Origin: Euzebyales bacterium | GTDB lineage: Bacteria; Actinomycetota; Nitriliruptoria; Euzebyales; JAHELV01 | DNA: 64,000 nucleotides | Assembly: GCA_036374135.1 (NCBI GenBank) | Contig: DASUUK010000043.1 | Location: 1-64,000, forward strand | Reading direction: 5' to 3' | In this document: in pieces, positions 1 through 64,000 of the stretch | Layout of the letters: every line of letters starts with the position of its first letter | How positions within the stretch are numbered: the first letter of the stretch is position 1 | Program-made: the position numbers and the translations under genes | The notes under the pieces: model-generated | Told to the model about the DNA's origin: nothing | The model's input: the letters and a program-made list of their open reading frames with translations, nothing else | Databases searched by the model: none

Positions 1-144
1 CGCCCACACCCCCTGGGCCCCGCCCGCCGGCTCGCTGACGCACGCCCTCACCCCCTGGTCCCCGCCCGCCGGCTCGCTGACGCTCGCCCTCACCCCCTGG
101 TCCCCGCCCGCCGGCTCGCTGACGCTCGCCCTCACCCCCTGGTC
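1..144 (-). repeat. In-frame 42-bp tandem repeat inside hrpA
   Basis: Three full 42-bp copies (19-60, 61-102, 103-144) and the tail of a fourth (1-18) run off the left edge. Copies 61-102 and 103-144 are identical; 19-60 differs at one base. Forty-two is divisible by three, so each copy adds 14 residues, GPGGEGERQRAGGR, to HrpA just after the conserved VLFK motif, where E. coli HrpA has the short loop before its KWVM segment. There are no unique spacers, so it is not a CRISPR array. Confidence 0.95.
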
Positions 145-2236
145 CGGTCTTGAAGAGCACGGAGCCCGGCTGGATGGCGAAGGTGGCGCCACGGGCTCCG
201 CGATAGGCGAACCCGTCGCCCTCGCGGACGCCGATGTGCGACAGCAGGCCTGCCAGCAACGAGCGGTGGACGGCGTCGGGCTTGGCGGGCTCCCGGTTGC
301 GATGCATGTCCATGTCGCCCGTGACCCGGCACAGCTGCGTCACCAGGTCCTGCCACTCGCGGATCCGCAGGTAGTGGAGGTGCTCGGCCCGGCAGAGCCT
401 GCGGAACTGGTTGCCCGAGCGCGCATCCCGCTGCTCGCGCACGTAGCGCCACAGGTTGAGCCACGTCAGGAAGTCCGACCCCTCGGCGGCGAAGCGCGCG
501 TGGAGCGCATCGGCGCCCTGGCGCGCATCGGTTGGGCGCTGCCGTGGATCCGGGATCGACAGTGCCGCGGCGATGATCGTGACCTCGTTCAGGCACGCGT
601 TGCGGTCGGCCTCGATCAGCATGCGTCCCAGACGCGGGTCGACCGGAAGGCGGGCCAGCGTGCGTCCGACCGGTGTGAGCGACGATCCGTCGTCGCGACC
701 ACGCCGTCCGCGACCTCGGCCCCGGTCTCGGTGGTGGCGTGGCGGCGACGCCCCATCGAGGTCGATGGCACCCAGCTCGTGCAGCAGCGCCAGCCCGTCG
801 CGCACCTGGCGTGGATCCGGCGGGTCGAGGAACCCAAACGCGGCGATGTCGCCCAGGCCCAGCGCCGCCATCTGCAGCAGCACGGACGCGAGACTGGTGC
901 GCAGGATCTCGGGCTCGGTGAAGCGCGGTCGCGCCTCGAAGTCCTCCTCGTTGTACAGCCGGATGCACACGCCATCGGCGGTGCGGCCACAACGGCCCTT
1001 GCGCTGGTCCGCCGACGCCTGGGAGATCCTCTCGATCGGCAGGCGCTGGACCTTCAGGCGCGCGCTGTACCGGGAAATCCGTGCGTACCCGGGGTCGATG
1101 ACGTAGCGGATGCCGGGCACCGTCAGCGAGGTCTCGGCGACGTTGGTCGCCAGCACGATCCGTCGCCCGCTGTGCGGCTGGAACACGCGCCGCTGCTGGG
1201 CGGTCGCCAGCCGCGAGTACAGCGGCAGGATCTCGGTGTCGGCGAGCTTGAGCTCCCCCAGCGCGTCGGCCGTGTCGCGGATCTCACGCTCGCCGGACAG
1301 GAAGACGAGGATGTCACCCGGGCCCTCCGATCCCCGCCCACCGGCTCGCTGGCGCTCGCCCTCACCCTCCGTCCACAGCTCGGTCACCGCGTCCGCGATC
1401 GCCTCCGTCTGATCACGCTCGACCCACGCGTCGTCGTCGCTGTCGTCTGCGGGCGGCTCGTCGAGGGGCCGGTAGCGCACCTCCACGGGGTACATCCGTC
1501 CGGACACCTCGACGATGGGGGCGTCGTCGAAGTGTCGCGAGAAGCGCTCGGGATCGATCGTCGCCGAGGTGACGATGACCTTCAGATCCGGTCGGCGCGG
1601 CAGGAGCTGGGCGACGTAGCCGATCAGGAAGTCGATCGTCAGGCTGCGCTCGTGCGCCTCGTCGATGATCAGCGTGTCGTAGGTCGCCAGCGCGGGGTCG
1701 GACTGGATCGAGGCCAGCAGGATCCCGTCGGTCATCACTGAGACCAGCGTCTGGTCGCCGATCCGGCGGTTGAAGCGGAACTCGTAGCCGACCGGACCCC
1801 CGACCTCGACCCCGAGCTCGTCGGCGATGCGGTCGGCCACCGTGCGGGCCGCGATGCGCCGCGGCTGGGTGTGCCCGATCATCCCGCGCACGCCACGGCC
1901 GAGCTCGAGGCAGACCTTGGGCAACTGGGTCGTCTTGCCCGAGCCGGTCTCGCCGGCGACGATCACGACCTGGTGGTCGCGGATCGCGGCGGTCAGATCG
2001 TCGATGCGCGCCGAGATGGGCAGCTCGGGCGGGTAGGTCACCGACGGCACGGCGGCGCGTCGCCGTGCGACGTGCTGCTCCGCGCGGTCGATCTCACCCG
2101 CCACCGCCGCGAGCGCCTCGGCGCGGGCTTCACCGTCGCGCCGGCGCACGCGGTCGAGCCGCCGCCGCAGCCGGCGCTCGTCGCGCAGTGTCAGCTGCGG
2201 CAGGCGCGCACGCAGATCGGCGACGGCGGGGCTCAC
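1..2236 (-). CDS. hrpA: ATP-dependent DEAH-box RNA helicase HrpA, 3' end beyond the window
   Basis: About 745 codons are open from a GTG at 2236 to the window edge; the rest lies outside. Visible motifs: Walker A GETGSGKTTQL (about residue 95), DEAH in LIIDEAHERSL (about 187), SAT motif TSATID (about 224), FLSGEREIRDTADAL (about 305) and QRKGRCGRTADG (about 409), followed by the HA2 region, in the order of E. coli HrpA. The family unwinds RNA in ATP-dependent RNA metabolism in the cytosol. Two loops are expanded relative to E. coli by the same glycine/arginine-rich segment EGERQRAGGRG (about residue 287 and from residue 698), encoded by a 42-bp DNA repeat, and a third loop (about residues 495-515) holds an unrelated RGRGRGRRGR stretch. 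It is transcribed divergently from the methyltransferase at 2337. Identification is firm; whether the inserted loops are functional is unknown. Confidence 0.95.
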   Translation of the reverse strand, partial: MSPAVADLRARLPQLTLRDERRLRRRLDRVRRRDGEARAEALAAVAGEIDRAEQHVARRRAAVPSVTYPPELPISARIDDLTAAIRDHQVVIVAGETGSGKTTQLPKVCLELGRGVRGMIGHTQPRRIAARTVADRIADELGVEVGGPVGYEFRFNRRIGDQTLVSVMTDGILLASIQSDPALATYDTLIIDEAHERSLTIDFLIGYVAQLLPRRPDLKVIVTSATIDPERFSRHFDDAPIVEVSGRMYPVEVRYRPLDEPPADDSDDDAWVERDQTEAIADAVTELWTEGEGERQRAGGRGSEGPGDILVFLSGEREIRDTADALGELKLADTEILPLYSRLATAQQRRVFQPHSGRRIVLATNVAETSLTVPGIRYVIDPGYARISRYSARLKVQRLPIERISQASADQRKGRCGRTADGVCIRLYNEEDFEARPRFTEPEILRTSLASVLLQMAALGLGDIAAFGFLDPPDPRQVRDGLALLHELGAIDLDGASPPRHHRDRGRGRGRRGRDDGSSLTPVGRTLARLPVDPRLGRMLIEADRNACLNEVTIIAAALSIPDPRQRPTDARQGADALHARFAAEGSDFLTWLNLWRYVREQRDARSGNQFRRLCRAEHLHYLRIREWQDLVTQLCRVTGDMDMHRNREPAKPDAVHRSLLAGLLSHIGVREGDGFAYRGARGATFAIQPGSVLFKTGPGGEGERQRAGGRGPGGEGERQRAGGRGPGGEGVRQRAGGRGPGGVG
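1333..1374 (-). repeat. Diverged single copy of the 42-bp repeat inside hrpA
   Basis: This stretch matches the left-edge repeat at about 36 of 42 positions and is in the same orientation and reading frame, encoding EGEGERQRAGGRGSE between the helicase core strands, immediately before GPGDILVFLSGERE. E. coli HrpA lacks it at this point. A second, separate location in the same gene shows that the unit has spread or been copied, not merely slipped in tandem. Confidence 0.85.
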
Positions 2237-2336
2237 GACGGGTCCATTGCTGGGTTCGGTGCGATCGGTCGCGACGACGGTAGCCGCCTGCGGCCGCGCT
2301 GTACCGGCCGCCGGCGGAAACAGTCATCCTGGAGCC

Positions 2337-2999
2337 ATGATGGAACCGGCCGTCGACGACGTGGCGCCCGACGGCTCCCCGGTGCCCGTCTATCTGGCGA
2401 TGCCCGCGCATGACGCGCTCGATCTGGTGCGCGACCAGGTGCCGCCGGGCGGGTCGATGCTCGACCTCGGCTGCGGCGTCGGACGGCTGGCGAACGCGCT
2501 GGCCGACGCGGGATTCGCCGTGACCGGGGTCGACATCCACGAGCGCATGCTCGCCCACCTGTCGCCCGCCGTCGACGCGGTCCATGCCGACATCGCCGGG
2601 CTGAACCTCGGAATGACGTTCGACGTCGTGGTGCTCGCCAGTCATCTGGTCAACCATCCGACCGATGCCGGCGCGTTCCTCACGACCTGCCGGCGCCACG
2701 TCGCTGACCACGGCGTCGTGCTGGTCGAGCGCTTCCACCCCGACCTCCTCGACGCGTTCGATCAGCAGGAGGGCGCCGTCCACGGTGTGCACATCCGCCA
2801 CGAGGTGCAGACGCGACAGGGCGCGCAGTTCTCCGCCAGCGCCCACTACACGGTCGCCGGGCGGACGTGGACGCAGGACTACGCCGCCGTGCTGCTCGAC
2901 GACGCGGCCCTCGCCGAGCTCCTGCGGACAGCGGGGCTCGCACCGGACGCGTGGCTGGACGACGACGCCCGCTGGCTGCGCGCCGTCCCTGCGTCGTGA
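2337..2999 (+). CDS. Class I SAM-dependent methyltransferase
   Basis: 220 residues from ATG 2337 (GGAG six bases upstream). Motif I, LDLGCGVGRLANALA, is at about residue 42 and is followed by the acidic motif GVDIHERM, both parts of the SAM-binding Rossmann fold; post-motif VVVLASHLVNHP fits the strand-4 region. The family transfers a methyl group from SAM to an unknown substrate in the cytosol; a small-molecule substrate is the usual case. It stands alone, divergent from hrpA across a 100-bp gap, and is followed by the tetR promoter region. Substrate cannot be inferred from context. Confidence 0.85.
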   Translation: MMEPAVDDVAPDGSPVPVYLAMPAHDALDLVRDQVPPGGSMLDLGCGVGRLANALADAGFAVTGVDIHERMLAHLSPAVDAVHADIAGLNLGMTFDVVVLASHLVNHPTDAGAFLTTCRRHVADHGVVLVERFHPDLLDAFDQQEGAVHGVHIRHEVQTRQGAQFSASAHYTVAGRTWTQDYAAVLLDDAALAELLRTAGLAPDAWLDDDARWLRAVPAS

Positions 3000-3127
3000 T
3001 CGGCAACGGGACGGCGGGCCGGGGATACGTCCGTCATCCGGCCGATGCGTGGGGGCTCGGGACATCTGCGAGCGTGTCGCCCCCCGCCCCGACATGTGCC
3101 CGGCGAACCTGTACTGCGCAGGCTACA

Positions 3128-3160
3128 ATACGTATATACTGTTGGCACAGCATACGTATG
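3128..3160 (+). promoter_or_regulatory. tetR promoter with paired ATACGTAT operator sites
   Basis: ATACGTAT occurs at 3128-3135 and again, inside the perfect 10-bp palindrome CATACGTATG, at 3151-3160; the two centres are 24 bp apart. A good -10 box, TATACT (3135-3140), overlaps the first site, and the second ends 11 bases before the tetR ATG. The AT-rich palindromes stand out in very GC-rich DNA. Autorepression by the downstream TetR protein, with co-control of the ABC exporter genes, is inferred from position. Confidence 0.7.
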
Positions 3161-3171
3161 GGAGCCAGTTC

Positions 3172-3882
3172 ATGCGTTCGATCTACGGGTCCAGCGAACG
3201 GCCCGTCGAGGACCTGACCGCGCGGGCGCGCATCCGTGACGCCGCGATGGCGCAGTTCGCCGAGCGCGGCTTCTCGGACGCCACCCTGCGAGACATCGCC
3301 GACGCCGCGGGCGTGTCGGTCGGGCTCGTGCAGCACCACTTCGGCACCAAGGACGGGTTGCGACAGGCGTGTGACGACCGGGTCCTGCACCTGCTCGGAC
3401 CGCAGATGGAGCTCATCGAGGAGGCCGCGACCGCGGTCGACCGCCCGGACTTCGCGTCACTGCTCTACGGCAACGACGAGGTGCTCGTCCGGTACGTGGT
3501 GCAGATGATCCTCGAGGGGTCCGACGCCGGCAACGCGCTGTTCGACTGGATGGCAGCCAGGACCGAGCGGTTCCTCACACAGGGCCAGCTCGACCTGTTT
3601 CCGCGCGGCGATCCGCGCAGCCGCGACGCGGCGACGGTCCTGATGATCATGCATCTGGGCATGGGCGTTCTGCGCGGGCAGCTTTCGCGCCGGCTGGGCG
3701 CCGACGTCGCCGAGCCGGCCGTGGCGCCGCGCGTGGGGCTGCTGATCCTCGACGTCTACGCGGCGATGGGGCGCTGGGTGACCTCGGACGTGGGCGGCAA
3801 GGCGCGTGCGGCGCTCGCGGCGTACATCCGCCAACTGCGACCACCGACCGGCGAGGAGGGTGATGAGCATGACGACACGTGA
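3172..3882 (+). CDS. TetR/AcrR family transcriptional regulator
   Basis: 236 residues from ATG 3172. The N-terminal helix-turn-helix is typical: RIRDAAMAQFAERGFSDATL, then DIADAAGVSVGLVQHHFGTK (about residues 20-65); the C-terminal ligand domain has no recognisable specificity. A longer upstream reading frame exists, but the chosen start follows the promoter/operator at 3128-3160 and matches family length. Its last 20 bases overlap the ABC ATPase gene, so the three genes at 3172-6429 form one operon: regulator, ATPase, permease. By analogy with such operons it probably represses the exporter until its substrate binds. The ligand is unknown. Confidence 0.92.
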   Translation: MRSIYGSSERPVEDLTARARIRDAAMAQFAERGFSDATLRDIADAAGVSVGLVQHHFGTKDGLRQACDDRVLHLLGPQMELIEEAATAVDRPDFASLLYGNDEVLVRYVVQMILEGSDAGNALFDWMAARTERFLTQGQLDLFPRGDPRSRDAATVLMIMHLGMGVLRGQLSRRLGADVAEPAVAPRVGLLILDVYAAMGRWVTSDVGGKARAALAAYIRQLRPPTGEEGDEHDDT

Positions 3883-4789
3883 CGCGATCGCGGTCACGGG
3901 GCTCGTGAAGACCTACGGGTCCACGCGTGCGCTCGACGGCCTGGACCTGTCGGTGGCCACCGGCGAGGTCCACGGGCTGCTGGGGCCGAACGGGGCGGGC
4001 AAGACCACCACGATCCGCATCCTGCTCGGGTTGCTCCGCGCGGACGCGGGCCGCGCCAGCGTCCTGGGCCACGACCCCTGGTCGGAGGCCGTCAGCCTGC
4101 ACCGCCGCCTCGCCTACGTTCCGGGCGACGTGGAGCTGTGGCCCAACCTGACGGGTGGCGAGACCATCGACGTGCTGGGGCGCCTGCACGGCGGGGTGGA
4201 CCGTGCACGGGTCGACCGGCTGTGCGAGCGCTTCGACCTGGATCCCACGAAGAAGGGCCGCACCTACTCCAAGGGCAACCGGCAGAAGGTTGCGCTGATC
4301 ACCGCCCTGGCCTCCGACGCAGAGGTGCTCCTGCTCGACGAACCGACCGCCGGACTGGATCCGCTGAAGGAGGCCGTGTTCCAGGAGTGCATCCGCGAGG
4401 TCCGGGCCGCCGGCCGGACCGTGCTGCTGTCGTCGCACATCCTGGCACAGGTCGAGGTGCTGGCCGACCGGATCTCGATCGTCCGGCGCGGCAGGATCGT
4501 CGAGTCGGGGTCCCTGTCGGACATGCGCCACCTGACCCGCACGACCGTCACGGTCGAGACCAACCGCTCCACCGACGGCCTGGCCGCGCTCGTGGGGGTC
4601 CACGACGTGCGCCCGGTCGACGGGCAGGTCCGGTTCGAGGTCGACGGCGAGCACGTCGACGCCGTCATGCGGCACCTGGCCGCGTCGGGCATCCGTTCCA
4701 TCGTGGCGCACCCGCCGACACTGGAGCAGTTGCTGCTGCGCCACTACGGCGACGAGGTCCGCGCCAACGGCGCGCAGGTGGCACCGTGA
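3863..4789 (+). CDS. ABC transporter ATP-binding protein (ABC-2 type exporter)
   Basis: About 308 residues. Walker A GPNGAGKTT is near residue 41, a signature-like YSKGNRQKVALITALA near 134 and Walker B VLLLDEPTAGLDP near 155, followed by the H-loop in LLSSHILAQVE. It hydrolyses ATP on the cytoplasmic side to drive the permease encoded next. ATG 3863 overlaps the tetR stop; ATG 3869 has better spacing from AGGAGG at 3854-3859, so the true start may be two codons later. The stop overlaps the permease GTG by four bases (GTGA), implying translational coupling. The serine of the usual LSGGQ signature is kept but the glycine pair is altered to KGN, as seen in other drug-type ABC-2 ATPases. Confidence 0.93.
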   Translation: MSMTTRDAIAVTGLVKTYGSTRALDGLDLSVATGEVHGLLGPNGAGKTTTIRILLGLLRADAGRASVLGHDPWSEAVSLHRRLAYVPGDVELWPNLTGGETIDVLGRLHGGVDRARVDRLCERFDLDPTKKGRTYSKGNRQKVALITALASDAEVLLLDEPTAGLDPLKEAVFQECIREVRAAGRTVLLSSHILAQVEVLADRISIVRRGRIVESGSLSDMRHLTRTTVTVETNRSTDGLAALVGVHDVRPVDGQVRFEVDGEHVDAVMRHLAASGIRSIVAHPPTLEQLLLRHYGDEVRANGAQVAP

Positions 4790-6429
4790 CCGCCGTGACC
4801 GCGCGGCGCGCTGACGTCCGCCGTCGTGACCACCTGACCACCGGGACGTGGCGGCTCGTCCGGCTGACACTGCGGCGCGACCGCATCAAGCTGCCGGGCT
4901 GGCTGCTCGGCCTGACCGTGTTCGTGTTCTACTTCAACACCGCGCTGCCGATCATCGCCCCGACCGAGGCGGACCTGGCGGCGTTCAGCCAGTTCTCCGC
5001 CGGGCCGGTCGGCGCGGTGCTCAGCGGACCTGGCTACGGCTTCGACGCCGGCCTGACCTACGAGCAGTTCTTCGTCGGCACCTACGGGCTGTACTTCCTG
5101 CTGGCCGCGGCGCTGATGAACATCCTGCTGGTCTCGCGCCACACGCGGGTCGAGGAGCAGTCGGGGCGCGCCGAGCTGGTCCGGGCCGGGGTCGTCGGTC
5201 GCAGCGCCCCGCTGACGGCCACCCTGATCGTCGCCGTCGCCGCCGACGTGCTGCTCGCCCTGCTGCTGGGCGCCGCGACCGCCACTTTCGGCTACGCGCC
5301 GGGCGACGCGCTGCTGTTCGGCGCCGGCGTCGGAGCCGTCGGCCTCGTGTTCGCGGCCGTGACCGCCGTGACCGTGCAGATCACGGAGTACTCGCGTGCC
5401 GCGTCCGGCCTCGCCGGGGCCGTCGTGGGCGTCGCGTACCTGATCCGCGCGGCCGGCGACTCCCTGACCGAACACGGCAGCCTGCTGTCGTGGTTCTCAC
5501 CGCTCGCGTGGTCGCAGCAGACCCGCCCGTTCGTCGACGGGCGCTGGTGGCCGCTGCTGCTCTCCCTCGGCCTGGTCGCCGCCACGACCGCCGGCGCCTT
5601 CGCGCTGGCCGACCGCCGCGACCTGGGCGCCGGGCTGCGGTCGGCCCGGCGCGGTCCGGCGGGCGCCGCCGCCTGGCTGCGCTCGCCGTCGACCCTGGCG
5701 CTGCGCCTCCAGCGTGCCGGCCTGCTGGGCTGGACGGTCGCGCTGGCCGTGCTCGGCCTCACCTACGGCGCGCTGGTCGGACCGATGACCGACACCTTCG
5801 CGGACCTGTCGGGTCAGTTCGCAGAGATCCTGGGTGCCACCGATGACGTACTGGACGGCTACCTGAGCTTCATGGCGCTCTACGACGTGATCATCGTCAG
5901 CGCCTTCACGATCCTCGCGCTGCACAAGGTGCGCGGCGAGGAGACCAGCGGGCGCGCCGAGCCCGTGCTGGCCACCATGACCGGACGCGTGCGCTGGCTG
6001 GGCACGCACCTGCTGGTGGTCTGCGCCGCCGCGGTCACGATCCTGGTCGTGACGGGCCTGGCGTTCGGGATCGGCGCCGCCGCCAGCACCGGCGAGGTCG
6101 GACAGATCGCGGAGCTGACCGCGGCGCACGCCGTGCGCATCCCCGAGCTGCTGGTGTTCGCGTCGGTCGGCGTGCTGCTGTACGGCATCGCTCCCCGCGC
6201 GTTGCCCCTGGTGTGGCTCGTGTTCGCCTACGCCGTCGTCCTGGCGCTGTTCGGCCAGCTGCTCGACCTCCCGCAGTGGGCGCACGACCTGTCCCCGCTT
6301 GACCACATCGGCCGCATGCCGCTCGAGGATGCCGGGGTCACCCCCGTGCTCACGCTGTGCGCCGTTGCGGCGGCGACGGCCGCGGCGGGTCTCGTGGCGT
6401 TCCGACGCCGCGACCTGACGGTGACCTGA
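4786..6429 (+). CDS. ABC-2 type exporter permease, polyketide-antibiotic-resistance type
   Basis: 547 residues from a GTG that overlaps the ATPase stop. About twelve hydrophobic segments are arranged as two similar halves: each half begins with a GWLLGLTV- or GWTVALAV-like helix, followed by a loop region and a conserved EEQSGRAELV / EETSGRAEPV motif (about residues 124 and 386). That internal duplication and the paired SGRAE motifs are characteristic of the tetronasin-resistance (TnrB3-like) permease family. With the preceding ATPase it should form an efflux pump at the cytoplasmic membrane for a hydrophobic compound. Substrate is not determinable. The operon ends here; the next gene is on the other strand. 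Confidence 0.9.
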   Translation: MTAVTARRADVRRRDHLTTGTWRLVRLTLRRDRIKLPGWLLGLTVFVFYFNTALPIIAPTEADLAAFSQFSAGPVGAVLSGPGYGFDAGLTYEQFFVGTYGLYFLLAAALMNILLVSRHTRVEEQSGRAELVRAGVVGRSAPLTATLIVAVAADVLLALLLGAATATFGYAPGDALLFGAGVGAVGLVFAAVTAVTVQITEYSRAASGLAGAVVGVAYLIRAAGDSLTEHGSLLSWFSPLAWSQQTRPFVDGRWWPLLLSLGLVAATTAGAFALADRRDLGAGLRSARRGPAGAAAWLRSPSTLALRLQRAGLLGWTVALAVLGLTYGALVGPMTDTFADLSGQFAEILGATDDVLDGYLSFMALYDVIIVSAFTILALHKVRGEETSGRAEPVLATMTGRVRWLGTHLLVVCAAAVTILVVTGLAFGIGAAASTGEVGQIAELTAAHAVRIPELLVFASVGVLLYGIAPRALPLVWLVFAYAVVLALFGQLLDLPQWAHDLSPLDHIGRMPLEDAGVTPVLTLCAVAAATAAAGLVAFRRRDLTVT

Positions 6430-6546
6430 ACCGACCGGCGAAGCACCCCGCTGACCGGACGTATCCTCAGCACCACCGCCGGGATGCGCTCGTGGAACGA
6501 CGGCGCCCGCGCGGTGCACCGTGAAGGCCGCGGAGGGACGTCCGAT

Positions 6547-7017
6547 TCAGTCGCCGGCGGTGTAGAACGCCTCCATCCTGCGCCGCATCTCCTCGTCACT
6601 GACGTCCTCGACGTGCTGTCCGAGGCCCCACGTGTGCCCGAACGGATCGCGTACGCGCCCCGAGCGGTCGCCGTAGAACTGGTCCTCGAGCGGGAACACC
6701 ACCTCGGCTCCCGCAGCCAGCGCGCGCTGCCAGAGCGCATCGACGTCATCGGTGTAGATGAACAGCGCGGCGGTGGAGCCGCCGAGCGTCGTCGGGGACT
6801 GCGTCGGCCCGCCCGGCCACTCGTCGGCCAGCATGATCACGCTGTCGCCGAAGCGGATCTCGGCGTGGCCGACCGACCCGTCGGGTCCGGTCATCCGGGG
6901 CCCGATCTCGGTCGCGCCGAACGCGCGCTCGTAGAACGCGATCGCGTCGACGCACGGCGTGCAGACCAGCGAGGGTGTGACCGTGTGCAGGTGCTCGGGC
7001 ACCGGTTGGGCGGTCAT
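6547..7017 (-). CDS. VOC (glyoxalase/bleomycin-resistance) family protein, PhnB-like
   Basis: 156 residues from ATG 7017, which has GGAG seven bases upstream; an ATG at 7044 has no ribosome-binding site. Two paired beta-alpha-beta-beta-beta units are visible: TPSLVCTPCVDAIAFYERAF at the start and the late VRDPFGHTWGLGQHVEDV, the usual C-terminal signature of PhnB/YdcE-like proteins. Family members bind a metal and act in isomerisation, ring cleavage or resistance; this branch usually lacks an assigned reaction. It is a single gene facing the ABC operon (convergent, 117 bp gap). Confidence 0.88.
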   Translation of the reverse strand: MTAQPVPEHLHTVTPSLVCTPCVDAIAFYERAFGATEIGPRMTGPDGSVGHAEIRFGDSVIMLADEWPGGPTQSPTTLGGSTAALFIYTDDVDALWQRALAAGAEVVFPLEDQFYGDRSGRVRDPFGHTWGLGQHVEDVSDEEMRRRMEAFYTAGD

Positions 7018-7090
7018 GATGCGCTCCAGTCGTTCGGTCGCCATGAGCCTAGGCCGCCGCCGTCCAGTGGCGCACATCCGTCGACTGGCC

Positions 7091-7110
7091 CAACCACTGC
7101 TCAGTGGTTG
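7091..7110. terminator. Inverted repeat at the 3' end of the moxR-DUF58-DUF4129 operon
   Basis: CAACCACTG and CAGTGGTTG form a perfect 9-bp inverted repeat separated by only two bases and overlap the stop codon of the small ORF remnant at 7101. It lies between the VOC gene and the minus-strand operon. The tight loop makes it a weak hairpin; a transcription end or a protein site are both possible. Confidence 0.4.
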
Positions 7111-7219
7111 CGCAGAGCGTCGATCAACTCGTCCTTGTCCATCTCGGACCGGCCGTCGATGTCGAGCTCCCGGGCGCGCTCGTACAGCTCGTCGCGGGTC
7201 CACTCCTCGTACGGTCCAT
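7101..7219 (-). pseudogene. Small SAP/Rho-N-like gene, frameshifted at its start codon
   Basis: A 39-codon frame encodes GPYEEWTRDELYERARELD followed by IDGRSEMDKDELIDALRNH and a stop. It matches the actinobacterial Rho-N/SAP-like module also found at the N-terminus of the DUF2252 protein at 14124-15758 (RKELYKLAKKRGIEGRSSMS). No usable start codon exists in this frame: it continues in frame from the TGA of the DUF4129 gene (7230-7232). An ATG at 7219 lies one base out of frame; a single missing G after it would restore a 40-residue protein. So this is a one-base frameshift mutant, a sequencing error, or a protein made by an unusual start. The module in other proteins is thought to bind nucleic acid. 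Confidence 0.6.
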
Positions 7220-7229
7220 CACGGCCTGA

Positions 7230-8555
7230 TCATCGGCTGCGCAGCTGCCGGGCAAGCTCGCGACTGCGCGCAGCGTCGGCGGCGGTCGCCTCGCGTCCCG
7301 CGTAGCGGATCGCGCACACGAGCCCCGCGAGCTCGTCCAGAGCGGCCGCCCCGCTCCTGGTCGCATGTGCGAGCACCGTCTCCGATGACCGGCGTCGAGC
7401 GGACGGCGGCAGGCGCCGCTGCACCTGCCGGTAGTCGTAGAGGATCGCTGCCTCGGGGTCCCGGGGGCGGCGGCGCAGCAGCCGGGTCCACGCTGGTGGC
7501 GGGGCGCGCACGCCGACGTCGTCGGGGGGTGGCGTCCGCGCGGCCAGGACCTCGTCGGGGGCGTCGACGGTCGTCCTGTCGCGTCGGAAGGCGAACAGCG
7601 AGCGCAGGAACATCAGCAGCGACATGCCGTGCCCGGGTCGCACGCGACGCTGACCGCGACGGCGCCTGACCGGACCGATGACGATCGCCAATGCGAGCGC
7701 CAGCAGTGCGGCGATCTGCCAGATCACGCGCCGGGATGGCGGCGCCGGAGCGGACGGTGCCGACGCGGGCGAGCCGGCCGTTCCGTCCAGCAGATCGAGC
7801 TGCACCGCCGGCATCTGCGGCAGGGCGGCGCGCAACGCGCTCTCGGCGCCTGCGGCGAGCGCGATCGCCGCGACCGCGACCAGCAGCACGGTCACACCGA
7901 GCACCGGCAACAGCGTCCGCGTCCAGCCGTCGCCGTCGGGAGGCCCGGTCATCGCCGCGCGGGCGCGCAGCACGTAGGGGCGTGCGCCGACGACCATGGC
8001 GAACGCGACCAGCACCCACGCGACACCGATCCATGCCGGCGGCGGCACCAGGCCGTCCGCCGCCCACGCCAACGTGACGATGCCCGCGACGACGAGCACG
8101 CCCGTCAGTAACGCCCCCATCAGCGCCGCGTCCGCGCTGCGGTGCGCCCGCACCGTGCGCAGCGGATCGGCCTGCCTGCGGTGGATGCGTCCAATGGACC
8201 GTCCGGCGAGAAACGCCGTGATCAACAGCACCGATGGGACGGCCAGCGGCGGCCCACGGACAGCCGGCGCTCCGGTGCCCGACACCACCATCGTCAACGC
8301 CGCGACGCCGACCAGCACGACGCCGCGCAGCACCCGCAGCACCATCCGCCCCACGATGCCGCCGCGACGGTCGGTCGCCTCCACGCCGACCCGTGCACCC
8401 CACGCCGCGGCGATCCCGACCGCCACCGCCAGCACCGGCGCGGTCAGCCACGGCACGGCCGCCTGCACCGCCACCCACCCGAGCAGCCCGATCGGGACGG
8501 ATGCCGCCACCAGGGAGGCACGCGTCACCGCAGCGGGCGGATCGGCGGGGCTCAC
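7230..8555 (-). CDS. DUF4129 membrane protein
   Basis: 441 residues from GTG 8555, which overlaps the DUF58 stop (GTGA). About eight hydrophobic segments occupy the first 330 residues, including WVAVQAAVPWLTAPVLAVAV and LLPVLGVTVLLVAVAAIALA. The cytosolic C-terminus, from AILYDYRQVQRRL to SRELARQLRSR, is the DUF4129 domain normally found downstream of a transglutaminase domain in TgpA-type proteins. Here no transglutaminase core is present. It is the last gene of the moxR-DUF58-DUF4129 operon, a set associated in actinobacteria with the cell envelope. Role unknown. Confidence 0.85.
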   Translation of the reverse strand: MSPADPPAAVTRASLVAASVPIGLLGWVAVQAAVPWLTAPVLAVAVGIAAAWGARVGVEATDRRGGIVGRMVLRVLRGVVLVGVAALTMVVSGTGAPAVRGPPLAVPSVLLITAFLAGRSIGRIHRRQADPLRTVRAHRSADAALMGALLTGVLVVAGIVTLAWAADGLVPPPAWIGVAWVLVAFAMVVGARPYVLRARAAMTGPPDGDGWTRTLLPVLGVTVLLVAVAAIALAAGAESALRAALPQMPAVQLDLLDGTAGSPASAPSAPAPPSRRVIWQIAALLALALAIVIGPVRRRRGQRRVRPGHGMSLLMFLRSLFAFRRDRTTVDAPDEVLAARTPPPDDVGVRAPPPAWTRLLRRRPRDPEAAILYDYRQVQRRLPPSARRRSSETVLAHATRSGAAALDELAGLVCAIRYAGREATAADAARSRELARQLRSR

Positions 8556-9733
8556 AACGGCAACCGTTGCAGCGCGCGATCGGCCGCCACGGCCACGCAA
8601 TGCGCCCCGGCGACGTGGGTCGGCAGACGCGACTCCCACTCGACGCCGCTGCCGACGCTGGTGACCACGACCGCAAGACCACGACGGCTCGCCTCCGCGA
8701 CGGCCGGGCCGAGCGTCTCGTCGACGATCCCGGTGACCACGACCACCGTGGTGCCCGCGTGCAGGCCGCGCACCGCGCCCTGCACGAGCGCGTCCAGCGG
8801 CACGGCGTCGTGCAGACCGATCCGGGCGAGCGTGTCCAGCATCGTGTGCAGGTGGCGGTCGCCGCCGCGCACGGGCCACCGCCGGCTCTCGGCCGCACCG
8901 TCGTCGCGGGTGGGCCATGAGAGGACGAGCCCGGCCTGCTGCCGTGCGGCGATCATCGTGTCCGCCAGCAGCGATGCGGCCGTGCTGATCGCCGCCTCGG
9001 CGACCGGGGGACGACCGCGCCGCTGATAGCCGTCGGTCCGCAGGTCGAGGCAGACCAGCAACTCCCGGGCGGCGGCGCGCTCGGCCTCGGTCCGCATCAG
9101 GCGCCCGACCCTGGCGGTCGCCGGCCAGTGGACGCTCGACAGCGGGTCACCACGCTGGTAGTCACGCAGTCCCACGAGCGCGGTGCGGTCGAAGAAGAGC
9201 GAGCGGGGGTGGGACAGCTGGGCCAGCGGCGAGCGGGACGGCAGGTCCAGGCGCCGTACCGGCGCCAGGCGCGGCACGATGACGGTCGCACCCCGCCACG
9301 TTCCCACACCGTGCGGTGCGGGCAGGCCGAGTGGGTCGGGCGCTGTCCACGTCAGCTCGGACGGCCCGTGGACGCCGCGGGCACCCGCGACGAACGCGAC
9401 GGGGAACCGCCGGCGCCGGCGGCCCCGCAGGCGCAGGACGAAGCTGAACGCGTGCGGTTCCGCCGCGGCCGCCGGCAGCCGAAGATCGACCTCGAGCCAG
9501 GGCACGGGCCATCTCGAACGGTTCTCCACGGTCAGCGTGCCGGTCACCGTCGCGTCCGGCTGCACCCGCGGCGGCCCGTCCCATGTCACCGACACGCCCC
9601 GCTGCACGTCCGCCGACCACCGCCACGCGATCGCGCCGACGGCCCACAGCGTCACGCTGATCAGCGCGTTGCCGGGGATGGGCAGCCCGATGACCAGCAG
9701 CCCGACCAGCACCAGCCCGATCCGGGGTGACAT
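8552..9733 (-). CDS. DUF58 domain-containing protein
   Basis: 393 residues from ATG 9733. The N-terminus has one or two membrane helices (IGLVLVGLLVIGLPIPGNAL), followed by an extracytoplasmic beta-rich part; the signature VGLRDYQRGDPLSSVHW-PATAR at about residue 205 defines DUF58, and a vWA-like fold follows (LLVCLDLRTDGY). DUF58 proteins are partners of MoxR-type AAA ATPases, whose gene ends only six bases upstream. The pair probably assembles or activates an envelope protein complex; the target is unknown here. Confidence 0.92.
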   Translation of the reverse strand: MSPRIGLVLVGLLVIGLPIPGNALISVTLWAVGAIAWRWSADVQRGVSVTWDGPPRVQPDATVTGTLTVENRSRWPVPWLEVDLRLPAAAAEPHAFSFVLRLRGRRRRRFPVAFVAGARGVHGPSELTWTAPDPLGLPAPHGVGTWRGATVIVPRLAPVRRLDLPSRSPLAQLSHPRSLFFDRTALVGLRDYQRGDPLSSVHWPATARVGRLMRTEAERAAARELLVCLDLRTDGYQRRGRPPVAEAAISTAASLLADTMIAARQQAGLVLSWPTRDDGAAESRRWPVRGGDRHLHTMLDTLARIGLHDAVPLDALVQGAVRGLHAGTTVVVVTGIVDETLGPAVAEASRRGLAVVVTSVGSGVEWESRLPTHVAGAHCVAVAADRALQRLPL

Positions 9734-9739
9734 CGACGC

Positions 9740-10756
9740 TCAGTCGTCACCGGTGCCGGGCACCGGCACCTTCGCGATGATCTCGCGCACCACGTCGCGG
9801 CTGTTGCGCCCGCGCACGTGCGCGTCGGTCGACAGCACCAGCCGGTGCGCCAGCACGGCGACCCCGACGTCCTGCACGTCATCGGGCAGCACATGGCCGC
9901 GACCGCGCAGCGCCGCGAGCGCGCGGACGACCCGTTCAAGCATCAGCATGCCACGCACGCTGGCGCCGAGCGCCACGTCGTCGTGCTCGCCGGTCGCATC
10001 GCAGACGTCCATCAGATAGTCCTCGACCGGCGCGGACAGGTGCACGGCCGCGACCTCGTCCCACACCACCGTCAGGTCGTCGGGAGCGACGACCTGACGG
10101 ATGCCCGCCACCGGATCGTGGTCGCGGTGGCGGTGCAGGATCGTCCGTCGCGCCTCGCGTGCCGGGACACCCATCTCGATGCGCAGTAGGAACCGGTCGA
10201 GCTGCGCCTCGGGGAGCGGGAACGTCCCGGCGTGCTCGATCGGGTTCTGCGTGGCGGCCACGACGAACGGCTGCGGCAGGCGGTGGGTCTCACCGTCGAC
10301 GGTGACCTGGCGCTCCGCCATGGCCTCCAGCAGCGCGGACTGCGTGCGCGGCGTCGTGCGGTTGATCTCGTCGACCAGCACCAGTGAGGCGAACAGCGGA
10401 CCGGGGCGGAACGTGAAGCGCCCCGTGGACGGATCGACGACGTTGACGCCGGTGACCTGTGACGGCAGGAGGTCGGGCGTGCCCTGCACCCGTCCGGCGC
10501 TGAGACCCGTGGCGGCGGCGAGCGCTCTGATCGCCGCCGTCTTGCCCGTTCCCGGCACGTCCTCGATCAGCACATGTCCCTGGCAGAACAGGGCGAGCAG
10601 CAGCCGCTCCAGCTGCGGGCGCACACCGACCAGGGCGTCGGCCAGCGCCGCCAGCACCGCGTCTGCGAACGCGGCTGAGGTCGTCGACCGCCCGGCACCG
10701 TCAGGTTGCGTGCCGCTCAACCACCCACCCCCGACGTGACCGACGCGTCGCAGCAC
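9740..10756 (-). CDS. MoxR family AAA+ ATPase
   Basis: 338 residues from GTG 10756; a TTG at 10720 (LSGTQPDG) is an alternative start closer to the usual family N-terminus. Walker A is DVPGTGKTAAI (about residue 67), Walker B LVLVDEINRT, sensor region VVAATQNPIEHAGTFPLPEA and the conserved LDRF. MoxR ATPases act as chaperones that help mature or insert metal ions into partner proteins, commonly encoded with DUF58 proteins, as here. It is the first gene of a three-gene operon ending at 7230. Confidence 0.93.
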   Translation of the reverse strand: MLRRVGHVGGGWLSGTQPDGAGRSTTSAAFADAVLAALADALVGVRPQLERLLLALFCQGHVLIEDVPGTGKTAAIRALAAATGLSAGRVQGTPDLLPSQVTGVNVVDPSTGRFTFRPGPLFASLVLVDEINRTTPRTQSALLEAMAERQVTVDGETHRLPQPFVVAATQNPIEHAGTFPLPEAQLDRFLLRIEMGVPAREARRTILHRHRDHDPVAGIRQVVAPDDLTVVWDEVAAVHLSAPVEDYLMDVCDATGEHDDVALGASVRGMLMLERVVRALAALRGRGHVLPDDVQDVGVAVLAHRLVLSTDAHVRGRNSRDVVREIIAKVPVPGTGDD

Positions 10757-10857
10757 CGCTTGCGCGCGACATCGATCGGCTGCGGCACGGACGCTCCCCG
10801 GGCGGGTGGCTCACTTCGACCAGTACACCACGGCGGCCCCGACCCGTCGACGGCCGC

Positions 10858-13434
10858 TCAACGGCGGGCCAGACCGTGCAGGGTCGCCTGGATCTCGCCC
10901 GCCTCAGCGCTCGCGGGCAGGTCGACGGTGACGTCGAGATACCACTCGCGGTGGTCGGCGGGGTCGAGCACCACCTGCGCCAGCGTCCAGCTGACCGGGT
11001 CGGCGTGGTCGAGCTGGAACAGCGCGGGGCCGCGGGCATCACCGGTCAGGACGATCTCGTCGTGCTCGGTGAAGTAGGGGCCGAACGCGTCGGCCAACCG
11101 CTCGGCGGACCAGCTGCGGTCACCGGCCTCCGCGAGGTCGGAGGCCAGCGCGTCCCACGAGCGCGCAGCGGCCAGCTGCACCCAACGAAAGGCCCGTGTG
11201 CGTACGAGAGTCCGGAACGCGCGCCGATCGGCCGTGATGTCGTGGTCCGCCTCGGGATCGGGGACGGTCACTGCGGCCCTCGCGACGAGCGCCGCGGGGA
11301 CCAGCGCGTCGTCGCCGGTCACGGCCGCCTGCGCGATCAGCGCCTGCCACTCGTCGACCAGGCTCGAGTCGGTCGCCCGGATCACCGCGGCGAGCCAGTC
11401 CAGCAGGTCCTCCACCTCGTCGGTCTTGGCCTCGTCGGGCACCGTGCGCTCGCAGGTGCGCAGGCAGTCGGTCAGGTACCGCAGGAGCCGTCCCTCGCTG
11501 CGCTTGATCCCGTAGTGCCGGACGAACTCGGGGAAGTCCATCGCGCGGTCGAACATGTCGGCCACCACGCCCTTGGGCGCGATGTTGCGGTCGCCGATCC
11601 AGGTGTTGGTGACCCGCCACCGGTCGAAGCGATCGTAGATGAACTCCGCGAACGGCTGGGGCCAGCGGATCTTCTCGAGCAACTCGATGCGCTGCTCGTA
11701 CTCGATGCCCGCCGCCTTCATCTCGTCCATGGCCCGGTCACGGGCCTTGTCCTGCTGGGCGTACAGGATCGGCCACGGCTGATCCAGCACGCTCTCGACC
11801 AGCGCGAGCACGTGGAGCGGATAGGCGGGATCATGCCGGTCGAGCGTGGGCAGCACGTGAAGAATGAACGGCGCCAGCGGCTGGTTGAGCGCGAAGTCCT
11901 CCTGCAGATCGTGGTCGACGACGACCAGGCGCCCGTGCTCGTCGGGAGCGTCGAGTCGCGCGACCACCCCCGCGTCGCGCAGTGCGCGGTACAGCCCGAT
12001 GGCCCGCCGGATGTGCTGCCGCTGCCGGTCACGTGGCTCGTGGTTGTCGGTCAGCAGATCCCGGGCCGCCACCCACGGGTCGCCCGTGCGGTCCAACAGC
12101 TGCAGCAGCATGCCGGGCGTCACCTTGAACGATGACTCCAGCCGCTCGGGCGGCGCCTCCTGCAGCCGCTTGAAGGTGGTCTCGTCGTAGTGCACGAACC
12201 CCTTGGGCGGGGCGGCGCGGCGTAGCTTGCGGCGCCTGCGGGGGTCGTCGGCGACCTTGGCCAGCGCGGCCTCGTTCTCGGCGACGTGCTCCGGCGCCTG
12301 GCAGACGACCAAACCGTGCGTGTCGTAGCCGGCGCGGCCGGCGCGACCGGTGATCTGATGGAATTCGCGCGCCGTCAGCAGGCGGTTCTCGGAGCCGTCG
12401 AACTTGTAGAGCCGCGTGAGCACGACCGTGCGGATCGGCAGGTTGACCCCCACGCCGAGCGTGTCAGTGCCCGACACCACTCGCAGGGCGCCCTGCTGGG
12501 TGAGGCGCTCCACGACGCGGCGGTACCGGGGCAGCATGCCGGCGTGGTGCACGCCGACGCCGTTGCGCAGCAGCCGCGCGAGGTCGCGCCCGAAGCCGGA
12601 GGCCAGCCGGGCTCTGGCGAGCTCGTCGGCGACGGCCTCCTTGCGTTCGTCGGACAGCTTCTTCGTCACCGACGTGATCGCGTTGGCCTGCGCCACCGCG
12701 TCGGCCTGGCTGAAGCTGACGATGTACAGCGGCGCCGCGTCGCGGTCCAGCAGCGACTCGATCGTGTGGTGCAGCTGGCTGCGGGCGTACTCGAACGACA
12801 GCGGTACCGGCCGCTGCGCGTCGGTGACCACGGCGGTGGGGCGCCCGGTGCGTCGGGTGAGGTCCTCGGCCAGTGCGGTCATGTCGCCCAGCGTCGCGGA
12901 CAGCAGCAGGAAGGCCGACCGTGGCAGGTTCAGCAGCGGCACCTGCCAGGCCCAGCCGCGGTCCGGATCGCCGTAGAAGTGGAACTCGTCGAGCACGACG
13001 GTGCCGACGTCGGTGGCGGCGCCGCCGCGCAACGCCACGTTGGCGAGCACCTCAGTCGTGGCGCAGATCACCGGCGCGTCGGCGTTGAACGACGAGTCGC
13101 CTGTCATCATCCCGACGTTGGCCGCCCCGAGCTCGCGACAGAGGTCGAAGAACTTCTCGCTGACCAGCGCCTTGACCGGTGCCGTGTACCACGAGCGCGC
13201 GCCGCCGGTCACCGACCGCGCGTGGGCCGCGAGCGCCACCAGCGACTTGCCGGAGCCCGTCGGCGTCGACAGCACCACGTTGCTGCCGGTCAGCAGTTCG
13301 AGGATCGCCTCCTCCTGGTGGGGGTAGAGCGTCATGCCGCGCTCGGCGGCCCACGCAGTCATCGCGTCGAGCAGCGTCTCGACGTCGGAGGACGCATCGG
13401 AGAGGAATGACGACAGCGGTGCGGCGGTGGGCAT
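10858..13434 (-). CDS. DEAD/DEAH-box helicase with C-terminal DUF3516
   Basis: 858 residues from ATG 13434. Motifs in order: Walker A STPTGSGKSLVALAA (about residue 58), VVLDEFHFYGD replacing a classic DExH (about 148), LLLSATLGDM, then helicase-C QITGRAGRAGYDTHG (about 355). The long C-terminal part (DRWRVTNTWIGDRNIAPKG, then VRTRAFRWVQLAAARSWDAL) is DUF3516, a helicase group conserved in actinobacteria and distantly related to Ski2-like enzymes. It likely unwinds RNA or RNA/DNA in an ATP-dependent manner; the physiological substrate is not established. It is monocistronic, with DEFH in place of DEVH as its only notable motif change. Confidence 0.93.
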   Translation of the reverse strand: MPTAAPLSSFLSDASSDVETLLDAMTAWAAERGMTLYPHQEEAILELLTGSNVVLSTPTGSGKSLVALAAHARSVTGGARSWYTAPVKALVSEKFFDLCRELGAANVGMMTGDSSFNADAPVICATTEVLANVALRGGAATDVGTVVLDEFHFYGDPDRGWAWQVPLLNLPRSAFLLLSATLGDMTALAEDLTRRTGRPTAVVTDAQRPVPLSFEYARSQLHHTIESLLDRDAAPLYIVSFSQADAVAQANAITSVTKKLSDERKEAVADELARARLASGFGRDLARLLRNGVGVHHAGMLPRYRRVVERLTQQGALRVVSGTDTLGVGVNLPIRTVVLTRLYKFDGSENRLLTAREFHQITGRAGRAGYDTHGLVVCQAPEHVAENEAALAKVADDPRRRRKLRRAAPPKGFVHYDETTFKRLQEAPPERLESSFKVTPGMLLQLLDRTGDPWVAARDLLTDNHEPRDRQRQHIRRAIGLYRALRDAGVVARLDAPDEHGRLVVVDHDLQEDFALNQPLAPFILHVLPTLDRHDPAYPLHVLALVESVLDQPWPILYAQQDKARDRAMDEMKAAGIEYEQRIELLEKIRWPQPFAEFIYDRFDRWRVTNTWIGDRNIAPKGVVADMFDRAMDFPEFVRHYGIKRSEGRLLRYLTDCLRTCERTVPDEAKTDEVEDLLDWLAAVIRATDSSLVDEWQALIAQAAVTGDDALVPAALVARAAVTVPDPEADHDITADRRAFRTLVRTRAFRWVQLAAARSWDALASDLAEAGDRSWSAERLADAFGPYFTEHDEIVLTGDARGPALFQLDHADPVSWTLAQVVLDPADHREWYLDVTVDLPASAEAGEIQATLHGLARR

Positions 13435-13647
13435 GGGCGCCCAGTGTGCCCGACGTGCGACGTCCGTCCGGCTGGCGGTCGACGCCGCGCGCTCATGCCC
13501 ACCGTTCAACGCGCCTGGATGCGCCATCCATGAGACCGAAAGTTCAAACTTCTGTGTCGGCGGGCGCTGCGTCGTGGCCGGGTCATGACCTATGGTCGTC
13601 AGACAGCGCTGCCGGGGTGGTGCGCAAGTGCGGGAGGTCCAGAGCGC

Positions 13648-14073
13648 ATGTCCACGTCGTCGACCGCAATGACGATGCTCGACGCGCTCGAGCGTCTGGG
13701 CGACCCAGACGCTTCGGAGGGACCCGACCTGCGCGCCGCCTTCGACGAGGCGACGACCGACGCGAACGCCGACGACGTCCTCGCCACGGCACCGCCGACC
13801 GTCCACGCGGCGGTCGCCCGCGTCTGCCTGCTGACGGCCGCGGGGCGCGACGAGGAGGTGCTGGCGCTCACCCACGGCGTGGTCGCCGTCGACGACCTCA
13901 GCGCCGTGCTGGTGTGCTGCCGGGCGACCGCGCTCGCCCGCGTCGGCATGACGGCCGGTGCGGACGACGCGTGGAAGGTGCTCAACGGGCGGCACCGTCA
14001 CGCCGACGTGCGCGCGCTGGCGCGCCACCAGCGGGACACCACCGCCCCGCCCGCTCGGCCCGTCGGCGCCTGA
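13648..14073 (+). CDS. Hypothetical protein
   Basis: 141 residues from ATG 13648, preceded by GGGAGG ten bases upstream. The product is acidic and alpha-helical in appearance (MTMLDALERLGD, AAFDEATTDANADDVLATA) with two cysteines in VLVCCRATAL, and has no motif I recognise; weak resemblance to tetratricopeptide-type helical pairs is possible but unproven. Third codon positions are G/C rich as in real genes. It runs convergent to the DUF2252 gene (50 bp gap) and divergent from the DUF3516 helicase. Real gene likely; function unknown. Confidence 0.6.
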   Translation: MSTSSTAMTMLDALERLGDPDASEGPDLRAAFDEATTDANADDVLATAPPTVHAAVARVCLLTAAGRDEEVLALTHGVVAVDDLSAVLVCCRATALARVGMTAGADDAWKVLNGRHRHADVRALARHQRDTTAPPARPVGA

Positions 14074-14123
14074 CCCGCCGAGGGACGACGCCGGATCGCA
14101 TCCCCGGACGGCGGCGCGGAACG

Positions 14124-15758
14124 TCAGGTGTAGACGCGGTCGATCATGGTGAACGCCCCGAGCTCGTGATCGGCGATGAAGAGCTCGTGGTCCCGGCGCA
14201 CGCGATCGGCGGCCTCCTCCGCGAAGCGGACGATGTCGTCGATGAACAGCTCGCGGTTGCCGACCGCGTCCATGATCTTGGGTTCGATGTCGTGTTCGAG
14301 CTGGCCGACATCGTCCGACAGCGCGTGGGCGTGGGCGAGCGTGCGCCCGCAGATCTCGGCGTAGCGCATCCACTGCTTCTTGGACAGGTCGTCCAGGGCG
14401 ATGTCGTCGCGGTACGGGGCGCGCTCGCGCGACATGAAGCTCATGCCCTCGAACTCGATGTGACCGTAGAACACGTCGCCGCGGACCAACTGGACACCGT
14501 GCGCGTACGCGATGCGGTCGGCATGGCCGTCGAACGCGTACTCCGACGGCGGGACCAGCCCCGCCATCGCCGACCGACGTGCCTGCTTGAACTCGATGAC
14601 GAGATCGTCGCTGCCGTCGGCCCGAGGGCCCTCGATCAGCAGGTAGTAGCGAGCGAGTCCGAGTGACGCCGTGCCCGCACCCTTGCGCTCGGCGACGTCC
14701 TTGACGCGCAAGTCACCGGCACGCGGCGGCACGTCGACGTCGTTCTCCTCGACGAACCGGTCGATCAGGGCCTGGAACTCGTCGCGGCGGCTGGAGATAG
14801 GCACGAGCTCGTCGTCGGCGCGGAACCCGCGGCCGAACTCGTCGTGGTGATCGTCGGCCAGCCACTGCGCGCGGTCCTGCTTGGCGCCCTTGATGAGCTT
14901 GCGGATCAACTTCGGCGCGTTGTCGAGGCGGATCTGATGTTCGTGTTCGACAGGGTCCTCCGCGTACTCCGCGATGCCCTCGATGTAGCCGCGTACGAAC
15001 CGCTCGGCGATCCTGCGCTGGCGCTTGGCGCCGTGGTCGCCCTCCTCCTCGGCGGCGAGCATGAATCCGACGGCGCCGCGCTTGAGGTCCCACGTGAACG
15101 GCGCGTAGTAGGACTCGTCGAAGTCGTTGACCCCGAAGATCGGCACGTTGTCCGCACTGGGCATGACGCCGAAGTTCTCCGGGTGGACATCGCCGAGCGT
15201 CAGCACCGTGGGCATCCACGCGTCCTCGCCGGCCAGGTCCCGGTAGAACAGCAGGCACGTACCGCGGAAGAACGCGAACAGCGAGTCGGCCAGCTCGTCG
15301 AACTTGACGTCCGCATCCTCGTGCCCGGTGGCGATGCGCGTCTGATGGTCCTCGCGCAGGGTCTGACGGACGTGCAGCCGCCGGTCGTTGCCGCTGAGGA
15401 TGCGCGGCAGCATGACCAACTCACCGCGTGCGCGCGCCTCCGCCAGCGCCTTGAACGCCTCGAAGCGCGACGCGGTGGTCGGGTCTTCGCCGGCCGCGTC
15501 GGGCGCCGCCGCGTCAACGGCCTCCTCCATGGTCTGCTCGTCCACGTCCACGACGTCGCTGCGCTGTGGTCGGGCCTCGGCAGGCGCCTGACCGTCGGAG
15601 GCACCGCCATCCCCACCGGGCGAGCCGTCGTCCGCACGGAGGGCGGCGATCAGCTCCTCCTTGCTCATGGACGAGCGTCCTTCGATGCCGCGCTTCTTGG
15701 CGAGCTTGTACAGCTCCTTGCGGGTCGCGGCGTCCAGTGATGCGGTGTCAGAAGTCAT
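14124..15758 (-). CDS. DUF2252 protein with N-terminal SAP/Rho-N-like module
   Basis: 544 residues from ATG 15758. Residues 12-42 form the Rho-N/SAP-like module (RKELYKLAKKRGIEGRSSMS, KEELIAALRAD), followed by a Gly/Ala/acidic linker to about residue 100 and a DUF2252 domain. The DUF2252 domain shows kinase-like features: TLGDVHPENFGVMPSA as catalytic-loop equivalent and GVNDFDESYYAPFTWDLKR as the metal-binding aspartate region. DUF2252 proteins are uncharacterised; the aminoglycoside-phosphotransferase-like fold suggests phosphotransfer. The same N-terminal module occurs alone, frameshifted, at 7101-7219. Its promoter region faces the SOS-type box at 15905. Confidence 0.85.
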   Translation of the reverse strand: MTSDTASLDAATRKELYKLAKKRGIEGRSSMSKEELIAALRADDGSPGGDGGASDGQAPAEARPQRSDVVDVDEQTMEEAVDAAAPDAAGEDPTTASRFEAFKALAEARARGELVMLPRILSGNDRRLHVRQTLREDHQTRIATGHEDADVKFDELADSLFAFFRGTCLLFYRDLAGEDAWMPTVLTLGDVHPENFGVMPSADNVPIFGVNDFDESYYAPFTWDLKRGAVGFMLAAEEEGDHGAKRQRRIAERFVRGYIEGIAEYAEDPVEHEHQIRLDNAPKLIRKLIKGAKQDRAQWLADDHHDEFGRGFRADDELVPISSRRDEFQALIDRFVEENDVDVPPRAGDLRVKDVAERKGAGTASLGLARYYLLIEGPRADGSDDLVIEFKQARRSAMAGLVPPSEYAFDGHADRIAYAHGVQLVRGDVFYGHIEFEGMSFMSRERAPYRDDIALDDLSKKQWMRYAEICGRTLAHAHALSDDVGQLEHDIEPKIMDAVGNRELFIDDIVRFAEEAADRVRRDHELFIADHELGAFTMIDRVYT

Positions 15759-15904
15759 GCACCTCTGCTACCCACCGAGAGCGTGAACCAACACGCGTGA
15801 ACGCCGCATGCCGCCAGCACCTCCACATGCCCGACGCCGCTGATCCCCGTCCCCGCGACGCCGCGCCGACCTCCGTGCCGCACCGGCCACCAGGCAGCCC
15901 ATAG

Positions 15905-15920
15905 TCGAACATATGTTCTA
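15905..15920. promoter_or_regulatory. Candidate LexA (SOS) box
   Basis: TCGAACATATGTTCTA contains the perfect 12-bp palindrome GAACATATGTTC (15907-15918) and matches 11 of 12 defined bases of the actinobacterial LexA consensus TCGAAC-N4-GTTCGA. A -10-like TATGCT (15919-15924) follows directly, placing a start of transcription near 15931, two bases before the ATG at 15933. LexA binding here would block that promoter. The divergent DUF2252 gene starts 147 bp away and could share control. Confidence 0.65.
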
Positions 15921-15932
15921 TGCTGGGCGACA

Positions 15933-16145
15933 ATGGCATTCGTCCGATGGCACTACCGTCGCGGGATCTATGTCCGGTCCCACCACCGCCGGCTACGACC
16001 GAGGCCCGGACCGGACCAGTCGGCACTGCTCCCAGCGCTCTTCGGACCCGTACAGACTGCGCCGGCACGCGCGCCCGAGTCCGTCGTGGACCCACTCCCG
16101 GCGCTGCCGGTCCCGGGACAGCGCAGCCTGCCACTCGGCGCGTGA
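15933..16145 (+). CDS. Small arginine-rich protein downstream of an SOS-type box (candidate)
   Basis: 70 residues from ATG 15933, which lies about two bases after the transcription start predicted from TATGCT at 15919, so it would be a leaderless mRNA. The N-terminus, MAFVRWHYRRGIYVRSHHRR, is strongly basic and patterned (two [FY]VR-x-H-x-RR units), reminiscent of short actinobacterial basic proteins; the C-terminal half is Pro/Ala rich without motifs. No Shine-Dalgarno sequence is visible. Other frames cover the same DNA, so coding status is uncertain. If real it would be LexA-controlled and might bind nucleic acid. Confidence 0.42.
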   Translation: MAFVRWHYRRGIYVRSHHRRLRPRPGPDQSALLPALFGPVQTAPARAPESVVDPLPALPVPGQRSLPLGA

Positions 16146-16204
16146 ACGGCCGGCGCCATGCAGCCTCAATGTGCTGGCCCGCAGACGTGGCGACCGGCGT
16201 CCCG

Positions 16205-16645
16205 TCAGCCTGCTCCCGGATCGGGACCGGGATCACCGCCGGCGGCACAGACGGCCAACCGCGCCAGGTAGTGGACCCAGCCCACCCGGTGCATGTCCGC
16301 GTGGTCGGCGGGCATGTCGCGATGGGTCAGCCGGATCAGCGTACCGTCGCCGTCGTCCTCGAGGTCGATCTCGACGACGGTCGAGCCGGGCGGCAGGTCG
16401 GGCAGGTCGATCCAGCCCCAGGTGAACACGACCCGCTTGTGGGGCACGAGTTCGACGAACTGACCCCGCGCACACATGCCGTTGCCCATGCGCACCCGGA
16501 ACAGTCCCCCCGGGTGTGCATCGATCGTGGCCTCCTCACCCTGCCACCGCGCCCACCGCTCGGAGTCGGTCAGGTACGCGTAGACGGCAGGCGGCGCGGC
16601 GTCGACGTGACGCTCGACCACCAGCGGCGACGGTTCAGCGGCCAT
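16205..16645 (-). CDS. SRPBCC (AHSA1-like) protein, ArsR partner
   Basis: 146 residues from ATG 16645. It has the START/Bet v1-like pattern of activator-of-Hsp90 homologues: VERHVDAAPPAVYAYLTDSE near the N-terminus, GQFVELVPHKRVVFTWGW in the middle and the helix-forming DMHRVGWVHYLARL at the end. Such small domains bind hydrophobic ligands; the reaction, if any, is unknown. The start overlaps the end of the ArsR gene by 11 bases, so the two are co-translated. It is a paralogue of 18546-19025, which has the same ArsR neighbour. Confidence 0.9.
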   Translation of the reverse strand: MAAEPSPLVVERHVDAAPPAVYAYLTDSERWARWQGEEATIDAHPGGLFRVRMGNGMCARGQFVELVPHKRVVFTWGWIDLPDLPPGSTVVEIDLEDDGDGTLIRLTHRDMPADHADMHRVGWVHYLARLAVCAAGGDPGPDPGAG

Positions 16646-16958
16646 CTCGGTCCTCCGTGAGGTCGGCCTCGATCGCCCCGGCCAGATCGTCCAGCGTCTG
16701 ACGCCACATCTGCTCCAGCGCGGGTCGAAGCGGCCCGAGCCGGTCCTTGTCGGTGCGGTAGTACCGCCGGTTGCCCTCGCGCCTGACCGTCACGTAGCCG
16801 GCGTCCCGCAGCACGCCGAGGTGCTGGGAGACCGCGCCGAACGTGACGTCGAACCGGTCGGCGATGTCGCCGGCCGACAGTTCGCCGTCCCAGACGAGCC
16901 GCAGGATCTCACGACGTCGGGGTTCCGCGACGATCTGCCAGGCGTCCATACGCCGCAT
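16635..16958 (-). CDS. ArsR family transcriptional regulator
   Basis: 107 residues from ATG 16958, chosen because AAGGTGG lies six bases upstream; ATG 16949 (MDAWQIVAEP) is the alternative. The winged helix is clear: EPRRREILRLVWDGELSAGD, then FDVTFGAVSQHLGVLRDAGY and the wing VRREGNRRYYRTDK (about residues 10-75). No cysteine-rich metal site is present, so it is of the SRPBCC-associated class and not a metal sensor. It heads a two-gene operon with the SRPBCC gene at 16205 and is divergent from the SRPBCC gene at 17034 across 75 bp, which probably holds a shared operator. Confidence 0.92.
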   Translation of the reverse strand: MRRMDAWQIVAEPRRREILRLVWDGELSAGDIADRFDVTFGAVSQHLGVLRDAGYVTVRREGNRRYYRTDKDRLGPLRPALEQMWRQTLDDLAGAIEADLTEDRDGR

Positions 16959-17033
16959 TTTAGTCCACCTTGAAGCAGCGCAATCCATCCATTACATTAC
17001 CCTTCGCTAAAGTAGCTACAGGAGGATCTCCCC

Positions 17034-17447
17034 ATGGGTGACTACGCCGTCCGCATGCAGTTCGACATCGACGCCGAGCCCGAGGCGGTGATGGAGGCGC
17101 TGACGACGTCCGCGGGCGTCGAGGGCTGGTGGTCCCGCCCCGTCGACGGGGCGCCGGGCGAGGACGGTGGCGAGTTCCGCATCTCGTTCCCCGACGTTCC
17201 GCAGCCGTTCGCGTTCGCCGTCGAACGCGACGAGCGGAGCGTCGCGTGGCACACGCAGGCCTTCCCGCCGTGGTGGGCTGACACGACGATCCGGTGGCAG
17301 GTCGAGCAACCCGACGGCGTCGAGGGCACGCGACTGGTGTTCACGCATGAGGGCTTCGATCCCGCCAATCCCATCATCCCGGTCATCACGCCGGCCTGGG
17401 CACAGTTCATCTTCGGGCTGCAGGATCAGGTCGAGCAGCAGGCGTGA
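17034..17447 (+). CDS. SRPBCC domain protein
   Basis: 137 residues from ATG 17034, preceded by AGGAGGAT. The fold pattern is AHSA1-like: YAVRMQFDIDAEPEAVMEAL at the start, then GVEGWWSRPVDG and GTRLVFTHEGFDPANP before the C-terminal helix. It belongs to the actinobacterial group with a WWS motif after the first helix. The divergent ArsR gene at 16635-16958 probably controls it from the shared intergenic region, which contains GCTAAAGTAGC (a short inverted repeat) 20 bases upstream of the start. Ligand unknown. Confidence 0.88.
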   Translation: MGDYAVRMQFDIDAEPEAVMEALTTSAGVEGWWSRPVDGAPGEDGGEFRISFPDVPQPFAFAVERDERSVAWHTQAFPPWWADTTIRWQVEQPDGVEGTRLVFTHEGFDPANPIIPVITPAWAQFIFGLQDQVEQQA

Positions 17448-17605
17448 CGGTGTCCCGGCGACGTGGCTGGGTCGGTCGATGACCTCGGCGGTGGACGGCT
17501 GACAGGTGGGCGAGGGCCGTTGAGATGTGGGCATCCGACGCCCATGGCCCGGTGAGGCGACAGCAGCATGCTGGCCCCTGTCCACACCGAACAGGGAGCA
17601 CCGTC

Positions 17606-17758
17606 GTGTCGCACATCGAGTACCACGTCGCCACCGTCATGGCCGACCGCCGGCGCGAAGCTGACGCGGCGCGCCGGCCGGCCGTCGTCCGCCAGAAGCC
17701 GCGCTGGACAAGGAGCGGACCACTGCGCCGCGCCCGCCTCCGCCTGCGCCTGGCATGA
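17606..17758 (+). CDS. Small basic protein, first of a tandem pair
   Basis: 50 residues from GTG 17606 (AGGGAG eight bases upstream). The N-terminus VSHIEYHVATVMADRRREAD resembles that of the next gene, MSHFEYYAAAVMSDRLREAE, and both end in RLRLA after an Arg-rich tail and have exactly 51 codons. It therefore belongs to the actinobacterial class of very small proteins with an aromatic N-terminal helix and basic tail; no function is established. It is followed 12 bases later by a perfect 12-bp-stem terminator. The conservation between the copies, equal length and own terminators make both likely real. Confidence 0.72.
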   Translation: MSHIEYHVATVMADRRREADAARRPAVVRQKPRWTRSGPLRRARLRLRLA

Positions 17759-17770
17759 TCCCATCCCCCC

Positions 17771-17800
17771 GTGACCCCCTCCCCCACCGGAGGGGGTCAC
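17771..17800 (+). terminator. Intrinsic-type terminator hairpin after small gene 1
   Basis: GTGACCCCCTCC (17771-17782) pairs perfectly with GGAGGGGGTCAC (17789-17800) around the loop CCCACC. It starts 12 bases after the stop of the gene at 17606. No U-run follows, as is common in high-GC actinobacteria. Confidence 0.85.
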
Positions 17801-17987
17801 GCCGTCTGCGGCCCTCCGACCGCAGCGTCCGGGACGAGAGGGCGGCCACGTACCGCATCCTGATCACACGGGTGCCTGCCTACGGAGGTGGGCACATGGG
17901 CGCGTGATCTGGGCAACCGGCGCCCATGGCCGCCCGACCACGACACCTCAGTATGTGGACTGCCGCCACGACGAGGAGCCCACCGCC

Positions 17988-18140
17988 ATGTCACACTTCG
18001 AGTACTACGCAGCCGCCGTCATGTCCGACCGCCTGCGTGAGGCCGAGGGGGCCCGCCGCCGCGCCGCCGCCCGCCGCCCGCGCCCGTGGGCACGCCGCCG
18101 GCCACGGCTGGGACTTCGCCCCCGCCTTCGCCTGGCCTGA
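17988..18140 (+). CDS. Small basic protein, second of a tandem pair
   Basis: 50 residues from ATG 17988, with GAGGAG ten bases upstream. It is a paralogue of the gene at 17606: same length, same N-terminal pattern (SHFEYYAAAVMSDRLREAEG) and the same RLRLA end, with an Arg/Ala/Pro-rich tail. The leader regions are also related: both contain a CCGGCGCCCATGG- or CGACGCCCATGG-like stretch about 70 bases upstream. A separate hairpin terminator follows directly. So the whole unit, leader plus gene plus terminator, appears duplicated. Function unknown; the amphipathic helix with basic tail could contact nucleic acid or membrane. Confidence 0.75.
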   Translation: MSHFEYYAAAVMSDRLREAEGARRRAAARRPRPWARRRPRLGLRPRLRLA

Positions 18141-18142
18141 TC

Positions 18143-18172
18143 CGACGACCCCTCCCGGTTGAGGGGTCGTCG
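18143..18172 (+). terminator. Intrinsic-type terminator hairpin after small gene 2
   Basis: CGACGACCCCTC (18143-18154) pairs perfectly with GAGGGGTCGTCG (18161-18172) around the loop CCGGTT, directly after the stop at 18140. The architecture (12-bp stem, 6-base loop) equals that after the first copy although the sequence differs, which points to selection for termination. Confidence 0.85.
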
Positions 18173-18202
18173 CCGTCTGCGTCCATCTCGGAGTTTGCGT
18201 GA

Positions 18203-18208
18203 TATCTT
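18203..18208 (+). promoter_or_regulatory. -10 box of a leaderless arsR transcript
   Basis: TATCTT ends seven bases before the GTG at 18215, the distance expected if transcription starts at the first base of the start codon. The region GATATCTTAATT is the only AT-rich stretch here; no Shine-Dalgarno sequence precedes the gene. A flanking TTGCGTGA at 18195 and TTGCGTGA at 18211 form a direct repeat that could be the ArsR operator. Confidence 0.6.
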
Positions 18209-18214
18209 AATTGC

Positions 18215-18553
18215 GTGAGTGCTGAACCAGCTGACGTGGCGGCAGACGACATCGCACTGCGCGCGATCGCACATCCCGGTCGGCGACGCATGCTGCGGCT
18301 GGTGTGGGACGCCGAGCGGACATCGACCGATCTTGCCGAACGGACCGGCATGTCGCGCCCGGCGACGAGCCAGCACCTGCGGGTCCTGCGTGACGCGGAC
18401 CTCGTCGATGTGCGCGTCGACGGCAATCGCCGGTGGTACCGGGCCGATCGGCGGAGCCTCGCCCGCATCCGCGTGCTGATCGAGGCCTTCTGGGACGACC
18501 GGCTCGCTGCGCTGCAGGCCGCAGCCGAGGCGGAGGCGCAGCGCCGTGCCTGA
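18215..18553 (+). CDS. ArsR family transcriptional regulator
   Basis: 112 residues from GTG 18215. The winged helix shows AIAHPGRRRMLRLVWDAERT, then RTGMSRPATSQHLRVLRDAD and VRVDGNRRWYRADR; the C-terminal helix is IEAFWDDRLAALQAAAEAEA. It is a paralogue of the regulator at 16635 and, like it, sits directly before an SRPBCC gene, overlapping that gene by eight bases. No metal-binding cysteines are present. It probably represses its own operon (18215-19025 and perhaps 19498) through the direct repeats at the start codon. Confidence 0.92.
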   Translation: MSAEPADVAADDIALRAIAHPGRRRMLRLVWDAERTSTDLAERTGMSRPATSQHLRVLRDADLVDVRVDGNRRWYRADRRSLARIRVLIEAFWDDRLAALQAAAEAEAQRRA

Positions 18554-19025
18554 CGTCGTCGTGCGGCGCAACATCGCCGCGCCGCCGGAGATCGTGTTCG
18601 CGATGTTCACCGATCCGGCCTTGCTCGTCCGGTGGCTGGGTGACACGGCCGAGCTCGACCCGGTCCCCGGTGGGGTGTTCCGCTTCACGCTCGCCGACCA
18701 GGACGCGTGCCGCGGCCACTTCGTCGAGCTCGACCCGCCGAACCGTCTGGTCTTCACGTGGGGGTGGGAGCGCGCCGAGGCGATCCCCGTGCCGGCCGGG
18801 TCGACGGAGGTGACGGTCGAGCTGACCGCGACCGATCACGGCACCCACGTGACGCTGACCCACCGGGGCCTCGACGGCGACGCTGCGACGCTGCATTCCC
18901 ACGGCTGGGACCGGTTCCTCGCTCGGTTGCGCGCGGTCGTGGGTGGCGCCGAGCCGGGACCCGATCCGTGGCACGAGCAGCCGGACGACGTGCTGGCCAG
19001 GATTCCCAACGAACCATCGGCCTGA
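18546..19025 (+). CDS. SRPBCC (AHSA1-like) protein, ArsR partner
   Basis: 159 residues from GTG 18546. It aligns by eye with the protein at 16205: GHFVELDPPNRLVFTWGWER corresponds to GQFVELVPHKRVVFTWGW, and SHGWDRFLARLRAVVGG to RVGWVHYLARLAV; both end in a GPDP motif. The AHSA1 fold binds hydrophobic ligands; activity unknown. It overlaps the upstream arsR gene and is followed 38 bases later by another SRPBCC gene, so three genes may be one transcript. Confidence 0.9.
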   Translation: MPDVVVRRNIAAPPEIVFAMFTDPALLVRWLGDTAELDPVPGGVFRFTLADQDACRGHFVELDPPNRLVFTWGWERAEAIPVPAGSTEVTVELTATDHGTHVTLTHRGLDGDAATLHSHGWDRFLARLRAVVGGAEPGPDPWHEQPDDVLARIPNEPSA

Positions 19026-19063
19026 CGAACCACCCACGCAAGGGATCACACAGGAGCGCCCAG

Positions 19064-19498
19064 GTGGAGCTGTCCGCGACGCAGACGATCAACAAGCCGG
19101 CTGATGAGGTGTTCGCCTTCGTCGCCGACGCGACCAACAACCCCCGCTGGCAACGTGGCATGCGGCAATGCGCCTGGACATCGCCGCCACCGATCGGGGT
19201 GGGTTCCACCTACCGGCAGGAGGCGCGGTTCCTGGGACGCGATGTCGTGACCGAGTTCGAGGTCGTCGATCACGATCCGGGGCGCTCGATAACCATCCGG
19301 TCGACCAGTGGACCGTTCCCGATCCGCGTTCATCGGGCCGTGAAACCGGTCGACGCGTCCACGAGCCAGGTCTCTGCAGCGATCTCCGGTGATCCCGGCG
19401 GGTTCTTCCGGTTGGCCCGCCCTCTCGTCCAACGCCTCGCACAACGGTCGGTGACCGCCGACTACCGGCGCCTCAAGGCCCTGCTCGACTCCGCCTGA
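19064..19498 (+). CDS. SRPBCC / polyketide-cyclase-like protein
   Basis: 144 residues from GTG 19064 (GGAG seven bases upstream). It starts with VELSATQTINKPADEVFAFV, the typical N-terminus of polyketide cyclase/dehydrase-like lipid-binding proteins, and has the GSTYRQEARFLGRDV strand pair and a C-terminal helix ADYRRLKALLDS. Probable hydrophobic ligand binding in the cytosol; no catalytic residue can be identified. It is a different subfamily from the AHSA1-like gene just upstream, with which it is probably co-transcribed. Confidence 0.85.
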   Translation: MELSATQTINKPADEVFAFVADATNNPRWQRGMRQCAWTSPPPIGVGSTYRQEARFLGRDVVTEFEVVDHDPGRSITIRSTSGPFPIRVHRAVKPVDASTSQVSAAISGDPGGFFRLARPLVQRLAQRSVTADYRRLKALLDSA

Positions 19499-19622
19499 GT
19501 CGTCGGCGGGACCACCGTCGCCGATGATCTGGCAGATGCCGCGTGCTTCGAACCGTCGGCCGTCTGCGATGATGCAGGTGACAGCCGCACATGCGCGCCA
19601 CACGCCGAACCGGGAGATGGCG

Positions 19623-20093
19623 ATGCTGACCCTGTCGACCAGCGACATGCTGTGGTACATCGACCATGCGCTCGACGAGATGGTCGCGATCGTGATCGCT
19701 CTGGGCGACGACCTCGCCAACGCGCGCCCCGATCTGCCGGGCGCCAACTCGCCGTACGTCATCCTGACGCACTGCCTCGGTGTCATGGAGTACTGGGGTG
19801 GACGGATGATCGCCGGGCGGTCGATCGTCCGCGACCGCGCCGCGGAGTTCGTGGCGACGGGCGCCACGGCGGAGCTGGCACGGCGCGCCGTGGCCGCGCG
19901 CGACCAGCTCGAGGCCGACATCGCTGGCATGGATGCGACGGCACCACCGCCGGCGGCTCCGGACCCCGACGATACGGAACTGCCACTCGGCAGGACCCAG
20001 GGCGGCGTGCTGCTGCACATCTACGAGGAGCTGTCCCAGCACCTCGGGCACATGGAGATCACGCGCGACATCCTGCGCGCCCGTCTCTCATGA
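19623..20093 (+). CDS. DinB superfamily (DUF664-like) protein
   Basis: 156 residues from ATG 19623, six bases after GGGAG; ATG 19617 overlaps the ribosome-binding site and is less likely. A four-helix bundle with putative metal-binding histidines is suggested by WYIDHALDEMVAIVIALGDD, VILTHCLGVMEYWGG and YEELSQHLGHMEITRDIL. DinB-like bundles bind divalent metal; some are thiol-dependent transferases (mycothiol or bacillithiol), which in actinobacteria would mean mycothiol, but the activity here is unknown. Single gene. Confidence 0.85.
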   Translation: MLTLSTSDMLWYIDHALDEMVAIVIALGDDLANARPDLPGANSPYVILTHCLGVMEYWGGRMIAGRSIVRDRAAEFVATGATAELARRAVAARDQLEADIAGMDATAPPPAAPDPDDTELPLGRTQGGVLLHIYEELSQHLGHMEITRDILRARLS

Positions 20094-20180
20094 CCGTGTG
20101 ACCACGTTGCCGGGGCAATGCTCGCGCTCACACGACGTGTCAGAGGTAGCAGAGGAAACCATCGACGACAGTCGCGCCGC

Positions 20181-20576
20181 TCAGTCGCGGCGGCGCAGGG
20201 GGTGGTCGATGGGCGTCTCGACGATGACCAGCGGCAGGCCGTCGGGGTCGTGGACGACCGCTTCGACCAGTCCCCAGGGCCTGCGCTCCGGTGGTTCGGC
20301 GATCTCGACCCCCCGGCCCGCGAGTTCGTCGCATGCGGACGCCACGTCGGCAACCTGCAGCCACAACCGGACGCCGCCAGGAGCCGGTGGACGCGGGCCG
20401 CCCGGGGGCGTCTCCGTCAGCTCCAGGAAGCCACCGCCGAGGAAGTACACGATGCCGCGGTGCGGGGCGCTCCCCCACTCGCGGTAGCGCACCAGCCCGA
20501 CCTGCTGCTCGTAGAACGCGACCGACGCGTCGAGATCGGACGGTCGCAGCAGCACCCGCGAGGACAACACCTGCAT
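20181..20576 (-). CDS. VOC family protein
   Basis: 131 residues from ATG 20576. The sequence begins SSRVLLRPSDLDASVAFYEQ, the first VOC strand-helix unit, and closes with EAVVHDPDGLPLVIVETPID, which holds the metal-ligand-type EAV..DPDG..L motif. VOC enzymes include glyoxalases, dioxygenases and antibiotic-binding proteins; nothing points to a specific one. It is divergent from the LigD-type polymerase gene, and the intervening 109 bp contain a large hairpin. Confidence 0.9.
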   Translation of the reverse strand: MQVLSSRVLLRPSDLDASVAFYEQQVGLVRYREWGSAPHRGIVYFLGGGFLELTETPPGGPRPPAPGGVRLWLQVADVASACDELAGRGVEIAEPPERRPWGLVEAVVHDPDGLPLVIVETPIDHPLRRRD

Positions 20577-20601
20577 GGCGGTCACGCTACCCCGAGCGCG
20601 T

Positions 20602-20651
20602 CGGTTCGGACACGGGTGACACCAGCAGCGGTGTCGCTGGTGTCCGAACCG
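20602..20651. repeat. Long inverted repeat in a divergent promoter region
   Basis: CGGTTCGGACAC (20602-20613) pairs perfectly with GTGTCCGAACCG (20640-20651); inside, GACACC (20618-20623) pairs with GGTGTC (20630-20635) around AGCAGC. The structure lies between two divergent starts (20576 minus, 20686 plus), so it is not at the end of either gene. A double operator, a transcript leader hairpin or a repetitive element are possible. Confidence 0.8.
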
Positions 20652-20685
20652 TGGCGTCGCAGCGCCGGCGATGTCTGCCGGTACC

Positions 20686-21714
20686 ATGCGTGACGTGGCA
20701 GGGACCGCGCAGCAGCTGACGATCGACGGGCACGACGTCCGCGTGACCAGCGCAGACAAGGTCTTCTTCGGCGAGCGCGGTGAGACCAAGCGCGACCTGA
20801 TCGACCACTACGTCCGGCTGCGCGAGCCCGTGATGCGGGCACTGGGCGGACGTCCCGTCATGCTGCAGCGCTTCCCCGAGGGCGCCGGCGGCCCATCGTT
20901 CTTCCAGAAGCGGGTGCCGAAGAACGCGCCGGAGTGGCTGCACACGACGACGGTCACCACCGTCAACGGCACGCCGTCACGAGCGATGGTCGTCGCCGAC
21001 ATCGCCCACCTCGCGTGGGCGATCAACCTGGGGTGTCTGGGGTTCCATCCGTGGCCGTTCCTGGCGGACGATCCCGAGCACACCGACGAGCTGCGCATCG
21101 ACCTCGATCCGCAACCGGGCACCGGCTTCCCCGAGGCCGTCGCCGCTGCCCACGAGCTGCGCACGTTGTTGGGCGAGGTCGGCCTCACGGGGTGGCCCAA
21201 GACGACCGGGCGCCGCGGCCTGCACGTCTACGTCCGGCTCGAGCCGCGCTGGGACTCCTACGAGGTCCGTCACGCCGCCGTGGCGATCGCCCGCGAGCTG
21301 GAGCGCCGGCGTCCCGACCTGATCACCGCCGCCTGGTGGAAGGAGGAACGCGGCGAACGGGTGTTCGTGGACTACAACCAGAACGCCCCGCACAAGACGG
21401 TCTTCGGCGCCTGGTGCGTGCGCGACCGGGGCGGCGCGCAGGTATCGACGCCGGTGTTCTGGGACGAGCTCGACGACGTCGACCCCGACGAGTTGACGAT
21501 CGCCAGCCTGCCGGCACGCCTGGCCGACCGTGGCGACCCGTGGGCGGGCATTGGCGACACCGCCCAGTCACTCGACGGCCTGCTGGCGATGCACGAGCGC
21601 GACCGCGCCGCCGGCCTGATGGACGCGCCCTGGCCGCCGGTCTACCCCAAGCAGCCCGACGAGCCGCCACGGGTCGCGCCAAGCCGCGCCCGGTCCGACA
21701 CGACCGCCGGTTGA
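20686..21714 (+). CDS. Stand-alone LigD-type polymerase/primase
   Basis: 342 residues from ATG 20686; an in-frame ATG at 20671 is possible. The archaeo-eukaryotic primase-like LigD polymerase domain is complete: QRFPEGAGGPSFFQKRVPKN, the metal-binding ELRIDLDPQPGTGF (two aspartates), TTGRRGLHVYVRLEP with the conserved histidine, and GERVFVDYNQNAPHKTVFGA carrying the third catalytic aspartate. In LigD the domain adds ribonucleotides at DNA ends during Ku-dependent end joining; free-standing homologues in mycobacteria work in gap filling with other ligases. No ligase, nuclease domain or ku gene lies next to it. Confidence 0.92.
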   Translation: MRDVAGTAQQLTIDGHDVRVTSADKVFFGERGETKRDLIDHYVRLREPVMRALGGRPVMLQRFPEGAGGPSFFQKRVPKNAPEWLHTTTVTTVNGTPSRAMVVADIAHLAWAINLGCLGFHPWPFLADDPEHTDELRIDLDPQPGTGFPEAVAAAHELRTLLGEVGLTGWPKTTGRRGLHVYVRLEPRWDSYEVRHAAVAIARELERRRPDLITAAWWKEERGERVFVDYNQNAPHKTVFGAWCVRDRGGAQVSTPVFWDELDDVDPDELTIASLPARLADRGDPWAGIGDTAQSLDGLLAMHERDRAAGLMDAPWPPVYPKQPDEPPRVAPSRARSDTTAG

Positions 21715-21791
21715 CGACGGTCGACGGCGGCATCGCAGGCGACGCCGACCCACGGCACCGAGGACGTGGAGCACGGACCCCAGGTCGTGTA

Positions 21792-21805
21792 GCGTCAGCT
21801 GACGC
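21792..21805. promoter_or_regulatory. 14-bp perfect palindrome upstream of bioY
   Basis: GCGTCAGCTGACGC is self-complementary and ends 22 bases before the bioY GTG. In this position it would overlap the promoter or early transcript. It does not resemble the BioQ operator described in corynebacteria and mycobacteria (TGAAC-N3-GTTAC), so a biotin link is only positional. Confidence 0.45.
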
Positions 21806-21827
21806 AGTCATCGGACGGAGCCCCGCA

Positions 21828-22406
21828 GTGACCACCGCCACCCCCACGCTGGCCTGGCAGATCGCCCCACGCTCGCGGACGACGACGCTCATCGCCGTCG
21901 TCGCGGTCGCGGCGCTGACCGCGTTGGCGGCCCAGATCAGGATCCCGATCCCGGGGTCGCCCGTACCGATCACCGGTCAGACGTTCGCCGTGCTGCTCGG
22001 TGGTGCCGCGCTGGGGTGGCGCGCCGGTGCGGCCAGCCAGTTGCTGTACCTCGCACTCGGCGCGGTCGGGCTGCCGGTCTTCACCGAGGCGTCGGGCGGC
22101 ATCGACGTCCTCTACGGCGCGACCGCCGGCTACCTGGTCGGCTTCGTGTTCGCCGCCGCACTGACCGGATGGCTGGCCGAGCGACGCTGGGAGCGTCGTG
22201 TGCTGCCGGCACTGGCCACCTTCGGCGCCGGAAACCTGATCATCTACCTGCTCGGCGTGCCGTGGCTGATGGTCGTCACCGGATGGGGTCTGCAGGAGGC
22301 CGTGGTCAATGGCGCGCTGGTGTTCGTCGTCGGTGACCTCATCAAGATCGCGGCCGCGGCGGGACTGACGCCTGCGGCGTGGAAGCTGCTGGGTCGGCGG
22401 GACTGA
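21828..22406 (+). CDS. bioY: Biotin transporter substrate-binding membrane protein BioY
   Basis: 192 residues from GTG 21828. Six hydrophobic segments and the BioY pattern are present: AAQIRIPIPGSPVPITGQTF at residues 40-60, then VLLGGAALGWRAGAASQLLY, GATAGYLVGFVFAAALTGWL and the late YLLGVPWLMVVTGWGLQEAV. BioY is the S component of an ECF transporter and can take up biotin with or without the EcfAA'T module, none of which is encoded nearby. It is preceded by a 14-bp palindrome and followed 92 bases later by the aminotransferase gene. Confidence 0.95.
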   Translation: MTTATPTLAWQIAPRSRTTTLIAVVAVAALTALAAQIRIPIPGSPVPITGQTFAVLLGGAALGWRAGAASQLLYLALGAVGLPVFTEASGGIDVLYGATAGYLVGFVFAAALTGWLAERRWERRVLPALATFGAGNLIIYLLGVPWLMVVTGWGLQEAVVNGALVFVVGDLIKIAAAAGLTPAAWKLLGRRD

Positions 22407-22498
22407 CCCGGGGACATCGGGCGTGAGGGGTCACACGTGGTCGAGGGCAGCTGCGACACCGGACCGGCGCCGTTGACCGTGCCTCCCCGGAGGACGCC

Positions 22499-23734
22499 AT
22501 GAGCCCTACCGCGTTCCTGCACCCGTTCACGCCACCGACCGCGGACGACTTCATCAACATCGTGCGCGGCGAGGGCGCGCACGTCTTCGACGACGAGGGC
22601 AACCGGTACATCGACGCGATGGCCAGCCTGTGGTACTGCAACGTCGGCCACGGGCGCGGCGAGATCGCCGACGCGGTCGCCGAGCAGCTGCGCACGCTGG
22701 ACGCGTTCCACACGTTCGAACGCTTCACCAACCCGCCGGCCGAGCGGCTCTGCGCGCGCCTGGCAGCGCTGGCACCGATGGACGACCCACGGGTCTTCCT
22801 GGTGTGCAGCGGCTCAGAGGCGGTCGACACCGCGCTCAAGTTCGCGCGGCTGAGCCATCGACTGGCGGGCGACGACCAGCGGTCGGTGGTGATCAGCCGC
22901 GCGCCGTCGTACCACGGCGTGACCTACGGGGCGGTGACGGCGACCGGGCTGCCGGCGAACCAGGAAGGCTTCGGGCCGCTCCTGCCCGACGTCGTGCACG
23001 TCCCCCACGACGACCTGTCAGCCGTCGAGCAGATCGCCGCCGAACGCGGCACCGAGCTGGCCGCGATCATCGCCGAGCCGGTGGTGGGCGCCGGTGGCGT
23101 GTACCCACCGGTCGAGGGCTACCTGGACGGGCTCCGCCGCGTGTGCGACGAGACGGGCGCATGGTTGATCCTCGACGAGGTCATCTGCGGGTTCGGTCGA
23201 CTGGGCACCTGGTGGGGTGCGCAACGCTTCGGCGTGGAGCCCGACCTCGTCACGTTCGCCAAGGGCGTGTCGTCGGGCTACCTGCCGCTGGGCGGCGTGC
23301 TCGTCGGGCGCCGGGTGCGCGAGCGCCTCGAGCAGGAGCCGGCGCGCAAGCTCGCCCACGGCCACACCTACAGCGGCCATCCGGCGTGCTGCGTGGCCGC
23401 GCTGACCACCTTGGACATCACCGAGCGCGAGGGACTGCTCGAGCGGGCGCCACGCATCGGTGCCCGCCTGTCGGACGGCCTGCGCGATCTGGCCGACCGC
23501 GGCGTCGTCGAGGGCGTGCGCGGCGATGGGGCGGTGTGGGCCGTCGCACTGGCCGACGACCTCGACGCGTCTGCCGTCCGCGAGCACGCCATGCGGCTCG
23601 GCATGATCCCGCGCCCGATCGGGACGAGCACGATCAGCTTCTGTCCTCCGCTGGTCATCGAGTTCGACGACATCGACCGCTGCGTCGACGTCCTCGAACA
23701 GGCGATCACTGCCACGCGGGTGGCGAACGTCTAG
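22499..23734 (+). CDS. Class III PLP-dependent aminotransferase (omega-amino acid:pyruvate type)
   Basis: 411 residues from ATG 22499. Fold-type I class III motifs: CSGSEAVDTALKFAR near residue 102, LILDEVICGFGRLGTWW with PLP-pyridine-binding Asp226, and TFAKGVSSGYLPLGG with Schiff-base Lys255. The aromatic-rich MASLWYCNVGHGRGE near residue 41 is characteristic of omega-amino acid and polyamine:pyruvate transaminases. Likely reaction: transfer of an amino group from an amine or beta/omega-amino acid to pyruvate. Although bioY is upstream, it lacks features specific to BioA. Its stop overlaps that of the convergent HxlR gene by four bases. Confidence 0.92.
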   Translation: MSPTAFLHPFTPPTADDFINIVRGEGAHVFDDEGNRYIDAMASLWYCNVGHGRGEIADAVAEQLRTLDAFHTFERFTNPPAERLCARLAALAPMDDPRVFLVCSGSEAVDTALKFARLSHRLAGDDQRSVVISRAPSYHGVTYGAVTATGLPANQEGFGPLLPDVVHVPHDDLSAVEQIAAERGTELAAIIAEPVVGAGGVYPPVEGYLDGLRRVCDETGAWLILDEVICGFGRLGTWWGAQRFGVEPDLVTFAKGVSSGYLPLGGVLVGRRVRERLEQEPARKLAHGHTYSGHPACCVAALTTLDITEREGLLERAPRIGARLSDGLRDLADRGVVEGVRGDGAVWAVALADDLDASAVREHAMRLGMIPRPIGTSTISFCPPLVIEFDDIDRCVDVLEQAITATRVANV

Positions 23735-24219
23735 GAGGCGGCGCGCCGGGTCCGGACGACCTCGTCGATCACGGGAGGCAGCGGCTCGACCTTGACGTTG
23801 AAGGGCGTGAGCTCGTCCCCGCAGTGATCACAGGTGATGACCGCGCGCGTGCTGCGGTCGCACGCGTCGTGGATCAGATCGATGGGCGCGTCGTCCTCGG
23901 GTCTCGCCCAGGTGTCACCCCATCGCATCATCGTCAGCAGCACCGGCAGCAGATCACGGCCCTTGGCGGTCAGGCGGTACTCGTACCGGGGCGGATGCTC
24001 CTCGTACTGACGCCGGACGAGCACGCCGGCGTCCACGAGACGGGTGAGTCGGGACGCCAGCACGTTGCGCGCGATGCCGAGGTCGCGGGTGAAGTCCTCG
24101 AAGCGCCGGACGCCGTAGAACGCGTCGCGCAGCACCAGCAGCGTCCACTTGTCGCCCACCACGTCGAGCGTGCGGGCGACCGAGCACGAGAACTGGGATA
24201 GGTCCACTGGACGGGGCAT
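23731..24219 (-). CDS. HxlR family transcriptional regulator
   Basis: 162 residues from ATG 24219. The start is typical of the family: FSCSVARTLDVVGDKWTLLV, then RRFEDFTRDLGIARNVLASR and the wing EEHPPRYEYRLTAKGRDLLP. The C-terminus carries CDHCG, a CxxC pair, in VITCDHCGDELTPFNV, a feature of long HxlR proteins that could bind metal or sense redox. It is divergent from the alpha/beta hydrolase at 24354, and the gap between them contains a 16-bp palindrome that is probably its operator. Confidence 0.93.
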   Translation of the reverse strand: MPRPVDLSQFSCSVARTLDVVGDKWTLLVLRDAFYGVRRFEDFTRDLGIARNVLASRLTRLVDAGVLVRRQYEEHPPRYEYRLTAKGRDLLPVLLTMMRWGDTWARPEDDAPIDLIHDACDRSTRAVITCDHCGDELTPFNVKVEPLPPVIDEVVRTRRAAS

Positions 24220-24261
24220 GTGCCCATCCTACCCCACCGCAGGTGCCTAAGTTGCAGAAAA

Positions 24262-24277
24262 CAACGCATATGCGTTG
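24262..24277. promoter_or_regulatory. 16-bp palindromic operator between the HxlR gene and the hydrolase
   Basis: CAACGCATATGCGTTG is perfectly self-complementary. The nearby GTTGC-TAACA-GCAAC (24306-24320) is a second, related inverted repeat, and CGTTGC/GCGTTG motifs recur through 24250-24320. The AT-rich, repeat-bearing gap between two divergent genes is best read as the HxlR binding region controlling both. Confidence 0.7.
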
Positions 24278-24351
24278 CAAGAAGAAACGCACTTCGGTAG
24301 CGTGCGTTGCTAACAGCAACCCTATGCCCCGCGCACACGCCTGGAGCCGCC

Positions 24352-25473
24352 ATGTACCCCACCGACGCCCACCCGGTCGCGATCACGCTGGACGACGTCA
24401 TGGCCGACCTCGCCGCCGGACGCAGCGCTCCCCTGCGCGCGTCCGACCACGTGCCGTCGCTGCGACCACAGCGCCGACCGACGATCGGCTCCCCGGCGTT
24501 CCTCCGGACGCTCGCCGCCGCACATGCGTTCGGGCGCGTCCACCCACGGCTGGCGCACCGGGCGCTGCTGCGACTGTGGTTGACGCCGTGGGTGCATCCG
24601 TCGACGCAGCGCCCGCTCAACGGCCTCCCCGCGGGACTGCGCCCGTGGACGACGACCCACGACGGGACGATCCTGCGCGGCTACGAGGGCGGCCACGGGC
24701 CGACGGTCGTCCTGCTGCACGGCTGGGCGGGCCGCGCCGCCGACTGGCGCTACCTCGCCGGCGACCTGATCGCGGCCGGCTGGCGCGTCGTCGCTCCGGA
24801 CCTGCCGGCACACGGCGCCACCGATGGCGCGACGACCGACATCTTCGCGCTCGGGCGCGCCGCCGCGTCCGTGCTGCGAAGGGAGCAGCCGGACGTCGTC
24901 GTCACGCACTCGCTCGGCTTCCCGCTGACCCTGCGGGCGTTGGAGGAGGGTGCGCAGGTGCCGGCGACCGTGGTGGCCCTCGCGCCGGGCCGTCGGGCGA
25001 GCGACGCTCTGGACGAGTTCGCCAGTCGGGCGCGGCTGGGTGACCGGCTGACCGGCGCACTGCGACGCGCCAACCAGGAGCGCTACGGCGCCGACGTGTT
25101 CGAGGTCCTCGACGTGGACCGGGTCGTGCCGCAACTGACCGCGCGGGGCCTGGTGATCCACGACAGCAAGGACGCCGACGTGCCCCTCGAGCACGGTCGC
25201 CACATCGCTGCCGACTGGCCCGATGCCGAACTGATCATCACCACCGGCCTCGGCCACCGCCGGATCCTGCGCGACGACCACGTCCGCGGCGTTGTCGTGG
25301 CTGCGCTCACCGACGACCTGGCGCGCGCCGTTCAGGCGGGCGCGTCGCGCAACCTGGGTGCGCACCAGCCGCGCACCGATGGCGGCGAGCGCGGCACCGA
25401 AGGCGAACGGCACCGCGAACCCCTAGCCCACCAGGAGCCCCGACGCGAGCTGTCCGGAGCGCCACGAGCGTGA
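24352..25473 (+). CDS. Alpha/beta hydrolase
   Basis: 373 residues from ATG 24352 (GGAG upstream). VVLLHGWAGRAADWRYLA (about residue 119) is the oxyanion-hole strand, VVVTHSLGFPLTLRALEEGA carries the nucleophile elbow with Ser in THSLG, DSKDADVPLEHG supplies the acid and GLGHRRILRD the catalytic His. The ester or other substrate is unknown. The first 100 residues form an extra N-terminal segment. The last 45 residues after AALTDDLARAVQ are Arg/Glu/His rich and lie opposite a decayed minus-strand gene, so the natural C-terminus may have been shorter. Control by the divergent HxlR protein is likely. Confidence 0.88.
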   Translation: MYPTDAHPVAITLDDVMADLAAGRSAPLRASDHVPSLRPQRRPTIGSPAFLRTLAAAHAFGRVHPRLAHRALLRLWLTPWVHPSTQRPLNGLPAGLRPWTTTHDGTILRGYEGGHGPTVVLLHGWAGRAADWRYLAGDLIAAGWRVVAPDLPAHGATDGATTDIFALGRAAASVLRREQPDVVVTHSLGFPLTLRALEEGAQVPATVVALAPGRRASDALDEFASRARLGDRLTGALRRANQERYGADVFEVLDVDRVVPQLTARGLVIHDSKDADVPLEHGRHIAADWPDAELIITTGLGHRRILRDDHVRGVVVAALTDDLARAVQAGASRNLGAHQPRTDGGERGTEGERHREPLAHQEPRRELSGAPRA

Positions 25474-25500
25474 CCGCGACCAGCGCCACCAGACCCCGCG
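25325..25500 (-). pseudogene. Decayed membrane-protein gene fragment
   Basis: On the minus strand one frame gives the hydrophobic LVALVAVTLVALR, and a neighbouring frame continues with SGQLASGLLVG, an in-frame TAG, then GFAVPFAFGAALAAIGARL and VRTQVARRARLNG. Read together they form two membrane helices with a basic cytosolic end, broken by one frameshift and one nonsense codon. No intact start or stop fits. It overlaps the C-terminal extension of the plus-strand hydrolase. Family not recognised. Confidence 0.4.
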
Positions 25501-25570
25501 AAGACGAAACCGGCGCGGGCGAGGTACCGTCCCGTCCGCACTAGCGCCGACCCGGCCCCGAGGAAGGTCC

Positions 25571-25663
25571 ATGAACCAAGACGACGGCGGGCCGCGCACC
25601 GAGGCCGCGCGCGACGGTTCCCGTGCCCGCGAGCCCGGCTCCCCGGCAGGTGTCGACCGGTGA
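25571..25663 (+). CDS. 30-residue ORF translationally coupled to an SRPBCC gene
   Basis: ATG 25571 follows a good GAGGAAGG at 25560-25567 with a short spacer. The 30-residue product (MNQDDGGPRTEAARDGSRAR and so on) is hydrophilic, without motifs. Its TGA overlaps the GTG of the next gene (GTGA, 25660-25663). It may serve mainly to deliver ribosomes to the SRPBCC gene, which has no ribosome-binding site of its own, or it may be a fragment of a former larger protein. Confidence 0.4.
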   Translation: MNQDDGGPRTEAARDGSRAREPGSPAGVDR

Positions 25664-26094
25664 TCGCCACCGAGATGACGTGTGCCGCCGCGGCATCGAC
25701 CGTCCACGATCTGCTGGTCGACGTCGACGCATGGTCGGTGTGGTCACCGCACGTCGCGTCCGTCGACGGTCCCACGCGGCGGATCACGTCGGGCTGGCAC
25801 GGCCGCACGCGGGCGTTCTTCTCACCTGCGGCCACACCGATGACCGTCGACCGGGTCCGCGATGACGGCGGCTACACCTGGCACGCGACCGTCGGACCGT
25901 GGCGGCTCGACTACGACAACGCCGTCCGTTCCGATGGCGCCGACGGCAGTGTGCTGCGGTTCACGGCTGACCTGTCGGGGCCCGCCGCCGCACAGCTCGA
26001 GCGGATCGTCGCCCCCCTGTCGGCGCTCGGCCAACGTCGGCGCATGGCCCGGCTCGCTCGCCTTGCGGAGCTGATCGAACGCCGGACGCGATGA
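25660..26094 (+). CDS. SRPBCC / polyketide-cyclase-like protein
   Basis: 144 residues from GTG 25660. The N-terminal helix and strand are typical of the family, TCAAAASTVHDLLVDVDAWS then WSPHVASVDGP, with the WHATVGPWRLDYDN strand pair and a long C-terminal helix APLSALGQRRRMARLARLAE. It presumably binds a hydrophobic ligand. Start codon overlaps the stop of the 30-residue ORF at 25571. Remnants of minus-strand membrane genes lie on both sides, suggesting this small unit arrived in, or survived within, a decaying locus. Confidence 0.82.
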   Translation: MIATEMTCAAAASTVHDLLVDVDAWSVWSPHVASVDGPTRRITSGWHGRTRAFFSPAATPMTVDRVRDDGGYTWHATVGPWRLDYDNAVRSDGADGSVLRFTADLSGPAAAQLERIVAPLSALGQRRRMARLARLAELIERRTR

Positions 26095-26114
26095 CGCCCC
26101 ACCGTCCGGCGCAG

Positions 26115-26475
26115 CTCTACTGCCCCGCGCGTAACCGTCCAGCGGGTTGGGCACCGGCACGACATGCAGCGCACGGGTGTCGACCAGCCCGCCGACCAGC
26201 AGCACCACCGGCACCAGCCACGCCTCGGCCGCCACCATGCGCAGCGGACGGCGGACCACGAGGCTGATCAGCGTGGTGGCGATCGCGCCCACCGTGAGCC
26301 ACGCCAGCGGTGAAGGCGTCCACGGGATGAGGAAGTCGGCACCGGCGACGAGGGCGGTGACCAGCACCCGGAACGGGCTGGCGACATCGAACGCGATCCC
26401 GGTCGCGAGCAGTTCCTCGTGCGACGTCGCGCCGACCACGAACGTGAGCCGGTCGTCAAGGGTGGCGAGGGTCGA
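26115..26475 (-). pseudogene. Membrane-protein gene fragment without proper ends
   Basis: The minus frame encodes LDDRLTFVVGATSHEELLAT, then FRVLVTALVAGADFLIPWTP, PLAWLTVGAIATTLISLVV and EAWLVPVVLLVGGLVDTRAL, three hydrophobic segments with excellent codon bias down to about 26120 (NPLDGYARG). There is no ATG at the natural N-terminus (only GTG or ATG-like internal starts), and past 26115 the frame runs on with poor bias through the antisense of the SRPBCC gene. I read it as a truncated gene that lost its stop. It may once have been continuous with the fragment at 25325-25500. Family not recognised. Confidence 0.42.
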
Positions 26476-26503
26476 TGGCGCGCGACGGGCACGCGCCGCC
26501 CCG

Positions 26504-27271
26504 CTACAGCAACGAGCGCGACATCCCGCCGTCCACCGCGATCACGGCGCCGGTGATGTAGCACGCATGCTCGCTGACGAGGAACGCGGCGACGGCACCG
26601 AGATCGTCGGGGTCGCCCATGGTTCCCAGCGGGATGTCGCCCGTGATCGCCGTAGGTGCGTCCGGGTCGTCGCCGAGCAGCTCCGCAAGGCGGTCCGTCG
26701 CGTGGTAACCGGGCGCCAGCACGTTGACGGTGATGCCGGCGTCGCCGAGATCGCTGACCAGCGAGCGTGCGTAGCCGGCAACGCCGGCCCGGGCCGTGTT
26801 GGACAACGCCAGCGTGGGGATCGGCTGTTTGACCGAGACCGAGGCGACGTACAGCACGCGTCCCCAGCCGCCCGCCCGCAGGTGGGGCAGCGCGGCCTGC
26901 GTGATGGCGATCTGCGACAGCAGGTTGAGCTCAACCGCGTCCCGGTAGGCGGCGAGGTCGAACGCGGTCGCCCGACCGCCGGGCGGACCGCCGGCGTTGG
27001 GCACCACGATGTGGAGCGCGCCGAGCTCGTCGGCGGCGCCGTCGATCCATCGCGTGACCGCGGCGGCGTCGCGCACGTCCACGGACGTGGCGGTCACCCG
27101 GCCGTCACCGACGGCCTCGAGCTCGGCACGGGCGGCCTCCAGCCGGTCGCGGTCGCGCGCCCCGATCGCGACGTCGGCCCCCTCGGCCGCCAGCGACCGT
27201 GCGATCGCCAGGCCCAGTCCGCTGCTCGCGCCCGCGATCGCCGCCACTCGTCCGCGCAGTCCCAGATCCAT
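26504..27271 (-). CDS. Short-chain dehydrogenase/reductase, atypical active site
   Basis: 255 residues from ATG 27271. The nucleotide-binding GASSGLGLAIARSLA (about residue 14) and VVPNAGGPPGG (NAG motif, about 90) are standard, as is the C-terminal GAVIAVDGGMSRSLL. The catalytic YxxxK is missing: the segment reads SVSVKQPIPTLALSNTARAG, so Tyr is replaced by Asn and Lys by Arg, a variant known in a subset of actinobacterial SDR proteins annotated as 3-oxoacyl-ACP reductase-like. Activity may therefore differ from classical carbonyl reduction. It is divergent from the hydrolase gene at 27351. Confidence 0.9.
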   Translation of the reverse strand: MDLGLRGRVAAIAGASSGLGLAIARSLAAEGADVAIGARDRDRLEAARAELEAVGDGRVTATSVDVRDAAAVTRWIDGAADELGALHIVVPNAGGPPGGRATAFDLAAYRDAVELNLLSQIAITQAALPHLRAGGWGRVLYVASVSVKQPIPTLALSNTARAGVAGYARSLVSDLGDAGITVNVLAPGYHATDRLAELLGDDPDAPTAITGDIPLGTMGDPDDLGAVAAFLVSEHACYITGAVIAVDGGMSRSLL

Positions 27272-27350
27272 GCCCCACTCCCGTGTCGACGTTGACCATC
27301 CTCATCCGGGCCGTACGGGCGCCGGACGATGGCAGCGTACGCTGGGTGTC

Positions 27351-28229
27351 ATGGCCAACGACGGGGGCGGGACCGACGTGCGACACACGCGGATCACGGT
27401 CGGCGACCTGACCTTCGACGCGCTGGTCGCCGGCCCCGACAACGGTGAGCCGGTCGTGCTGCTCCATGGCTTCCCGCAGACGGCGCACGCGTGGAGCGGT
27501 CAGCTCACGGCGCTCGCCGGCGCGGGCCACCGTGCCGTGGCGTTCGACCAACGTGGCTACTCGCCGGGGGCGCGTCCGTCCGACGACGCCGCGTACCGGG
27601 TGGGCGCGTTGGCCGATGACGTGCTCGGCGTCGCCGACGCCCTCGGACCGGGCCCGTTCCACGTGGTCGGCCACGACTGGGGCGGGTTCATCGCCTGGTG
27701 GCTGGGGGCGCGCCACCCCGACCGCCTGCGGTCGGTCGTCGCGGTCTCGACACCGCACCCGAAGGCGTTCGGACGGGCACTGCGCGGGCGCGGGCAACGG
27801 TTGCGGTCGTTCTACTTCCCGCTGCTGCGCTCACGCAGAGCGACCCGGGTGCTGACCGCCCGCGGCGCACTGGGCCTGCGCGCGTTGTTCGCGTTGAGCG
27901 GGCTGCCGTCACGGCTCGCACAGCCGTACGTGGACCGCGCGCGCTCCGATCCCGGCATGGTCGACGCCGCGCTGGCGTGGTACCGCGCCAACACCGGTGG
28001 TGATCTGGCGCATCTGGCGGGCACGGGCACTGTCACGGTGCCGACCCTGTACCTGTGGAGCACACGCGACACGGCGCTGGGGCCGGAGGCCGCGCGCCTG
28101 ACCGGCCGTTACGTGACCGGCCCGTACCGCTTCGAGGCGCTGCGGGGCATCAGCCACTGGATTCCCGAGACGGCGACGGACGCCCTCAACCGCCTGCTGC
28201 TGGAGCACCTCGATGATGTGTCCAGCTGA
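27351..28229 (+). CDS. Alpha/beta hydrolase, epoxide-hydrolase/haloalkane-dehalogenase-like
   Basis: 292 residues from ATG 27351. VVLLHGFPQTAHAW is the HGxP oxyanion motif; VVGHDWGGFIAWWLG has Asp as nucleophile in GHDWGG, as in epoxide hydrolases and dehalogenases; LYLWSTRDTALG and the late GISHWIPETA give the acid and catalytic His. Expected to hydrolyse an epoxide, halide or ester in the cytosol; which one is not determinable. A TACGCT -10 box ends seven bases before ATG, and no Shine-Dalgarno sequence is seen, so the mRNA is probably leaderless. Confidence 0.9.
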   Translation: MANDGGGTDVRHTRITVGDLTFDALVAGPDNGEPVVLLHGFPQTAHAWSGQLTALAGAGHRAVAFDQRGYSPGARPSDDAAYRVGALADDVLGVADALGPGPFHVVGHDWGGFIAWWLGARHPDRLRSVVAVSTPHPKAFGRALRGRGQRLRSFYFPLLRSRRATRVLTARGALGLRALFALSGLPSRLAQPYVDRARSDPGMVDAALAWYRANTGGDLAHLAGTGTVTVPTLYLWSTRDTALGPEAARLTGRYVTGPYRFEALRGISHWIPETATDALNRLLLEHLDDVSS

Positions 28230-28316
28230 CGCTGACGCGTCGCCGCGCCGCGCGGCGACCGCGGACGCCCCGGAACCCGTACCCGCTCCTCCAGGATCCG
28301 CACCGACGGTGAGCAC

Positions 28317-28793
28317 ATGAGACTTCGTGAGACGATCGACTACGAGGCTCCGCCACACGCGGTCCTTGCGATGCTGACCGACCGCTCGTTCCGCACGATG
28401 GTGTGCGAGCGGACCCACGCCCTGGACCACGCGGTGACGATCGACGTTGCCGGTCGCGTCACCACGGTCAGTGTCTGGCGGAGCATGCCTGCGGACGTCC
28501 CCGGCTTCTTCAGGCGCCTGGTCGGCGACCGTCTGGAGATCCAGCAGATCGAGCGTTGGGACGGTCCGGTGCGTGCCGATCTGGCCGTGCGCATCGTCGG
28601 TAAGCCGGCGTCGCTGGATGGGTACGTCGCGCTGGAGCAGACGACGGCGGGCACGCGTCAGATCGTCGACGGCCGGGTCAACGTCAGTGTGCCATTCATC
28701 GGCGGTGACATCGCCAAGGAGATCGCCCGGGCGATCCGCGCGGCGCTCGCGGTCGAGGCCGAGACCGGCCGGGAGTACCTGCGCGCCCGGTAG
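28317..28793 (+). CDS. DUF2505 family protein
   Basis: 158 residues from ATG 28317. The sequence follows the actinobacterial DUF2505 pattern: LRETIDYEAPPHAVLAMLTD at the N-terminus, PADVPGFFRRLVGDRLEIQQ in the middle and VSVPFIGGDIAKEIARAIRA near the end, ending in an amphipathic helix EAETGREYLRAR. The fold is probably START/SRPBCC-like and binds a lipid; function is unassigned. Single gene. Confidence 0.9.
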   Translation: MRLRETIDYEAPPHAVLAMLTDRSFRTMVCERTHALDHAVTIDVAGRVTTVSVWRSMPADVPGFFRRLVGDRLEIQQIERWDGPVRADLAVRIVGKPASLDGYVALEQTTAGTRQIVDGRVNVSVPFIGGDIAKEIARAIRAALAVEAETGREYLRAR

Positions 28794-28952
28794 GTTCCCG
28801 CGCCCGCGACAGCGGTCGCGGCCGCGTCGTCGCGCCACCGCTACGTCGTGGCGTTCGCGCGCCCACGGCTCCGTGCGGTAGCGTCGCGGGCCGACAGCAA
28901 GTTGGCCGGTCACACGGGGTGCCCGGCCACTGTGGTATCGAAAGGGACGCTC

Positions 28953-29258
28953 ATGCGCACACGGGTCGTGACGGTGGCGATGCTCGCCCTGATGCTTGTC
29001 GGTGGCCTGGCACCGGCAGCGTCGGCGGTGCCGGATTCCGCCGGGAAGGCCGGCGGGTCGGAGTGCTGGGGCATCGTCTCGGCGCAGGCGGCGAAGGAGG
29101 GCGGGCTGGGCACCCACTCGTCGGAGCAGGAGGAGCCCCGCAGCGGCCTGGGCAACCTGTCGCGCGAACTGGGCTTTGACAGCCTCGGCTCGTTCGGCTC
29201 GTTCCTCGCGACCGTTGACGGGATCGACTCGACGGAGTGCAGCCAGCCCGACGCATGA
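28953..29258 (+). CDS. Small secreted protein
   Basis: 101 residues from ATG 28953. The first 25 residues are a Sec signal peptide: RTRVV followed by the hydrophobic AMLALMLVGGLA and a probable cleavage site after ASA. The mature part is about 75 residues, Gly/Ser rich (LGFDSLGSFGSFLATVDGID), with two cysteines (ECWG and ECSQ), which could form one disulfide. No family recognised. It is followed by a strong terminator, indicating a monocistronic, possibly abundant transcript. Confidence 0.78.
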   Translation: MRTRVVTVAMLALMLVGGLAPAASAVPDSAGKAGGSECWGIVSAQAAKEGGLGTHSSEQEEPRSGLGNLSRELGFDSLGSFGSFLATVDGIDSTECSQPDA

Positions 29259-29267
29259 TCGCAGCCG

Positions 29268-29298
29268 ACGACGGCCCCGGCCCGGCCGGGGCCGTCGT
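29268..29298 (+). terminator. Terminator hairpin after the small secreted protein gene
   Basis: ACGACGGCCCCGG (29268-29280) pairs perfectly with CCGGGGCCGTCGT (29286-29298) around the loop CCCGG, starting nine bases after the stop at 29258, and ends in a TTG. The 13-bp GC stem lies before the promoter of the next gene. Confidence 0.85.
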
Positions 29299-29368
29299 TG
29301 CGTCCGGGGCCGGCGACGGCATACGCGCGGCTACGCTGAGGCGGACCGGGCCGGCCGACGAGGGGTCC

Positions 29369-30703
29369 ATGCGCAGTGACGTCAGGTACGCGGACAGCGA
29401 CGGCACGCGGATCGCCTACCAGATCGTCGGCGACGGCACGCGCGACCTCGTGTTGGTCCACGGGTGGGTGACGCACCTCGAACTGCTGTGGGAGTATCCA
29501 CCGGCGGCCCACGCCGTGGAGCGGCTGGCCTCGTTCGCGCGGGTCATCCACTTCGACAAGCGCGGCACCGGGCTGTCGGATCCGGTGCCGATCGACCACC
29601 TGCCAACGCTGGAGCAGCGCATGGACGACGTCCGCGCGGTCATGGACGCCGTCGGGTCGCAGCACGCGACGCTGCTGGGCCACAGCGAGGGCGGGCCGAT
29701 GTGCGCGCTGTTCGCGGCGACGTTTCCCGAACGCACGGATCAGCTCATCATCTACGGCAGCTACGCGGCGCGGATCCCCGACGATGACGACTACCCGTGG
29801 GCGCCCACACCGGAGGTGCGCGAGCGCTACTACGAGACCTTGCGGCGGGAGTGGGGCGGTCCGGTCGACATCGACATGCTGGCGCCCAGCCGCGCCCACG
29901 ACACACGGCTGCGCGCGTGGTGGGCGCGGTACCTGCGGTCGGCCGCGAGCCCGTCCGCCGTCGTGGCGCTGACGCGGATGAACACCCAGGCGGACATCCG
30001 CTCGATCCTGCCTACGATCTCCGTGCCAACCCTGATCCTCCACCGCAAGGGCGATCTGGACGTCGACATCGGCGGCGCCCGGTACCTGGCCTCGCACATT
30101 CCGGGCGCTCACCTGGTGGAGCTGCCCGGCGACGACCACCTGATCTGGTCCGATCCCGATCAGATCCTCGATCCGGTCGAGGAGTTCGTCACGGGCGCGA
30201 TCGCCTCACCGCCGGTCGACCGCGTGCTCACGACGGTGCTGTTCACCGACATCGTCGGCTCGACCGGACATGCCACCGCACTTGGCGACGCCCGGTGGCG
30301 CCAGCTGCTCGACCACCACGACACGCTGGTACGCCGGCTGGTCGCGCGTCACCGCGGACGCGAGATGTCGACGGCAGGTGACAGCTTCATGGTGACGTTC
30401 GACGGCCCGGCGCGGGCGATCCTGTGCGCGCTGGAGATCGCCGGCGCCGTGTCGGAGCTGGGACTGGAGGTCCGCTGCGGTGTGCACACCGGCGAGGTGA
30501 CGCTGCGCGGTGACGGCATCGGCGGCGTCGCCGTCCACACCGCCTCACGGATCATGCACGCCGCGGCACCGGGCGAGGTGCTCGCAAGCCGCACCGTCCG
30601 CGACCTGGTCGCCGGATCCGGGCTGTCGTTCGCCGACCGCGGAACCCACCGGTTCAAGGGCCTGAAGGAACCGATTGCGCTTGCGGCCGCATCCGCGGAG
30701 TGA
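29369..30703 (+). CDS. Alpha/beta hydrolase fused to class III adenylate/guanylate cyclase
   Basis: 444 residues from ATG 29369. Residues 1-275 form an alpha/beta hydrolase: DLVLVHGWVTHLELLWEYPP, then LLGHSEGGPMCALFAATFP with the nucleophile Ser, and PGDDHLIWSDPDQIL with the catalytic His. Residues 285-444 are a class III cyclase: TVLFTDIVGSTGHATALGD and MSTAGDSFMVTFDGPARA provide the two metal-binding aspartates and VRCGVHTGEVTLRGDGIGG the central motif; the C-terminus SFADRGTHRFKGLKEPIAL is typical. This fusion class occurs in mycobacteria and relatives. It probably makes cAMP in response to a ligand sensed or hydrolysed by the N-terminal domain. Confidence 0.93.
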   Translation: MRSDVRYADSDGTRIAYQIVGDGTRDLVLVHGWVTHLELLWEYPPAAHAVERLASFARVIHFDKRGTGLSDPVPIDHLPTLEQRMDDVRAVMDAVGSQHATLLGHSEGGPMCALFAATFPERTDQLIIYGSYAARIPDDDDYPWAPTPEVRERYYETLRREWGGPVDIDMLAPSRAHDTRLRAWWARYLRSAASPSAVVALTRMNTQADIRSILPTISVPTLILHRKGDLDVDIGGARYLASHIPGAHLVELPGDDHLIWSDPDQILDPVEEFVTGAIASPPVDRVLTTVLFTDIVGSTGHATALGDARWRQLLDHHDTLVRRLVARHRGREMSTAGDSFMVTFDGPARAILCALEIAGAVSELGLEVRCGVHTGEVTLRGDGIGGVAVHTASRIMHAAAPGEVLASRTVRDLVAGSGLSFADRGTHRFKGLKEPIALAAASAE

Positions 30704-30745
30704 GGCCGTGCGCACGCCCCTGTCGCTGCGCGCGACACTGTGCCC

Positions 30746-32020
30746 ATGCCGCATCTGCTGCTGATCGCTCCGGCCGGCTCATACCGGGTCGGCGATCACA
30801 TGGCGGCGGCGCGGGACGTCGGCTGCGACGTGACGGTGGTGACCGACGCCGCCATCGCCATGCCGGGTTCGGCGATCGTGGTCAGCCTGTGTGACCCCGG
30901 GCGCGCCGCCGCGACGGTGCTCGCCCGCCTCGATCGGCCCATCGACGGCGTGGTCGGCACCGACGGGCCGGCCGTGGCGGTGGCCGGCGCGGTCGCGCGA
31001 CGCTGCGGACTTGTGACGAGCACGGCCGGGTCGCTGGCGGCAGCGGCGGACAAGCTCGCGCAACGCCGTGCGTGCGCGGGGGCCGGCGTGCCACAGCCGG
31101 ACTTCGCCGTGGTCGCACCCGGCGTGCCACAGCCGGACTTCGCCGTGGTCGCACCCGGCGCCGCTGAGTCGGCCCGGCCGGAGGCACTGCTCCCCGCCGT
31201 CGTGAAGCCGGTCGACCGGACGGCGAGCCAGGGCGTGGTCCGCGCCGACACCCCGGCGCAGCTGCGGGGGGCCGTCGCACGCGTCCGGCGCATCTGCGGT
31301 CGGGATGCGACGGTGCTGGTCGAGCAGTTCGTGGCCGGCGCCGAGGTCGCCGTCGACGGGCTGCTCGTCGACGGCGCGCTGCACGTGCTGGCGATGTTCG
31401 ACAAGCCGGACGCGCCGTCGGGTCCGCTGTTCCCCGAGACGCTGCTGATCTCACCGGCCCGCCTGCCGACGGATGTGCGGGAACGGGTCGTGGCGGTCGT
31501 CGAGCGCGCCGCGGCCGCTATCGGCCTCACCGAGGGGCCGATCCACGCCGAGTGCCGGATCGACGGTGACCGCGTCGGGTTCCTCGAACTCGCTGCGCGC
31601 AGCATCGGCGGGTTGTGCAGCCGGTCGGTGCGGGTCGCCGGAATGCGGTTGGAGGAGCTCGTGCTGCGGCACGCGTTGCGCCTGCCTCTGCCTGCTCCGA
31701 CCGCACGAGCCGCTGCCGCGACAGGTGTGCTGATGCTGCCCGTGCCGCGCGCGGGGCGGCTCGTGTCGGTCCACGGGGTCGAGCATGCGCGGAAGGTGAC
31801 GGCCGTCACCGGCGTCGTCATCGCGATCGGTCGGGGCGAGCAGGTCGTGCCGCTGCCGGACGGCGACCGCTACCTCGGCTTCGTGTTCGCACGCGCCAAC
31901 GACCCGGACGCGTGCGAGCAGGCGTTGCGCGACGCGTGGGACGCGCTGGACGTCGAGATCGCCGACGGCGGGCCGGCACGGGAGCCGGCCGGCGAACCTC
32001 AGCGCTTGGTGGGCGGGTAG
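30746..32020 (+). CDS. ATP-grasp family ligase
   Basis: 424 residues from ATG 30746 (GTG 30740 is possible). The order is pre-ATP-grasp Rossmann part (HLLLIAPAGSYRVGDHMAAA, GVVGTDGPAVAVAGAVARR), then ATP-grasp: LPAVVKPVDRTASQGVVRAD as nucleotide-binding lysine and loop, VLVEQFVAGAEVAVDGLLVD, and the metal-binding end GPIHAECRIDGDRVGFLELA-AR. Such enzymes form acyl-phosphates to make amide or peptide bonds; this architecture fits D-Ala-D-Ala-ligase- or carnosine-synthase-like members. Residues about 114-137 are a duplicated GVPQPDFAVVAP unit, see the repeat. The stop overlaps the convergent NifU-fusion gene by 22 bases. Confidence 0.9.
   Translation: MPHLLLIAPAGSYRVGDHMAAARDVGCDVTVVTDAAIAMPGSAIVVSLCDPGRAAATVLARLDRPIDGVVGTDGPAVAVAGAVARRCGLVTSTAGSLAAAADKLAQRRACAGAGVPQPDFAVVAPGVPQPDFAVVAPGAAESARPEALLPAVVKPVDRTASQGVVRADTPAQLRGAVARVRRICGRDATVLVEQFVAGAEVAVDGLLVDGALHVLAMFDKPDAPSGPLFPETLLISPARLPTDVRERVVAVVERAAAAIGLTEGPIHAECRIDGDRVGFLELAARSIGGLCSRSVRVAGMRLEELVLRHALRLPLPAPTARAAAATGVLMLPVPRAGRLVSVHGVEHARKVTAVTGVVIAIGRGEQVVPLPDGDRYLGFVFARANDPDACEQALRDAWDALDVEIADGGPAREPAGEPQRLVGG
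31085..31156 (+). repeat. Perfect 36-bp tandem duplication inside the ATP-grasp gene
   Basis: Two identical 36-bp units, 31085-31120 and 31121-31156, start GGCGTGCCACAG and encode GVPQPDFAVVAP twice in frame. The unit falls at the junction between the N-terminal domain and the ATP-grasp nucleotide-binding strand, where homologues have one PxPxF/Y strand. Identity at every base suggests recent slippage. Confidence 0.95.
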
Positions 32021-33621
32021 TACGGGTCCGAGCCTGCGGTGTGGTCGGTCGCGTCGACCACGCCGCGCACGCCGGGGACGTGGCGGCGCAGCAACGGCTC
32101 GATCCCCTGGCGGACCGTCACCTCGGCCATGGCGCATCCCTGGCACCGGCCGTCGAGGCGCACCGTCACGACGCCGTCGGTCTCGTCGACCAGGACCACC
32201 CGGCCGTCGTGGGCCGCCACCGACGGGTTGACGATCCCGTCCAGCACGCCGGCCACCGTCGAGACGTCGGGTTCGGGCAGCCCGAGCTGGTCGCGCAGTG
32301 GCTCGACCGCGCCCGGCGAGCCCTCGGCGATCACGTCGCCGCCGGCCCGCCGCACGTCGCCACCGCGGGCGACGACGGTCCGGCGCAGCGCGGCGAACGC
32401 GGCATCGCCCTCGGACAGCCGGGCGCCTGCGTCGGTCCGCGCAGCGTCGGGGGTCGTCGCTGGTGTGTGCGCGGCGGAGGCGCGGCCGGTCACGCCGTGG
32501 TCGAGTGCCTGATCGAGATCCGCGATCAGATCGTCGGGGTGTTCCAGACCGATCGACAGCCGCAGCAGGTCGTCGGGCACCGGCGTCGACGGGCCCTCCG
32601 CGGGCGCGCGGTGCTCGGCCAGGCTCTCGGTCCCCCCCAGCGACGTCGCGCGGGCGAACACCTGCAGCCGGGCCAGCGTCGCCGCCGCCGCGGCCGCTCC
32701 CCCGCGGACGCGCACCGACAGCATCCCGCCGAACCCGTCCGTCATCTGTCGTGCGGCCACCGGGTGGCCGGGGTGGGAGGCCAGACCGGGATAGAGCACC
32801 GACGACAGCCGGGGATCGTCGGCGAAGTGCTCCGCGATCGCGCGCGCGTTCTCGGAACTGCGCAGCACGCGCGGGAACAGCGTGCGCATGCCGCGCAGCA
32901 GCAGCCACGCAGACATGCTGCCCGGCACGGCACCCGCGCCGCGGCGCCACGCGCGGATCCGTTGGACGAACGGGTCGTCGACCGCCGTCACGAGGGCGCC
33001 GGCCAGCACATCGCCGTGCCCGTTGAGGAACTTCGTCGCAGAGTGGACGACGAGGTCGGCGCCGAACGCGAGTGGGCGGGTGTGGACCGGTGTGGCGACG
33101 GTGCTGTCGACGGCGAGCCGCGCGTGGGCGTCGTGGGCGATCTCGGCAACCGCGGCGATGTCGGTGACGTCCCACGTCGGGTTGGCGGGCGTCTCGATCC
33201 ACACCAGTCGCGTGCGCCCCGGGCGCATCGCCGCACGGAGCGCGTCGAGGTCGGTCGTGTCGACGTGGGTGACCGTGACGCCCCAGGAGAGGGCGAACTC
33301 GCTGAGCCACTTGCGCAGGCCCCAGTACATGATCATCGGCGCCACGACGTGGTCGCCGGGCACCAGCGCGCAGAACGGCGCGGACACCGCCGCCATGCCG
33401 GACGAGAACAGCAGCGCGATGTCGCACCCCTCGAGCGCGGCCAGGAGTCGCTCGGGCTGCTCGTAGGTGGGATTGTCCGCGCGCGTGTACTCGTGACCGC
33501 CGACAAGCGACCCGTCGGCACCGCGCGCGAACGTCGTCGACATGTGGATCGGCGGGGTCAGCGCGCCGGTCACCGGGTCGATGTGGCCCCCGCCGTGCGC
33601 CGCGGTCGTGTCAGGTCGCAT
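31999..33621 (-). CDS. Trans-sulfuration PLP enzyme fused to a NifU-like domain
   Basis: 540 residues from ATG 33621. Residues 1-390 are a Cys/Met-metabolism PLP enzyme (cystathionine gamma-synthase/lyase, methionine gamma-lyase family): TPPIHMSTTFARGADG, YTRADNPTYEQPERLLAALE, FSSGMAAVSAPF, VHSATKFLNGHGDVLAGALV with PLP Lys197, and TSLGGTESLAEHRA. After a Thr/Ala/Pro-rich linker (about 390-410), residues 430-540 are a NifU C-terminal domain: VTVRLDGRCQGCAMAEVTVR with Cys493 and Cys496 (CxxC). NifU/Nfu domains hold nascent Fe-S clusters. The single chain could release sulfur from a thio-amino acid next to a cluster scaffold; that coupling is inference. It is convergent with the ATP-grasp gene. 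Confidence 0.92.
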   Translation of the reverse strand: MRPDTTAAHGGGHIDPVTGALTPPIHMSTTFARGADGSLVGGHEYTRADNPTYEQPERLLAALEGCDIALLFSSGMAAVSAPFCALVPGDHVVAPMIMYWGLRKWLSEFALSWGVTVTHVDTTDLDALRAAMRPGRTRLVWIETPANPTWDVTDIAAVAEIAHDAHARLAVDSTVATPVHTRPLAFGADLVVHSATKFLNGHGDVLAGALVTAVDDPFVQRIRAWRRGAGAVPGSMSAWLLLRGMRTLFPRVLRSSENARAIAEHFADDPRLSSVLYPGLASHPGHPVAARQMTDGFGGMLSVRVRGGAAAAAATLARLQVFARATSLGGTESLAEHRAPAEGPSTPVPDDLLRLSIGLEHPDDLIADLDQALDHGVTGRASAAHTPATTPDAARTDAGARLSEGDAAFAALRRTVVARGGDVRRAGGDVIAEGSPGAVEPLRDQLGLPEPDVSTVAGVLDGIVNPSVAAHDGRVVLVDETDGVVTVRLDGRCQGCAMAEVTVRQGIEPLLRRHVPGVRGVVDATDHTAGSDPYYPPTKR

Positions 33622-33653
33622 ACCGCAACGCTACCGATCGCCCGCCCCGTCGG

Positions 33654-34010
33654 TCAGCCGTCGGCGCGCACCTCGTCGAGCCGATTCAGCAGGTCGTCGG
33701 CGGCGGCCTCGATGTCATGGTGATCGTTCTGCGCGGCGCGCTGCTTGGCCGCGATCAGCCCGCTGCGGTGCACGCGCTGGAAGTCGCCGTAGACGAAGCC
33801 GTAGTGCTCCTTGGTGTCCCGGCCCGCGTCGTCGTCGAGCGCGAGGTGCCACTGCCCGAAGCCGTCGTAGCCGTGCCGCTCGATCTGGGCGTTCTCGCCG
33901 GCGCTGTCCGGCTGCGCGTCGCTCCACCCGCTGTCCAGCACGTACTGGCCGGCATCGATCAGCTGGCGGGCCTTGGTGACGCCGTCGTCATTGACGCGGT
34001 AGGTCGGCAT
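33654..34010 (-). CDS. Conserved hypothetical protein
   Basis: 118 residues from ATG 34010, ten bases after GGAGGAC. The sequence MPTYRVNDDGVTKARQLIDA, then WHLALDDDAGRDTKEHYGF and VYGDFQRVHRSGLIAAKQRA, matches a conserved actinobacterial family without assigned function; the alternating charged helices end with LLNRLDEVRADG. It is expected to be cytosolic. Its start overlaps the tail of the LLM oxidoreductase remnant, so transcription may come from the SixA promoter through that remnant. Confidence 0.8.
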   Translation of the reverse strand: MPTYRVNDDGVTKARQLIDAGQYVLDSGWSDAQPDSAGENAQIERHGYDGFGQWHLALDDDAGRDTKEHYGFVYGDFQRVHRSGLIAAKQRAAQNDHHDIEAAADDLLNRLDEVRADG

Positions 34011-34357
34011 GGTGTCCTCCTGGGATGTCGGTCGGTGGATGATGGGCGGCGGTCCCGCCGCCATGCCGGCAACTGGTCGGGGTCAGGTCCGTCGAGGTTG
34101 AGCTCGTCGGCGAAGCGGGCCGCCAGGCGCCACATGACCTGTCGGCCGTTGCCGCCGACCACGCTGCGGATGCGGGGGTGCTGGAGCCCGGCCGGGGCGC
34201 AGACCGGCGCCTCGACGCCGTCGTCGTCGATCCCGACGGCAGATCCCGGGCCGAGCATGCGCGTGGCGGTCTCGAGCGCACGGGCCCACGCGTCATCGGG
34301 TCGCCGTCCGTCGTACTCGCCGACCATCCCGCTCGGGATCACCACGCCGACGTCCAT
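33959..34357 (-). pseudogene. LLM-class (F420/flavin) oxidoreductase with an internal deletion
   Basis: The frame opens MDVGVVIPSGMVGEYDGRRP (ATG 34357), the usual start of actinobacterial LLM oxidoreductases, but after about 35 residues it jumps to SVVGGNGRQVMWRLAARFAD followed by ELNLDGPDPDQLPAW, which is C-terminal sequence in intact homologues. Roughly 150-200 residues including the barrel core and the cofactor site are missing, and the end (RRPSSTDRHPRRT) is out of frame. The reading frame is kept across the junction but the product cannot be active. Start overlaps the SixA stop (TGATG). Confidence 0.75.
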
Positions 34358-34884
34358 CACAGGCGGTCGCCCCGCTCGACGCGCGCGTCGCGCCCGTCGA
34401 TGACGACCGTGACGGCCTCACCCTTGCCGAGCGAGGCGATCCGCTCGCCGGTCAGCCCGTACACGGCCGCCTCGTTGGTCGGGCTGTGCCCGACGATCAG
34501 CGCATGATCGCCGTCGTCGAGGCGGTCGGCGACACGGCGCAGGGCGGCGCCCAGCGTGCGCGCCTCCTCGGCGACGAAGTCGGGCGCCACGCGCTGGAAG
34601 TCGGCCAGCTCACCACCGCCGGCCTGTTGGTAGGCGTGTCGCCAGCGGTCCTCGTGGTCGGAACGCAGGCCGAGTTCGACGATCACGCCCCTGTGGGCGG
34701 TGACGTCCGGGGCGGCCAGGATGCACGCCAGCGTCTGGGTCGCGCGCTGCGCGCCCGTCGACACCGCCAGGGCGTACTGGCCGTCGTGCTGCGCGGGCAG
34801 CCGCAACGCCGCCGCGACCCCCTCGTCGGTCAGCACGTCGGCGTCGTTGTCGGTGTGCCGCAGCACGTGGAGCGTCCTTGTCAT
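34357..34884 (-). CDS. Histidine phosphatase, SixA-type
   Basis: 175 residues from ATG 34884, seven bases after GGAGG. The N-terminal TRTLHVLRHTDNDADV holds the catalytic RH pair of histidine-acid/phosphoglycerate-mutase-like phosphatases, with RHT in place of the common RHG/RHA; ALIVGHSPTNEAAVYGLTG provides the second catalytic His. SixA enzymes remove phosphate from phosphohistidine or small phosphoesters; the substrate here is unknown. The upstream 40 bases contain a CRP-like palindrome. Confidence 0.88.
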   Translation of the reverse strand: MTRTLHVLRHTDNDADVLTDEGVAAALRLPAQHDGQYALAVSTGAQRATQTLACILAAPDVTAHRGVIVELGLRSDHEDRWRHAYQQAGGGELADFQRVAPDFVAEEARTLGAALRRVADRLDDGDHALIVGHSPTNEAAVYGLTGERIASLGKGEAVTVVIDGRDARVERGDRL

Positions 34885-34922
34885 CGCTGCACCTCCAGCC
34901 ATGTTCATTCCCCACCTGCGCG

Positions 34923-34938
34923 CGTGACGTGCGTCACG
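34923..34938. promoter_or_regulatory. CRP/FNR-like palindrome upstream of sixA-type gene
   Basis: CGTGACGTGCGTCACG is a perfect inverted repeat (two 7-base arms, two-base centre) and fits CGTGA-N6-TCACG, one base per half-site off the TGTGA-N6-TCACA consensus of CRP-type regulators. Its end is 39 bases upstream of ATG 34884. A class III cyclase gene lies at 29369, but cAMP control of this site is conjecture. Confidence 0.45.
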
Positions 34939-34979
34939 TTGTCGAGGCCCGGCGGAGCGTGGGACCGGGTGCGGTGGGG

Positions 34980-35450
34980 TCAGCGTGATGGGCGGGACGT
35001 GCCGGCCGACCGGTCGGCGTCGCGCAGCGCGGCCTCGAGCCAGGCCGACAGCGCGGACTCCGGTGGCGCGCCGGTCTGCCGGGCGACGACGGTCCCGTTG
35101 CGCAGCACGAGCAGCGTCGGGATGCCCCGCACGCCGAACCGGTCGGAGATCTCCGGTGCCAGGTCGACGTTGACCTTGACCAGCTTCAGGCGTCCCGCGT
35201 GCGTCCGTGCGAGGCGCTCCAGTGCGGGACTCACCATGCGGCACGGTCCGCACCACGGTGCCCACAGGTCGACCAGCACCGCGATCCTCGACGAGTCCGC
35301 GACGGCGTCGAACGTCGCTGCGTCGGCGTCGGCCATCCAGGGCAGCGGCGTGTGGCACCTGGGGCAGCGCGGGACGCCGCGCGCAACGGCCGGCGTGCGG
35401 TTGCGCTGGCCGCACGCCTCGCACGTGATCACACCCGCGCTCGCCGCCAT
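34980..35450 (-). CDS. trxC: Thioredoxin with N-terminal zinc ribbon (thioredoxin 2 type)
   Basis: 156 residues from ATG 35450. The N-terminal CEACGQRN and CPRCHTPLPW are two CxxC pairs forming a zinc ribbon, as in thioredoxin 2. The thioredoxin fold follows: VLVDLWAPWCGPCRMVSPAL with active-site CGPC (about residue 74), VNVDLAPEISDRFGVRGIPT and LLVLRNGTVVARQTGA with the cis-Pro in GIPT. It reduces disulfides in cytosolic proteins, using thioredoxin reductase encoded elsewhere. It is divergent from the YjbR gene. Confidence 0.93.
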   Translation of the reverse strand: MAASAGVITCEACGQRNRTPAVARGVPRCPRCHTPLPWMADADAATFDAVADSSRIAVLVDLWAPWCGPCRMVSPALERLARTHAGRLKLVKVNVDLAPEISDRFGVRGIPTLLVLRNGTVVARQTGAPPESALSAWLEAALRDADRSAGTSRPSR

Positions 35451-35512
35451 CGATCCCAGTGTCGCACCCAGCAGGCCCGTACGCTGGTGGCCAGCGCAGC
35501 ATCGGAGCACGT

Positions 35513-35947
35513 GTGGACCACGCCCGTGGAACGCCGGCGACGGCGCGGGACGTGCACGACGCCGCACACGCCATGCCCCACGTCACCGTCGAGCGCGGCG
35601 GTGGCGACAACCCCGTCTACCAGGTCGGGCGGAAGTCGTTCGTGTACTTCCGCACTCCACGACCCGATGCCGTGGATCCCGACACCGGCGAGCGCTACGA
35701 CGACGTCGTCATCATCTGGGTTGCCTCGGAGCACGACAAGCACGCGCTCGTTGCGGACCCTGACACCCCGTTCTTCACCACGAGCCACTTCGACGGGCAT
35801 CCGTCGGTGCTGGTGCGCGCCAGCCGACTCGGCGAGATCGACCGCGACGAGCTCGTCGAGCTCGTCGCGGAGGCGTGGTTGTCCAGGGCGTCGCGGCGGC
35901 GTGCGAACACTTGGCTCGCGGCCCACGACCTGCCACTGATCGAGTGA
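35513..35947 (+). CDS. MmcQ/YjbR family protein
   Basis: 144 residues from GTG 35513 (GGAG upstream). The family pattern is visible: ARDVHDAAHAMPHVTVERGG, VYQVGRKSFVYFRTPRPD, then FFTTSHFDGHPSVLVRASRL-GE and a C-terminal helix ELVELVAEAWLSRASRR. YjbR proteins have a double-wing-like fold and are often described as DNA-binding, though evidence is structural. This copy is the actinobacterial subtype with a TSHFDGHP motif. Its location opposite thioredoxin gives no functional hint. Confidence 0.88.
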   Translation: MDHARGTPATARDVHDAAHAMPHVTVERGGGDNPVYQVGRKSFVYFRTPRPDAVDPDTGERYDDVVIIWVASEHDKHALVADPDTPFFTTSHFDGHPSVLVRASRLGEIDRDELVELVAEAWLSRASRRRANTWLAAHDLPLIE

Positions 35948-35991
35948 CCGTCCGGTCGCGCGCCGCTGCGCACGACCGCGCACCGCTCGCG

Positions 35992-36057
35992 TATGATGTG
36001 GCGCTTACGACGACGCGTGGGCGCCTACTGCATCGGTCGCGATGATGTGACATCGCG
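35992..36057 (+). promoter_or_regulatory. Promoter and 5' leader hairpin of the LCP gene
   Basis: TATGAT (35992-35997) is a strong -10 box in otherwise GC-rich DNA. In the leader that follows, CGCGATG (36038-36044) and CATCGCG (36051-36057) form a perfect 7-bp stem around ATGTGA, 42 bases before the ATG at 36100. The hairpin could be a transcript structure or operator. Confidence 0.5.
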
Positions 36058-36099
36058 GACGCGCCCGGCCCTGCTGCGCGTCGCAAGGGACCAGCCAAC

Positions 36100-37191
36100 A
36101 TGAGCGTGACCAGCGAGGACATCACCCTCGAGATCGAGGTACCGCCACCACGCAGCCGCGTGCTGCTGCGCGTGGCGGTCGCGATCGTGGCGCTGTTCGC
36201 TCTGTTCGTGCTCGCCGGCGCCGGGCTGTTCCTCGAGCGACAGCGGACCTACGACCAGAACATCGAACGGATCGCGGACGCCTTCCCTGACGAGAGCGGC
36301 CGTCCCGCACCCGCACCGGACCCACCTCCGAACGCGGTGGCTCCGGCCGAGAACTGGCTGCTCGTGGGGTCGGACCGCCGGTCGGAGCAGGCCACGACCG
36401 GGCAGGAGGCCGACGGACAGCTGTGGGATTTCGGGGCACAGCGGGCCGACACGATCATGCTGGTCCACCTCCCAGCCGACCGCAGCCGTGTCTACCTCGT
36501 CTCCTTCCCGCGCGACTCCTGGGTACCGATCGCCGGATACGGCAACGCCAAGATCAACGCCGCGCTGTCGTTCGGCGGACCACCGCTGCTCATCGCGACC
36601 CTCGAGCAGCTCACCGGGGTTCGCGTCGACCACTTCGCGATGCTCGACTTCCAGGGCTTCGAGTCGATGACCGATGCGCTCGGGGGCGTCGACGTCCGGG
36701 TGGGTCAGACGGTCAGCGACCCGGCACGTGACGTGGAGTGGGAGGCCGGCGTCCACCACCTCGACGGCGAGCAGGCGCTGAAATTCGTGCGCCAGCGGTA
36801 CAACCTGCCGGGCGGTGACTTCGACCGCATCAAGCGCCAGCAGGCCTTTCTGAAGGCGCTGGCCGGGCGGGCCGTGGACGGCGCTGTGCTGGCCAACCCG
36901 CTCCGGCTCAACGCGTTCCTCGAAGCGGTCACCAGCTCGGTCAGCGTCGACGACACGGTCACCGCGGCGAACCTGCGTTCGCTGGCGCTGCAGATGCGCG
37001 CCGTTCGCCCGAACGACATCGTGTTCATGACGATCCCGACGGCCGGGTTGGGCACGGAGGACGGGCAGAGCGTCGTCTACCTCGACCGTGCGAAGAGCCG
37101 CCCGCTGCACCGCGCGCTGCGCAGGGCCACGGTCGGCCGGTATGTGCGCCGTTCCGGTGACGCCGTCAACCAGGTCGACACGGTCCGCTGA
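36100..37191 (+). CDS. LytR-CpsA-Psr (LCP) family cell-wall glycopolymer ligase
   Basis: 363 residues from ATG 36100. A cytosolic N-tail of about 22 residues precedes a membrane helix, RVAVAIVALFALFVLAGAGL. The LCP domain begins near residue 85: WLLVGSDRR, ADTIMLVHLPADRSRVYLVS with FPRDSWVPIAGYGNAKINAA, GVRVDHFAMLDFQGFESMTD and LDGEQALKFVRQRYNLPGGD-FDRIKRQQ with the conserved arginines. LCP enzymes transfer lipid-linked polymers to peptidoglycan on the outer face of the membrane. Single gene with a good -10 box and a leader hairpin. The acceptor polymer cannot be named. Confidence 0.93.
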   Translation: MSVTSEDITLEIEVPPPRSRVLLRVAVAIVALFALFVLAGAGLFLERQRTYDQNIERIADAFPDESGRPAPAPDPPPNAVAPAENWLLVGSDRRSEQATTGQEADGQLWDFGAQRADTIMLVHLPADRSRVYLVSFPRDSWVPIAGYGNAKINAALSFGGPPLLIATLEQLTGVRVDHFAMLDFQGFESMTDALGGVDVRVGQTVSDPARDVEWEAGVHHLDGEQALKFVRQRYNLPGGDFDRIKRQQAFLKALAGRAVDGAVLANPLRLNAFLEAVTSSVSVDDTVTAANLRSLALQMRAVRPNDIVFMTIPTAGLGTEDGQSVVYLDRAKSRPLHRALRRATVGRYVRRSGDAVNQVDTVR

Positions 37192-37389
37192 CCGTCTGGC
37201 GTCGCGTGCCGTCACATGGGTGATCTCACCCATCCTCGCACCGGGTGAAGATCCGGGGTCCTGCGGATCACAGCGCCCGCGTCCCGCCCTAACGTGCGTG
37301 ACACGTGAGGTTATGTGGCGCACCGCCGACCGACGTGCCGTCGAGGGACGTCTCGCCGCTCGTGGCGCCACCCGGCGAAAGGCACTGTC

Positions 37390-38493
37390 GTGACCGGCAT
37401 GGACGAGCACGTCGACACCGTGGTCATCGGGGGCTCCCAGTCGGGGCTGTCGGTCGGCTACCACCTGGCGCAGCGAGGGTGTCGGTTCGTGATCCTCGAC
37501 GCCCACGACCGCGTCGGCGACGCGTGGCGCCGGCGGTGGGACTCGCTACGGCTGTTCACGACGGCGCGCTATGACGGCCTGCCCGGCATGCCGTTCCCGG
37601 CCCCGACGCACGCGTACCCGACCAAGGGCGAGGTCGCCGACTATCTGCTGGCCTATGCCCAGCGCTTCGACCTTCCGGTCGAGACCGGCGTCACGGTGCA
37701 CCGGCTGGCCCGCGATGGCCGGCGATTCGTCGTCGCCGCCGGCGACCGGGCGATCACTGCGGACAACGTGGTCGTCGCGACAGGGACGTACCACACACCC
37801 CGGGTGCCCGCCTTCGCCGACGGCCTCGATCCGACGATCCGTCAGCTCCACTCGAAGGCGTACCGCAACCCCTCGCAGCTCCAGGCCGGCGATGTGCTCG
37901 TCGTCGGTGCAGGCAACTCCGGTGCGGAGATCGCCCTCGAGGTCTCGGAGCACCACCGCACATGGCTGTCGGGGCGCGACCCGGGCCAGGAGCCCACCCG
38001 CGCCGGGAGCCTGCCCGATCGGTTGCTCCACCCGGTGATGTGGTTCGTGGCGTCGCGCGTGCTCACGATCGATTCGCCCATCGGCCGGCGGGTGCGCGAC
38101 CACTTCCTCGACCCGCCGCGCGGGATCCCGCTCGGTCGGGCCCGACGCAGCGACATCCGGGCCGCCGGCATCGACCGCGTCCCGAGGACGACGGGTGTGC
38201 GCGACGGCCGGCCGCGGCTTGAGGATGGGCGCTCGCTCGAGGTGTCCAACGTCATCTGGTGCACCGGCTTCGAGATGGACCTGTCGTGGATCGACCTGCC
38301 GGTGATCGGCGACCACGGCTTCCCGCGGCAGGAGTACGGCCTGGTGCCGTCGCAGCCCGGCCTGTACTTCATGGGCCTGCCGTTCCAGCGTTCACTGAGC
38401 TCGGCTCTGCTCGGCGGGGTGGGACGCGACGCCGGATTCATCGCCGATCACATCGCCGCCCGCACCGCCGGCATGCCCGCGATGTCGGCCTGA
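37390..38493 (+). CDS. Flavin-containing monooxygenase-like NAD(P)/FAD protein
   Basis: 367 residues from GTG 37390. FAD-binding VVIGGSQSGLSVGYHLAQRG (GxGxxG variant GGSQSG, about residue 13), a WRRRWDSLRLFTTARYDGLP motif typical of this group, second Rossmann motif VLVVGAGNSGAEIALEVSEH for NADPH (about 174) and ATG motif VVVATGTYHTPRVPAF. The C-terminal GLYFMGLPFQRSLSSALLGG resembles the CzcO/TrkA-type flavoproteins. Likely oxygenation or reduction of a small molecule using NADPH. Solitary. Confidence 0.9.
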   Translation: MTGMDEHVDTVVIGGSQSGLSVGYHLAQRGCRFVILDAHDRVGDAWRRRWDSLRLFTTARYDGLPGMPFPAPTHAYPTKGEVADYLLAYAQRFDLPVETGVTVHRLARDGRRFVVAAGDRAITADNVVVATGTYHTPRVPAFADGLDPTIRQLHSKAYRNPSQLQAGDVLVVGAGNSGAEIALEVSEHHRTWLSGRDPGQEPTRAGSLPDRLLHPVMWFVASRVLTIDSPIGRRVRDHFLDPPRGIPLGRARRSDIRAAGIDRVPRTTGVRDGRPRLEDGRSLEVSNVIWCTGFEMDLSWIDLPVIGDHGFPRQEYGLVPSQPGLYFMGLPFQRSLSSALLGGVGRDAGFIADHIAARTAGMPAMSA

Positions 38494-38523
38494 GCCGCGT
38501 AGCAGGTCACGCCACGCAGGGCC

Positions 38524-39633
38524 TCACGTCGACCTGTGGTCGTCGGTCGCCGGCGCGCGGCCGAGCTCGGCGTCCGGACGCAACTCGTCGCACGGCACGT
38601 CATCGACCACCGCGTCAGCCACCACCGCGCCGATCCACGGTGCCAGCTTGAACAGGTTGTGGCCGGCGACGATGCGGACGTCGCCGCGCTGCCACACGGC
38701 GAGCCCGTCGTCACCCCACGGCAGCCGCGTGATCCAGCAGGCGCGGGTGCCGATCGGCTGCGGTTCGAGGCCCGGCATCGCCCGACGGACGTAATCGCTC
38801 GTCTCCGTGCACACCCGGGCGAACGCGGCGCTGTCGGCCACGCCCCCGCCGGTGACCGCGATCGATCGGCTGAGGCCGACGGCGTAGGTGCCGTGACCGG
38901 GTTGTGGCGTGCCGTAGGCGCTGACCTCGCCGTACTGGCCGCTGGCGTCCTGCAGGCAGGCCATCCGTGGCATCTCGGCAGCGCGGACCGCGAACGTGAA
39001 CCTGACGTGGGCTTCGAGCGACACGGGCACCGTGCACCCCATGCCGCGCGCGAGTTGCGCGGTGTGCCGCCCGGCGCAGACGACCACGTGGTCAAAGCGC
39101 GTCGTCGAGCCACCGGCGACGACGTCGGCGCCGCCAGTGGACCGCGGGGCGACGGCCAGCACCTCGTCGTTGACCAGGCGGTCGCCCACGCGCTCGGTCA
39201 GGGACCTGATCGCCGCCCGCGTGTGGATCGCACCGGCCGCGTGGTCCACGAGTGCGATCCCCTCGTAGCCCCGGGACACGGGCAGGTGCTCCGGCAGTTG
39301 CGCGCCGTCGATCAGGCTGGCCGCCACCCCGCCCAGGGCGGTCATGGTGTCGAAGCGTCGCCGCACCGCCGGGCCGACCGCGACCGCGCCGTCCGCTGAC
39401 ACCAGCCAGGTGTCGAACCGTTGCTCCCAGGTCCGCCAGATGCGCAGGCTGCGCCGCGCACGCTCGACCAGCCGGGAATCGTCATGGGCGTGACGGAAGA
39501 TGCGCGCGTCGCCGCCGGACTGGCCATTGCCGGGAACGCCGCGCTCGAGGACGGTCACGGTCGCACCGCGGTCCACGAGCGCCACCGCGGTGGACAGGCC
39601 GACGATGCCCGCGCCGACGACCGCCACCCTCAT
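38524..39633 (-). CDS. FAD-dependent amino-acid oxidase (DAO/SoxB type)
   Basis: 369 residues from ATG 39633. The N-terminus MRVAVVGAGIVGLSTAVALV is a complete GxGxxG FAD motif; RIFRHAHDDSRLVERARRSL is the conserved arginine-rich segment of sarcosine-oxidase-like enzymes, and RITRLPWGDDGLAVWQRGDV-type and VRIVAGHNLFKLAPWIGAVV segments give the C-terminal FAD site. It probably oxidises an N-methyl or secondary amine to imine with release of peroxide. The covalent-flavin cysteine of SoxA is not clearly placed: the C-terminal motif reads GHNLFKLAP where SoxA has GFSGHGFK-type sequence. Substrate unknown; single gene convergent with the monooxygenase. Confidence 0.9.
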   Translation of the reverse strand: MRVAVVGAGIVGLSTAVALVDRGATVTVLERGVPGNGQSGGDARIFRHAHDDSRLVERARRSLRIWRTWEQRFDTWLVSADGAVAVGPAVRRRFDTMTALGGVAASLIDGAQLPEHLPVSRGYEGIALVDHAAGAIHTRAAIRSLTERVGDRLVNDEVLAVAPRSTGGADVVAGGSTTRFDHVVVCAGRHTAQLARGMGCTVPVSLEAHVRFTFAVRAAEMPRMACLQDASGQYGEVSAYGTPQPGHGTYAVGLSRSIAVTGGGVADSAAFARVCTETSDYVRRAMPGLEPQPIGTRACWITRLPWGDDGLAVWQRGDVRIVAGHNLFKLAPWIGAVVADAVVDDVPCDELRPDAELGRAPATDDHRST

Positions 39634-39809
39634 GACGGTCCGGTCCGTCGCCGTGCCCGGGTCGTCGGACGGTCACGGCGACGCGCCTGATCGGGGCGAC
39701 CGCTCATGCCTGGACGATAGCGCACCACCCCGCAGCGGATCGCGAACGGGCCTTTCCGGCGACAACACGCTCTGCTACGTTCCGCTCACAACTCGAGATC
39801 GGGGATGAC

Positions 39810-41672
39810 GTGGCCCACGGCCTGGCGTCTCGAACGAACCGGGTGGTCGTGCTCGTGGTTGCGGCGCTGCTCGCGAGCATGGTGGCTGCCGCACCACCGG
39901 TCGATGCGACCGTCGTCGACGACCCGCAGCCGGGTCGTGCCGTTGCACCGTGTGATCAGCGCTCGGACGCCGACCGGTCGACGTCGGTCCGCACGCGCAG
40001 CGCGATGGTCGCCGCCGCACACCCGCTGGCGTCGCAGGCCGGCTGCAAGGTGCTCCTGCGCGGCGGGTCGGCGGTCGACGCCGCGATCGCGACCCAGATG
40101 GTGCTCGCGGTCGTGGAGCCCCAGTCGTCCGGCCTCGGTGGCGGGACGATCATCACCTATCTCGACGCCGGCAGAGACGACGTGCAGTTCTTCGACGGGC
40201 TGGCCCGCGCCCCGCAACAGGTGACCGACGGACTGCGGACCCCGACCGTCGAGGAGCAGGAGCGGTTCGGGATCGACAGCTTCCAGAGTGAGGTCGCGTC
40301 CACGGGCCGGGCGGTCGGCGTGCCCGGGACGCTGCGGGTGCTCGACCTGGTGCACGACCGCCACGGGCAGTTGGCGTGGGACGACCTGTTCGGCACGGCG
40401 ATCACGCTGGCCGCCGACGGCTTCCCCATGCCGCCGTACCTGCACGACGTGATGAGCGCGTCGACGCGGGGACTGCCCCGCTGCGCCTACCCCGATCTCG
40501 GCTCCCGGTACTGCGACGACGGCGCGCCGATCCCGATCGGCGCCACGGTCACGAACGGCGAACTCGCCGACGTGCTCCGGACGGTCCGTGACGGTGGTGC
40601 CGATGCCTTCTATGATGCGGACGGAACGATCGCGCCCGCGATCGTCGAGCGGATCGCTCGCACGCCGTACAAACTCGAGACCGACGCGTCGGGACCCGCG
40701 GTCATCCCCAGCCTGATGACCGTCGAGGACATCGCCTCCTACGAGGCGGTCGAACGCGAGCCGCTGTGCCAGGCCGTGCTCCGCCGGACCGTGTGCAGCT
40801 CCGCGCCGCCGGCGTTCGGCGGCCTGACCGTGCTCTACGAGCTCGAACTGCTCGAGCGCGGGCAGGTGTGGGACACGGACCCGGCGACGCTCGCGCGGGT
40901 GCACCTGGCGATCGAAGCCAGCCGGCTCGCGCAGTTCGACCGTCGCGAGTACGTCGGCGACCCCGACTTCCAGCCGGTGCCCGTCGATGCGCTGCTGTCC
41001 GACGCCTACCTCGACGAGCGTTTCGCGCTGTTCTCTCCGGACAGTGCGATCCACCCGATCACGCCCGGATCGCCTGAGGAGGTCGACACGACCAGTCACG
41101 TCAGCATCGTCGACAGTGATGGCAACGCGCTGTCGATGACGACGACGATCAATTCGTCGTTCGGCGCTCAGCTGGAGGCGAACGGCATCGCACTCAACAA
41201 CGTGCAGGAGAACTTCACGCGCCTCGACTCGATCTCACCGGGCAAGCCCGCCAACATCATGGAGCCGAACAAGCGACCACGGACGTCGATGGCACCGACC
41301 CTGGTGTTCGACCGCCGCGACCGCCTGCAGCTCGTGGTGGGCGCCGCCGGCGGCAGCGCGATCCCCGACTACGTGACCCAGACGATCCTGGGGACGGAGG
41401 TCGATCACGCCGACCCGCAGTCGGCGATCAACCGCGGTCACTGGAGCGGCCAGACGATCACCAGCAACTGCGCCGGCATCATCGGTGCGCGCTCGGAGCT
41501 CGAGGCGGGCACCGAGGTCGCCGGCCTGCTCGACGGTCTGCAGGGACTCGGGCACCCGTGCGCGCGGACGACCGGTCTCCGCAGCGGTCTGACCGCCATC
41601 GAGCTGCGCGGACGGGATCTGCTGCTCGGCGCGGCCGACCCGCGACGCGACGGCGCGGCCGTCGGCTACTGA
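39810..41672 (+). CDS. ggt: Secreted gamma-glutamyltransferase
   Basis: 620 residues from GTG 39810. The N-terminus has a signal peptide, RVVVLVVAALLASMVAAAPP. The large subunit carries MVAAAHPLASQAGCKVLLRG and GGSAVDAAIATQMVLAVVEP with SSGLGGG; the autocleavage site and nucleophile is Thr in VDTTSHVSIVDSDGNALSM (Thr427/428), splitting off a small subunit of about 190 residues that includes VVGAAGGSAIPDYVTQT. Catalyses transfer or hydrolysis of the gamma-glutamyl group of glutathione-like substrates outside the membrane. Convergent with a second family member 33 bases away. Confidence 0.93.
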   Translation: MAHGLASRTNRVVVLVVAALLASMVAAAPPVDATVVDDPQPGRAVAPCDQRSDADRSTSVRTRSAMVAAAHPLASQAGCKVLLRGGSAVDAAIATQMVLAVVEPQSSGLGGGTIITYLDAGRDDVQFFDGLARAPQQVTDGLRTPTVEEQERFGIDSFQSEVASTGRAVGVPGTLRVLDLVHDRHGQLAWDDLFGTAITLAADGFPMPPYLHDVMSASTRGLPRCAYPDLGSRYCDDGAPIPIGATVTNGELADVLRTVRDGGADAFYDADGTIAPAIVERIARTPYKLETDASGPAVIPSLMTVEDIASYEAVEREPLCQAVLRRTVCSSAPPAFGGLTVLYELELLERGQVWDTDPATLARVHLAIEASRLAQFDRREYVGDPDFQPVPVDALLSDAYLDERFALFSPDSAIHPITPGSPEEVDTTSHVSIVDSDGNALSMTTTINSSFGAQLEANGIALNNVQENFTRLDSISPGKPANIMEPNKRPRTSMAPTLVFDRRDRLQLVVGAAGGSAIPDYVTQTILGTEVDHADPQSAINRGHWSGQTITSNCAGIIGARSELEAGTEVAGLLDGLQGLGHPCARTTGLRSGLTAIELRGRDLLLGAADPRRDGAAVGY

Positions 41673-41705
41673 TCGGCGACGGCCGCGCCCGGAACTGGTC
41701 AGCGA

Positions 41706-43292
41706 CTAGAAGCCGACCGCCTGACCGTCCTTGCGATGATCCGAGGCAGCCAGGTAGCCGTCGTCGAGCCGGTGGACCAGCTGGGCGCCACCGAACAGCG
41801 GGCTGGTCTGCGGGTCGTGCACGGTGAGCCGGTGGCCGCGAGCCGCGAGCTCGTCGAGCGTGTCAGCGGGGAAGCCGACCTCGACCGCGACGTCACGGCC
41901 ACCCATCACGCGCCAGCGCGGGGCATCGACGGCGGCCTGCGGATTCTGCCCGTGATCCCGGAGGCGGACGAGCATCTGGACGTGGCCCTGGGCCTGCATC
42001 GCGCCGCCCATCACGCCGAGGGCCATCAGCGGCTGGTCACCGTCCATCACGAGACCGGGGATGATCGTGTGGAACGGGCGCTTGCCGCCGCCCACCTCGT
42101 TGGGATGGCCGCGTTCGACGGTGAAGCCGGCGCCGCGGTTGTGCATGCTGATCCCCGTGGCGGGCACCACGACGCCGGAGCCGAACCCGTGGAAGTTCGA
42201 CTGGATGAACGAGACCATCATCCCGCGCTCGTCCGCCGCCGCCAGGTAGACGGTGCCGCCGCGGCGCGGCGTACCGTGGCCCGGGTCACCGGCGCGCGCC
42301 ATGTCGATCCGGTCAGCGCGGTCAGCGAGGTAATCGCGATCGAGCAGCGCCGCCGGTGACACCTCGACGTGGTCGGCATCGGCCACGTGGCGGGCGGCGT
42401 CGGCCAACGCGAGCTTGGTCGCCTCGATCTGCACGTGCAGCGCATCGGCTGAGTCGACCCTGTGGTCTCCCGGCCGGTGGTGGCGCAGGATGCCCAACGC
42501 GAGCAGCGCGGCCAGCCCCTGGCTGTTCGGTGGGATCTCGTGCAGCGCGACGCCCCGGTAGTCCTGCGCGATCGTCCCAACCCACTCGGGCCGGTGGGCC
42601 GCGAGGTCATCCGCCGTGAGCAGGCCACCGTTGGCGGCGGCGTGCGCGGCGATCCGCTCAGCGAGGTCACCGCGGTAGAACGCTTCTCCTTCGGTCCCGG
42701 CGATGCGACGCAGGGTAGCCCCCTGGTCAGGGCTGCGGAACAGTTCGCCCGGTCGCGGGGCGCGTCCCTCAGGGAGGAAGGCCGCGGCGAACTCAGCCAC
42801 GCCGGCGAACGTCGGCACCGCCCGGGCCCACGCGCGCGCGGTGACCGGTGGAACCAGGAAGCCCTCGTCGGCGTAGCGGGTCGCCGGCGCGACCAGCCGG
42901 TCGAGCCCCAGCGTGCCGAAGCGAGCCGACAGCGCAACCCAGGCAGACACCGCGCCGGGGACGGTCACGGCATCCCAGCCGCGCAGCGGCATCTGGTCGC
43001 GGTCGGCGAAACGGTCGGGCGTCCACGCCGCCGGCGCGCGACCGGACGCGTTGAGACCGTGGAGCCGCTCGCCATCCCAGACGATCGCGAAGGCGTCGGA
43101 GCCGATGCCGTTGGAGATTGGTTCGACGACCGTCAGCGCGATTGCGGCGGCGAGCGCCGCATCGACGGCGTTGCCGCCCTGGTACAGCATGGCGAGTCCC
43201 GCCTGCGCCGCCAGCGGCTGGGACGTCGCGACGACGTTGCGCGCGAGGACCGGCATCCGCCGCGACGGGTACGGGAACTCGTAGCCGAACAT
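41706..43292 (-). CDS. Gamma-glutamyltransferase family protein (cytosolic type)
   Basis: 528 residues from ATG 43292. No signal peptide: it begins MFGYEFPYPSRRMPVLARNV. The large-subunit motifs are present (ATSQPLAAQAGLAMLYQGGN-AVDAALAAAIALTVVEP, NGIGSD). The nucleophile is Thr in GGTVYLAAADERGMMVSFIQ (about residue 345), followed by SNFHGFGSG and KRPFHTIIPGLVMDGDQPLM. This subgroup (YwrD-like) hydrolyses gamma-glutamyl or related amides in the cytosol. It shares only distant similarity with the secreted enzyme at 39810; both end with a near-identical AVGY/AVGF. Confidence 0.92.
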   Translation of the reverse strand: MFGYEFPYPSRRMPVLARNVVATSQPLAAQAGLAMLYQGGNAVDAALAAAIALTVVEPISNGIGSDAFAIVWDGERLHGLNASGRAPAAWTPDRFADRDQMPLRGWDAVTVPGAVSAWVALSARFGTLGLDRLVAPATRYADEGFLVPPVTARAWARAVPTFAGVAEFAAAFLPEGRAPRPGELFRSPDQGATLRRIAGTEGEAFYRGDLAERIAAHAAANGGLLTADDLAAHRPEWVGTIAQDYRGVALHEIPPNSQGLAALLALGILRHHRPGDHRVDSADALHVQIEATKLALADAARHVADADHVEVSPAALLDRDYLADRADRIDMARAGDPGHGTPRRGGTVYLAAADERGMMVSFIQSNFHGFGSGVVVPATGISMHNRGAGFTVERGHPNEVGGGKRPFHTIIPGLVMDGDQPLMALGVMGGAMQAQGHVQMLVRLRDHGQNPQAAVDAPRWRVMGGRDVAVEVGFPADTLDELAARGHRLTVHDPQTSPLFGGAQLVHRLDDGYLAASDHRKDGQAVGF

Positions 43293-43317
43293 GTCCGGAC
43301 GCGGGGCGGCTGCCGCG

Positions 43318-43404
43318 CTACGCCTCGCCGATGTCGCTGCTCGCGCCGGTGACGAGCACGCGTCGGCCCGCCGCCGATCCCGATCCAGCCAGGTCCGGTG
43401 CCAT
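43318..43404 (-). pseudogene. N-terminal stub of a short-chain dehydrogenase
   Basis: From ATG 43404 (AAGGAGAG upstream) a 28-residue frame reads to GRRVLVTGASSDIGEA and stops at a TAG (43318-43320). VTGASSDIG is the first strand and cofactor-binding turn of an SDR. The rest is gone; the downstream gene is the gamma-glutamyltransferase at 43292. It keeps its ribosome-binding site, so a short peptide may still be made. Confidence 0.65.
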
Positions 43405-43484
43405 CAGCTCTCCTTGCGTTCGCGGGCCCGCGGGCGGCTGCGCGTCGCCGCGGCTGTCCGCAGGTCGCGGTCGGTCGTGCGGGG

Positions 43485-44132
43485 TCAGTGCATCGCCTCG
43501 GCGCGGATGCGCGTCTTCGTCGCGGCCCAGCCGCAGATCGGGCAGGCGGTCAGGTCGTGGTACCGGGCCGGGCAGTGCTCACGACCGAAGTAGATGATCT
43601 GCAGGTGACGTCGCGCCCACGTGTCTCTGGGGAAGACGGCCTTGAGGTCGCGCTCGGTCTGGACGACGTCGGCGGCCTTCGACAGGCCCCACCGCCCGGC
43701 GAGCCGGTGGATGTGGGTGTCGACGGGGAACGCCGGCTCGCCGAACGCCTGGGCCATGACCACGCTCGCGGTCTTGTGCCCGACGCCCGGCAGCGATTCG
43801 AGGAAGTCCCAGTCCGGCAGCACGTCGCCGCCGGCTTCGACGATCCGGGCGGCGGCTCCCACCAGGTTGCGCGCTTTGGTGGGCGCCAGCCCGATCGTGC
43901 GGATGAGATGCTGGATCCGGTCGGGACCCAGCGCCGCCATCTTCTCCGGCGTGTCCGCCACGGCGAACAGCGCGGGCGTGACCTCGTTGACCTTCGCGTC
44001 GGTGGCCTGCGCCGACAGCATCACCGCCACCAGCAGCGTGTACGGGTCACGGTGATCGAGCGGGATCGGCGGCTTCGGGTACAGATCGTCGAGCAGCACG
44101 CCGATGCGATCGGCCTTCACCTGGCGCCTCAT
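43485..44132 (-). CDS. nth: Endonuclease III (base-excision DNA glycosylase)
   Basis: 215 residues from ATG 44132. LDHRDPYTLLVAVMLSAQAT matches the start of Nth, ESLPGVGHKTASVVMAQAFG is the helix-hairpin-helix with catalytic Lys in GHKTA, and EPAFPVDTHIHRLAGRWGL contains the catalytic Asp. It removes oxidised pyrimidines and nicks the strand. The C-terminal iron-sulfur loop is odd: HCPARYHDLTACPICGW has three cysteines spaced C-x9-C-x2-C and no fourth before the end, versus C-x6-C-x2-C-x5-C in E. coli, so a regular [4Fe-4S] cluster would need another ligand. Confidence 0.94.
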   Translation of the reverse strand: MRRQVKADRIGVLLDDLYPKPPIPLDHRDPYTLLVAVMLSAQATDAKVNEVTPALFAVADTPEKMAALGPDRIQHLIRTIGLAPTKARNLVGAAARIVEAGGDVLPDWDFLESLPGVGHKTASVVMAQAFGEPAFPVDTHIHRLAGRWGLSKAADVVQTERDLKAVFPRDTWARRHLQIIYFGREHCPARYHDLTACPICGWAATKTRIRAEAMH

Positions 44133-44522
44133 GATCAGCGACGATAGCCGAGCCGGGCGGGCGCGTTCGACGTCTCCGACGTGGTCACGGACGCTCGTGG
44201 CCGTGTCTCCTCCGAGGTGCAGTCACGTGATCCGACCGTCGGCGTAACGCGCCCGGGCGGCCGCGCGTGGCGACCGGTCGGTACCTGACCGGTCGCCGCG
44301 TCGCTCGAGCAGCGACCGGAAGAGGCGCATGCCCGTCAGTGACGCCACCGTGTCGTACGGGCTCAACGCGGTGTCGCCACACAGTGCTGGAGGTTGCTGG
44401 CCCACTGTACGTCGGCCCCCTCGCGGCTGGACATCGCCGCCCGCTGCGCGCATGGTGTCGATGACCGCACGGTCGCGCTCGGCGTCCCACAGTACGCGAC
44501 CGCCGAACCCAAGGACGCGATC
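44133..44522. other. 390-bp gap with a hairpin and a possible SHOCT-like stub
   Basis: GCGACCGGTC (44270-44279) and GACCGGTCGC (44287-44296) form a 10-bp perfect stem around GGTACCT. On the minus strand an ATG at 44331 opens a 35-residue frame, MRLFRSLLERRGDRSGTDRS and so on to ARARYADGRIT, that resembles the beginning of a SHOCT-type domain and stops at once; it may be a gene stub. Otherwise I see only the promoters of nth and the VOC gene. Confidence 0.4.
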
Positions 44523-44954
44523 ATGCAGCGCTCCGATCTGCCCGCACCCGACAGCGGGTTCGTCATCACGCACTTCCTCGTCGTCGCCGACCAGGATCGC
44601 GCACGCGACTTCTACGTCGCCGTGCTGGGCGCGCAGCCCGTCGTCCAGCGCGATCCGGTCATCCTCAAGGTCGCCAACACGTGGGTCATCCTCAACGCTG
44701 GTGGCCCACCGACCGACGACAAACCCGGCGTCACGCTCGCCACGCCCGAACGTCACGATACCGTCAGCGCCTTCATGAACATCCGCGTCGCCGACATCGC
44801 GGCCTTCCACGAGCTGACCGTCGAGGCCGGCGCCGAGTGGCTCACGCCCCCGATCGACCGCGGCGCGGAGATCCGTGGCTACATCCGCGACCCCGACGGT
44901 CACCTGATCGAGGTCGGTCAGGCGACCGGCATGCTCGACGCGGCCGACGGCTGA
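44523..44954 (+). CDS. VOC family protein
   Basis: 143 residues from ATG 44523. FVITHFLVVADQDRARDFYV is the first VOC strand-helix pair and EIRGYIRDPDGHLIEVGQAT the C-terminal metal-site motif (DPDGHLIE). The SGFVITHFLVV start and the Ile-rich middle place it among glyoxalase/bleomycin-resistance-like proteins with unknown substrate. It is 15 bases upstream of the AAA ATPase gene and probably co-transcribed with it. Confidence 0.9.
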   Translation: MQRSDLPAPDSGFVITHFLVVADQDRARDFYVAVLGAQPVVQRDPVILKVANTWVILNAGGPPTDDKPGVTLATPERHDTVSAFMNIRVADIAAFHELTVEAGAEWLTPPIDRGAEIRGYIRDPDGHLIEVGQATGMLDAADG

Positions 44955-44969
44955 ACCTGGAGCGCTGCG

Positions 44970-46373
44970 ATGGACGACCGCGAGCTGACGACGTTCATGC
45001 GGGCGTTCTCCGCCCTCGTCGACCACGTCATGGAGCGTCCGCCGGGCGACGCGAACCCGGTGGTCGATCAGCTCGCAGAGCATCTGCGCACGGACCCGAT
45101 GGCGCTGCCCATCGTCAGCGCCGCGTTCGCCCCCTTCGAGCACCCCGATCTGCAGCTCGCGATCGACGCATACATCCGCGACCGGGAACGATCGGTGACG
45201 TCGTTCGGCATGTCCGGCGGCGGGCGGCGGCACATGGATCTCAGCGAACTGCTCGGCGCCCGCCACTTCGACGTCGGACCGGTCGTGCGGATCGACATGC
45301 CGATCGACGTCGACGAGACGATGGCGTGCATCGAGTTCGCGTTCCTCCTGGTGTCCGGCCCGGACGATCCACCGCACGTGATCCTGGTGCGCAGCGACGT
45401 CGAAGGGATCGGCCCGACCCTGATGGTCGAGGTCATGAGCGCGGAGTCCGGCCACGCGTCCACGGTCGTCGAGGAGATCCGCCGCCACATGCGCGCCTCC
45501 AGCGTGTACCGCGGCAAGGTCTTCTCGCTGTCGCGGGCGGACGACGAGTACGAACGCCGCATCGGCGTGGCGTTCATGCACCGGCCCTCGGTGGTACGTG
45601 ACGACATCGTGCTCCCCAGGGGTGTGCTCGAGCGGATAGAGCGGCGCACGCTCGGGTTCGACGTCGTCGCGGACACCCTGGCAATGCGCGGACTGGCCCG
45701 CAAGCGGGGCATCCTGCTGTACGGACCGCCCGGCACGGGCAAGACGCTGACTGTCCGCTACCTCATCGGCCGGCTGACGGAGCGCACGACCGTCGTGCTG
45801 ACGGGCATGGGGCTCGGCGCCATCGGGACCGCCGCGAGCCTGGCGCGACGGCTGCAGCCGTCGCTGCTCGTCCTCGAGGACGTCGACCTGATCGCGCAGG
45901 AACGGGACTTCGGCTACGAGAACCCGCTGCTGTTCGAGCTGCTCAACGAACTCGACGGGATCGGCGAGGACAGCGACGTGCTGACGCTGCTGACGACCAA
46001 TCGCGCCGACCTGCTCGAACCGGCGCTGGCCGCCCGTCCCGGACGCGTCGACCTGGCCGTCGAGCTGCCGCTGCCCGGGACGGACGAGCAGCGCCGGTTG
46101 CTCGAGCTGTACAGCCGCACGGTCGACACCGAGGTGCACGACTGGGACACCGTGATCGAGCGGATCCTCGGGACGCCCGCGTCGTTCGTGCGCGAGCTCA
46201 TCCGGACAGCGGCCCTGCACGCGACCTTCACGGATCGCGTCGTCGTCACCGACGCGCACCTCGACCGGGCCATCACCGAACTGCTCGACAGCGGCCCGGT
46301 GACGCCCCGCCTGCACGGCATCGGCATGGACCACGACATCGACCCCGACCTCGACTTCGACGACGATGTCTGA
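44970..46373 (+). CDS. AAA ATPase, BCS1/proteasome-like domain with a unique N-terminal part
   Basis: 467 residues from ATG 44970. Residues 245-440 hold a AAA domain: GILLYGPPGTGKTLTVRYLI (Walker A), PSLLVLEDVDLIAQERDFGY (Walker B), LTLLTTNRADLLEPALAARP (sensor 1) and GRVDLAVELPLPGTDEQRR (arginine-finger region RPGRVD). The N-terminal 230 residues are of a type seen in actinobacterial AAA proteins of unknown role (HVILVRSDVEGIGPTLMVEV). The C-terminus is acidic (DHDIDPDLDFDDDV). Probable energy-dependent remodelling of a protein partner; the adjacent VOC gene is the only contextual lead. Confidence 0.9.
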   Translation: MDDRELTTFMRAFSALVDHVMERPPGDANPVVDQLAEHLRTDPMALPIVSAAFAPFEHPDLQLAIDAYIRDRERSVTSFGMSGGGRRHMDLSELLGARHFDVGPVVRIDMPIDVDETMACIEFAFLLVSGPDDPPHVILVRSDVEGIGPTLMVEVMSAESGHASTVVEEIRRHMRASSVYRGKVFSLSRADDEYERRIGVAFMHRPSVVRDDIVLPRGVLERIERRTLGFDVVADTLAMRGLARKRGILLYGPPGTGKTLTVRYLIGRLTERTTVVLTGMGLGAIGTAASLARRLQPSLLVLEDVDLIAQERDFGYENPLLFELLNELDGIGEDSDVLTLLTTNRADLLEPALAARPGRVDLAVELPLPGTDEQRRLLELYSRTVDTEVHDWDTVIERILGTPASFVRELIRTAALHATFTDRVVVTDAHLDRAITELLDSGPVTPRLHGIGMDHDIDPDLDFDDDV

Positions 46374-46534
46374 TGGCCCCACGTGCCACAGCCAGCCGAC
46401 AAGCCGTCACGACGCGCGGTCTCCGAACGCGGGCGAGTGCACGGCCTCGCCCGGTCGGCCCACCGCCGGCGTCAGTCGCGGGTCAGCGCCCCCGGCCGCT
46501 CGTCGAGGGACCGCGTCGGGCGCGACCGCTGCCG

Positions 46535-47848
46535 TCAGCCTGTGAGCACCCGCCAGACGATCCGCGGGTGCAGGATGGCCTGCATCGGCGCCACCTGCGA
46601 GATGACCCTCAGGTAGGTGTTCGCGACGGCGGGGTCGTGGTGCGCGACACGGAGCAGGCGCCCGAACCAGCGGTTGAGCAGCCGCCACGCCACGGTCCGC
46701 CGCTCGAGGATCTCCGGATGGCCGAGGTCGGCGCTGGTCGCGATCGCCCACGCGGCGTCGATCATCGGCGTGGCCTGCCTGAGGAACGCCGCCCCGACGC
46801 CGTCCGTGCCGTGCCGATCGATGACGCCGCCGAGCAGGGCGGCCTCGCGCAACGCCATGCTCATGCCCTGGGCGTACAGCGGGTTGAACGAGCACACCGC
46901 GTCGCCGAGCACCACGAACCCGTCCGGCAACCGCGGCAGCCGCTCGTAGTGGCGGCGCAGGTAGGTGGGGAACGCGCCGGTCGACGGTTGGCTCACGGGC
47001 TCCGCGCCGTCGACCAGGACGTGCAGGTCGTCGGTCTCGAGGGTGCTCGCATACTCCACGAATCCGTCGAGGTCGGTCGGCGGCCGTTCACCGAGGACAC
47101 CGACGAGGGTGACCAGGCAGCGGTCGTCCTCGACGGTGACGGAGAATCCGCCACGGCGCCCGTGCGGCGGCACCGCGGCCACGACGTGTCGGCATCCGTC
47201 GAGGTCTTCCGGCCGACGGCTGAACAGTCGCGTCGTGTAGTTGACGCCCACGTGGAACCGTTCCTCATCCGGCACCGGATGCCCCACGTCGGCCAGCCAG
47301 CGCGGCGCACGCGAACCACGGCCGCCGGCGTCGACGACCAACTCGCCATGGAGGATGCCCTCCGGCCCCCCATCGCGTTCGCAGACGCGCAGCCCGGTCA
47401 CCCGCACGCCGCCGTCCACCACGAGACCACGGGCGTCGTGTTCCTGCACGACCTCGACGTTCGGCAGCCCGCGGACCCGGCTTCGCACGGCCGACTCGAG
47501 CAGCGGTCGGGTCGCCCCGACGATCTGCAGTTCGGTGTCATCCACCGCCAGGTGGTCGCCGGCGATGTGGAAGCGGATCCCGCCCAGATCGATCAGGTGA
47601 GCGCCGGCGGTGAGCAGGTCGTCGGTGATCCCAGGTAACAGCGCGGACAGCGCCTGGAAGCCCGCCGGCAGCAGGATGTGACCGTGCCTGCCCTGCGGAA
47701 CGCCCGTGCGGGGCCGCGGCCCGCCGGCGGGCAGCGTGTCGCGCTCGACCACGGTGACGCGGTCGAACCGGTCGGCCAGTGCAGCGGCCGCGGCGAGCCC
47801 CGCCAGGCTGGCACCGACCACGATGGCGTGTCGTCCCTCGTGTGGCAT
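46535..47848 (-). CDS. FAD-dependent monooxygenase
   Basis: 437 residues from ATG 47848. AIVVGASLAGLAAAAALADR (GxGxxG variant GASLAG) with DRVTVVERDTLP binds the FAD; GVPQGRHGHILLPAGFQALS is the substrate-side loop typical of the PHBH/geranylgeranyl-reductase-like class, and FVVLGDAVCSFNPLYAQGMS (GD motif) completes the FAD site near residue 300. It oxidises or reduces a small aromatic or lipid. The next minus-strand gene upstream, a methyltransferase, ends 46 bases before and would be transcribed first, a pairing common in natural-product tailoring. Confidence 0.9.
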   Translation of the reverse strand: MPHEGRHAIVVGASLAGLAAAAALADRFDRVTVVERDTLPAGGPRPRTGVPQGRHGHILLPAGFQALSALLPGITDDLLTAGAHLIDLGGIRFHIAGDHLAVDDTELQIVGATRPLLESAVRSRVRGLPNVEVVQEHDARGLVVDGGVRVTGLRVCERDGGPEGILHGELVVDAGGRGSRAPRWLADVGHPVPDEERFHVGVNYTTRLFSRRPEDLDGCRHVVAAVPPHGRRGGFSVTVEDDRCLVTLVGVLGERPPTDLDGFVEYASTLETDDLHVLVDGAEPVSQPSTGAFPTYLRRHYERLPRLPDGFVVLGDAVCSFNPLYAQGMSMALREAALLGGVIDRHGTDGVGAAFLRQATPMIDAAWAIATSADLGHPEILERRTVAWRLLNRWFGRLLRVAHHDPAVANTYLRVISQVAPMQAILHPRIVWRVLTG

Positions 47849-47893
47849 GGCCGGCCTGCCTTCTCCCGCGGTGTCCGGAGGTCGTCGATCGCG

Positions 47894-48745
47894 TCACACC
47901 GTGCCGACGCCGACGTTGATGGCCGAGTGGAGCACCGCCTCGGGGCCACCGCCGGAGCGCTCAAGGAGCATGCCGTCGAGCACGCGCCGGACCTCGGCGG
48001 TCTGCTCGTCGGTCAGGTCGGCCACCGCGGCCGCGCCCAGCGGGTTGCTGCTCGTGACCACGTCCCACAGGTGGACGCCGGAGCGCACCGGGATGTCCCA
48101 CATGTCGGACTCCACCCGCACGTCGGTCAGGCCCGCGCCGGTCAGCTTGTCCCCCAGCCGGTCGGGGTCGGCGACCTGGAACGGCAGGGGCGGAGGGTCG
48201 GTCGGCAGACCGGTGAAGCCGGTGATCACCGCACGTACGGCGCCGAAGAAGAACGTCAGGAACTCCGTCCGCGGCAGAGGGCCGGCCGCGACGATCAGCA
48301 CGCTGCCGCCGGGGCGGGTGACCCGCGCCATCTCGCGCACCGCGCGGGCCATGTCGGGGAACAGCGACACGCCGTGCTGGGACGCTGCCAGGTCGAAGGT
48401 GTCGTCGTCGAGGTCCAGGGCGTGGCCGTCCATCACCAGCGTCTCCACGTTGGCCAGGCCTTCGTCGCGGGCGCGGATGGTCAGCCGGTCGAGCATGACG
48501 GGTGAGATGTCGGTCGCCACGACGTGTGCGCCCAGCCGGGCGGCGGGCAGGGTCAGCGCGCCGCTGCCCGCCGCCACGTCCAGCATGCGCATGCGGGCGC
48601 TGACGCCGTGGCGGCGCAGCAGCTTGTCGCCCAGCGCGCTGTTCGGTGGGGTCAGGTACTCGTCGAAGCCGCGTGCGACGCGGTCCCAACCGGCCCGGAC
48701 CTGCTCCGGCGTCGGTGCGGTCTGCGTACTGATTGGCGTCGTCAT
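47894..48745 (-). CDS. Class I SAM-dependent methyltransferase (UbiE/MenG-like)
   Basis: 283 residues from ATG 48745 (GAGGAGGAC upstream). RMLDVAAGSGALTLPAARLG is motif I, VVATDISPVMLDRL motif post-I and DTFDLAASQHGVSLFPDM the motif II region; ARVTRPGGSVLIVAAGPLP is motif III. Together with the FAD monooxygenase gene downstream it suggests a small tailoring pair acting on an unknown substrate. The region between this gene and TetR at 49171 contains no second gene except the sortase remnant. Confidence 0.9.
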   Translation of the reverse strand: MTTPISTQTAPTPEQVRAGWDRVARGFDEYLTPPNSALGDKLLRRHGVSARMRMLDVAAGSGALTLPAARLGAHVVATDISPVMLDRLTIRARDEGLANVETLVMDGHALDLDDDTFDLAASQHGVSLFPDMARAVREMARVTRPGGSVLIVAAGPLPRTEFLTFFFGAVRAVITGFTGLPTDPPPLPFQVADPDRLGDKLTGAGLTDVRVESDMWDIPVRSGVHLWDVVTSSNPLGAAAVADLTDEQTAEVRRVLDGMLLERSGGGPEAVLHSAINVGVGTV

Positions 48746-48984
48746 GATGTCCTCCTCGTCGATCAACGGACCGTCGGTGGTGACGCTAGGCAGCGACCGG
48801 CGGTGCCGCGTCGGGAGGACGACCCAGATCAGTCCAACCGGCGGAATGGGTCATTCTGTGCATGCCACAACGAGCCCGTCCTCGCAGGCCAACGGCGGTG
48901 GCTGCGACGCCGCTCGTCAGGCCACGGCAGTGACGAGCTGTGTGCGGTCCTCGGCCGTGGTGCTATGCCCTGGTGCCCACGGCG

Positions 48985-49174
48985 GAGCGTGCGAGCTCGC
49001 TGGCGACGCTGACCGGGTCGCCCTCGACGTAGGTCGCGCCTACCCACCGACGAACTGTTCGCGCGCGAGGGGCCGTCCCACCTGGTACTGATCACATGTG
49101 GCGGCGACTTCGACAGCGCGGCGGGTTCGTACCGGGCCAACGTCGTCATCCACGCACAGCCCTCCTCGGCCTAG
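48985..49174 (+). pseudogene. C-terminal remnant of a sortase
   Basis: From 49040 the plus strand reads LPTDELFAREGPSHLVLITC then GGDFDSAAGSYRANVVIHAQ before a TAG at 49172: the LxTC catalytic-cysteine strand and the C-terminal strand of a class E/F-type sortase, with the RANVVIHA-like end. Just upstream the neighbouring frame gives ELAGDADRVALDVGRAYP, a plausible preceding strand, so a frameshift separates the two. The catalytic His and the N-terminal half are gone. The stop overlaps that of the minus-strand TetR gene. Confidence 0.65.
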
Positions 49175-49785
49175 GAAGGAAGCTCACCGTACGCGTAGCG
49201 CTCGATCGTCGGTCCGTAGATCGCCGCGAGACGGTCCCGGTCGGCCGAGGCGAGCGGCTCGAGGCGCACGACGTAGCGGGCGAGAAGCAGTCCGGCGACC
49301 TGGGAGCCGATCAGGACGGCACGTAGCTGCGGCTCCGGTCCGGGCAGCCGTTCGGCGAACGCCGCGATGATCGAGCGCTCGATGAACTGTCGGACCGTGT
49401 CGGAGACCGGTCCCTCGCCCGCGACCGAGCGGAGCACGGCGATCAGCGGGTTGCGATGGGCTGTGGCGTCCCACACGCCCAGCATCGTGGATACGAGCCG
49501 CTCCCCCATGTGGCCGGGTTCCGCCTCGTCGAGCACACCCCGCAGGATGGCGGCGGGGTTGACCGGAACGTGCAACGTGGCGACGAACAGCTGCTCCTTG
49601 GAACCGAAGTAGTGCAGGATCAGGGCGGGGTCCACGCCGGCGGCTGCGGCGACGCCGCGGATCGTCGCACCGTCATACCCCCGGCTGGCGAATTGTCGGC
49701 TCGCTGCCTCGAGGATCTCGCCATGTGTGTCGGGACTGCCCGGCCGGCGGCCCTTCCTACTCCTTGACACTTCCTGAGATCCCAC
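49171..49785 (-). CDS. TetR/AcrR family transcriptional regulator
   Basis: About 204 residues from GTG 49785; in-frame starts at 49803 (TTG) and 49767 (GTG) are possible, but 49803 lies inside the palindrome at 49793. The HTH is SPDTHGEILEAASRQFASRG followed by ATIRGVAAAAGVDPALILHY-F (about residues 20-60) and the C-terminal domain of the TetR_C_11-like type, PVNPAAILRGVLDEAEPGHM. It is divergent from the MMPL transporter gene and most likely represses it and itself from the shared operator. Confidence 0.9.
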   Translation of the reverse strand: MGSQEVSRSRKGRRPGSPDTHGEILEAASRQFASRGYDGATIRGVAAAAGVDPALILHYFGSKEQLFVATLHVPVNPAAILRGVLDEAEPGHMGERLVSTMLGVWDATAHRNPLIAVLRSVAGEGPVSDTVRQFIERSIIAAFAERLPGPEPQLRAVLIGSQVAGLLLARYVVRLEPLASADRDRLAAIYGPTIERYAYGELPS

Positions 49786-49792
49786 CTGTACA

Positions 49793-49815
49793 GCGTTATT
49801 CAACGCTTGTAGAAT
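49793..49815. promoter_or_regulatory. Operator and leaderless promoter between tetR and the MMPL gene
   Basis: GCGTT-ATTC-AACGC (49793-49806) is a perfect inverted repeat in the 39-bp gap. TAGAAT (49810-49815) is a good -10 box whose end is eight bases before ATG 49824, as for a leaderless transcript; no Shine-Dalgarno sequence precedes the gene. TetR bound at the palindrome would occlude this promoter. Confidence 0.65.
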
Positions 49816-49823
49816 AGCGGCCC

Positions 49824-51986
49824 ATGGAGCGCATCGCCCGCGTCATCGTCCACCGCTCACGCGTGGTGTTGGGTGTGACCGGTCTGCTGACGCTCCTCGC
49901 GATCGCGATGCTGTTCCGCATCAGCCTGAACGCCGATGTCTCGTCGTTCCTGCTCGAGGGCAACGCGACCGGTGAGCAGTTCGCCGCGCTCCAGGACAAG
50001 TACGAGACCCGCGATCCGATCAACGTGGTCGCGTCGTTGCCCGACGGTCAGACGCTTCGCACGTCGGCCGGCCTGGCGCTGGTCGCCGACGTGCGTGACA
50101 CCCTGCTCGACGTCGACGGGGTCAGCCAGGTGGCCTCTGTGATACCCGATGTCAACCCGGTGACCGGCGCCGCACTCGACGCCGGCGCCCTGCGGGGGCA
50201 GCCCGACGCCGCCGCGACGATGATGCTCGAAGAGAGCCCGGTCTCCGACCTGCTGGTCAGCAGCGACGCACAGCACACGCTGCTGATCGTCACCGCCGAG
50301 ACCGATCCGACCGCGACGGCTCGGCGCGTGACCGACGTCAGCGTGCCGGGCCTGGATCTGACCTTCTCGGGCAACCCGGTCGTGTTCGCCTCGGTCGTCG
50401 ACGCGTTGTCGGTGGTTCTCCTTGTGATCCCACCAGTGGTGATTGCACTGCTCGTCGCGGTCTTCTACTCCACGATCGGCGACCGACGGCTGAGCCTGCT
50501 CGCCATCGTCCCCGCGGTCCTCGGATCGCTGTGGACGTTCGGGGTGGTGTTCGGTCTCGGCTTCGAGATCGACATCGTCACGGTGATCGTGCCGATCTTC
50601 GTGATCGTGATGGGGTCTGCCGACGGGCTGCACTTCGTCACGCACTTCCAGAAGGAGGCCGCTCGCACCACCGATCGGGTCTCCCGGGTCAGCTCCGCGC
50701 TGTCGCAGGTCGGGGTGCCGATGATCCTGACGACGATCAGCACGGCGGCCGGGTTCCTGTCGCTGGTGTTCACCGATGTCGAGCCGATCCGTCAGCTGGG
50801 CCTGTTCACCGCCGTGGGCATCACGTTCGCCGGGATCGTGTCCTTCTTCTCGCTGCCCGCCCTGGTCAGCCACCTGCAGCTGCGTCCGCACGCTCACGGC
50901 CCGATCCTGGGACGCAGCGTCGTCCGTGGCCTCAAGGCGCTGGTGCGCACGCGGGTGCCCGCCGGGGTGCTGACGGCTGGGATCGTCGTGTTCGCCGCAT
51001 TCGGCCTGCCCCGACTCGAGGTCAACGCCGACCAGCTGTTCTTCTTCGACGACGATGACCCGGTCCGCCTGGCCTTCGCGCGGACCGAGGAGCTGTTCGG
51101 AGGCGCGACACCGCTGATCGGCGAGTTCGTCTTCGACCCTGCCGCGCCGCAGGAATCGCTCGAGGCCGCCCGCACGACCTCCGAGGATCTCGAGCAGCTC
51201 GACGGCGTCCGCGAGGTCTTCTCCGTCGCCGAACTTGCCGATCAGGTTCCGCCGGACCAGCTCGATGCCGTCCTCTCCGGCCAGCAGGAACTCGCGCTCG
51301 GGAGGATGGCGAGCGACGACGGCCTGCGGTTCCTGCTGCTGCCCAGCGACTTCACCACGAGCGATCTCAACAGCTGGCTGGCATTCGCCGACCAACGCGA
51401 CGAGATCCGGATGCTGACCGGCCTGCCGGCCGTGTGGGACGAGATCGCGCGACTGGTCCTCAACGCCCAACTCACGTCGCTGATCGTCGCCTACCTGCTG
51501 GTCGCGGCGCTGCTGGCGGTCGCCTACCGGCGGTGGCGGGACACGGTCGTGTCGCTCGTGCCGATCACCCTGACGATCGCGACGCTGCTGGCGTTCATCG
51601 CCCTTTCTGGCATCCAGCTCAACCTGCTGACCGCCGTGGTGTCGAGCATCGTGCTCGGGGTCGGCATCGACTACGTCATCCACTACATCGCCGCCATCAA
51701 CTACGCACGCCGCGCAGGCGACGGGTACGTGCTGCGGGCCATCGACCGCGCCGGCCCACCGATCGTCGCGAACGCACTAGGCATCGCGATTGCCCTGAGC
51801 GCCCTGTGGTTGTCGCCCCTGAAGCTGCACCACCAGTTGTCGCAGATCATGTGGGTGGCGATGGTCATCGCGGGTCTGACCTCACTGGTCGTGGTCCCGA
51901 CGCTGCTGCCGCGGGCCGGCGTCCGCGCGCCCGCGGACGCCGCTGGCCGGGCGCAGGTGCCCGACGACGCCACGCTGTCGCCGTAG
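49824..51986 (+). CDS. RND-superfamily (MMPL-type) exporter
   Basis: 720 residues from ATG 49824. The layout is the RND one: helix 1 RVVLGVTGLLTLLAIAMLF, a 150-residue extracellular domain, helices 2-6 (VDALSVVLLVIPPVVIALLV to GITFAGIVSFFSLPALVSHL) with the IVMGSADGLHFVTHFQKEA loop, then the repeat with helix 7 and helices 8-12 (LTSLIVAYLLVAALLAV to AMVIAGLTSLVVVPTLLP) and the second GVGIDYVIHYIAAINYARR. It resembles hopanoid/lipid exporters of the MMPL group and would move a hydrophobic compound across the membrane with the proton gradient. TetR-controlled, monocistronic. Confidence 0.92.
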   Translation: MERIARVIVHRSRVVLGVTGLLTLLAIAMLFRISLNADVSSFLLEGNATGEQFAALQDKYETRDPINVVASLPDGQTLRTSAGLALVADVRDTLLDVDGVSQVASVIPDVNPVTGAALDAGALRGQPDAAATMMLEESPVSDLLVSSDAQHTLLIVTAETDPTATARRVTDVSVPGLDLTFSGNPVVFASVVDALSVVLLVIPPVVIALLVAVFYSTIGDRRLSLLAIVPAVLGSLWTFGVVFGLGFEIDIVTVIVPIFVIVMGSADGLHFVTHFQKEAARTTDRVSRVSSALSQVGVPMILTTISTAAGFLSLVFTDVEPIRQLGLFTAVGITFAGIVSFFSLPALVSHLQLRPHAHGPILGRSVVRGLKALVRTRVPAGVLTAGIVVFAAFGLPRLEVNADQLFFFDDDDPVRLAFARTEELFGGATPLIGEFVFDPAAPQESLEAARTTSEDLEQLDGVREVFSVAELADQVPPDQLDAVLSGQQELALGRMASDDGLRFLLLPSDFTTSDLNSWLAFADQRDEIRMLTGLPAVWDEIARLVLNAQLTSLIVAYLLVAALLAVAYRRWRDTVVSLVPITLTIATLLAFIALSGIQLNLLTAVVSSIVLGVGIDYVIHYIAAINYARRAGDGYVLRAIDRAGPPIVANALGIAIALSALWLSPLKLHHQLSQIMWVAMVIAGLTSLVVVPTLLPRAGVRAPADAAGRAQVPDDATLSP

Positions 51987-52248
51987 ACACCGCCGTCCCT
52001 CGTGACGGCGAATCCCGGCGGCACGATCCGCAGCAGTTCATGGACGAGGTCGTGGGCCACGGTGACGCAGGAGCGCCCAGCGAACGTTGACGCCTCCCGA
52101 CGTGCGACGCGAAGCCATGAGCCCGTGACGGTTGGCGCTCCCCCAGATCATGCGCGATGCTGCCGGTACGACGTGCGCATGCGCCGTGGCGGCAGCGGCT
52201 GGACACGTCCGCAGCACTGAGAACTGTCCCGAACCGGGAGGCGGCGCC
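51987..52248. other. 262-bp gap with an unexplained minus-strand coding-like stretch
   Basis: On the minus strand, roughly 52070-51980, the frame reads VTVAHDLVHELLRIVPPGFA then VTRDGGVYGDSVAS with good codon bias and no recognisable family. It has no clear start and runs into the antisense of the MMPL gene, so it may be a fragment of a lost gene. The plus strand carries only the presumed promoter of the gene at 52249. Confidence 0.3.
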
Positions 52249-54627
52249 ATGATCTCATCCGACCCCGTCCGTGCCTGGCTGGCGCCGCCGCCGGGCGCGT
52301 CGCTGCCTGGGATCGATGTCACCATGCTCGACCCGGGCGACGCGGACGATCGTGCGATGCTGGTGCGGGCCCAGCACCCCGACCTCGCCGCGGCGATCGA
52401 TGACGGTGACGACGACATCGACGTCGACGGCGAGCCGATGAGCCCGCGCCTCCACCTGGCGATCCACGAGGTGGTCGCGGCGCAGCTGTGGTCGGGTGAT
52501 CCGCCGCAGGCCAGGCGTGCCGCCGAGCGGCTGCTGTCCGCCGGCCACGACCGCCATGAGGCCCTGCACCTGATCGGGGCGGCCGTCGCCGAGGAGCTGT
52601 GGGCGGCACAACGGACCGGGGTGCCTGCCGATCCGGACCGCTACGTCGCCGCTCTGGATGCGCTGGCGGCTGACGACATCGACGGGTTCGAGGGCCCCCG
52701 AGCCGACGACCTCGACCTCGGCACCGACGACATCGATGTCGGCGATGAGGAGGCGTTCGACGACATCCGTGCCTGGCTGCTCGAAGGCCACCGCCGGTGG
52801 CTGTCGGAGCGGGGCCTCACCGGTGACGACTGGGTCGCCCATCAGATGCTGGACTTCAAGTGGGGACACCTCGACGGTCACCTCGGCCGCTGGAGGGTCG
52901 CCGATCTGCGTGAGATCCTGCTCGAGCTGTTCCCGAGGAAGACGATCGTCGACGAGGAGGATCTCGACGACGTCGTGCCCGCCGCCGGTCGCTTCCTGAC
53001 CTTCCTCGACGACAGCAGCCTGCTCGCAGACGACGGCGAGACGCTGCCCCGCCTCCACGACGAGCTGGCGCGAATCGCCCCGTCGTTCGCGGAGCGCATG
53101 CGCGACGCCGCCGGCTTCGGGCTGGCCAAGTCGTTGTTCACCGGCATGCTCGACGACGGGGTCGATCCCGATGAGCCCGGAGCTGTCGAGGCCTGGATCG
53201 AACGCTTCAACGCGCTGCCCGACGACGAGCGCGCCCGGCTGCTCCCCGGCCCGCCGAGTCGCGGCGTGGTGCACCTGGAGGTGCCCGACGACGCCACGCT
53301 GGCCGTGGCGGCGTTCGAGACCCCCGTGATGCGACAGATCGCAGCGTTCCTGGACTGGGTCGGCGACGACGGTCACCAGCTGACGCAGAAGGGCAACGTC
53401 AAGCTGGGCGACGGCAAGGTGCTCGTCGAGCTGCTCGACACCGCCGACCAGTTCGACCCGACCATCGGCGATCGGACCTTCAGGACCACCAGCACCACCG
53501 AGCTGCCCGGCGTCGACCTCGTCTTCCGGTTGGCGCTCGCCACGCGGCTCGCGCGCCGGCACAGGGGTCGCGTGCTGCGTACCAGACGCGGTGCCGGACT
53601 GGCCGACGACCCGTTGGCGGTCTGGCGCGGCCTGGTCGACGCGATGCTCGACATCGGGCTGATCGACGCGGGCCGCGACGATCGCCATGGTCTGCGCTGG
53701 TGGGTCCCGTTCCTCGAGGAAGGCGCCGGCGAGCTCCTCGGCGTTGCCGCGAGCGCCGGTGAGCCGCTGCCCGTGGACGCTCTGGCCAGGGACGCGGTCG
53801 ACGAGCTCGGTGCAACCTATGACCTCGACGCGATGCCCGATGTCGTCCGTAGATCACTGCCCGAGGTGATCGCCGGCGGTGTGGGCAGGCTGGTCGACCG
53901 GTTGGCCTGGTTGGGCGTCGCAACACGTGACGGTGTCGTCGTGGCGCGCGACCATTGGGGCGACGAGCGACGCGACGGTGGCGAGCTCGCGCTGACGGGC
54001 CTCGGCCGCTGGTTCGTGCGGCCGATGCTCACCGCCCAGGGCTACGACGTCGCGGTCGCCGGCGAGCTGGCGGACGCCTCGGCCGACGCGCTGCTGGCCG
54101 CCGTCGCCGACCGGCCGACCGACGCGATCCACGCCGAGGTGAGGGCATGGGCGACGGCGCGCGACGACGCCGCGCACGAGCTCGCGGCCGCGGCGCGGCA
54201 CGCGTCGACGCCCGACGGGCGCGCGCTCGCGTTCGAGGCGTTGGAGGTCGTCGGGGACGACGCGGTCGACGTCGTACGGGACCTGACGGACGATCCGCTG
54301 CTGCGACCGTGGGCGATGGGATGGCTCGTCGCCCGCGGTGACGCGCAGCCGGACGCGCTCACCCCTGCGGACGCCACGGCGGGGTTCGTGCAGGCGTTGG
54401 CGGTGGCATTGACAGCGGGCGGTCCCGATGCCGTCGTTGAGATGCTGGCTGCCGACACACCTGTCGCTGAGCAGACCGCCATCATCGCGCAGCTGTGGCG
54501 CGTCGACGACCCCTACACCGTCCAGGTGCTCGAGGCGCTGGCCGGGGCAACGGACCGCACGGTCGCCAAGGCGGCCCGCAAGGCCCTGTTCAAGCACCGC
54601 ACCGCCGCGTCGAACAGGACGGGATGA
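52249..54627 (+). CDS. Large hypothetical protein with DUF1841-like N-terminal region
   Basis: 792 residues from ATG 52249 (GGGAGG upstream). Residues about 65-130, PRLHLAIHEVVAAQLWSGDP and DRHEALHLIGAAVAEELWAA, match the DUF1841 pattern of histidine-rich helices. A very acidic linker follows (residues 145-175, DDLDLGTDDIDVGDEEAFDD). The middle part includes FKWGHLDGHLGRWRVADLRE and LTQKGNVKLGDGKVLVELLD, the QKGNVKLxDG type seen in plasmid pRiA4b/ORF3-like and other uncharacterised proteins. The C-terminal 180 residues are helical repeats resembling HEAT/PBS lyase units. Function unknown; soluble. Confidence 0.75.
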   Translation: MISSDPVRAWLAPPPGASLPGIDVTMLDPGDADDRAMLVRAQHPDLAAAIDDGDDDIDVDGEPMSPRLHLAIHEVVAAQLWSGDPPQARRAAERLLSAGHDRHEALHLIGAAVAEELWAAQRTGVPADPDRYVAALDALAADDIDGFEGPRADDLDLGTDDIDVGDEEAFDDIRAWLLEGHRRWLSERGLTGDDWVAHQMLDFKWGHLDGHLGRWRVADLREILLELFPRKTIVDEEDLDDVVPAAGRFLTFLDDSSLLADDGETLPRLHDELARIAPSFAERMRDAAGFGLAKSLFTGMLDDGVDPDEPGAVEAWIERFNALPDDERARLLPGPPSRGVVHLEVPDDATLAVAAFETPVMRQIAAFLDWVGDDGHQLTQKGNVKLGDGKVLVELLDTADQFDPTIGDRTFRTTSTTELPGVDLVFRLALATRLARRHRGRVLRTRRGAGLADDPLAVWRGLVDAMLDIGLIDAGRDDRHGLRWWVPFLEEGAGELLGVAASAGEPLPVDALARDAVDELGATYDLDAMPDVVRRSLPEVIAGGVGRLVDRLAWLGVATRDGVVVARDHWGDERRDGGELALTGLGRWFVRPMLTAQGYDVAVAGELADASADALLAAVADRPTDAIHAEVRAWATARDDAAHELAAAARHASTPDGRALAFEALEVVGDDAVDVVRDLTDDPLLRPWAMGWLVARGDAQPDALTPADATAGFVQALAVALTAGGPDAVVEMLAADTPVAEQTAIIAQLWRVDDPYTVQVLEALAGATDRTVAKAARKALFKHRTAASNRTG

Positions 54628-54780
54628 TGGCTCACGTCCGGCGACCTGCCGACCGCTGAGCGGATCCGTCGACCGGGCTGCCCTGCCCGTCTGCGCTCGG
54701 GCGTGCAGGTCTGGGCATGCCCTACCGATGCCGTCGGCACCCGCGCGGCCGAGCCTGTGGACGCAACCACAGGAGACGCC

Positions 54781-56088
54781 ATGTCGACCGCGCAACTCAC
54801 CGTGTCACCCGTGGCGGTCCGTGCCCGCGTCGAGCCGACCGCGCAGCTCCAGCGGCGCACGATCGTCACGCTCGTCACCGCGCAGATCGCGGGCGGCATG
54901 GGCCTGGCCGCCACCGTCACCGTCGGCAGCCTGATCGCCGTGGATCTCGGCGGCGACGCGGTGGCCGGGCTCCCGCTGGCTGTGTCGCTGACCGGTACCG
55001 CCGCGGCCGCGCTACCGCTCGCGACGGTGATGCGCCGCTCGGGTCGGCGTCCGGGACTTCGCCTCGGCTGGCTCATCGGGGCGGCCGGTGCGGCCGTCGC
55101 GATCGCCGCCACGGTGCTGTCAAGCCTGCCGCTGCTGCTCGCGGGCATGCTGCTGTTCGGTGGCGCCGAGGCGGCCAGCTCCGCGGCACGGTTCGCGGCC
55201 GCCGACCTGGCGAGCCCGGAGCGCCGCGGGTCCGCGATCGGGATCGTGGTCAGCTTGACCGCGGTGACCGCGATGGTCGGACCGGGCATGGTCGGTCCGG
55301 CGACCTCGGCGGCGGCCGCCATCGGCCTGCCGGCGCTGGCCGGCCCGTTCGCGGTGTCCGTCGTGGCATTCACGATCGCCAGCACCGTGATCTCCGTGGC
55401 CCTACGGCCAGATCCGTTGATCGTCGCCAGTGCTGTCGCGGCGGACGGTCACGCTGCGGAGCCGACCACGACGCCGACCCCCCTCCGGATGCTGCTCCGG
55501 CAGTCCGCGGTCCGGCTCGGTGTCGCTGCGGTTGTGGTGGCCAACAGCACGATGCTGATGCTCATGACCGTCATCCCGCTGCATCTGACGGGCGGGCACG
55601 ATCACAGCGAGCGGCTGGGCATCGTCGGATTGATCATCTCCATACACATCGGCGCGATGCTCGCACCGGCGCCACTGACGGGGCGGTTGGGAGACCGATT
55701 CGGTCATCGCCGGCTCATCGTCGCGGGCGCGGTCCTCATCGGTCTCTCGGGCGTGGCCGCCGCCACAGCCGCTCCACAGGACACGGTCACCGTGCTCGTC
55801 GCGCTCCTGGTGCTCGGCCTCGGGTGGAACTGCACGTTCATCGGCGGAAGCGCGCTGCTGACGAGCGCGGTGCGTCCGGCTCAGCGTCCCCGCGTGCAGG
55901 GGCTCGCCGACACCGCCATGGCGTTCGCGGGCGTGGTCGGCGCCGGGACGTCGGGCCCGATCATGGCGGCCGGCGGGTTCGGTCGAATCGGACTGCTGGC
56001 CACCGCGATCGCGGCCGCCCTCTTCCTGTCCGCGGGTCGACCGCACACCGACCGGACGTCGACGCCGGGACTGCGCAGCGGCGGGTGA
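54781..56088 (+). CDS. MFS transporter
   Basis: 435 residues from ATG 54781 (AGGAGA upstream). Twelve hydrophobic segments; the loop-2 motif of drug:H+ antiporters is represented by VMRRSGRRPGLRLGWLIGAA and the corresponding C-half loop by LTGRLGDRFGHRRLIVAGAV. LVLGLGWNCTFIGGSALLTS is typical of a group of actinobacterial MFS proteins of unknown substrate. Export of a small molecule at the membrane is likely. Single gene. Confidence 0.9.
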   Translation: MSTAQLTVSPVAVRARVEPTAQLQRRTIVTLVTAQIAGGMGLAATVTVGSLIAVDLGGDAVAGLPLAVSLTGTAAAALPLATVMRRSGRRPGLRLGWLIGAAGAAVAIAATVLSSLPLLLAGMLLFGGAEAASSAARFAAADLASPERRGSAIGIVVSLTAVTAMVGPGMVGPATSAAAAIGLPALAGPFAVSVVAFTIASTVISVALRPDPLIVASAVAADGHAAEPTTTPTPLRMLLRQSAVRLGVAAVVVANSTMLMLMTVIPLHLTGGHDHSERLGIVGLIISIHIGAMLAPAPLTGRLGDRFGHRRLIVAGAVLIGLSGVAAATAAPQDTVTVLVALLVLGLGWNCTFIGGSALLTSAVRPAQRPRVQGLADTAMAFAGVVGAGTSGPIMAAGGFGRIGLLATAIAAALFLSAGRPHTDRTSTPGLRSGG

Positions 56089-56161
56089 CGACCTGCCGGC
56101 CGCGACCACACGTGGGGTCAGCCAGCATCGCCGGAGGGATGTCCGTCCGACGTGCGAACCG

Positions 56162-56491
56162 CTACATGGGCACGGGCAGCAGTTCGTACAGATCGATCGC
56201 GAAGTCGCCCTTGCCCTCGCTGAGATAGGGGTGACCGTCAGCGAGTTGTTGCGCCGCAGCGATGTCCCCGGCCTCGACGATCGAGTAGCCGCTCAGAGGC
56301 GCCGGGGTTCCTGCGGATCCGTCGTCGACAACTGATGCGGCCGCCCGCAGCGGCGCACCGAGGTCGACCAGGGCGGACCCCACGTCCTCCATCCACGCGC
56401 CCCAGGCGGCCATGACCGCCTGCTGCTCCTGCTCAGACATGTCGGCGGTGTCCCTCGGGTCGCCCTTGTAGATCATCATGAACCGTGGCAT
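56162..56491 (-). CDS. YCII-related (YciI-like) protein
   Basis: 109 residues from ATG 56491. MPRFMMIYKGDPRDTADMSE is the family start; VMAAWGAWMEDVGSALVDLG forms the helix with the conserved Trp; GYSIVEAGDIAAAQQLADGH is the DHH-like strand-helix, and the end YELLPVPM is standard. This subtype (the 110-residue DGPF/YCII group) is a ferredoxin-like dimer; many are small unassigned proteins or sensors near ECF sigma factors, which are absent here. The reading frame continues upstream into an SDR remnant, but the family start at 56491 is clear. Confidence 0.9.
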   Translation of the reverse strand: MPRFMMIYKGDPRDTADMSEQEQQAVMAAWGAWMEDVGSALVDLGAPLRAAASVVDDGSAGTPAPLSGYSIVEAGDIAAAQQLADGHPYLSEGKGDFAIDLYELLPVPM

Positions 56492-56559
56492 GACGCACCC
56501 TTCTGCCGGGGGGTGCCGTGGAGTGTAGTGAAACGCCACGTGAGTGTGAACCTCGCGCC

Positions 56560-56740
56560 GGCACGCTGGAGTCGAGACGCCCGAGTGGGCGGTGATGTCG
56601 GTTCTCACGACACCGGGCATGACGACCGACACACCGACGTTCGTGCCGAGCAGTTCCGCATGGAGCCCCTCGGTCATCAGCTTGACGGCGGCCTTGCTGG
56701 CGCCATGGACCCCGCCAGAACGGGTTGCGGTAAGGTGAAC
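56560..56740 (-). pseudogene. C-terminal remnant of a short-chain dehydrogenase
   Basis: The minus frame gives GGVHGASKAAVKLMTEGLHA, then ELLGTNVGVSVVMPGVVRTD and ITAHSGV: the SDR active-site helix (xGASKAAV, with His where Tyr is expected), then strand 6 with the PG motif. Upstream of about 56715 there is no Rossmann motif, and downstream the frame runs into the YciI gene. It is a partial duplicate or truncated gene. Confidence 0.6.
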
Positions 56741-56793
56741 ACGCAGTAGCGGTGATGTGGCCGTCGGGTGGCAGTCGGCGGAAGGAGCGCCAG

Positions 56794-58647
<1,854 letters not shown>

Positions 58648-58739
58648 CCTCGCGCCCGTGCCGTACGGCAGATCGCCGATTCGGTGCTCACCGTCGGTCT
58701 GAGACGACGTCGGTGATGGCGCACCGCCGTCCCGGCTGC

Positions 58740-58985
58740 GCTCAAGATCGGGGTGTTCCAGGTGCTGCTGTTCGTCGCGGCCCACCGCCTCCCCGCCGGC
58801 GTGGCCGCCACGGCAGGCGCCGTGCAGCCTCTGGTGGTCGCGGCGCTGGCGACGGGTCTGCTCCTGCCGCTGTGCTCGTCCTCGAGGGCCCGCCTCCGAA
58901 CTGCACGGGCCGCAACCTGCTCGGGGCGGTGTGGCGCGCGCGCTCCTCGCGCTCGTCCCCGCGCCGGCTGTCCGAGCTGGTCTTC
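58740..58985 (+). pseudogene. EamA/DMT-type transporter remnant
   Basis: The plus strand reads ALKIGVFQVLLFVAAHRLPA then GVAATAGAVQPLVVAALATG-LL, the well-conserved middle of EamA transporters (the xPxGVAATxGAVQPLxVA helix pair). After about 58880 the coding-like sequence shifts frame and resembles GGVARALLALVPAPA, the expected next helix. Both ends are missing, and the frame otherwise runs into the DUF6069 gene. Confidence 0.6.
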
Positions 58986-59058
58986 GAGATTTCAAGAGCC
59001 GGCTAAGGAACGCGCGGATATGGTTAGCCGCACAACCAACTCGACGCAAGGAGCGGTC

Positions 59059-59484
59059 ATGACCGCGGCGTCCTCGTCATCGACTGTCACATCCGTCCCG
59101 CGCAGCGGCATGGTCGCGGCGGCATTCGCCGTCTCCGCCGCACTCGTCGCCTACCTCGGCGCCCGTTCGGTCGGCGTGGCGATGGCCATTCCCTCACGTC
59201 CGGGCAGCACGGTGCTCGAGCCGCTGCAGCTGCCCCTGGCCATCGGCTTCACGGTCGCTGTCGCGGTCGCGGCCACGATCCTCGCCTGGATCCTCGAACG
59301 GTTCCTGTCACAAGCGGCCGCTACGGTGTTCACCGTCACGGCACTGACCGTGCTCGGGCTGTCGATCATGCCCCTGGTGACACTCGGACTCGCCGGCTCC
59401 GACATCGTCGCCCTGGCCGTCCTGCACGTCGCGGTCGGCGGGGCGATCCTCCTGCCGTTGCGACGGGCGCTGGTCACCGGGTGA
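59059..59484 (+). CDS. DUF6069 family membrane protein
   Basis: 141 residues from ATG 59059 (AAGGAG upstream). Four hydrophobic segments: MVAAAFAVSAALVAYLGARS, LPLAIGFTVAVAVAATILAW, AAATVFTVTALTVLGLSIMP and ALAVLHVAVGGAILLPLRRA. This matches a common actinobacterial family annotated DUF6069 and often placed beside MarR or TetR regulators, as here. Its stop overlaps the GTG start of the MarR gene (GTGA). It may be the regulated target in a self-contained unit. Confidence 0.85.
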   Translation: MTAASSSSTVTSVPRSGMVAAAFAVSAALVAYLGARSVGVAMAIPSRPGSTVLEPLQLPLAIGFTVAVAVAATILAWILERFLSQAAATVFTVTALTVLGLSIMPLVTLGLAGSDIVALAVLHVAVGGAILLPLRRALVTG

Positions 59485-59957
59485 CCGGCATCTTCGACAC
59501 CGTCGGGTTCCGCATCGCCCAGGTCGGCATGCGACACCGCATCCTGGCTCAGCGGCTGCTGGCGCAGGTCGGCGTCCACCCCGGTCAGGAGTTCCTGCTC
59601 GAGCAGCTCTGGCGCCACGACGGATTGGCCCAGACTGAGATCGCGGTGCGGGCCGGTGTGGAGGCGCCGACGATCTCGCGGATGGTCCAGCGCCTCGAGC
59701 GGGCCGGCTTCGTCGAGCGCCGCGCCGACGCGTTCGACGGCCGCATCCAGCGGGTGTGGCTGACCGCCGCGGGAGCAGCGGCCCGTCCAAAGGTGCACCG
59801 GGCCTGGGACGAGCTCGAGACGACGGCACTTGCTGGCCTTGGCGCCGCCGACCGCGAGACGCTGTCGGATCTGCTCGACCGCGTCCGACGCAACCTGCAA
59901 CGCGCCCTCGACGGCCACGCACCACCCTGCGACGACCTGTCTGATGACACGAGGTGA
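59481..59957 (+). CDS. MarR family transcriptional regulator
   Basis: 158 residues from GTG 59481. The winged helix is clear: HPGQEFLLEQLWRHDGLAQT, then EIAVRAGVEAPTISRMVQRL, ERAGFVERRADAFDGRIQRV and WLTAAGAAARP (about residues 30-100). It is translationally coupled with the DUF6069 gene and six bases ahead of the split-barrel oxidoreductase, so all three form one operon; the regulator probably represses it and responds to a small phenolic-like ligand. Confidence 0.92.
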   Translation: MTGIFDTVGFRIAQVGMRHRILAQRLLAQVGVHPGQEFLLEQLWRHDGLAQTEIAVRAGVEAPTISRMVQRLERAGFVERRADAFDGRIQRVWLTAAGAAARPKVHRAWDELETTALAGLGAADRETLSDLLDRVRRNLQRALDGHAPPCDDLSDDTR

Positions 59958-59963
59958 AACCAA

Positions 59964-60380
59964 ATGGAGACAATCGACGGTCCTGACCTGCACGCCGAGG
60001 TCCGCACGCTGGCGTCCGGCCGGAACTTCGCTGCCGTCGCAACGCTGCTGCCCGACGGCCAACCCCAGAACCAGCTGACGTGGATCGACACCGACGGCAC
60101 CCACCTGCTGGTCAACACCCCCGCTTCAACACAGAAGCGGCGCAACGTCGCTCGCGACGCGCGCATCACGATCGCGGTGTGGAACCGCGACAACCCGTTC
60201 CAATACGCCGAGGTCCGCGGCGACGTCGTCGACACCATCGATGGCGAACAGGCATGGCAGCACATCAACACGGTCGCCCGGCGCCACGGCGGCGACGGCT
60301 ACGGCATGCCCCGCCACGACCGCGTCGTCCTCGTCATCCGCCCCCGCCGCCAACTTCTCGCGAGACCCCCGCGGTTGTGA
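59964..60380 (+). CDS. PPOX-class F420-dependent (split-barrel) oxidoreductase
   Basis: 138 residues from ATG 59964. The split beta-barrel start GRNFAAVATLLPDGQPQNQL-TWIDTDGTHLLVNTPAS and KRRNVARDARITIAVWN are typical of the pyridoxamine-5'-phosphate-oxidase-like superfamily, the branch that uses F420 or flavins, with PFQYAEVRGDVVDTIDG after. The end YGMPRHDRVVLVIRPRRQLL is unusually basic. It would reduce or oxidise a small compound such as a quinone. It is the third gene of the DUF6069-MarR operon. Confidence 0.88.
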   Translation: METIDGPDLHAEVRTLASGRNFAAVATLLPDGQPQNQLTWIDTDGTHLLVNTPASTQKRRNVARDARITIAVWNRDNPFQYAEVRGDVVDTIDGEQAWQHINTVARRHGGDGYGMPRHDRVVLVIRPRRQLLARPPRL

Positions 60381-60479
60381 CACGCGCATCATTCCGACCG
60401 CCGACGGCCAGCACGTCTGAAGTGGTCCGGCGACGGGACAGCTGTCGCGCCGCCCGCGTCACCGCCGAGGCGCGCAGGT

Positions 60480-60870
60480 TCCACTACCGCTACGCCTGCC
60501 GTCCCCACCCCGACACGACGTAGATGACGGTGCAGGCCGACGGACGTAGCTGCCGTCGATCACGAACCGGCTGTCCGCAGCGTCGCCGACGAACGGTCCC
60601 GGGGAGTTCAGTCGGTGGACGATCGCGGGGCACAGGCACCCACCAGGTCACAGCACCCGCGCCGCGTCACGACCCGCGCGGCGGAGATGTTCGACGTCCT
60701 GGAAGGACATGAACGCCACCGCCAGGTCGGCGACACCGTCGCGGAACGGCATGGCGGCGGCGGCGACCGCGATCTGAGTCGCCGGGTCCGCCTGGTGTGC
60801 CGCGGCCGCCAGGGTGGCCGACGCGTCGACCGCCACAATGCGATGGCCGCATCGGGACGAGCTTGAGCCG
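60480..60870 (-). pseudogene. SAM-dependent methyltransferase with an in-frame stop
   Basis: The minus frame reads GHRIVAVDASATLAAAAHQA then MPFRDGVADLAVAFMSFQDV and RAGRDAARVL, then a TGA, then in the same frame PGGCLCPAIVHRLNSPGPFV and GDAADSRFVIDGSYVRRP. The halves are consecutive parts of one class I methyltransferase (motifs post-I, II, III and the following HxLNS). Motif I is not intact upstream and coding likeness fades below 60530. A single stop, truncated N-terminus and lost C-terminus mark it as a pseudogene. No other gene lies between 60381 and 61001. Confidence 0.75.
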
Positions 60871-61001
60871 TTGCGACAGGCCTCTCGTCACTGCGTCCGG
60901 GCGGCTCGGGCCGGCATGGCATTCCCGAACGCGGGGACGTCAACGCACAACCGCCTGCGCACGGGTGCCTTGGCCAGCGCGACGAGCGGCAGTGGCGTGG
61001 T

Positions 61002-62366
61002 TCAGACCAGCGACAGCGAGTCGGTGATGGTCTGCAGCGCCTCCTTGGCGTCGCCGAAGAACATCATCGTCCCGTCCGCGTAGAACAGCGGGTTGTCGAT
61101 CCCGGCGTAGCCCGGCGCGAGGCTGCGCTTGACGACCACCACGGTCTTCGCGCGATCGACCTCGATGATCGGCATCCCGTAGATCGAGCTGCTCGGATCG
61201 TCCCGCGCGGATGGGTTGACCACGTCGTTGGCCCCCAGGACGAGCACGACGTCGGTGAGCGTGGCGCGCTGGTTCGCCTCTTCGAGGTCGAGCAGCTTCT
61301 CGTAGGCGACGTCGGCCTCGGCGAGCAGGACGTTCATGTGCCCGGGCATCCGTCCCGCCACCGGATGGATGGCGTACGCGACGTCGACGCCCCGTGCCTC
61401 CAGTTCGCGGGCGAGCTTCTGGACGTCGTGCTGCGCCTGCGCGACGGCGAGGCCGTAGCCGGGCACGATCAGGACCCGGTCGGCGTAGGCCACCGCAATC
61501 GCCACGTCCTCACGGGTGGCGCTCTTCACGGCCCGATCGCCCGTGTCGGCCGCAACCGCGGCGGCCGGCGAGGTGAACGCCCCGAAGAGCACCTGCAGCA
61601 ACGAGCGGTTCATCGCGTCGCACATCTGCACGGTGAGGATGAACCCAGCGGAGCCGACCAGCGCCCCGCCGATGATCAGCGCGCTGTTCTGGATCGCGAA
61701 GCCGGTGCCGGCGGCGGCCAGACCGGACAGCGAGTTCAGCAGCGACACGACCACCGGCATGTCGGCCCCGCCGATCGGCAGCACCATCAGCACGCCGATC
61801 ACCAGGGCGACCCCGGCCGCCACCCAGTACGGCAGTACTCGCCCGGTCGTCAACGCCGCCAGCCCGGCCGTGGCCGCCACCAGCGTGATCACGACGCTCA
61901 CCACGACCTGCCCCCGGTACACGAGCGCACGTCCGGAGACCAGGCCCTGAAGCTTGCCGAACGCGACGAAGCTTCCCGAGAAGGTCGCGGCGCCGATGAC
62001 GAGGGCCAGCAGCGCAGTCACCTGCACGTCGAAGCGCAGGAGTCCTGGGTCCCGGACCGTCAGCTCGGCAGCGGCCACCAGCGCCGACGCTGCGCCGCCG
62101 AAGCCGTTGAGCGCCGCGACCATCTGGGGCATCGCGGTCATGGCGACCATGCGCGCCCACACGACACCGACCGCCGCGCCAGCGGCCGCCGCGGCCACGA
62201 TCGCGGTCCAGTTGACGATGTCGGAGTACCACAGCGTCAGGACGACAGCGGCGAGCATGCCCAGCCCCGCGAGGATGTTGCCGCTGCGGGCCGTCCGAGG
62301 CGACGACAGCATCTTGAGTCCGATGATGAACGCCGCCGCACACGCGAGATACAGCAGTGGCAGCAT
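61002..62366 (-). CDS. pntB: NAD(P) transhydrogenase subunit beta
   Basis: 454 residues from ATG 62366, one base after the pntA2 stop. The first 270 residues contain about nine membrane helices, including VAALNGFGGAASALVAAAEL and LPIGGADMPVVVSLLNSLSG. The C-terminal NADP(H)-binding domain (dIII) has VLIVPGYGLAVAQAQHDVQK (GxGxxA/V variant), VAYAIHPVAGRMPGHMNVLL with AEADVAYEKLLDL, and VLVLGANDVVNPSARDDPSS. With the alpha subunits it couples proton entry to hydride transfer from NADH to NADP+, maintaining NADPH. Last gene of the operon. Confidence 0.95.
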   Translation of the reverse strand: MLPLLYLACAAAFIIGLKMLSSPRTARSGNILAGLGMLAAVVLTLWYSDIVNWTAIVAAAAAGAAVGVVWARMVAMTAMPQMVAALNGFGGAASALVAAAELTVRDPGLLRFDVQVTALLALVIGAATFSGSFVAFGKLQGLVSGRALVYRGQVVVSVVITLVAATAGLAALTTGRVLPYWVAAGVALVIGVLMVLPIGGADMPVVVSLLNSLSGLAAAGTGFAIQNSALIIGGALVGSAGFILTVQMCDAMNRSLLQVLFGAFTSPAAAVAADTGDRAVKSATREDVAIAVAYADRVLIVPGYGLAVAQAQHDVQKLARELEARGVDVAYAIHPVAGRMPGHMNVLLAEADVAYEKLLDLEEANQRATLTDVVLVLGANDVVNPSARDDPSSSIYGMPIIEVDRAKTVVVVKRSLAPGYAGIDNPLFYADGTMMFFGDAKEALQTITDSLSLV

Positions 62367-62367
62367 G

Positions 62368-62658
62368 TCAACGCCGCCGTTCGGTGCGGAACATCTGCAG
62401 CATCCGGTCGGTCACCAGGAATCCGCCGACGACGTTGACCGTCGCGACGAACACCGCGAAGGTGCCCAGCACGATGGCGAGAGTCTCCTGCTCGATGCCC
62501 GCCGCGGTGATCGCACCGATCAGGGTGATGCCGGAGATGGCGTTCGCACCCGACATCAGCGGTGTGTGCAGCGTCGGCGGCACCTTTGCGATGACTTCGA
62601 AGCCCACGAACGTCGCGAGGACGAACACCGTGAGGCTGGTGATCAGGTCAGGTGCCAC
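62368..62658 (-). CDS. pntA2: NAD(P) transhydrogenase subunit alpha, membrane part
   Basis: 96 residues from GTG 62658 (GGAGGG five bases upstream; the pntA1 stop is one base before). Three membrane helices are visible: LITSLTVFVLATFVGFEVIA, then HTPLMSGANAISGITLIGAI (HTPLMSxxNAISG motif) and TLAIVLGTFAVFVATVNVVG, ending FLVTDRMLQMF. In E. coli this region is fused to the NAD-binding domain; the split form is common in actinobacteria and Rhodospirillum. It forms part of the proton channel with PntB. Confidence 0.94.
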   Translation of the reverse strand: MAPDLITSLTVFVLATFVGFEVIAKVPPTLHTPLMSGANAISGITLIGAITAAGIEQETLAIVLGTFAVFVATVNVVGGFLVTDRMLQMFRTERRR

Positions 62659-62659
62659 A

Positions 62660-63814
62660 TCAACCCTCCAGTTCCGACGCGTCGGACGCCGAGCCGCTGA
62701 GAAGTCGTCGCGACAGCTCGTGGCGCACCTCGCCACGGTGGGTGACGCACGCGCCCGAGACGATGTCGTCGTCCAGGTCGATCACGAGCTCGCCTTCCAC
62801 GATCACCCGCTGCAGCAGCGCGAGCACGTTGCGGGAGTACATCTGGCTCGCGTCCGCGGCGACGCGGCTGGGCAGGTCGGTGGGACCACAGATGATCACC
62901 CCGTTGCCGTGCACGCGCCGTTCGCCGGCGTAGGTCACCTCGCAGTTGCCTCCCGACACGACGGCGGTGTCGACGATCACCGCCCCCGCCCGCATCCGGT
63001 GGACCATCTCGTGCGTGATCAGGATGGGCGCCGTCCGCCCCGGCACGGCGGCCGTCGTGACCACCACGTCGGCATCGGCGACGTGGGGTGTGAGCAACTC
63101 GAGCTGGCGGGTCTGCTGATCCTCCGCCAACTCCCGGGCGTAACCCTTCGCGGCCTCAACCTCGACCTCCAGGCGGACAGCGCGCGCGCCGAGGCTCTCG
63201 ATCTGCTCCGCCGCCTCGGGTCGCACGTCGTAGGCGGACACGACCGCACCGAGCCGACGGGCGGTCGCGATCGCCTGCAGCCCGGCGACGCCTGCGCCCA
63301 GCACCAGTACCTTGGCGGGTGGCACGGTCCCGGCCGCGGTCGTGAGCATCGGGAAGAACTTCGGCGACGCGGAGGCGGCCTCGAGCACGGCGGCGTAGCC
63401 GGCCACGGTCGCCTGGGAGGACAACGCGTCCATCGCCTGGGCGGCCGTGACCCGTGGGAGTGCCTCGAACGCGAGTGCGGATGCGTGCCGCTCGTGGAGG
63501 CGCCACAGGATGTCGGTCGACGAGAACGGCGCGAGGAACCCCACGATCGCGCCGCCCTGCGGTAATCGCTCGATCTCCGACGGCATGGGCTGGCCGATGC
63601 GGATGACCAGGTCGGCGTCCCACGCCTCGCGCTCACCGGAGACGATCTCGGCGCCGACCGCCGTGTAGGCGCCATCGAGGTGACCCGCGAGCGCACCGGC
63701 GTCGGCTTCGACCACCACTTCGACGTCGCGTGCGATCAGCGAGGACGCAGCCATCGGCGTGAGCGCGACGCGCCGCTCACCCGGACCCCGCTCTCGCGGA
63801 ACTCCCACTCTCAC
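62660..63814 (-). CDS. pntA1: NAD(P) transhydrogenase subunit alpha, NAD-binding part
   Basis: 384 residues from GTG 63814; GTG 63808 is possible. It begins MRVGVPRERGPGERRVALTP, typical of the alanine-dehydrogenase/PntA family, with TTAAGTVPPAKVLVLGAGVA-GLQAIATARRLGA as Rossmann motif (about residue 165) and VVVTTAAVPGRTAPILITHE further on. It binds NAD(H) on the cytosolic side (dI) and delivers hydride to the NADP site on PntB. First gene of the operon; a promoter must lie in 63815-64000. Confidence 0.95.
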   Translation of the reverse strand: MRVGVPRERGPGERRVALTPMAASSLIARDVEVVVEADAGALAGHLDGAYTAVGAEIVSGEREAWDADLVIRIGQPMPSEIERLPQGGAIVGFLAPFSSTDILWRLHERHASALAFEALPRVTAAQAMDALSSQATVAGYAAVLEAASASPKFFPMLTTAAGTVPPAKVLVLGAGVAGLQAIATARRLGAVVSAYDVRPEAAEQIESLGARAVRLEVEVEAAKGYARELAEDQQTRQLELLTPHVADADVVVTTAAVPGRTAPILITHEMVHRMRAGAVIVDTAVVSGGNCEVTYAGERRVHGNGVIICGPTDLPSRVAADASQMYSRNVLALLQRVIVEGELVIDLDDDIVSGACVTHRGEVRHELSRRLLSGSASDASELEG

Positions 63815-64000
63815 ACATCGCCCTCTCGTCGGGACACCGCACGACAGGCGTCCGACAGACCGGGCTCATGATGCCACGGGTCCGGCCTGCGACCCGGGTG
63901 GCTGTGGACGCCGGACGGGCCGGCCGCAGTGTCGCGCCGGTGCGCACGCTCCTCGAGCAGCCCGTCGGGCACGGCCGACGCGCGTAGGCTGCTGAAACGT
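63815..64000. other. Window-edge intergenic region upstream of pntA1
   Basis: No gene is recognised. The sequence should contain the pntA1 promoter and probably the upstream part of a gene beyond the right edge; TAGGCT at 63987 could be a -10 box of a rightward transcript starting near the edge. Confidence 0.3.

Follow-up and report, generated by a model that had tools for sequence, protein, structure and literature searches.

Two tandem genes for small arginine-rich proteins in a Euzebyales bacterium and their possible kinship with a wider actinobacterial class

Two small tandem genes of a Euzebyales bacterium, called A and B here, almost certainly encode real proteins, as comparison with related genomes indicates. 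They belong to a genuine, so far unannotated small-protein family of one genus. Small basic proteins of this kind have no family name and are easily overlooked. Our fuller reading combines paralogous protein genes, a wider class to which they are related and a regulatory role through binding to a partner; as a composite, it is one towards which we lean slightly. The genes lie in the window, i.e. the whole 64,000-nucleotide stretch of DNA analysed, which comes from a draft genome (3.98 Mb, 115 contigs, 96% complete). This genome was compared with three congeners (G001, G002 and G003), all of them drafts.

The small genes and the evidence for selection

Gene A occupies positions 17606–17758 of the plus strand, starts with GTG and encodes MSHIEYHVATVMADRRREADAARRPAVVRQKPRWTRSGPLRRARLRLRLA; gene B (17988–18140, plus strand) starts with ATG and encodes MSHFEYYAAAVMSDRLREAEGARRRAAARRPRPWARRRPRLGLRPRLRLA. 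Each consists of 50 amino acids and a stop, matching the 51 codons counted by the first-pass annotation, which had also described the ends of the products correctly: the N-terminal pattern SHxEYxxAxVMxDRxREA fits both, and both finish in RLRLA. Shine-Dalgarno sequences can be read on the same strand before A (AGGGAG, 17593–17598) and before B (GAGGAG, 17973–17978). Within its own genome, B finds A with an E value of 3e-8 and 52% identity, and the next match lies at 0.02. The products are strongly basic, with a pI of 12 and 13–15 arginines.

Six-frame searches gave a family of six members, found solely in the window's genus. Besides A and B, these are a B ortholog in G003 (72% identity), an A ortholog with the same neighbours in G002 (G002:C166) and the paralogs G002:C31 and G002:C128. 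The sample is therefore six sequences from one genus, one of which adjoins a contig end. All are stand-alone genes of 49–51 amino acids with an N-terminus of the type MSHxEYxxxxVMxDRxREAxxxRR and a C-terminus of the form RxRxA (RLRLA, RLRLA, RVRYA, RVRPA, RPRIA and RPRPA), and in all six a start codon follows a purine-rich Shine-Dalgarno sequence at the usual spacing. Searches further afield added no members. In particular, a collection of genome contigs gave no match to protein B alone and only G003's own contig to the N-terminal profile, plasmid and viral collections held no family member, and a class-wide profile search returned no further significant one. Pfam has no family matching A or B, NCBIfam and PHROGs matched none of the six members, and the single Pfam match of the member G002c, to HIRAN, falls below threshold (12.8 bits against a cut-off of 24.7).

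The reading frame was assessed with a codon-frame test, in which the observed substitutions are redistributed at random over the sequence, with substitution types kept, and the BLOSUM similarity of the translations is scored. In the real frame, over 50 codons, not one of 5,000 null draws equalled the comparison of A with G002, and the same held for B with G003; the +1 and +2 forward frames showed no effect (P > 0.16). One antisense frame also shows an effect, as would be expected of a frame that shares its third codon positions with the sense frame. Paralog pairs gave a weaker signal, mostly in the same direction. The substitutions between orthologs favour this frame and not the shifted forward frames, which makes it most likely that A and B are small proteins that are expressed and maintained by selection. 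The first-pass annotation had proposed such selection, with neutral drift and lack of frame conservation as the contrary outcome; the orthologs in two congeners and the codon-frame test bear out its proposal, and conservation of the reading frames is what was found.

Flanking elements and the history of the locus

Each gene is preceded by a leader element, located 79 bp 5' of the start codon on the plus strand: GTGGGCATCCGACGCCCATGGC for A (17527–17548) and CTGGGCAACCGGCGCCCATGGC for B (17909–17930). The two elements are alike at 19 of 22 bases, compared with 23 of 57 in the remaining leader, so that the shared leader stretch noticed earlier is larger than had been claimed and lies at the same distance in both. 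In five of the six members, a consensus GTRGGYA-N6-RCCCRTGGC, full or weakened, is found at a distance of 76–79 bp upstream of the start codon, G002c being the member without it. Inside the element of A is an inverted repeat, TGGGC-N7-GCCCA; in the form TRGGY-N7-RCCCA the repeat is present in both A and B and nearly so in G003. We infer that the element is a promoter or operator. No sigma-70-like promoter was matched in the region. Across the four genomes of the genus, the leader pattern elsewhere is about as frequent as a reversed control and marks no gene beyond chance, and in a regulon search none of 10 extra matches precedes a recognisable related small gene. The window holds one TRGGY-N7-RCCCA match besides the two leaders, at 49030–49046.

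Behind each gene lies a strong hairpin, again on the plus strand. The earlier description of a perfect 12-bp stem with a 6-base loop after each gene is exact for B (18143–18172), but the stem of A (17770–17801), likewise perfect and with a 6-nt loop, has 13 bp. Five distinct perfect stems of at least 12 bp with loops of 3–8 occur in the 64 kb, compared with 0–1 in block shuffles, and the fold z-scores of the two trailer hairpins are −4.9 and −3.4. Neither the A hairpin nor the B hairpin is followed by a T run. Because of their position and strength, they are labelled as probable terminators (or, for A, a 3' end). With a leader element, a ribosome-binding site, a 50-codon frame and a trailer hairpin of its own, each gene would most likely give rise to a separate small mRNA.

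Strong hairpins, compact units of about 260 nt and a leader element more conserved than the rest of the leader could also be expected of a regulatory small RNA in which the reading frame is incidental or a decoy. This explanation is very improbable: it is largely refuted by the codon test, where substitutions respect the real frame and not +1 or +2, and it sits poorly with a Shine-Dalgarno sequence and start codon in every member, with a protein pattern that persists in G002c when the leader element does not, and with the lack of any match to a structured-RNA family in Rfam.

The pair was placed by the first-pass annotation between two ArsR-SRPBCC modules, and Pfam matches do identify such genes on each side. 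Upstream, on the minus strand, lie an SRPBCC (AHSA1) gene (SRPBCC1, 16205–16645, PF08327), which is truncated in G003 and G001, and an ArsR-family regulator (ArsR1, 16635–16988, PF01022). An AHSA1-like SRPBCC gene (SRPBCC2, 17034–17447, PF08327) follows on the plus strand 5' of A, outside the unit. Downstream of B, and on the same strand as the pair, are a second ArsR-family regulator (ArsR2, 18215–18553, PF01022) and a further SRPBCC (AHSA1) gene (SRPBCC3, 18546–19025, PF08327).

Over 50 ungapped positions, A shares 33 identical residues with its G002 ortholog (G002a) and B shares 36 with its G003 ortholog, compared with 27 between A and B and 21–23 for the cross pairs. Orthologs are thus more alike than paralogs, which argues that the duplication giving A and B took place before these species separated. 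The subsequent history, read from draft genomes in which assembly errors are possible, differs from one congener to the next. At the same locus, G002 has a single A-type copy flanked by the same SRPBCC and ArsR genes; in G002, this gene order shows the synteny with the ArsR genes that had been suggested as a check. The G002 copy carries a trailer hairpin like that of B, and a deletion between tandem copies, which we infer here, would leave just such a hairpin behind an A-type gene. In G003, ArsR1, SRPBCC2, ArsR2 and SRPBCC3 are lost and B stands directly after the truncated SRPBCC gene. G001 has lost both small genes and retains a near-identical B-type hairpin before ArsR2; no other copy was found in this genome (87% complete), so that the small gene may be dispensable. 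The tandem arrangement is therefore real in this genome but is not a conserved state, given one copy at the locus in G002, one in G003 and the hairpin alone in G001. A candidate remnant of the last codons of B in G001 (RIRFA-stop) was dropped, as the same bases can be read as the antisense of the truncated SRPBCC gene; our claim for G001 is limited to the trailer hairpin. As a separate observation, SRPBCC1 breaks off at almost the same codon, ahead of HKR, in both G003 and G001 (L038 6816–10484 and L097 6470–7877). Beyond the cut, different genes are deleted in the two genomes, and the G001 copy seems frameshifted; the common cut may be an old shared deletion, a hotspot or an assembly effect.

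Most of both ArsR-SRPBCC modules is lost in G003, yet B and its leader persist there, which suggests that the small genes are units independent of their neighbours and makes the placement between the modules non-essential. The same observation weighs on another explanation, in which A and B are leader peptides whose translation attenuates the downstream ArsR-SRPBCC operon. Short frames followed by hairpins and then by ArsR2 on the same strand are what such a system would look like. Yet G003 keeps B with its leader in the absence of both ArsR2 and SRPBCC3, G002 also has copies that adjoin unrelated genes, and what is conserved is the amino acids of the entire peptide and not a run of one codon. 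Moreover, ArsR2 seems to be served by a promoter-like sequence of its own, immediately ahead of the start codon. Taken together, attenuation is highly unlikely, and we retain the reading of A and B as independent protein genes.

Predicted structure and a possible mode of action

AlphaFold2, run with a five-row alignment, predicts one helix spanning residues 3–29, with a mean pLDDT of 90 for residues 1–10 and 94 for residues 11–20. The tail is predicted with low confidence (pLDDT 53–60) and has a net charge of +7 to +11. The helix shows no significant amphipathicity, for which reason a claim of an amphipathic helix was dropped; this result lends no direct support to a docking face. The combination of a short helix and a cationic, probably disordered tail would suit docking on a partner better than enzymatic activity.

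Arginine- and proline-rich composition and a pI of 12 could also suggest an antimicrobial or toxin-like role, as small cationic peptides directed against membranes or other bacteria, and we take the tail RPRPWARRRPRL to resemble proline-arginine-rich peptides. On the other hand, the sequence has no signal peptide, no transport or immunity gene was recognised adjoining A or B, and the conserved part is the helix, which contains acidic residues and is not significantly amphipathic. An antimicrobial or toxin-like function is unlikely on these grounds.

The mechanism we propose for a docking protein is as follows. Expression would be switched at the conserved leader element, either by a regulator or by an alternative sigma factor. 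The product would be a helix with an arginine tail and without a fold of its own. Its helix would dock on a protein and its tail on an acidic surface, which could be nucleic acid, RNA polymerase or the adjacent regulator, and the docked small protein would then tune expression. That is, A and B may be conditionally made helix-plus-tail proteins that bind an acidic partner, possibly the transcription machinery; the regulator context described below suggests a part in transcription control. We hold this partner-binding regulatory role to be possible but doubtful.

There is a known example of such a protein acting on transcription. CrsL (MSMEG_5890 / Rv3489), a disordered protein of 5.7 kDa from actinobacteria, interacts with CarD and RNA polymerase and is marked by a highly conserved MLGIGP stretch (PMC12709188). 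The A and B proteins are like CrsL in size and in their probable lack of a fold of their own, but the MLGIGP motif is absent from both on inspection, and no homology is claimed.

A wider class of small genes beside regulators

Two weak matches, in G018 and G001, proved to be small genes built in a similar way; relatives of the G001 gene occur in each of the other three genomes of the genus. From these matches a wider set was assembled across several actinobacterial families. Its members are basic proteins of 50–80 amino acids with an M-H-P start, a helix motif [DE]xxREAxxxR (also used as [DE]RxREAxxxR) and an R..lG..L...G.rLA end; neither Pfam nor NCBIfam has a model for the two members tested. 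The A/B family resembles the class in size, basic character, the N-terminal REAxxxR helix motif and organisation as stand-alone small genes adjoining regulators. It differs in that the HP start is absent, as is most of the hydrophobic segment at the C-terminus, in its more arginine-rich tail with an RxRxA end, and in that A and B are not divergent from a regulator gene.

With statistics somewhat favoured by seeds that had been noticed via a shared DRxREA, a profile from four members of other families scored A, B, G003, G002a and G002b so well that only 0–5 of 2,000 composition-matched shuffles did as well as each of them, and for G002c 30 of 2,000 shuffles were as good. A profile-profile comparison of the A/B family with the N-terminal helix of the wider class (hhalign) gave 84% probability over 24 columns. 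We grade the similarity as moderate because of the way the seeds came to notice. The A/B family is probably a branch of this wider unannotated actinobacterial class; since A and B are not divergent from a regulator, only their sequence places them near it, and we do not count them as full members.

Regulators recur beside the wider-class genes. A CGNR/ABATE gene lies divergently upstream at ten loci (G000:C69, G001:C191, G001:C51, G002:C208, G018, G095, G119, G140, G072 and G108), a tally made over the wider-class loci themselves, in which G001:C191 and G001:C51 were called by sequence motif and G108 by a zf-CGNR match and position. The divergent neighbour is a DUF5937-ArsR protein in G035 and a DJ-1/AraC-type regulator in G150; the G077 gene faces a hydrolase, and no regulator was recognised beside the small gene of G153. 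CGNR genes are rare (39 matches in 14 genomes), and the sole one found in the window's genome is divergent from a wider-class small gene. The converse association fails: of the CGNR loci surveyed, only 3 of 30 have a recognisable small gene. Two members of the A/B family have regulators nearby: G002:C128 stands in divergent orientation to a BTAD/NB-ARC regulator, and a PadR gene lies downstream of G002:C31; no divergent regulator gene adjoins A or B in the window. The CGNR/ABATE regulators (PF11706 and PF07336, with a structure in PMC2954205), for which an unknown ligand and a stress role have been proposed (PMC2954205), are neighbours of the small genes and not the small proteins themselves.

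These neighbours also bear on a plainer explanation, namely that A and B are generic basic proteins associated with nucleic acids or ribosomes, with a housekeeping function unconnected with regulators. Charge, size and a low-confidence tail would fit, as would the lack of divergent pairing of A and B with regulators. A housekeeping protein would not be expected, however, to show patchy presence with loss in G001, to be confined to one genus and to have wider-class relatives adjoining regulators, and we consider this explanation rather unlikely.

The broadest form of our own reading is more speculative than the class assignment: we regard it as conceivable, while leaning against it, that A and B are part of a widespread, unannotated group of basic helix-plus-tail proteins of actinobacteria, with each protein controlled by a neighbouring one-component regulator (CGNR/ABATE, ArsR-like, AraC-like or SARP), in a recurrent 'regulator plus small basic effector' module acting on transcription or on the regulator itself. 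If the wider class is true, CGNR/ABATE-type regulators of unknown purpose gain an obvious target gene, and the obvious test of the small protein is feedback on its regulator or on RNA polymerase. The regulator link of the class is a more interesting lead than the genus-level family.

Some further features of the wider-class loci can be described. The intergenic regions between CGNR/ABATE and small genes share a CACTTGACnCCTTAC ... GTGTAA-like pattern before the small gene, likely a common promoter or operator (G000:C69:18570 (L168), L108, L167, L169, L109, L141 and L148). In several wider-class small genes, the stop overlaps (TGATG) with the start of a second frame, M.VWCD.C..., possibly a small zinc-ribbon protein (G002:C208 L169, G001:C191 L108, G001:C51 L167 and G003:C26 L109). 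Finally, a conserved gene with the pattern EFTEWA..IL.R.HEAARRFNP lies 3' of the small gene in two genomes, G072 and G153 (L198 and L200).
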